This document shows, piece after piece, positions 1 to 21,608 of a stretch of DNA of 21,608 nt. Both the position numbers and the translations under genes were made by a program. The stretch's first letter is position 1. The number at the start of each line of letters is the position of its first letter. Origin of the DNA: a virus; IMG/VR virus record IMGVR_UViG_3300046714_000041, positions 1 through 21,608 of that record, one strand, 5' to 3'. The notes under the pieces were generated by a model. The model was not told the origin of the DNA. It made no database searches and saw only the letters and a list, made by a program, of their open reading frames with translations.

Positions 1-156
1 CCGGGGGGGACTCGCCGGCGGGGCGGGTGTCGACGACTCGCTCGCAGCCTGCTCGCGGCGCTCGTCGTTCGCCGCGATGACCCGCCGGGCGATCAGTCCG
101 ACGCCCGCGCCGAGCACGATCGGTGCGACCGAGGCGGCCCACCCGATATCCATCAT
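1..156 (-). CDS. Small membrane protein of the lysis cassette, C-terminus beyond the window
   Basis: The frame starts with ATG at 156 and stays open for 52 codons to the window edge. It begins MMDIGWAASVAPIVLGAGVG and has one probable membrane helix at about residues 6-24. A short basic patch (ARR) and a charged, then Ser/Pro/Ala-rich, tail follow. The start overlaps the holin stop by four bases (ATGA), so translation is probably coupled. Actinophage lysis cassettes often carry two small membrane proteins after the endolysin. This would be the second, either a second holin or an antiholin-like regulator. The role is inferred only from size, membrane helix and position, and the full length is unknown. 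Confidence 0.65.
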   Translation of the reverse strand, partial: MMDIGWAASVAPIVLGAGVGLIARRVIAANDERREQAASESSTPAPPASPPR

Positions 157-398
157 GCCGAGTCTCCCTCGTCTGCCGTCGGCTCGTCGGCCGCCGCCGC
201 GCCGCGCCGGCCCACTGCCGTGCCAACTGCCCTACGTCGCCCGATCCTAATCGGCGGGGCGAGCGCAAGGATCAATGCGGCCGGGATTCCGAGCGTGCCG
301 ATATCCGGAATCTTGCCCTGCCACAGAGTGGCGATGACGGTCGCCGAGTACCCGCCGAGGCCGATGATCAGGGTCACGATCTTCGCCCAATCCGGCAC
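153..398 (-). CDS. Putative holin with two membrane helices
   Basis: This 81-residue protein starts with GTG at 398 and reads MPDWAKIVTLIIGLGGYSAT at its N-terminus. Two hydrophobic segments (about residues 7-26 and 33-50) are joined by a short polar turn. A basic stretch (RIGRRR, about 51-56) and an acidic tail (DEPTADEGDS) follow. Small size, two helices, charged C-terminus and location directly after the endolysin match class II-like holins, which permeabilise the membrane so that endolysin reaches the wall. The start is supported by a purine-rich Shine-Dalgarno, AAAA followed by eight G, five bases upstream. Its stop overlaps the next membrane protein. The function comes from topology and context, not from a diagnostic motif. 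Confidence 0.75.
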   Translation of the reverse strand: MPDWAKIVTLIIGLGGYSATVIATLWQGKIPDIGTLGIPAALILALAPPIRIGRRRAVGTAVGRRGAAAADEPTADEGDSA

Positions 399-403
399 GG
401 CGA

Positions 404-415
404 CCCCCCCCTTTT
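404..415 (-). promoter_or_regulatory. Holin ribosome binding site with an eight-G run
   Basis: On the minus strand the bases AAAAGGGGGGGG end five bases before the holin GTG at 398. This is the only good Shine-Dalgarno for that start. The homopolymeric G tract is unusual for a ribosome site and is a spot where length slippage could alter holin expression. Confidence 0.6.
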
Positions 416-423
416 ATAGAGAC

Positions 424-457
424 CAGCGGCCCGCGCGTGATACGTCACGGGCCGCTG
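424..457 (-). terminator. Strong hairpin between endolysin and holin
   Basis: CAGCGGCCCG at 424-433 is a perfect inverted repeat of CGGGCCGCTG at 448-457, giving a 10-base-pair GC-rich stem with a 14-base loop. An alternative pairing uses eight outer pairs plus five inner pairs (CGTGA/TCACG) around a TACG tetraloop with a four-base bulge. It fills most of the 112-base gap between the endolysin stop (511) and the holin start (398), the longest gap between adjacent genes here. No U tract follows on either strand, so it could be a U-less actinobacterial terminator or attenuator, an mRNA-stabilising structure, or a processing site. Confidence 0.5.
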
Positions 458-510
458 ATTAAGCCAAAATTAAGGCAGGGTTTGACAGTACCGTGCCGGG
501 GGGTCAGTCG

Positions 511-924
511 TTACTCGGCGGCGTCGTCGACACCCTCGCGCAGCACGTGCCGTACGCCGTCGGAAACCGCGGCTTCGATCTCGGCGGCCGTGAGGTGGGT
601 CGCGCCTCCCTCTTCGAGCACGGCGACGATCTGCGGCACCGCGAGAGCGACGACGACGGGCGACACGGCGTCGGCGATCTGCCGCGCGAGCTCGGCCTCG
701 TCGACATCGTCGCTCGACGCGATGATCTTGACCAGCTCGGCGGTCGCCTTGCTGTAGCTGTGGATCGCGTTCAACACGTTGAGCGTGCTCATGCCGGCCG
801 GGATCCCGCCGCCGACGTACTGCCACCCGATCGCCCGCATCGCGTTGCGTACGGCCGCCTCAGGGGTGCCGTCCTTCGCGCTGGCGCGGGACTTGTAATA
901 CGCGTCGAGCTCGGCAGCGTTCAT
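511..924 (-). CDS. Possible internally initiated C-terminal fragment of the endolysin
   Basis: Within the endolysin frame, ATG at 924 (Met180, MNAAELDAYYKS) lies right after the acidic linker, exactly at the domain border. A GGGAG motif at 936-940 precedes it with an 11-base spacer, longer than ideal. Translation from here would give a 137-residue helical protein without the peptidase. Some known endolysins make such a second product, which assembles with the full-length enzyme. The evidence here is only the position, the methionine and the purine motif. Confidence 0.25.
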   Translation of the reverse strand: MNAAELDAYYKSRASAKDGTPEAAVRNAMRAIGWQYVGGGIPAGMSTLNVLNAIHSYSKATAELVKIIASSDDVDEAELARQIADAVSPVVVALAVPQIVAVLEEGGATHLTAAEIEAAVSDGVRHVLREGVDDAAE

Positions 925-1461
925 ATCGTCATCATCTCCCATAACGCGGGCAACCAGGTCATAACCGTTGCTTGCGGTCGACGTCGCGTAATCGGTGCGC
1001 GACGACAGGTGAATGTGTCCTCGGTCGCTCGACGGCCGCCGGGCGTAGGTCGGCGTCCACGAGTGGTGGTAACAGGGCCCGCCGTTGTCTTTCTCGGGCT
1101 CGGCGTTCATGTACTTGAGGAACGCGGCCCCCGGGTGCCGCGCGTCCTTATCTTTGATCAACTGCGCCGAGAGGCGCTGCAAGCTCGGCAGCGGCTTCCC
1201 GGTGATCTTGGACCGCTGACCCGCGGCCGGCGGCATGATGTCGATGGCGAGCACGTACGGATACGGGCTCTTGCCGGGCCACCCGGTCGCCGAAAACGGC
1301 GTGTGGTCCTCGGGCGGCTCGTGCGTGAGGTGCGCCTCATTGCCGATGGCGTAGACCGTGTATCCGTGGGCCCGCAGGCCGTCGCCGACCGCGTCGATGG
1401 CCCTGCCGTACTTGACGGGCTTGCCGTCTTTAACCCAATCCCTATACGCCTGCGATGCCAT
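511..1461 (-). CDS. Endolysin, M15-like (VanY/D-Ala-D-Ala type) peptidase with helical C-terminal domain
   Basis: The protein has 316 residues. The N-terminal part (about 1-160) shows a zinc peptidase pattern: H53 in EDHTPFS, D74 in YVLAIDI, and H149/H151 in RGHIHLS. This spacing fits M15-type metallopeptidases that cut peptidoglycan cross-bridges. No known wall-binding repeat is visible. An acidic linker (GDDDD, 175-179) leads to a helical C-terminal region (180-316) with a hydrophobic stretch near SPVVVALAVPQIV, probably for oligomerisation or wall targeting. It starts with ATG at 1461, four bases after the S74 gene stop, with AGGGGTAG as ribosome site inside the end of that gene. The holins follow. 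It could also act as a virion-associated lysin, but the neighbouring holins favour host lysis. A possible internal start is listed separately. Confidence 0.8.
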   Translation of the reverse strand: MASQAYRDWVKDGKPVKYGRAIDAVGDGLRAHGYTVYAIGNEAHLTHEPPEDHTPFSATGWPGKSPYPYVLAIDIMPPAAGQRSKITGKPLPSLQRLSAQLIKDKDARHPGAAFLKYMNAEPEKDNGGPCYHHSWTPTYARRPSSDRGHIHLSSRTDYATSTASNGYDLVARVMGDDDDMNAAELDAYYKSRASAKDGTPEAAVRNAMRAIGWQYVGGGIPAGMSTLNVLNAIHSYSKATAELVKIIASSDDVDEAELARQIADAVSPVVVALAVPQIVAVLEEGGATHLTAAEIEAAVSDGVRHVLREGVDDAAE

Positions 1462-1465
1462 GCCG

Positions 1466-2200
1466 CTACCCCTGCCCTTTCGCCTCGAGCGCGGACACCC
1501 GCTCTTCGAGGGTAGCGAGCCGGGTCGCCTGCTCGGCGATGAGCTGCAACGCCCCGAGCGCGACGAGCTCGTACCGGAAGCCGCTCGACCTGCGCTCGCC
1601 GGGCCGGTCCGGGTCGTCCTCGTACGTGAGCAGTTCGGTCAGCCCGAGCTCTTCCACCTCTTCGGCGATGGCGCCGACGAACCATTCGGCCGCGGCCGTG
1701 CCCTGCGCGATGTCGGCCTCGGTGACGTCGGCGCCCTCGCCCCGGGCCTCGACCGCGATGCGCTTCGCGTTGTCCTCGATCTGCGTGCGGTCTTTGAACC
1801 GGACCACGCGCAGTTGACGCAGCGCGTCGAGGTCCATCGCGTGGTCAGTGATCTCGCGCTTGTACCGCCTGCTCGACGAGGTCAGGTACAGAATCCCGCT
1901 CGTGTCCTGCCGCAGCACGACGCCGAGCACGCCGGAAATCTTGTCATGCCTCAGCCTGATCTGCTCGAAGTTGCTCGCACCGACGCGCGGCCCGACGAGA
2001 AATTCCCCGTTGTCCGGTCCGTCGATCCACATGCGGCTCGCGGCGGCGCCTGCGCCCGCGTTGTCGACGTAGATCTTGTATCCATGGTTGAACGTGACGG
2101 CCAGCCCGGCCGAGCTCTCGGGCGGGTCGAATTCGATGGTCTCGACGATCATGTCGGTAAAGTCGCTGCTGACGATTTCCTCGCCTGGCGTGCCTACCAT
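1466..2200 (-). CDS. Tail tip/fibre protein with S74 intramolecular chaperone domain
   Basis: The protein has 244 residues. The N-terminal part (about 1-107) is predicted beta-rich, with segments such as VTFNHGYKIYVDN and MWIDGPDNGEFLV. From about residue 108 it matches the peptidase S74 chaperone: SSSRRYKREI supplies the self-cleavage serine (S109) and the lysine five residues later (K114). Next come the typical LDALRQLRVVRFKDR stretch, WFVGAIAEEVEELGL, and a C-terminal coiled coil (ATLEERVSALEAK). In this family the chaperone helps a trimeric fibre fold and is then cut off. The mature product would be only about 108 residues, short for a receptor-binding fibre. The gene follows the large minor tail gene and starts with ATG at 2200 behind GAGGGAG. 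Confidence 0.85.
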   Translation of the reverse strand: MVGTPGEEIVSSDFTDMIVETIEFDPPESSAGLAVTFNHGYKIYVDNAGAGAAASRMWIDGPDNGEFLVGPRVGASNFEQIRLRHDKISGVLGVVLRQDTSGILYLTSSSRRYKREITDHAMDLDALRQLRVVRFKDRTQIEDNAKRIAVEARGEGADVTEADIAQGTAAAEWFVGAIAEEVEELGLTELLTYEDDPDRPGERRSSGFRYELVALGALQLIAEQATRLATLEERVSALEAKGQG

Positions 2201-2219
2201 TCGGCTCTCTCTCCCTCAC

Positions 2220-4892
2220 TCATAGGCCGTAGCGCGCGGGATTGGCCATGCCGACCCGCGAGCCGGTCGCGTGCGTCACCGTGACGCCGTTGACCCCCCG
2301 GGTAACGGTAGCCGTTTGCAGGTACGGCCCGGTGCCGGTAGCGGCCGTCATGCCCGTGACTGTGACGACCTCGCCGTCGAGTTCCCACTGATACCCGGTC
2401 GCGGTCGTCGACCACTTCTCATATTTCGAGGTGGTCGAAATATTCCATCCGGTCTCGCTTGCGTCGATGTCTTCGGCCAGCGTCGTCGTCGCGCTGCCCC
2501 ACAGCTTGCCGGCCGTGTCGTACTGCCCTACCTCGACCCACACTTTCGCGGGCGAGCAGGCGAGGGTGACTCTCCACCGGTTCCGGCCGATCTGCTGCTT
2601 GATGCCCTCGATGATGAGATCGATCGTGATCCCGGGGACCTGCGATTTGGGGTTGGCCACGGTGACGCGCGAGCCGACGCGGCAGGTGAGGAACGCCGGG
2701 ATGAGCTCGGGGTGCGCGATGAGGTCGAGCTCGATGACCGGCCAACGCATGTCGTCGACCGTGGTGAGGGCGGTCGCCCACGCGGCGTGCCATTCGAGGC
2801 GATCGTCGTCATTGATGTTGATCTCTTTGGTATTCGTGATCTTGCCGTGCCGAGCGACCGCGTCGTCGTTGACGTAGACCGCCTCGGAGCCCCGCGTGCG
2901 GCTCACCTTCCACCGCGTGAAGAGCCGTTGGTCGTCGTCGGTGGGGTTGGGAGCCTCGGCGAGGTCGCCCCCCGTCCAGTCGAGGGCGAGGCCTACGGCC
3001 GGGTTGTACCGCCACACGCGGGGGAGGTAGACGTACGCGGGCCCGCGCTCGATGAGCAGGCCGCCGTCGGCCGCCTCGCACTCGCGGATGAGGTCGATGA
3101 ACTTCTGTGAGGTCTGCACGCCGAGGGGCTCGCTCGCCGCGGTCGGGACGTTGACGATGAGGCCCTCTTCTTGCATGAGCCGGATGATCCGGTTCGAGGC
3201 TTCCTCGCCGGCGTACCCGTTGGCGACTTGGTGAAAGCCGTCATCGACGAACGGGAACGTTTCGGCGCCCTGCCACAGGTGCGAGAACCGAGCGTCGAGC
3301 AGGGCGGCCGAGCCGTACATGCGCCACCCGGACATCGCGCCCGTGGTGTTCGTGGCGATCGTGCTGGTCATCGCGAAGAACGTTTCAGAGTCGATCTGAT
3401 GCCAGATCAGGGCGTAATCGACGCCCGAGCCGTTCTGCGTCGTTTCGAGCTGGATAGCGACCCAAGCGAGGGGGTTCGCGGCGTACAGGGCGCTGTTCGA
3501 GTGATCGAGATTCCCGGCGTCGTCGTACACCTTGAGCACGATCGCGGTCGCGTTGACATAGATGATCCATCGCCGCAGCGTGCCCGCCGAGCACTGCCAC
3601 TCGATGAGCGGCGACTCGGCGACCGGCAGGTGGTCGAGCTTGAAGAACAGCAGGGCCGCGAATTCCGATCCGGTACTGCCCGTTACGTACCCGCGCCCGC
3701 CCGAGGTCGTCGCATCGAATTTCATCGACGACAGTGCGCCGGGCGGACAGTCGTCGTCGCCGAAACTCACGTCGACCATGCGCGCCGCCCGGCCCCCCGG
3801 GATGCCCGATCCGGCGTTGGTCGATCCGGCCTCGTCCTCGAACGGCCAGTAACCGGCCGGATTCTCGCTCGGCAACTGCCGGCGTAGCGGCGACTCGATG
3901 GCGTCCTCGCCCTGCCCGAGCCGACGCATCGGGCCGGCCGGCGTGAGGGTGAGCGTCGAGTCCTCGCCGCTCTTGTCCCACCTCGGCGACCATTCGGGCA
4001 CGAGCCCGCTCCACAGGATGGCGTCGAGCGTGAAGTCGTCGATCGACACGGTCAGCGTGCCGACGTTGGTGTTCGTGTTAAATCGCCACTGATAGAACGC
4101 GAAGCCGCCGCCCTCGATGGTGATCGCGTTCGTGGTGATGTTCCACGCGGCCGGCTCGTCCCCGAGCACGCCGACCCAAGCCTTGCAACGGATCGAGCCG
4201 CCGACCGCCTGCGCGCGGGTCCACACCTTCTGACCGACGCCGAACGTGCCCGTAACGGTCAGATCTTCGGCGAGGTCCGTCGACACCCCGTCGAGGGTCC
4301 GCACGACTTTCTGAGTGATCACGCCGGACGGCTTGAGCTCGGTAAATACCCGATAGTTGTTATTGGTGTCGATGCGCCGCAGCTCGACGGCCGAGATCCA
4401 TGGGCCGCCGGTCGGAACCGCGCTGATCGAGACCGAATAGACGACGTCCGGGTCAAGCGTGCCGACGCCGACCAGCTCGCCGGTAGTCACGATATTCGGG
4501 GCCGTGATGGCGACCTGCCCCGAGCCACCGCTGACGCCCGTGTACGAGGCGCCGGTCGACCATGCCTGCCCGCTGTCGGCCGTGCCCCATCCGGTCGAGG
4601 TGCGGCCGAAGTTGTCGTACGCGAGGGGCAGGCGGTAGCGAATCGGGGTGTTGACGCCGATCTCGCCGTACAGCGCGCTGTTCGGGTTGCGCGCCGAGAG
4701 CAGACCATCGCGCAGGTCGAACACGACGGTCGAGTCGGCCGCCTCGACCGTGGCGGCCTCGTCGTCGCGGCCGACGTTGAGCTCGACGTTTGCGCTCTGC
4801 CGCCGGTACGCCGAAATGTCGTACCACTCCCACAGCGACGGCGACCCGTCCGGGTCGGCGCCGGGCGCGATCTCTACTCGGATATCCGGCAT
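2220..4892 (-). CDS. Large minor tail protein (tail tip) with two lectin-like inserts
   Basis: An 890-residue protein. The N-terminus (about 20-88) has the actinophage tail-tip signature: WEWYDIS, then GRDDEAA, VFDLRDG, ARNPNSALYG and TPIRYRL. A first beta-sandwich insert begins YDNFGRTSTGWGTADSGQAW (about 91-292). A second, LamG/concanavalin-like one begins PAGYWPFEDEAGS (about 345-545). The region after about 550 looks like the tail-hub body, and the C-terminus resembles repeats found in such proteins (VTVTGMTAATG, TVTRGVNGVTVTHATGS). It probably combines distal tail and tail-associated functions and binds surface sugars. ATG at 4892 is chosen over an upstream in-frame start at 4952 because it forms a TGATG junction with the tape measure stop, behind GTGAGGA. 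Confidence 0.85.
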   Translation of the reverse strand: MPDIRVEIAPGADPDGSPSLWEWYDISAYRRQSANVELNVGRDDEAATVEAADSTVVFDLRDGLLSARNPNSALYGEIGVNTPIRYRLPLAYDNFGRTSTGWGTADSGQAWSTGASYTGVSGGSGQVAITAPNIVTTGELVGVGTLDPDVVYSVSISAVPTGGPWISAVELRRIDTNNNYRVFTELKPSGVITQKVVRTLDGVSTDLAEDLTVTGTFGVGQKVWTRAQAVGGSIRCKAWVGVLGDEPAAWNITTNAITIEGGGFAFYQWRFNTNTNVGTLTVSIDDFTLDAILWSGLVPEWSPRWDKSGEDSTLTLTPAGPMRRLGQGEDAIESPLRRQLPSENPAGYWPFEDEAGSTNAGSGIPGGRAARMVDVSFGDDDCPPGALSSMKFDATTSGGRGYVTGSTGSEFAALLFFKLDHLPVAESPLIEWQCSAGTLRRWIIYVNATAIVLKVYDDAGNLDHSNSALYAANPLAWVAIQLETTQNGSGVDYALIWHQIDSETFFAMTSTIATNTTGAMSGWRMYGSAALLDARFSHLWQGAETFPFVDDGFHQVANGYAGEEASNRIIRLMQEEGLIVNVPTAASEPLGVQTSQKFIDLIRECEAADGGLLIERGPAYVYLPRVWRYNPAVGLALDWTGGDLAEAPNPTDDDQRLFTRWKVSRTRGSEAVYVNDDAVARHGKITNTKEININDDDRLEWHAAWATALTTVDDMRWPVIELDLIAHPELIPAFLTCRVGSRVTVANPKSQVPGITIDLIIEGIKQQIGRNRWRVTLACSPAKVWVEVGQYDTAGKLWGSATTTLAEDIDASETGWNISTTSKYEKWSTTATGYQWELDGEVVTVTGMTAATGTGPYLQTATVTRGVNGVTVTHATGSRVGMANPARYGL

Positions 4893-6763
4893 CAGGCGGT
4901 CCTCACGGTCCCGCCGAGCGGGCCCTTGACCCGTATCGACTTGTTCAGCCAACGGCGGAACTCGGTCTCGGCGCCCTCGATGACAAGGGTCACGACCGGC
5001 GCGGGCGCTCGCGAGACGCCCTGCGCGCCGCGCCCGAGCGGCACGACCGCCTCGTCCTGCCCACCCTCGCCGACGTTGACGAGCGTGCCCCCGTTGCGGG
5101 CCTGCACGATCCCGCCGTCGGCGAGCTGCGGAATCTTCGGGACGCCGACCGTACCGCCGCCGAAGTTCTTGCCCATGAACGAGAACGACGGGACCGAGAA
5201 GCTAATCGAATTCCACTTGCCGATGATCCAGTTGATAGCGGCCCGGAAACCGTTCTTCATTCCGTCCCACATGCTACTGAGACGTGCCCTTACGCGGCCG
5301 GGAATCGCGAGGATGTAGGCAATGAACGCCTTGAATTTGTTCCAAATAAAGGTGACGGCCGCGATCGCCCAACCCTTGACCTTTTGGAACATGCCATACC
5401 ACAGCCCGAAATACAGCTTAACGGCCGACCAGATCGCCTTGGCGACGAACACCCATGTCCGCCACAGCAGCGTAAAGTACCCGACGAAAATCGTCTTGAT
5501 CCACCCACCGACCATTTTGAGGAATCCCCAAACGGCCTCCCATGTCGCTTGGAACCAAGTCGTCTTGGTCGCGATGAGCACGATCACGGCGATGAGGGCG
5601 ACGATCGCGAGGATGATCCACGTGACCGGGGACGCGAGCCACGCGGCGTTGTTCGCCCATGTCGCCGCGGTCGCGATCGCCTGGTACACCGCGTACGCCT
5701 TGAGCGCGAGACCAAACGCGATCCACGCCGCGACAAACTGCGTGATCATGCTGGGTGGCACCACGGCGATGATGGCGGCGAGCGCCGACGCCACCGCGAG
5801 GGTGATCGGGGCGAGCGGCGAAACGGCCTTCGCGACGTTCATCGCGGCCGTGGCGATGTCCTTGAGCGCCGCGAGCAGGGGCGGGCCTTGCGTCGAGAGC
5901 GTCTCGAACACCTTCGCCATGCCGTCCCCGCGCTCGGCCTGCGCTGACCAGTCGGCCCACTTCGCCGAGGCCTTTTCGAGCCAATCGAGAAAGCTCTGAC
6001 CGGTCTTGGTGCCGATGCTGCCAAACGTGTTGCCGAGGGCGGTGCCGACGTTGATGATGATCGAGGTGAGCGTTTCCAGTGCGGGGCCGGACGCCTCGGC
6101 GAGGCGGGCCAGCCCGCCGCCGTTGATCCACCCGCCGATCTTGTCGACGAACCTGCCGGCCGCCGCCGCACCCTGATCGAAGAACGGCTGTAGCTGCCCG
6201 ATCGCGGATCCGATCATGGCGTAGGCCTTGGTCATGATGCCGAAGACCGCGGGCTTGTTCTGGTCGACGAATCCTTGCCAGGCGGTCTTCATGCCGATGA
6301 AACCCATCACAGCCTTGCGCTGCGCGTACGGCATGAGCTGTAGGCGCGCTTCGAGCTCAAGTGCTGCCGAGGCCTGCTTTTTCAAGATCTTCGAGTTGTC
6401 CTCACCGCGGGCGGCGGCGATCTTGGCCTCTTTGCCGTACAGGGCCATCTTGTCCGTAAGGTCCTCGACCTTCGTGGCCTGCTCGGTCACTTCGGCCATG
6501 GCGGATTTGGTGACCGCCCCGAAGACCCCCATCGCGATGCCGCCCGCGGCGATGGTGGCGCCGAGCGACGCCGCAGCCGCGGCGCCGGCGAGGGCGACCG
6601 GGATCAGCGAGCCGAAGCCGGCCACGGCCGGAGCGATGCCCTTCGCCCCGTCCGCGATCGACTTAAATGCGTCCTTGAACTTGCGCCGGATGTTCTCGGT
6701 GCCCTTGTCGACGCCCTTGGTGTCGACGCCGATGTGTACGAGCAGGTCAGCTAGCGTCGCCAC
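4892..6763 (-). CDS. Tape measure protein
   Basis: 623 residues, large and alanine-rich, sitting right after the frameshifted chaperone pair. The N-terminus (LLVHIGVDTKGVDKGTENIRRKF) is the typical tape measure opening. Hydrophobic segments occur at about 50-85, and a strong cluster at roughly 330-410 includes WIILAIVALIAVIVLIA. Trp-rich amphipathic stretches follow. The C-terminus has the conserved pattern IPQLADGGIVQARNGG, then GEGGQDEAVVPLG. The tape measure sets tail length and helps DNA entry. With about 0.15 nm per residue the tail would be around 90-95 nm, on the short side. Start is GTG at 6763, overlapping the chaperone frame by 17 bases. A purine motif AAAGAGG touches the GTG, so the exact start is less certain. 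Confidence 0.92.
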   Translation of the reverse strand: MATLADLLVHIGVDTKGVDKGTENIRRKFKDAFKSIADGAKGIAPAVAGFGSLIPVALAGAAAAASLGATIAAGGIAMGVFGAVTKSAMAEVTEQATKVEDLTDKMALYGKEAKIAAARGEDNSKILKKQASAALELEARLQLMPYAQRKAVMGFIGMKTAWQGFVDQNKPAVFGIMTKAYAMIGSAIGQLQPFFDQGAAAAGRFVDKIGGWINGGGLARLAEASGPALETLTSIIINVGTALGNTFGSIGTKTGQSFLDWLEKASAKWADWSAQAERGDGMAKVFETLSTQGPPLLAALKDIATAAMNVAKAVSPLAPITLAVASALAAIIAVVPPSMITQFVAAWIAFGLALKAYAVYQAIATAATWANNAAWLASPVTWIILAIVALIAVIVLIATKTTWFQATWEAVWGFLKMVGGWIKTIFVGYFTLLWRTWVFVAKAIWSAVKLYFGLWYGMFQKVKGWAIAAVTFIWNKFKAFIAYILAIPGRVRARLSSMWDGMKNGFRAAINWIIGKWNSISFSVPSFSFMGKNFGGGTVGVPKIPQLADGGIVQARNGGTLVNVGEGGQDEAVVPLGRGAQGVSRAPAPVVTLVIEGAETEFRRWLNKSIRVKGPLGGTVRTA

Positions 6764-7459
6764 CCTCTTTACCGCCCATCCGTCTGTTGAGCTTTTTGAC
6801 CGCGTCGAGCATGTCGTGCCCGGACATCGGGCCCGGGTCGGGCTTCGCGACTCCCCACTTCGGCAAGAACGCGGCCGGCTCGTGCGCCCGCTGATTCTTG
6901 CCCCGGTTCACGTTCGCGATCGTGGCTTGCAGCATCGAGAACAGGTGATCGAACCGGTCGTCGCCGATCGGCCCGGCGACCCGCTCGTACGCCGCCCACT
7001 CGGTCAGCTCGCGCGAGTCGATCCGGGCGAGCAACTCGCCGACCGTGCAGCCCAGAGCGAGAGCTAGTCGGAAGTAGCGTCGTCGTTCCGGGCGGCGCCG
7101 AAATCCTCGGTCAGCTTGTCGACGTCATCCTCGCTGAGGCCGGCGAGCTTCCGGCACGCGTCGAACAGTCGGTCGAGCGGCTTCGCGTTCTTACGGCCGA
7201 GCACGTTGAGGTCGTCCGGCGTGAAGAGTAGGCGCCCGGCGTCGTCGACCGCGCAGAGGATGATCAGCTTCGCCCGTGCGTTGCGCAGGTTCATCTGACG
7301 ATTCCCGCCCCGCTCGACGATGAGGCTCGCCTCGTAATCGTCGCGCTGCCGGCCCTTGATGCTCTTGAGCCGCACGTCGCCGCCCCACTCGGGGCAGGCG
7401 ACGACGTCGTACTCGGTGTCGTCGGTCTCGACGATCTGATCTCTTGTCAGGAATGCCAT
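6747..7459 (-). CDS. Tail assembly chaperone, frameshifted long form (gpGT-like)
   Basis: A second frame, -1 relative to the upstream chaperone, runs from near 7124 to a stop at 6747. Its conceptual sequence RRRYFRLALALGCTVGELL, followed by ARIDSRELTEWAAYERVAG, is the classical C-terminal extension of siphovirus tail chaperones. It has no good start of its own, so it must be made by a -1 shift from the upstream gene. Slipping at GAT TTC (about 7100) would give a fusion of about 237 residues. The fusion binds the tape measure and recruits tail tube subunits, as lambda gpGT does. The frame runs 17 bases into the tape measure gene. The frameshift is strongly implied by the frames, but the exact slip codons are inferred. 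Confidence 0.8.
7064..7124 (-). promoter_or_regulatory. Programmed -1 frameshift window
   Basis: A TGA in the -1 frame at 7127-7125 and the zero-frame TAG at 7066-7064 confine the shift to about 60 bases. No textbook X XXY YYZ heptamer is present. The most plausible slip is GGATTTC at 7106-7100 (zero frame GAT TTC), where the Phe tRNA can re-pair on TTT. GCC GCC CGG just downstream is a weaker alternative. Confidence 0.55.
7064..7459 (-). CDS. Tail assembly chaperone, short form (gpG-like)
   Basis: 131 residues, starting MAFLTRDQIVETDDTEYDVV at ATG 7459 and ending at TAG 7064. The pattern of an N-terminal beta domain (CPEWGGDVRLKSIKGRQRDD) followed by helices (LIILCAVDDAGRLLFTPDD, LGRKNAKPLDRLF, CRKLAGLSEDDVDKL) matches actinophage tail assembly chaperones. 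It lies between the major tail protein and the tape measure, the invariant place for this gene. It is needed in excess over the long form during tail assembly. The ribosome site AAGGGAGAG is rather far from the ATG, with about 11-13 bases between. Confidence 0.88.
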   Translation of the reverse strand: MAFLTRDQIVETDDTEYDVVACPEWGGDVRLKSIKGRQRDDYEASLIVERGGNRQMNLRNARAKLIILCAVDDAGRLLFTPDDLNVLGRKNAKPLDRLFDACRKLAGLSEDDVDKLTEDFGAARNDDATSD

Positions 7460-7484
7460 TGCGGGTGTCTCTCTCCCTTGTTTT

Positions 7485-7922
7485 CTAGCTGCCGGTCTGC
7501 GTGAGGATCGGCTTGCCGCTGACCTTGAGCGTCAGCGACCGCGCCATCTTATCGTCGTACGGGAACTCATCCCCGAGCGTCGTAAGGATGCCCGTGATGG
7601 CCCATGTGTGCTCGTCGGCCGTGTCAGGCAGAATGACGATCTGCCAGTTGCGCGGCGTCGTGTCGTCGAAATCGTCGTCGATGTCGTGCGTGGCCTCGGC
7701 CGGGTCGTAATTGATGTCGCAGGACAGCTCGCCGCCGTCCTTGAGACCACCGATGAATTCCATCCACCCGTCGGGCGAGTCGTGCGAGGTGACGTCGATC
7801 GTCTCGCGGGTGCGCTCGGGCCCGCCGATGTTGGTGACGTTGGCGATCGTCTCGAAGGTGGTACCCGGCGACAAGGTTGTCGCCCGGCGAAGCTGTGTCC
7901 CAAAACCGTCACGTCCGCTCAT
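7485..7922 (-). CDS. Major tail (tube) protein
   Basis: 145 residues with the recognisable tube-protein opening FGTQLRRATTLSPGTTFETI, then ANVTNIGGPERTRETIDVTS, SHDSPDGWMEFIGGLKDGGE and NYDP. These are conserved in lambda gpV-like tube proteins of actinophages. It stacks in hexameric rings to form the tail tube. Its length is short but normal for this subfamily without an added Ig-like domain. A textbook AAGGAGG site sits seven bases before the ATG at 7922 and overlaps the terminator gene's stop, in keeping with high expression of a structural protein. Surface Ser/Thr residues make it one candidate acceptor for the phage's own glycosyltransferases (inference). Confidence 0.92.
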   Translation of the reverse strand: MSGRDGFGTQLRRATTLSPGTTFETIANVTNIGGPERTRETIDVTSHDSPDGWMEFIGGLKDGGELSCDINYDPAEATHDIDDDFDDTTPRNWQIVILPDTADEHTWAITGILTTLGDEFPYDDKMARSLTLKVSGKPILTQTGS

Positions 7923-7929
7923 GGCGGCG

Positions 7930-7936
7930 CCTCCTT
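7930..7936 (-). promoter_or_regulatory. Consensus ribosome binding site of the major tail gene
   Basis: AAGGAGG on the minus strand, seven bases upstream of the ATG at 7922 and overlapping the TAA stop (7937-7935) of the preceding gene. It is among the strongest sites in the window and fits a highly expressed virion protein. Confidence 0.8.
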
Positions 7937-8384
7937 AGGTGAGTTGCGCCGTTGCGACGCGGAACCTGACTACATGATGCCTGATCTCCGGGTCGGGATC
8001 GGTAAGTGCCTGGTCAAACTCAGCGCGGATCGAAACGAGCTTGTGGCCCTCGGCCCGCAGCAGGTCGTCGAGCACCTCGGTTTGGTGGTCGAGTAGCTCG
8101 ACGATCCGGTTCGCGATGTCCTGCCCGGCCTTGTTCCCGCGCTTGAGCGTCCAGATGTGCAGGGTCATCACGACGTTCCGGCCGAAGCCGCCGTGATCGT
8201 TGTCGGGTGTGCTCAGGAAATCGCCGACCCGAACGTACGGCTTGACGTCGCCCTCGGGCGGTTGGTCGTACACGGCCTGCCGGTCGGCGAGCAGCGTGAC
8301 GAGCGTCGCGTCGGCCCTGAGCCGGGTGACGACGATCTTCTGTAGGGCGTTGATCGGGCTCGTGCTCGGCAACGACATCGTCAT
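7935..8384 (-). CDS. Tail terminator / tail completion protein (DUF3168-like)
   Basis: 149 residues. Features of the DUF3168 tail-terminator family are visible: an N-terminal helix with INALQKIVVTRLRADATLV, then VYDQPPEGDVKPYVRVGDF, MTLHIWTLKRGNKAGQDIAN, and IVELLDHQ followed by a beta-rich end. Such proteins cap the tail tube and dock it to the neck. The start overlaps the gp10-like gene by ATGA at 8384-8381, and the next gene is the major tail protein, the usual order. The assignment rests on family pattern plus position. Confidence 0.82.
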   Translation of the reverse strand: MTMSLPSTSPINALQKIVVTRLRADATLVTLLADRQAVYDQPPEGDVKPYVRVGDFLSTPDNDHGGFGRNVVMTLHIWTLKRGNKAGQDIANRIVELLDHQTEVLDDLLRAEGHKLVSIRAEFDQALTDPDPEIRHHVVRFRVATAQLT

Positions 8385-8755
8385 GCCCTCATCTCGGCCC
8401 GCACGGCGGCGCGCAGGCGATCGGGGAACCGGCGGGCTGTCTCTTCGGTCACGGGCGTAACAAAGTCGTTCGCCGGCGTGTCGTCCGTGCCCCTCACCAC
8501 GAACTCAGCATATTTCGCCGTGATGGCGACCGTGCCGGAAAGGGTCCGTTTCGCAATCCGCCTCCTGATCGAGTCGCGCAGAAAGCCGGTCAGTACGGGG
8601 GCGTCGCGGCGCAAGTCCTCGGCGGTCTCGTCAACCTCTTCGCGGACCGCCCGGCGGGCGCCTGCGTCGATCTCGGCCGGCAGGCGCTGCAACTTGCGAT
8701 CAAGCTCCTCGGCACCGAAAATCTTGATCTTCACGCGAGCCGCAGGCCTAGCCAC
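8381..8755 (-). CDS. HK97 gp10-like neck/tail protein
   Basis: 124 residues, starting GTG at 8755. It has the HK97 gp10-like layout: an N-terminal strand with FGAEELDRKLQRLPAEI, a helix RRAVREEVDETAEDLRR, the hallmark DAPVLTGFLRDSIRRR, the strand TVAITAKYAEFVVRGTDD, and a C-terminal helix (PVTEETARRFPDRLRAAV). The family acts at the head-tail joining step before the tail terminator. The stop overlaps the next gene by four bases, and the start overlaps the 60-residue gene by eight bases. The order gp10-like, terminator, major tail protein is standard, which helps fix where the sugar cassette interrupts the neck. Confidence 0.9.
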   Translation of the reverse strand: MARPAARVKIKIFGAEELDRKLQRLPAEIDAGARRAVREEVDETAEDLRRDAPVLTGFLRDSIRRRIAKRTLSGTVAITAKYAEFVVRGTDDTPANDFVTPVTEETARRFPDRLRAAVRAEMRA

Positions 8756-8930
8756 GCGTCGCCCGCCGCGCCTGCCGGTACTGCTCTTGCCTCATCGTCT
8801 TGAGCTCGTCGCCGATCGCGATGAGCGCCCAAGCCTGCGCCAGCTCGGGGCGGCCCGACGTCGCCGCCTCCACGGCCTGCTGGCGGGCGGACGGGCCCGG
8901 GTCGGCGTCCGGCACCGGGTCGCTACTCAT
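8748..8930 (-). CDS. Small hypothetical neck-region protein, 60 residues
   Basis: A 60-residue protein starting MSSDPVPDADPGPSARQQAV. An acidic, Pro-rich N-terminus is followed by one long amphipathic helix (LAQAWALIAIGDELKTMRQE) and a basic end (QARRATRG). It overlaps the genes on both sides by eight bases (8923-8930 and 8748-8755), which supports it being real and co-translated. No family is recognised. It might be a small adaptor or assembly helper at the neck, but nothing in the sequence shows this. A longer in-frame start at 9056 is rejected because it would run through the upstream coiled-coil gene. Confidence 0.6.
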   Translation of the reverse strand: MSSDPVPDADPGPSARQQAVEAATSGRPELAQAWALIAIGDELKTMRQEQYRQARRATRG

Positions 8931-9417
8931 TGCCCGGCAGGTGCACGATGACGGGCGGCCCCGTGCGCTTGCGCGGCTTCGGCGGGGCGACGGCGGCCAG
9001 CGGCTCGGGCTTGGCTGACCATCGCGGGTCAGCGCGCGCCGTGACGATCTCGTCAAGTACCAAGTCGACCAACCATCCGGGCTCGCGGTCGTCCTCGGCC
9101 GGCAGGTCGACGCTGAGACCCGCTAAGCCCTCGGCGAGCCGCGCCAGCTCGGCGTCACGCCCGGCGAGGGTCTCTTCAAGCTCGGCGACGTCGTTCTCCA
9201 ACTGCGCGACCCGCTCATGTGAGGCGGGCACCCCGGCGTCGGACGGCTCCCGACCGTCGACCACGAGGGCGACAACCATCGGCACCCAATCGCCCGGGTT
9301 GGCGAGCACCGCCGGATGGTCGGCCTCGGCGAGCGTCTTGCCGCGGGCGACGCGGTACTTCGTCCCGTCCGGGGCCCGCAGGATCCCGTCGCGCCTCGAA
9401 ACGACGATGCTGGTCAT
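8923..9417 (-). CDS. Hypothetical coiled-coil protein next to the sugar cassette
   Basis: 164 residues. The N-terminal domain (about 8-52: RDGILRAPDGTKYRVARGKT, then ADHPAVLANPGDWVPM) is a small beta-type unit seen in Streptomyces phage neck regions, function unknown to me. A coiled coil follows (about 67-101: HERVAQLENDVAELEETLAG and on). The end is Pro/Lys-rich (PPKPRKRTGPP). ATG at 9417 is favoured because it overlaps the glycosyltransferase stop by ATGA. The same frame is open up to 9822, but that part shadows the glycosyltransferase. It could be a virion component or an assembly adaptor. Confidence 0.72.
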   Translation of the reverse strand: MTSIVVSRRDGILRAPDGTKYRVARGKTLAEADHPAVLANPGDWVPMVVALVVDGREPSDAGVPASHERVAQLENDVAELEETLAGRDAELARLAEGLAGLSVDLPAEDDREPGWLVDLVLDEIVTARADPRWSAKPEPLAAVAPPKPRKRTGPPVIVHLPGNE

Positions 9418-10136
9418 GCCGGTACCCCCTGCTCGATGAGTGCGCGTACGGCCTTCACGTCGGCGAGCTGACGGCCGTTGCGTGACCACGCCCGATAAGC
9501 GCTGCGGTCGCTGCGATACTGCTCGCTGCCGTTGACCCGCTCGTACTGATCGTCGGTCGGCGCCTTGCCGGCGACCGGGTGCATGTGCTCGATCATGACG
9601 TCGTCGAGGTAGCTCAGGCACCCGGCACCGAGGCCGAGGTCGCGTACCGCGTTGTCGCAGTACAGGTGATCGACCGGCGCGGGCACCATCCGGCCGAGCT
9701 CGCGCACGATGTCGCTGGTCATGGCCCACTGGGTGGGGATGTTGTCGTGTTGGTACCCGTCGTCGCAGAACACGATGCCCGTGCCGCGCGCCCGCAGCTC
9801 GGCGACGTACCGGCCGACCCAACCCTCGGTGCGGGGTAGGTGGTCGTCACCCGCGAAGCCAAGCGCGTACGCATATCTACCTATTGCCAAACTGACCGCG
9901 GTCCGGTTCAGCTTCGGCACCAGGGGCCGCCACACGTCGGCGTACAGCGTCGACACGCCCTCGCGACGGTTGATCAGGGCGGCCCGGTAGTCGTCGTGCC
10001 GCGGGTCGTCGCGGTCAACGACGAACAGTAGTTCGGCGCCCTCGTCGAAAGCGCCGGTCGCCTGCCACGCGGCGACGACCCGCTCGACGGACTCGGGCCG
10101 CGAGCGAGTGGGCACGATCGTGACCAGGTCGATCAT
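9414..10136 (-). CDS. Glycosyltransferase (GT-A fold, actinophage type)
   Basis: 240 residues, starting MIDLVTIVPTRSRPESVERV, the nucleotide-sugar-binding N-terminus of GT2-like enzymes. The metal/sugar site appears as GFAGDDHLPRT (D97-D98-H99). Further conserved blocks are ADVWRPLVPKLNRTA, FCDDGYQHDNIPTQWAM, DHLYCDNAVRDLGLG, and IEHMHPVAGKAPTDDQYERV. No membrane segment or signal is present, so it acts in the cytosol on a host nucleotide sugar. ATG at 10136 gives an ATGA overlap with the upstream gene; the extension to 10250 is Arg-rich shadow. Proteins of this kind recur in actinophage structural operons, and related enzymes glycosylate virion proteins. The donor sugar and acceptor cannot be read from the sequence. 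Confidence 0.85.
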   Translation of the reverse strand: MIDLVTIVPTRSRPESVERVVAAWQATGAFDEGAELLFVVDRDDPRHDDYRAALINRREGVSTLYADVWRPLVPKLNRTAVSLAIGRYAYALGFAGDDHLPRTEGWVGRYVAELRARGTGIVFCDDGYQHDNIPTQWAMTSDIVRELGRMVPAPVDHLYCDNAVRDLGLGAGCLSYLDDVMIEHMHPVAGKAPTDDQYERVNGSEQYRSDRSAYRAWSRNGRQLADVKAVRALIEQGVPA

Positions 10137-10411
10137 GAGACGCGCGCGAACGGGGGGTCGCGGGGCGGCCATGACCACTGGCCGGGGCCGTCGCCGGGGC
10201 CGACGTTGTGCTCGGCGAAGCCGGGCGAGCCGCCCGGGGTGAATACCCATAGGTGAACGTGATCGTCGTCGGTCAGCGGCGGCACCGAGCCGGACTCGAC
10301 GCCGGACGGGTCGAGGGTGTGCACGTCGGCCGTGACGACTGCTGCGCGGACCGCGTTCAGGCCCTGGTTACCCCGGTAGCGCAGGATCCGGCCCGTCGTT
10401 GGTTTCGTCAT
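10133..10411 (-). CDS. Hypothetical protein inside the sugar cassette, 92 residues
   Basis: 92 residues, starting MTKPTTGRILRYRGNQGLNA. It is a compact, probably beta-rich protein with DDDHVHLWVFTPGG and a Pro/Trp-rich end (GPGQWSWPPRDPP). It resembles small hypothetical proteins found in the structural operons of Streptomyces phages; I know no function. It overlaps the glycosyltransferase start by ATGA and lies 27 bases after the FkbM gene. The purine run GAGGGG abuts the ATG. Placement between a methyltransferase and a glycosyltransferase suggests a role in glycan modification or as an acceptor, but this is only context. Confidence 0.7.
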   Translation of the reverse strand: MTKPTTGRILRYRGNQGLNAVRAAVVTADVHTLDPSGVESGSVPPLTDDDHVHLWVFTPGGSPGFAEHNVGPGDGPGQWSWPPRDPPFARVS

Positions 10412-10438
10412 CCCCTCAGCATATCTGCTAGCTATCGA

Positions 10439-11068
10439 TCAGGGCAGCGGCTCGGTGGGGCGGCGGGGCGTGAGCAGCAGATCACACCACGCCTCGTCGC
10501 GCTTCCATTGGATCCGCGGCGTCCACCCGCTCTCGCGGCACCATTCGAGCAGGTGCGGCAGGTACGCGCCCGGCGCGCCTGCGCGCTCGACCTGGGTCTC
10601 GATGATGATCAGATCGAGCGGGTCGAGGTAGGCGGTCGCGAGCGCTTCGAGCTCGGTGCCCTGCGTGTCGACGACGAGCACATTCCCGCCGTGCTCGGCC
10701 TGCACGTCGGCGATCGGCACGACGTCGACCGGGAACGCCCCGGCCGGTTTCTGCCGCTTGTCGATCTGCAACCCGGAAAACGGCGTGATCTCGGCGCGAT
10801 GGAACGTCGCCGTGCCCCGGGGGCCGCAGGCCTTGTTCACGATCCCGACACCCGGTTCATTGATCCACGCGGATCCCGCGATCACGTCACAGTTCTTCGG
10901 GTCGGGCTCGACGAGGGTGATGCGCTCGAAACCGGCCGCGAGGTAGATCGGCACCTCTTCGCCGTGATGCGCCCCGACGTGCAGCACGCCGCCGGGGCGG
11001 ATCCTCAGCTCTTCGATCGCGGGGCCGAACAGTCGGAACGACCAGCGCCAATCGTGAATGGTCCTCAT
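10439..11068 (-). CDS. FkbM-family SAM-dependent methyltransferase
   Basis: 209 residues. Class I methyltransferase motifs are clear: GGVLHVGAHHGEEVPIY (SAM loop, about 27-42), ITLVEPDPKN with acidic E54, and VLVVDTQGTELEAL with D134, the FkbM signature. LDLIIIETQVERAG follows. FkbM relatives O-methylate hydroxyls on sugars and polyketides. In this operon, between two glycosyltransferases, the likely substrate is the glycan they build. ATG at 11068 is preferred because it gives an ATGA overlap with the upstream methyltransferase and follows AGGGGGGC. The in-frame extension to 11158 lacks family similarity. No membrane segment is present. Confidence 0.87.
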   Translation of the reverse strand: MRTIHDWRWSFRLFGPAIEELRIRPGGVLHVGAHHGEEVPIYLAAGFERITLVEPDPKNCDVIAGSAWINEPGVGIVNKACGPRGTATFHRAEITPFSGLQIDKRQKPAGAFPVDVVPIADVQAEHGGNVLVVDTQGTELEALATAYLDPLDLIIIETQVERAGAPGAYLPHLLEWCRESGWTPRIQWKRDEAWCDLLLTPRRPTEPLP

Positions 11069-11748
11069 GCCGCCCCCCTGTGATCGGTGCGTTCCCACCA
11101 CCCGGCCGGATGGTGAGAGATCGGCGTCATGAGCTCGACCGCCTCGTCGCGGCGCCACAGATCGTTAGCGCCGAGCTCGCGCGTGATGGCCCGCAGGGGG
11201 CCGCCCGTGCGGGGGATGTGCCGCCCGATCGGCTCGGCGACCTCGTCTGGCGCGAGATCCGCGATGCCGTCCTCGACGACCAGGTAACAGCCGCGCGAGA
11301 CGAGCGGGCCGTACGCGCGGATCTCGCGGCTGACGTGCGGGGCGTGATGATCGCCGTCGAGCGCGACCATGGTCCGGCGGCCTCGGGTGAGGTCACGCAC
11401 CCGCCGAACGACGTGCGGGTCGATCGAGCTGCCCTCGACGACGTTGGTCACGCCGGGCCACGCGTCCGGCCGGCCCTCGGCGCGCTCGATGTCGACCGCG
11501 ACGACCTGCACGCCGCAGGTGTCGGCCAGCCACGCGGCGAAACCGCCCCACTTGGTACCCACCTCGACGACCACCTCGGGGCGGGTCTGCTCGATGACCT
11601 GCCGGTACCGGGCGAGGTCGTCGAGCGTTTTCCATACGCGCAGGCCCTCGTGCGTCTGCGTGAAGTCGCCCTCTCGATCGAACGTCGCGCAGCTCGCGGC
11701 GACGTCGAGCCCGGTCGTCAGCAGGGGCAGGTGCCGACCGCCCATCAT
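11065..11748 (-). CDS. CmcI-like (cephalosporin hydroxylase/rhamnosyl O-methyltransferase family) protein
   Basis: 227 residues with a class I SAM fold: VVVEVGTKWGGFAAWLAD (about 59-76), VVAVDIE with D86, VVEGSSIDP, and MVALDGDHHAPHVSREIRAY (about 127-146), ending in YLVVEDG. This is the CmcI family, whose members include cephamycin CmcI-type proteins and rhamnosyl O-methyltransferases. The Asp/His-rich DGDHH segment is the expected metal/substrate region. Here a sugar O-methyltransferase role is more sensible than antibiotic hydroxylation. It starts at ATG 11748, with a second ATG at 11745; both overlap the glycosyltransferase stop. It is coupled by ATGA to the FkbM gene after it. Confidence 0.82.
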   Translation of the reverse strand: MMGGRHLPLLTTGLDVAASCATFDREGDFTQTHEGLRVWKTLDDLARYRQVIEQTRPEVVVEVGTKWGGFAAWLADTCGVQVVAVDIERAEGRPDAWPGVTNVVEGSSIDPHVVRRVRDLTRGRRTMVALDGDHHAPHVSREIRAYGPLVSRGCYLVVEDGIADLAPDEVAEPIGRHIPRTGGPLRAITRELGANDLWRRDEAVELMTPISHHPAGWWERTDHRGAA

Positions 11749-12422
11749 GCGTCACTCAGCGGGTGCCAGAACAGGAGCGGGTGCACGATCAGCGGCATCG
11801 GCCCGGGGACCGCGACGACCTTGCGATCAGGGCCCCACGATGAGCCCTCATGCGACCACAGATAGTGATACATGATCTTGTCGATATATGCCTCGGTGCC
11901 GAGCCACCCGCGCAGTTGCTTGACCCACATGCGGTCTTCGGCTCGGCCCCTCTTTGCCCGCCCGAAGTGCCCGCGCAGCGCGATGTCGCGCCGTAGCGGG
12001 TCGATGTGCGTGAAGTCCCGGACGAGCTGCCCCTCGGCGTTGCGGTGCCATCGGCCGTGACGTAGCGAGTGATCCACGATCTCGCGGCCCACCTGCTCGC
12101 CGCCGCTCTCTGTCGTGTATTCGAGCTGAAACCCGACGTGATCCGGTCGGCCGGCGAGCGCCGCGACGACCTCGGCGACGTAGTACTCGGGCACGAGGTC
12201 GTCGTCGTCGATGAACGACACGTACTCGCCGGGCGCCGCGATGACCAACGCGTCCCGCAGCGCGCCGAGGTGCGGGTGTCCGGTGTTGCGCCACGCGAGC
12301 ACCGTGACCCGCCCCTCGTGCGCGTCCAACTGCGGCAGTAGTCGATCCATGAGGCGGGCGAACAGCGTCGCCCGGGCGGGGATCGTGGGCACGAGGATCG
12401 TCCATGTCGGCGGCTCGGTCAT
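11745..12422 (-). CDS. Glycosyltransferase family 2-like protein
   Basis: 225 residues, starting TWTILVPTIPARATLFARLM as in GT-A enzymes. The metal-binding site is VSFIDDDDLVPEYYVAEVV (D72-D75). A region after about 140 (GHFGRAKRGRAEDRMWVKQL) supplies the acidic/basic acceptor-side residues typical of GT2, and the end is hydrophobic and aromatic (VHPLLFWHPLSDA). It has no membrane helix. It overlaps the head closure gene by ATGA at 12422-12419, so it is made along with virion proteins. It differs clearly from the other glycosyltransferase in the window, suggesting two steps such as priming and extension, or two acceptors. Substrates are unknown. Confidence 0.87.
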   Translation of the reverse strand: MTEPPTWTILVPTIPARATLFARLMDRLLPQLDAHEGRVTVLAWRNTGHPHLGALRDALVIAAPGEYVSFIDDDDLVPEYYVAEVVAALAGRPDHVGFQLEYTTESGGEQVGREIVDHSLRHGRWHRNAEGQLVRDFTHIDPLRRDIALRGHFGRAKRGRAEDRMWVKQLRGWLGTEAYIDKIMYHYLWSHEGSSWGPDRKVVAVPGPMPLIVHPLLFWHPLSDA

Positions 12423-12772
12423 GGTAGTTCGCGCTGCCCCTCGCTCTGTATCTGCTCACAGTCCGCCCGCAGGTACTCGGGCTCGCTCGGATGGATCGTG
12501 TACTTCACGCGCAGGCGGTCGCCGTCCGGGCGGCGCAGCTCGTCGCCGCGGCGAACGTCGGCGGTCGGCTTGAGGTGCACGGTCATCGCCATGGTCGTGC
12601 CGGCCTGCTGCGCCTCGATCTGCTCGGCCGCCGTGGGTTGGCTGACCTTCGCGCGCACGCGCGCGACCTCGGTCAGCGCGACGGTCGTGCCGCCCTGGCC
12701 GTCGTCGACCTCGCCCGGGCGCCAGACGGTCAGCCACTCGCGCAGCTCGTGCGACCCGATGGGGACCGTCAT
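12419..12772 (-). CDS. Head closure / head-tail adaptor protein (SPP1 gp16-like)
   Basis: 117 residues with a small beta-barrel pattern: LREWLTVWRPGEVDDGQGGT, VARVRAKVSQPTAAEQIEAQ, TTMAMTVHLKPTADVRRGDE, then RLRVKYTIHPSEPEYLRADCE. The GQGG turn after the first strand, the w/rAkv block, the AEQ-aq helix and the closing strands are those of SPP1 gp16-like head completion proteins, which close the portal and dock the tail. ATG at 12772 is chosen over 12793 because it makes an ATGA overlap with the connector. The next genes in a standard phage would be gp10-like and terminator; here the sugar cassette intervenes. Confidence 0.78.
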   Translation of the reverse strand: MTVPIGSHELREWLTVWRPGEVDDGQGGTTVALTEVARVRAKVSQPTAAEQIEAQQAGTTMAMTVHLKPTADVRRGDELRRPDGDRLRVKYTIHPSEPEYLRADCEQIQSEGQRELP

Positions 12773-13224
12773 TCTGCGGTCACCGCGTCCCACGGGTCGA
12801 GTAGCGTGCCGTTGTTGTACGGGCTGGTCATGGTGACTTGCACCATTCCCGACGCCCCGGCCGCTTTCTCGATGGCTTTCTTCTCGGCATCGGTCAGATA
12901 GATCGCCTCGCCGCCCTCGCGCTTCGCCCGGTCGTAACTGCGCGACGAGTCGCCGATGGTGCGCTGCGTGAGTGCGTCCGGGTTGGTGAACGCCCGGTAA
13001 GCGACGGCAATGCAGATCTGCGCCACGCGCCGCGGCACGTCGGAAAGCACGCCGTTATCGTCGACCCAATCCTTCGAGGCCGTGTCGCGGATGAGCTCAC
13101 TCGCGTCGGCGAGATCGTTCTCGGCGCGCACCTTTTCGTCGTCCTCGGGGGTGTACCCGAGCTTGCGCACGAGCACCGCGAACGAGGCGAGCGGCGGCAG
13201 ATCTTCGCTCTCGGATACCGGCAT
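12769..13224 (-). CDS. Head-tail connector (gp6/gp15-like adaptor)
   Basis: 151 residues. The N-terminal half is helical: PPLASFAVLVRKLGYTPEDD, then AENDLADASELIRDTASKDW, matching connector proteins that bind under the portal. VPRRVAQICIAVAYRAFTNP is the conserved central helix, and SSRSYDR with EAIYLTDAEKKAIEK follows. The C-terminus is Gly/Asn-rich. It follows the fibre-like gene with a gap of 19 bases and has GAGGG just before ATG 13224. It overlaps the head closure gene by ATGA. The family assignment is by pattern and location. Confidence 0.82.
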   Translation of the reverse strand: MPVSESEDLPPLASFAVLVRKLGYTPEDDEKVRAENDLADASELIRDTASKDWVDDNGVLSDVPRRVAQICIAVAYRAFTNPDALTQRTIGDSSRSYDRAKREGGEAIYLTDAEKKAIEKAAGASGMVQVTMTSPYNNGTLLDPWDAVTAE

Positions 13225-13243
13225 CAGGCCCTCGTCTCTCGCG

Positions 13244-14779
13244 TCATGATGCGCCGACCCACCATGCGGTAGACCCGCCGGACGTCGCGCCGAGATTCTC
13301 GGGCGCGCTCGCGGCCGTCGTGAGGCCGGCGTTCGCGGTCGCGTACCGAGCCGTCCCGGCGGTCAAATTGATGTTCAGCATTGACGATCCCGCGTTGGTG
13401 TTGCGCGAGAACGACGGGCCGCCGCTGCCATTCCACCAAAACGCGATCTTGTACCAGGCCCCCGGGGTGATGCCGCCCTGCGGTGTCACGAGCGGGCAGA
13501 CCTTGGCGCCGCTGTCGCCCCACCCGCCGGCGCCCGTGTTGTGCAAGCTGCCCGTGATGGCGTCGGCGCCGATCTTCGCGCCCGCGTCGTTGTGCACCGT
13601 GGCGTAGCACTGGTTTGCCGTCAGCACGCTGCCGCCGACCGTGAGGTGGAAATGCAGGTTCGTCAGCACCGACGAGAGCAGTTTGATCCGCACGACGTGC
13701 GCGAGGCCCGCCGTGGGCACCGCCGTGCCCGCCTGCTGGTCTTGCGGGTCGAACGTCCAGCCAATCAGGCCGTGATCGAACGGCGTCGGCAGCGGGTCGA
13801 CGGGCGACATCGACACCCATGTGCCCGGGGTGCCGCCGGACACGCACCGGTACAGCCCGGTCCGGGTCATCACGATCTCGCCGGCGGCCCATGTGCCCGA
13901 CGTCGGGGCGCGCGGAATGTCGAGGTATCCGGCGAGGCCGAGGTTCGTCGCGCCGTTCTTCGCGCCGAGGTTGGCAACACCGCCCGCGCCGTCGATCGAC
14001 TGCTCGGAAAGGTCCGCAGTCGACCCGAATTCGGTCAGCCCGGCGAGCGTCGTGCCCGCGGCGCGCCAGCGCTGTATGCCGGTCTGGGCGCCGCTGAAGC
14101 CGGGGCCCGCAAAGCTGGACACGTAGACGTCGCCGGACGTCTTGTCGATGTCGACCGCGCCGCCGGTGCTGCGCAGGCGCAGGCCCGCGCTGAGGTCACC
14201 CTTGCGCACGACGAGGGTCGAGTCGACGACCTGCCCGTCGAGCGCGTCGAGCTTGGTTGCCAGGCCGTCCGTGAGCGCCTGCTCGGTGGCGAGGTCGTCG
14301 ATATCGGCCGCCACGAGGTACGACCCGGTCGGCTGCTTTCCGTCGAGCGCGGTCTGTAGGCCCGTGACGTCGCCGATCGCGATCGGCAGGGTCGGCACCG
14401 TGTCGGCCAGCGCCTCGAGCTGCGCGAGGGTCGCGTACGTCACGCCCGGCACGGCCGCGCCGTCGGGCTGGAACACGTCGGCGAGCTCGGGCGTCAAGTC
14501 CTGATAGTCGAACTGCGCCGTGCCCCGAAACGTGCCCTGCTCGCTGGACACGACGACGTCGTAAGGCCAGTCGACCGGCGTCCACAGCGGGTCATTGTTG
14601 GCGGGCAGCTCGAAGGTGGTCAGACCGTCGGCGTCGGTCTCTTTCGCCTCGGCGAACGGCCGGACGATGCTGTTATCGCTCGGGCCTTGCAGCGGATACC
14701 GGGCCTCGAACCGCACCCGCGCGAGGCCGTCGAATTTGCACCGGACCGTGACGACGGTCAAGCCATCGGGAAACGGCAT
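13244..14779 (-). CDS. Fibre-like/decoration protein encoded in the head module
   Basis: 511 residues. Residues 1-95 form a beta-rich N-terminal domain (TVVTVRCKFDGLARVRFEAR; RGTAQFDYQDLTPEL). A collar-like segment (about 133-185) includes DVTGLQTALDGKQPTGSY, a motif typical of trimeric phage fibres. Residues 186-325 are Gly-rich beta structure, and about 340-511 is a jelly-roll-like C-terminal domain (VVRIKLLSSVLTNLHFHLTV; GAWYKIAFWWNGSGGPSFSR). The gene sits between capsid and connector genes, far from the tail tip genes, so it may decorate the head or neck. It is a good candidate acceptor for glycosylation because it is Ser/Thr/Gly-rich. GAGAGGCG precedes ATG 14779. A tail or neck fibre remains possible. 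Confidence 0.75.
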   Translation of the reverse strand: MPFPDGLTVVTVRCKFDGLARVRFEARYPLQGPSDNSIVRPFAEAKETDADGLTTFELPANNDPLWTPVDWPYDVVVSSEQGTFRGTAQFDYQDLTPELADVFQPDGAAVPGVTYATLAQLEALADTVPTLPIAIGDVTGLQTALDGKQPTGSYLVAADIDDLATEQALTDGLATKLDALDGQVVDSTLVVRKGDLSAGLRLRSTGGAVDIDKTSGDVYVSSFAGPGFSGAQTGIQRWRAAGTTLAGLTEFGSTADLSEQSIDGAGGVANLGAKNGATNLGLAGYLDIPRAPTSGTWAAGEIVMTRTGLYRCVSGGTPGTWVSMSPVDPLPTPFDHGLIGWTFDPQDQQAGTAVPTAGLAHVVRIKLLSSVLTNLHFHLTVGGSVLTANQCYATVHNDAGAKIGADAITGSLHNTGAGGWGDSGAKVCPLVTPQGGITPGAWYKIAFWWNGSGGPSFSRNTNAGSSMLNINLTAGTARYATANAGLTTAASAPENLGATSGGSTAWWVGAS

Positions 14780-14791
14780 CGAGCGCGCCTC

Positions 14792-14962
14792 TCAGAACTG
14801 TTTCGGCCGCGCGGCCGGCGCGGGCTCTTCGGCGGGCATCGGCTCGCCCCCGCCTACAACAGGGACGAGATCGGCGTCGGGCTCCCGGCGCCCGGCACGG
14901 GACTCGCGCAGCTCGGCGGTGAGCTGCCGCGGGTCGCCGTCGCCGGGCGCCGGGAGCGTCAT
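14792..14962 (-). CDS. Small hypothetical protein after the capsid gene, 56 residues
   Basis: The ATG at 14962 overlaps the capsid gene's stop as TGATG, and the frame ends with TGA at 14792. The protein begins MTLPAPGDGDPRQLTAELRE and ends PAPAARPKQF. It is short, Pro/Ala-rich and mostly disordered, with one likely helix (RQLTAELRESRAGRREPD). The tight junction on the left and the ribosome site of the following gene on the right support it. Small genes at this position occur in actinophages; no function can be read from the sequence. It might be a minor capsid accessory or only a spacer peptide. Confidence 0.6.
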   Translation of the reverse strand: MTLPAPGDGDPRQLTAELRESRAGRREPDADLVPVVGGGEPMPAEEPAPAARPKQF

Positions 14963-15942
14963 CAGGAACCGTTGGTGATCTTGACCGCGCGGCGCAGGGT
15001 CATCGCCGACTCGGGGTCGCTCGGGGTGACCGGGTCGACCACAGTGGCGGTACCGGCCCAGGTGTTGACGAGCGAGCGGTCGGTCGTGTTCGTGTAGTCA
15101 TAGTCCATGATCCACCGGACGCCGATGCCGTTGAACGCGCCCGCCGCACCCTGCGCCTCGTTCAGGCCCCGCAGGGTGCCCATGTTGACGCCCTGCGGAA
15201 CGCGCGGCGCGCGCGCGGCCAGCACGAACGCCGTGCGGTGGTACGCGAAGGCCTGCCCGTCGTCGAGCGCGTTGCTCGGCACGACGTTGAACCCGCCGAT
15301 GCGGCCGATGGTGCCCTCGGCGAGGGCGTCGGCGGCCCGGTCGCCGACCGAGTCGAACCGGGTGAACCGGTCGCTGTTGAGGATGTCTTCCTCGACGTCG
15401 GACGCGACGAGCAGGGTGCGGCCGGCCTTCGGCACGTTCTCGTCGTTCAGTAGGCGCCGGGCTCGGTTGGCGACAAGGTACCAGTCGGTTGCGCCGGAAA
15501 CGACGAGGTCGGTCGCGTCGGCGTTGATCGTCATGCCGACCGGGTAGGTCGCACCCTCGATCTCGGCCACGACGATGTCCTCGAGGCCCTCGGCAACCGC
15601 CCGGATCTGCGGCATGAGCACCTGCGCGCCGAAGTCGCGGATATCGAGGGTGAATTCCTCATCCGTGATCGGGGCGCCGTTGTAGATGTCGGTGTCGAGC
15701 TTCACGTCGACACCGAACTCGGCCGAGGTGTCGTTCACGATGGCGGTACCGGCGCGCAGCGTCCGGGTGCGGGCGGACCGGCGCGCGGGCACGCGCATGG
15801 TCACGGTGTCGGCGAAGGCCCCGGCGAATTCGCCCGGGTTGATGGCGTCGGCCCAGACGGTGCGGGCGACGACGAGCTCGCGGTACAGCAGGCCAATCGC
15901 GGTGTTCGCGATGACGGTCGGCTTGAGAAAGGTGTTCGGCAC
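14962..15942 (-). CDS. Major capsid protein (P22 coat-like, HK97 fold)
   Basis: 326 residues. The opening NTFLKPTVIANTAIGLLYRE, then LVVARTVWADAINPGEFAGAF, is that of P22 coat-like capsid proteins in actinophages. GDTVT-like VTMRVPARRSARTRTLRA (E-loop region), FTLDIRDFGAQVLMPQIRAV (spine region), NRARRLLNDENVPKAGRTLL and AFAYHRTAFVLAARAPRVPQ (A-domain strands) complete the fold. It follows the scaffold gene and needs it for shell assembly. Start is GTG at 15942 behind AAAGGAC with about six bases spacing. It is an abundant surface protein and one candidate target of the phage's glycosyltransferases (inference). Confidence 0.92.
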   Translation of the reverse strand: MPNTFLKPTVIANTAIGLLYRELVVARTVWADAINPGEFAGAFADTVTMRVPARRSARTRTLRAGTAIVNDTSAEFGVDVKLDTDIYNGAPITDEEFTLDIRDFGAQVLMPQIRAVAEGLEDIVVAEIEGATYPVGMTINADATDLVVSGATDWYLVANRARRLLNDENVPKAGRTLLVASDVEEDILNSDRFTRFDSVGDRAADALAEGTIGRIGGFNVVPSNALDDGQAFAYHRTAFVLAARAPRVPQGVNMGTLRGLNEAQGAAGAFNGIGVRWIMDYDYTNTTDRSLVNTWAGTATVVDPVTPSDPESAMTLRRAVKITNGS

Positions 15943-15989
15943 CTTGTGTCCTTTCTACGCGCGGCCGGCCGGTCCGGTACCGCTCTCGA

Positions 15990-16538
15990 TCAATTTCGCG
16001 GAATCAGTGCCGCGAGCTTGAGCGGGTCGGTTTCCTCGGCGGCACGGGGCGTAGTGGGTGCCCCGCTGCGGAGATCCTCCCTCGGTCGGCCGGGTGCTGC
16101 CGCGGCCCGCGCCGGGGGTGATGTCCTACTGCCGTTGTCGCCGTCCTGCTCGGCCTTGCCGTTGTCGGCGTCGCCGTCGACCTTGCCCCCGGCGGCTTTC
16201 CAGTCGGCGAGTAGCTCGTCGGCGTCGGCCGTCAGTTCTTCGATGGTGCTGCCCTGCAGCCGCTTCGCGAGCGACGCGGGGATCTTCTTGTCGGCGATGA
16301 CCTTCGCCCGCAGTTGCGCGGCCTCGGCCTTTTCCGCGCGGCTCGTGAGCTGCCCGATCTGATCGGAGAGCTTGTCGAGCTGCGTCTTGCTCTTGTCGGC
16401 CTCGGCGGCGCGAGCCTTGAGGTCGTCGTAATCGGCGAAGCTCTCCCGAGCCTTGCGGACCTCGGCGGCGATCATCGAGCGCACCTGCGCGCGGGTGAAC
16501 GTCTCTTCGGTCTTCGGGTCGGTTTCAGGCTGCGTCAC
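15990..16538 (-). CDS. Capsid scaffolding protein
   Basis: 182 residues, highly charged and helical: ETFTRAQVRSMIAAEVRKAR, SFADYDDLKARAAEADKSKT, QLDKLSDQIGQLTSRAEKAE form a long coiled coil at about 12-80. Then come helices (KKIPASLAKRLQGSTIEELT; DADELLADWKAAGG), a disordered Gly/Asp/Pro/Arg stretch, and a C-terminal helix (DPLKLAALIPRN), which in scaffolds usually contacts the capsid. This layout just upstream of the capsid gene is characteristic. It directs shell assembly and leaves the mature head. Start is GTG at 16538 with a clear GGAGG six bases upstream. No protease gene is visible, so the scaffold probably exits intact. Confidence 0.9.
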   Translation of the reverse strand: MTQPETDPKTEETFTRAQVRSMIAAEVRKARESFADYDDLKARAAEADKSKTQLDKLSDQIGQLTSRAEKAEAAQLRAKVIADKKIPASLAKRLQGSTIEELTADADELLADWKAAGGKVDGDADNGKAEQDGDNGSRTSPPARAAAAPGRPREDLRSGAPTTPRAAEETDPLKLAALIPRN

Positions 16539-16568
16539 TGCGGGCCTCCGATGGGAGTAGCCGACGAA

Positions 16569-17345
16569 TTAGGTCGTCGTCACCTGCTCGCCGGCTAGGT
16601 ACCGGCGATAGTTGTTGAGAGCATTATTGCTCGTTCCGCGCGACGCCGTGCCATCCTGTCGCGCGAGTCTCTGCGCCTCGCTCCACTCCCTAGCATATTC
16701 GGCCGACTGCTCGGGCGGCGTAGACCCTTTGAACACGGGCTCGGCAGAGCACCCGCACCCGTCGTGCGGCACGAAATCGGCGCCCGCCTCGGTCTTGTAT
16801 ACGGCCCCGCGCCCGGCCAGCATGCGGCAGAACGCGCACGGGTCGCCGTCGGTCACCCGCACCCACCCGAGGGCGGTGCGGTCCGCGCGGACGTTGGTGA
16901 TGATCTGCTGCCGGCCGCCGGCGAGCACCAGCTTTACGAGCGCACCCGCGGCGCGCACGAAACCGCGCTTGCTCGCCGCGTCCACCGACATGCCCGAGCG
17001 CCGAGCACCGACGATCCCCGCGAGCGAGGCCCCGCGCAGCTCGTCCGCGCGGTACGACGGTGCGGGCCGCCGAACGCCGGGGCGGCCGGGCAGGTTGTCG
17101 CGGGCGCCGCCCTCGACCCGGCGAAACAGCGAGTAGTACCGCCCCGCCGTACCCGCCGACTCATCGAACCCGCTGCCGGCGAGCAGCACCGCCGCCTCGA
17201 CGAACGTGTCGATCGTGTTCCGCAGGTCAGTCGGGTCGACGATCCGCCACAGCTTGACGAGGTTGGCGATCGAGCCCGCGCGCACTGCGAGCTGCGCGGC
17301 ATGGTGCGCCCTCGTCAGCTCGGCACCTGCGGACGTTTTCGCCAT
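16569..17345 (-). CDS. Minor head protein, MuF/VG15-like
   Basis: 258 residues. A helical N-terminal half (LTRAHHAAQLAVRAGSIANL; KLWRIVDPTDLRNTIDTFVE) is followed by LVLAGGRQQIITNVRADRTA and the diagnostic region VTDGDPCAFCRMLAGRGAVY. There C170-xx-C173 together with H194 and C197/C199 (HDGCGCS) forms a probable metal-binding cluster seen in VG15/MuF-type minor head proteins. These lie on the inner portal side and may enter the host with DNA. It starts two bases after the portal stop (ATG 17345) and precedes the scaffold. No extra toxin domain follows the Cys cluster. Confidence 0.85.
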   Translation of the reverse strand: MAKTSAGAELTRAHHAAQLAVRAGSIANLVKLWRIVDPTDLRNTIDTFVEAAVLLAGSGFDESAGTAGRYYSLFRRVEGGARDNLPGRPGVRRPAPSYRADELRGASLAGIVGARRSGMSVDAASKRGFVRAAGALVKLVLAGGRQQIITNVRADRTALGWVRVTDGDPCAFCRMLAGRGAVYKTEAGADFVPHDGCGCSAEPVFKGSTPPEQSAEYAREWSEAQRLARQDGTASRGTSNNALNNYRRYLAGEQVTTT

Positions 17346-17347
17346 GG

Positions 17348-18805
17348 TCAGCGCGCCTGCCCGGGGCGAGCGACGACGAGGCCCGAGGGCCGCTGGGCGG
17401 GCTCGTCGGGGGCGCCGGTCGCCTGCCGGTCGAGCAGCCCGGTCAGCCCGGCGAGCGCATCGCCCTCGTCACGCATTTTCTTCCATCGGCGCACGTCTTG
17501 CAGCGTGGCGCCCGGTACGCGCTCCCACAGCGCCTCGGCCGGAATCTGTAGCTGCGCCGCGAGCTTGCCGAGGCCGTCGACCAGCGCGCCGAACGCCCGC
17601 GCCGAGGTGTCGCGCCACACGACCTCGAGATCTTCCGGGACCTCGATGCCCTGTAGCGCCCCGGCCGCCGTGACCAACTGCTCGTGCGACTCGCCGAGGC
17701 CCGTCTTGCGCTCGTCGATCTTGCGGTCGCGGCCGGCCTCGGCCGCGGCGAGGGCCTCGGCCGAGAGGTTGACGAGCTCGCCGATCAGCTCGTGTACCGG
17801 GGTCTGTGAGAGCGTGGCGACGAATTTCGCCGTGTCGCCCCTGCTCGCGAGGTACCCGTCGAGGATCGTTTGCGAGAACTCTCCGAGCTTGATCTCTTCG
17901 GGCTCGTTGTCGAACGTCCACAACTGCGAGGCGGCGCTCTTGACCTTGTCGCTCGGGTTCGCCGGGGTCCACCCGACCACCCACCGCTGCCGGAACGCCG
18001 AATACCACTCGGCCGACTTGAGAGCGAAGGTCGTGACGTCCGACTGATCTTGCAGCGTCATCAGCGGCGCGACCTGCCCGGCGACCAAATCGGTCATGTT
18101 GGTGCCGCGGGTGCCGAAGCGCGCGACCTGCTCGGAGATCGGCTCGTCGTCAAGATCAAGATCTTCGACGTCCCTGTAACGTACCACCGGGCAGTACGGC
18201 GAGCCGTGCTCGCCGACCGCGAGCAGGCCGAATTTCTTCTTGCCCGGGTCGTACCCCAGCTCGTACACGCTCTCGGCGTCGTACAGCCGGTACGTGTTCG
18301 GCCGGCGGCGACGTTCGAGGGCGAGCTCGGGCCAGTCCGGATCGTCGCCGTAGAGCGCGGTCATGGTCCGCGGCGACATGGGCCGAATCACCGGCGTCGG
18401 CCTGCCCGCCGTCACGACCATATAGCCGTACCCGTACGTGAAGACCGCCCGGTACAGGCCGCTCTGACCGCGGTCGAGCTTGTTCGTCTGCCACGTTTTC
18501 CAGATAGGCGCCGTGACCTGCTCGGGGGTCGCCGGGTCGCCCTCGGCGGCCGAGTCGACGGTCACTCGCAGATTGTCGACGAACAGCGATTCGACCAGCG
18601 AGTTAATGACGATGGCGATCAGATTGATACGCGAGATCCGCGCCATTTCGTGAACTTCGCGCGGGGCGTCCGTCGGGATGACCAGCGGCAACACCTGCTT
18701 ACCGGTCGCGTACCGGCGCAGCACGTCGAGGTCGAATCGCTCTTTGTCCTGCACGCCGAGCAGGTGGTGAGCGGCCTCGATCGCGCCCGCTTCGTCGAGT
18801 GGCAC
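17348..18805 (-). CDS. Portal protein (SPP1 gp6-like)
   Basis: 485 residues starting GTG at 18805, overlapping the terminase stop by one base (TAGTG). The N-terminal half has RYATGKQVLPLVIPTDAP, then ISRINLIAIVINSLVESLFV and IWKTWQTNKLDRGQSGLYRA, with YGYGYMVVTAG, the classic wing/clip pattern of SPP1 gp6-like portals. The stem/crown half follows with LTDLVAGQVAPLMTLQDQSD-like helices, DKVKSAASQLWTFDNEPEEI, and TLSQTPVHELIGELVNLSAEA. It forms the dodecameric ring through which DNA is packaged and ejected. Length and place next to the large terminase are normal. Confidence 0.93.
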   Translation of the reverse strand: MPLDEAGAIEAAHHLLGVQDKERFDLDVLRRYATGKQVLPLVIPTDAPREVHEMARISRINLIAIVINSLVESLFVDNLRVTVDSAAEGDPATPEQVTAPIWKTWQTNKLDRGQSGLYRAVFTYGYGYMVVTAGRPTPVIRPMSPRTMTALYGDDPDWPELALERRRRPNTYRLYDAESVYELGYDPGKKKFGLLAVGEHGSPYCPVVRYRDVEDLDLDDEPISEQVARFGTRGTNMTDLVAGQVAPLMTLQDQSDVTTFALKSAEWYSAFRQRWVVGWTPANPSDKVKSAASQLWTFDNEPEEIKLGEFSQTILDGYLASRGDTAKFVATLSQTPVHELIGELVNLSAEALAAAEAGRDRKIDERKTGLGESHEQLVTAAGALQGIEVPEDLEVVWRDTSARAFGALVDGLGKLAAQLQIPAEALWERVPGATLQDVRRWKKMRDEGDALAGLTGLLDRQATGAPDEPAQRPSGLVVARPGQAR

Positions 18806-20616
18806 TAGAAGACCGCCCTTCCGCTTGTCGATCCGGTGCGGCGGCGCACCTTGCCGCTGTTGAGCACGATCCTACGGCCCATCCTTGCGCCGACCATGCA
18901 TACCGCGAGGTCGACGTGCTTGTCGCTGTTGCGGGTCACCTTGCCGAGGCTGACGCCCCACGGGTTGGTGCGTCGCTTCGCCTGATGCGTGTGCGTCTGT
19001 AAACGCGCGTCGCCGTCCCATGTCAACGTGCCGTGCTCGTCGATGTCCTGCGCGGTCTGCATGGCGGCCTGCGTGAACTGCGCGTTTCGGGCGATGCCGC
19101 CGGGCGTCTTGATCCGCATATCGAAGAGCACCGAGTGCCCGATCTTCGCACCGCCGGTCGCCCATACCTTGAGCTTTTTGCCGAAATCGCGATGCCATGC
19201 GTCGATCGTGGGCATCCAATACAGGGCCTCGGTGTCGTCGTCCTTCGCCGGCGACGGGTCGACGCCGAACCACACGACCCGGTAGTACTCAAACGCGTAG
19301 CGCACCGCTCCGTCGACCTCGTCGCGCGGCGCGAGCCACCCCTCGCCGGCTTTGCCGCGGGGGCGCTCCCACTTGCCGAGCGTGATGACATGACCGTCGG
19401 ACAGGCGGCACCCGACGAGGCCGGTCGCGTCGCCACTCTTCGAGCAGTCGAGGAACATGACGATTTGGTCGCCCTCGGGCACGACGATGTCGCCGCGGGC
19501 GAGGGCGTCGAACTTGCGCGGATCGATCCACGCGTCCTCGGCGGCGGCGAGGCCGTTGAGGTAGTACCGGATCGAGTCGGCGACGGTCGTCTCGGGGTCG
19601 AGCACCTCGCCGTCGAGGCGCTCAAGGTCCGCCCACGGCGCATCGGCGTACGCCGCGGCGAGGCCGGCGGCGCGGCTCTTGTCGTCGAACAGGTTGGTAT
19701 CCGGCGGGGCCTCGATCGAGTCGTACAGGATGTCGATGCGCGGCGTCTTGCCCTCGACCTGCGCTCGCCAGGCGGCATACGTGCGCTCGGCCACAGCGTC
19801 CTGCCCCTGCGCGTGCGCGTTGGTGCCGTCGACCATGCGGGCCTGTAGGTGGGCGGGGCTCTTGCCGACGTTGCGTCGGGCCACGGCCGCGACCCGGTGC
19901 CCGCCGCTCGACTCGGTCATGTGGTGTGTTTCGTTCAGGAAAATGAACGTCGCCGGGTCGCCCTCGGCGCTCGCCTCGCTCGCGGTCAGCACCTCGAGCC
20001 TGCCGCCCGAGCCCTTGATGATGGTGCGAGTCTCGCCACAGTCGACGCCGTAGTACGCGCGCGCCTCTTTGTTGAGCAGGGCGTTTGCGACCCGCAGGAC
20101 ATCCTTGCTCTGCGCCTCGGAGTTGCTCGCGATCTGCACGAGCGGCATCGAGTGCTGCTCGCCGTGCCACCCGTCCGCGTCGAGCACGAGCTGACTCGGC
20201 CCGATGAGCTCGATCATGCACAGCGCGCCGCCGAATGGGTCCTTCCCGGTGCCCTTCGCGCCCCGCTTCGCGCCGCGGCGGTAGACCCATCGGCCGGCCG
20301 GCGTGTAGCTGTACCAGAGGATCAGGAAGCGCTTTTGCCCGTTCGTGAACCGCCACGCCTTGCCGGTCTGATAGTCGGTCAGCCCCGGCTCGTCGGTCCG
20401 GCCCTCGGCCCAATCGATGATCTGCGGGCCGATCGACGACGCGAGTAGGGCGTGCTTGGCGGCCGGCTCGGTCGGGTACGGCAGCGACACGAGGGCCTGC
20501 GTGCCGTACCAGGGGTCGCGCCGGTATCCGGGCAGCACGAGGTCGTCGCGCACCTCGCCGCCCGGCGGCGCCATGAGCGAGCCGATCGCCCGCCGCTCAG
20601 ACGCCGTCGTCTTCAC
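18805..20616 (-). CDS. Terminase large subunit
   Basis: 603 residues. An ATPase domain holds a Walker A-like loop RGAKGTGKD (about 118-126), an adenine-side QIASNSEAQSKDVLRVANAL block, and a Walker B segment FIFLNETHHM with E229 (about 224-232). A nuclease domain begins near IVMFLDCSKSGDATGLVGCR with D390, followed by DGHVITLGKWERP. It pumps DNA into the prohead and cuts concatemers. Start GTG at 20616 overlaps the small basic gene's stop (GTGA). The loop has a Gly-Thr-Gly-Lys core rather than a canonical GKT/S, as in many actinophage terminases. No frameshift or truncation is seen. Confidence 0.93.
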   Translation of the reverse strand: MKTTASERRAIGSLMAPPGGEVRDDLVLPGYRRDPWYGTQALVSLPYPTEPAAKHALLASSIGPQIIDWAEGRTDEPGLTDYQTGKAWRFTNGQKRFLILWYSYTPAGRWVYRRGAKRGAKGTGKDPFGGALCMIELIGPSQLVLDADGWHGEQHSMPLVQIASNSEAQSKDVLRVANALLNKEARAYYGVDCGETRTIIKGSGGRLEVLTASEASAEGDPATFIFLNETHHMTESSGGHRVAAVARRNVGKSPAHLQARMVDGTNAHAQGQDAVAERTYAAWRAQVEGKTPRIDILYDSIEAPPDTNLFDDKSRAAGLAAAYADAPWADLERLDGEVLDPETTVADSIRYYLNGLAAAEDAWIDPRKFDALARGDIVVPEGDQIVMFLDCSKSGDATGLVGCRLSDGHVITLGKWERPRGKAGEGWLAPRDEVDGAVRYAFEYYRVVWFGVDPSPAKDDDTEALYWMPTIDAWHRDFGKKLKVWATGGAKIGHSVLFDMRIKTPGGIARNAQFTQAAMQTAQDIDEHGTLTWDGDARLQTHTHQAKRRTNPWGVSLGKVTRNSDKHVDLAVCMVGARMGRRIVLNSGKVRRRTGSTSGRAVF

Positions 20617-20807
20617 AGCGGGCCGATTTGGCTCTCGACGCCGTCGACCAGCTCATCGAGCGCGCGGGCGAGGCGCGGCCACGCGAGGCGCACGAGCCGC
20701 CTACGCGCGCGGGCACGCCTGGACGGGGGGCGGCGCCAATTCTGCGCGAGCTGCGCAGCGGGCGCCGCGGCAGCGTGCCGGAAGACGTACGTCTGCTCGT
20801 CGGGCAT
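20613..20807 (-). CDS. Small basic protein between terminase genes, 64 residues
   Basis: 64 residues, starting MPDEQTYVFRHAAAAPAAQL, with a strongly basic middle (RRPPSRRARARRRLVRLAW) and a C-terminal helix (ALDELVDGVESQIGPL). ATG 20807 forms TGATG with the small terminase stop, and the gene's own stop overlaps the large terminase start as GTGA. Both junctions fit a real, coupled gene. Charge and place suggest nucleic-acid binding or a packaging accessory, but no family is recognised. A longer in-frame reading to 21395 is a shadow of the small terminase gene. Confidence 0.65.
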   Translation of the reverse strand: MPDEQTYVFRHAAAAPAAQLAQNWRRPPSRRARARRRLVRLAWPRLARALDELVDGVESQIGPL

Positions 20808-21277
20808 CACAGCTCGCCGAAGTTGCCGCGGGTCACGTTCGCCGGCAGAGGGGCATTCGGGTCGGCCGCCTTGACGTAGCGGATGCGCAGGTCTCGCCGG
20901 GCGTCGCGGGTCATGCCGAGCATTTTCTCGCGCTGCCGCAGCTCGGCGCCCGAGGCGCACCCGCGCCAACCCTCGACGAACCGAGCATGGGTCTCGGCGG
21001 CGCCGCGGGCGGTCTCCCACTCGGCGCGGGTCCACAGCTTGCCGTGGGGCATCGTGCGGACGGCCTCCCACCATCGCAACGTCGCGTCGGGCCACGCGGT
21101 CGCCATCACGCCGATGGGACGGCCCTCGCTGGACGCGCTGTCGACCGGGCGGTCGCCGAGCGGCGGGCCGTCGAACGGCACGTCGGGCACCTCGGCCCAC
21201 TCGGTACCCGGCTCGGCAGCGTTCCGGCGGCGGACCTCGGACCGGTCCTCGACCGGCTTCGTTCCGGGAAGTGCCAT
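20807..21277 (-). CDS. Putative terminase small subunit
   Basis: 156 residues. The N-terminus is polar (MALPGTKPVEDRSEVRRRNA) and ends a Pro/Asp-rich segment. The core reads ATAWPDATLRWWEAVRTMPH, then GKLWTRAEWETARGAAETHA and SGAELRQREKMLGMTRDARR, as in the small terminase family common in Streptomyces phages. It recognises the packaging site and presents DNA to the large subunit. Only a basic 64-residue gene separates it from that partner. ATG at 21277 is three bases after the previous gene's stop, with GAGGGCTGAG as a ribosome site inside that gene's end. No classical helix-turn-helix can be assigned by eye, so the call rests on core pattern and position. Confidence 0.78.
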   Translation of the reverse strand: MALPGTKPVEDRSEVRRRNAAEPGTEWAEVPDVPFDGPPLGDRPVDSASSEGRPIGVMATAWPDATLRWWEAVRTMPHGKLWTRAEWETARGAAETHARFVEGWRGCASGAELRQREKMLGMTRDARRDLRIRYVKAADPNAPLPANVTRGNFGEL

Positions 21278-21280
21278 CGC

Positions 21281-21496
21281 TCAGCCCTCGGGGAATTCGA
21301 CGACGTGAGCGTTTAGCGGGCCGCTGAACGTCAACCCGAGGACGAGACCGCCATCGCCTGACGACCCGACGTTGCTGCCGGGAATGGTGATCCACGAGTG
21401 CCCGGTGATCGTAATCTGACTGTCCTTGGTCGCGGCGTCGACCGCTTCGAGCAGGTCGGCAAGCTCACGCAGCGCACGCGCTCCGATCTGTATCAC
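21281..21496 (-). CDS. Small hypothetical protein at the head of the late operon
   Basis: 71 residues if GTG at 21496 is used. That start has GGGAGAGGGGG eight bases upstream. The longer GTG start at 21523 (80 residues) would translate this purine tract and lacks its own ribosome site. The protein begins VIQIGARALRELADLLEAVD (Met for the GTG) with an N-terminal helix, then turns and strands: DSQITITGHSWITIPGSN, a Gly/Ser-rich loop (NVGSSGDGGLV) and a final strand pair (LVLGLTFSGPLNAHVVEFPE). It directly precedes the small terminase. No function is recognised; it could be a small packaging accessory. Confidence 0.55.
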   Translation of the reverse strand: MIQIGARALRELADLLEAVDAATKDSQITITGHSWITIPGSNVGSSGDGGLVLGLTFSGPLNAHVVEFPEG

Positions 21497-21608
21497 TGTC
21501 TGTGCCCCCTCTCCCAATGTCACTCTAGGCTACCACAACACGGACCGCTACATAGTAACTCTCTGCTAGGGGGGCCAGCCGGACGACTCGTACAGGCTGG
21601 CAGACGCT
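21497..21608. other. Upstream leader of the late operon, with an inverted repeat and AT-richer DNA
   Basis: These 112 bases carry no convincing gene. GCCAGCC (21574-21580) pairs perfectly with GGCTGGC (21595-21601) around a 14-base loop. The bases from 21524 to 21570 are AT-richer than the rest of the window. A promoter, a terminator for an earlier gene, or a packaging site could lie here, because small terminase genes often sit near cos or pac. No -35/-10 pair is clear enough to call. Confidence 0.35.

Follow-up and report, generated by a model that had tools for sequence, protein, structure and literature searches.

Two glycosyltransferases and two sugar-type methyltransferases inserted at a variable neck site in a soil actinophage lineage: a probable cassette for methylated virion glycosylation

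A five-gene cassette encoding two glycosyltransferases (GTs), two methyltransferases (MTs) and a small conserved protein interrupts the neck genes of the virus analysed here, and its best reading, which we consider probable, is methylated virion glycosylation. The enzymes very probably build a methylated sugar; we infer the virus particle as target of the glycan, together with the activities, sugar, step order, acceptor, substrate and linkage. The cassette as such is well supported and is notable for a fixed neck locus with swappable contents and for its CmcI-type enzyme, and involves no new principle.

The window (the whole stretch analysed, a 21,608-base IMG/VR virus record) is a genome fragment with its structural genes arrayed on the minus strand in the order portal, MuF-like, scaffold, major capsid, a 511-aa putative head fibre, adaptor and head closure (the portal, MuF, scaffold and fibre labels were assigned from sequence and position). 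Head closure is followed by the five cassette genes, P6, P7s, gp10-like, tail terminator, major tail protein, chaperone and tape measure. The region from head closure to gp10 comprises:

12419–12772, minus strand: head closure Hc1, left flank (PF05521, 9.1e-9; phrog_25, 3.2e-9)
11745–12422, minus strand: GT-a, GT2-like glycosyltransferase, 225 aa (homologous to Che8 gp108 N-terminus and phiAsp2 Pas33)
11065–11748, minus strand: CmcI/rhamnosyl-O-methyltransferase family (PF04989) methyltransferase, 227 aa (PF04989, 2.3e-30)
10439–11068, minus strand: FkbM-family methyltransferase (PF05050), 209 aa, ATG start at 11068 (PF05050, 3.8e-7; phrog_36045, 6.9e-29)
10133–10411, minus strand: P4, small conserved protein, 92 aa (phrog_2293, 8.5e-9)
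9414–10136, minus strand: GT-b, glycosyltransferase of predicted GT-A fold, 240 aa (homologous to the N-terminal half of phiAsp2 Pas34)
8923–9417, minus strand: P6, lineage-specific neck-region protein, right border of the insertion and outside the cassette (directly after head closure in cassette-less relatives)
8748–8933, minus strand: P7s, small lineage protein between P6 and gp10
8381–8755, minus strand: HK97 gp10-like neck/tail completion protein, right flank (PF04883, 7.3e-9; phrog_5, 1.8e-18)

The ORFs, positions and families reported for this interval in the initial annotation all check out. Overlaps of 4 nt (ATGA) join head closure to GT-a, GT-a to CmcI, CmcI to FkbM, P4 to GT-b and GT-b to P6, while FkbM and P4 are separated by a 27-nt gap; the overlaps said to tie the set to structural genes on both sides are present, except that the right-hand neighbour is P6 rather than gp10. 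At the other end of the array, a small gene upstream of the large terminase (20807–21277), in the usual place of a small terminase, matches phrog_226, ‘minor tail protein’.

GT-a scores just under the PF00535 cut-off (22.3 against 23.3 bits), matches phrog_14775 (glycosyltransferase, 1.3e-42) and PDB GT2 chains (E 2e-4 to 3e-3), and contains a DDDD motif (residues 72–75) invariant across 22 homologues. For GT-b, the Pfam search gave no family match; the protein matches phrog_2675 (1.7e-69) and phrog_14945 (‘glycosyltransferase’, 1.2e-38) and has an invariant GDDH motif. The structure prediction suggested as a check in the initial annotation gave, for GT-b, an AlphaFold2 model (30 homologues; pLDDT 95.2) with a confident GT-A fold, matched by Foldseek to GT2/GT-A enzymes in PDB (E about 3e-8, TM 0.5–0.64). 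Both proteins are accordingly placed with GT2/GT-A enzymes, by an acidic motif in each and by fold for GT-b only. Long hydrophobic segments are absent from the cassette proteins (maximum 19-residue Kyte-Doolittle mean 1.4), which speaks against GTs embedded in the membrane. The label of phrog_2675, ‘DNA methyltransferase’, is probably mistaken and could lead to misannotation in other phages: its member Pas34 of phage phiAsp2 (L003, 7863–9650) consists of GT-b plus a PF13578 methyltransferase domain.

The CmcI-like protein scores 106.3 bits against PF04989 (RMNT_CmcI; cut-off 23.2; E 2.3e-30) and matches CmcI itself (PDB 2bm8) at E 4e-10 in profile comparison. At the presumed catalytic metal ligands of CmcI, the Glu-Asp pair of its VVED motif aligns with E186/D187, and the residue aligned with position 160 is non-acidic, with D131 and D133 on either side. 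CmcI of cephalosporin biosynthesis and the rhamnosyl O-methyltransferases belong to this same family, and the Glu-Asp pair of VVED is shared with CmcI. Unlike cephalosporin CmcI, however, the window protein is encoded beside GTs in a phage structural array, so that a sugar rather than a cephalosporin is the expected substrate. A search of 50,697 phage records (named phages) detected no CmcI-type enzyme, even at E of 1 or below; such enzymes are present in 65 viral contigs, with GT-b within 3 kb in 58 of these. In unrelated lineages, the CmcI/GT-b set follows an Lsr2-like/connector-like gene located downstream of capsid (L010) or lies between capsid and adaptor (L035). The phage setting of CmcI-type enzymes and their pairing with GT-b are what is new here. 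The second methyltransferase scores 30.8 bits against PF05050 (cut-off 22.7) and has relatives in Streptomyces phages.

Homologues of P4 have 53–75% identity, and its AlphaFold2 model (pLDDT 47.7) is too poor for use. In two relatives (L078, 3816–4070; L080, 3259–3513), a P4 homologue separates the major tail protein gene from that of the tail assembly chaperone, suggesting that P4 is mobile inside the structural array. Elsewhere, the slot directly upstream of GT-b is occupied by a different protein of 80–96 aa (phrog_5120/1761; L013, 8700–8963; L071, 7718–8008; L175, 7003–7245) with LRKLLEAKDCFVR near its end, which may resemble Acb2/Tad1-type anti-defence hairpin proteins.

Relatives were gathered with a major tail protein profile and gene context was obtained with iterated profiles. 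Glyco-enzymes lie between head closure and gp10 in 33 of the 47 distinct relatives whose sequence covers this interval, and none was recognised there in 14. P6 comes directly after head closure in L138, L140 and L154, and in L140 these two genes share the same ATGA overlap as GT-b and P6 in the window. As P6 stays beside head closure without the cassette, it is a neck gene and the cassette the part that was gained or lost; membership of P6 and P7s in the cassette, also considered, is ruled out by this persistence of P6. The empty sites confirm the earlier proposal that the cassette splits the neck genes, and by comparative gene order the head closure–P6 site is a real insertion hotspot.

The commonest cassette consists of GT-a and GT-b alone (16 relatives), followed by GT-a, GT-b and FkbM (6). 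CmcI-bearing cassettes are rarer (two besides the window), and both methyltransferases occur together only in the window within this set. L159, L162, L163 and L166 instead have, in full or in large part, a non-homologous set comprising a PF13524 GT-B-type enzyme, an NTP-transferase-like protein (PF12804 matches weak) and FkbM. In one of the 14 relatives without a recognised glyco-enzyme (L152), the ORF right after head closure (7266–8444) has a Stealth_CR2-like region and an Lsr2 DNA-binding domain. Ten cassette-bearing relatives have one PF00535 match and one phrog_2675 match each, and cassette-less L138 and L140 have no match to either elsewhere. Given the different enzyme mixes, or none, at this site in dozens of relatives, the locus resembles an exchangeable slot for decorating the particle, of a general kind already known.

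In Mantel tests over 24 loci, pairwise distances of the two GTs follow those of head closure and tail terminator (r 0.68–0.72, p 0.0005) about as closely as the distances of structural genes follow one another, and the GT pair has therefore been largely inherited with the neck; methyltransferases and small ORFs have a patchy distribution among relatives. Cassette genes are under purifying selection (pN/pS 0.26–0.56, against three relatives). The arrangement, conserved in dozens of contigs and with pN/pS of 0.26–0.56, is not due to chance.

Gene sets of comparable composition have been linked to particle modification in other phages. In Corndog, an O-methyltransferase and GTs located between portal and protease were proposed to modify the capsid (PMC4351075); Che8 gp110 and Corndog gp38 are reported to be essential glycosyltransferases in capsid glycosylation (PMC12363180), and cluster O phages are said to modify capsid and tail tube in this way (PMC11600133). 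Che8 gp108–110, Corndog gp35–38 and Firecracker gp33–36 likewise combine tandem GTs with a sugar-type O-methyltransferase, and the Corndog/Firecracker set (O-MT, GT, GT and GT25, between portal and protease) lies inside the head genes, as the window cassette lies among structural genes. The N-terminal half of Che8 gp108 is a homologue of GT-a (hhalign 98.6%, E 6e-16), and its C-terminal half is a TylF/Methyltransf_24 O-methyltransferase; gp108 adjoins gp109 and gp110, and GT-a thus has a homologue within a tandem GT/O-MT set. Comparison of GT pairs with Firecracker gp34 and gp35 yielded no significant match. Whereas the Che8/Corndog methyltransferase is of TylF type, those of the window are CmcI and FkbM, the site is head closure to P6, and GT25 (PF01755) was not found in the window (a fragment) or in six ~40-kb relatives, while Che8 and Firecracker positive controls matched. 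Judged on gene content, the window cassette cannot simply be counted among Che8/Corndog systems, as the GT25 reported to be essential there was not found in the window or the six relatives, and the initiating enzyme would have to differ from theirs. The description of a methylated, two-transferase pathway with a CmcI-like enzyme as less explored needs narrowing: Corndog/Firecracker and Che8 already pair TylF-type O-methyltransferases with GTs, and it is the CmcI type for which named phages gave no match.

Actinoplanes phage phiAsp2 also encodes homologues of both GTs side by side near its capsid gene, as Pas33 and Pas34 (45% and 48% identity). In Pas34, however, GT-b is fused to the PF13578 methyltransferase, while in the window it is separate; no CmcI or FkbM gene was seen beside Pas33–Pas34, and the pair is not between head closure and gp10. 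The fusion of both GT families to O-methyltransferase-type domains elsewhere strongly suggests that glycosylation and methylation share a single product. Streptomyces phages such as Yara (genes 28–30) have a GT, a second protein and FkbM in a row, resembling the alternative cassette of L163 and L166; this row is found in nine phages, with 29–36% identity to P0003. The Yara-type set differs in that its GT is PF13524 (GT-B type), it lacks CmcI and it follows a large gene of unknown function.

Under the preferred reading of methylated virion glycosylation, the five genes inserted by this soil actinophage lineage between head closure and P6 would form a glycan-decoration cassette, presumably expressed late along with its structural neighbours. 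Two soluble GT-A-type GTs would attach a short glycan to a virion protein, and hydroxyls of this glycan would be O-methylated by two SAM-dependent methyltransferases, one of CmcI/rhamnosyl type and one of FkbM type. Use of host sugar nucleotides is assumed because no PF01370 epimerase, looked for as a mark of phage-encoded sugar-nucleotide synthesis, was found in 12 relatives. If the glycan is on protein, GT-a or GT-b should start it, given the single match of relatives to each of PF00535 and phrog_2675. The acceptor may be the major capsid protein, the tail tube or the head fibre (13244–14779), a candidate glycan acceptor. The fibre gene lies between capsid and adaptor, its product has no Pfam match and few relatives have one. 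In a Ser/Thr comparison of structural proteins with and without cassette, no acceptor stands out, and the differences are confounded by relatedness. The O-methylated-glycan pathway co-expressed with structural genes, as put forward in the initial annotation, thus gains comparative support (empty sites, co-inheritance with neck genes, GT/O-methyltransferase fusions, GT-a/gp108 homology), whereas its virion-protein target is retained as a presumption.

The main rival holds that, late in infection, the enzymes act on a glycan of the host surface (wall polysaccharide, teichoic acid or glycolipid) and so mask the receptor, either against superinfection or against progeny sticking to debris. The best fold matches of GT-b in the Foldseek search include RmlT, TarP and TarS, glycosyltransferases that decorate wall teichoic acid, but fold similarity at TM about 0.6 is no predictor of acceptor. 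Also in favour of this explanation, actinobacterial envelopes have O-methylated sugars made by GTs and sequential O-methyltransferases (PMC3594219). However, the cassette is kept at one site in the structural array, its GTs are co-inherited with neck genes, it has no long hydrophobic segment or flippase-like partner, and GT-a is homologous to a protein of the Che8 operon; action on the wall is therefore considered unlikely.

Passenger cargo (a ‘moron’) with a product unrelated to virion or wall, such as a glycosylated methylated small metabolite, or serving another host process, would fit the patchiness of methyltransferases and small ORFs, and the PF04989 and PF05050 families also work in antibiotic pathways. 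Retention of GT-a and GT-b in most of the lineage under purifying selection, replacement by analogous GT sets at the same site and a cassette without metabolite-building genes nevertheless make this quite improbable. Modification of phage DNA bases is suggested by the ‘DNA methyltransferase’ label of phrog_2675; that label fits Pas34, whose methyltransferase domain (PF13578) is no DNA MT family, and the MT families here are small-molecule/sugar O-MTs. No thymidylate-synthase-type enzyme (hydroxymethylated bases) was found in 12 relatives, the control matching in 9 of 14 genomes. With a fused GT/O-MT-type protein behind the PHROG label and no thymidylate synthase in relatives, DNA modification was judged very unlikely.

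Phage-encoded virion glycosylation is a recent finding, mostly from work on mycobacteriophages, where it changes antibody recognition; for environmental actinophages, animal immunity is an improbable driver of glycan diversity. Tentatively, and with some doubt, the neck site may be a dedicated surface-diversification locus: there the GT pair would stay constant while its sugar O-methyltransferases (CmcI, FkbM or fused) are exchanged, or the whole set would give way to an analogous one, so that soil actinophages obtain varied methylated virion glycans started by a GT unrelated to mycobacteriophage GT25. If methylated virion glycosylation is the true function, the CmcI type would be a new phage-encoded sugar O-methyltransferase family, and the existence of a fixed neck site at which sugar methyltransferases can be swapped would mean that glycans on the particle are widespread and varied among environmental actinophages.
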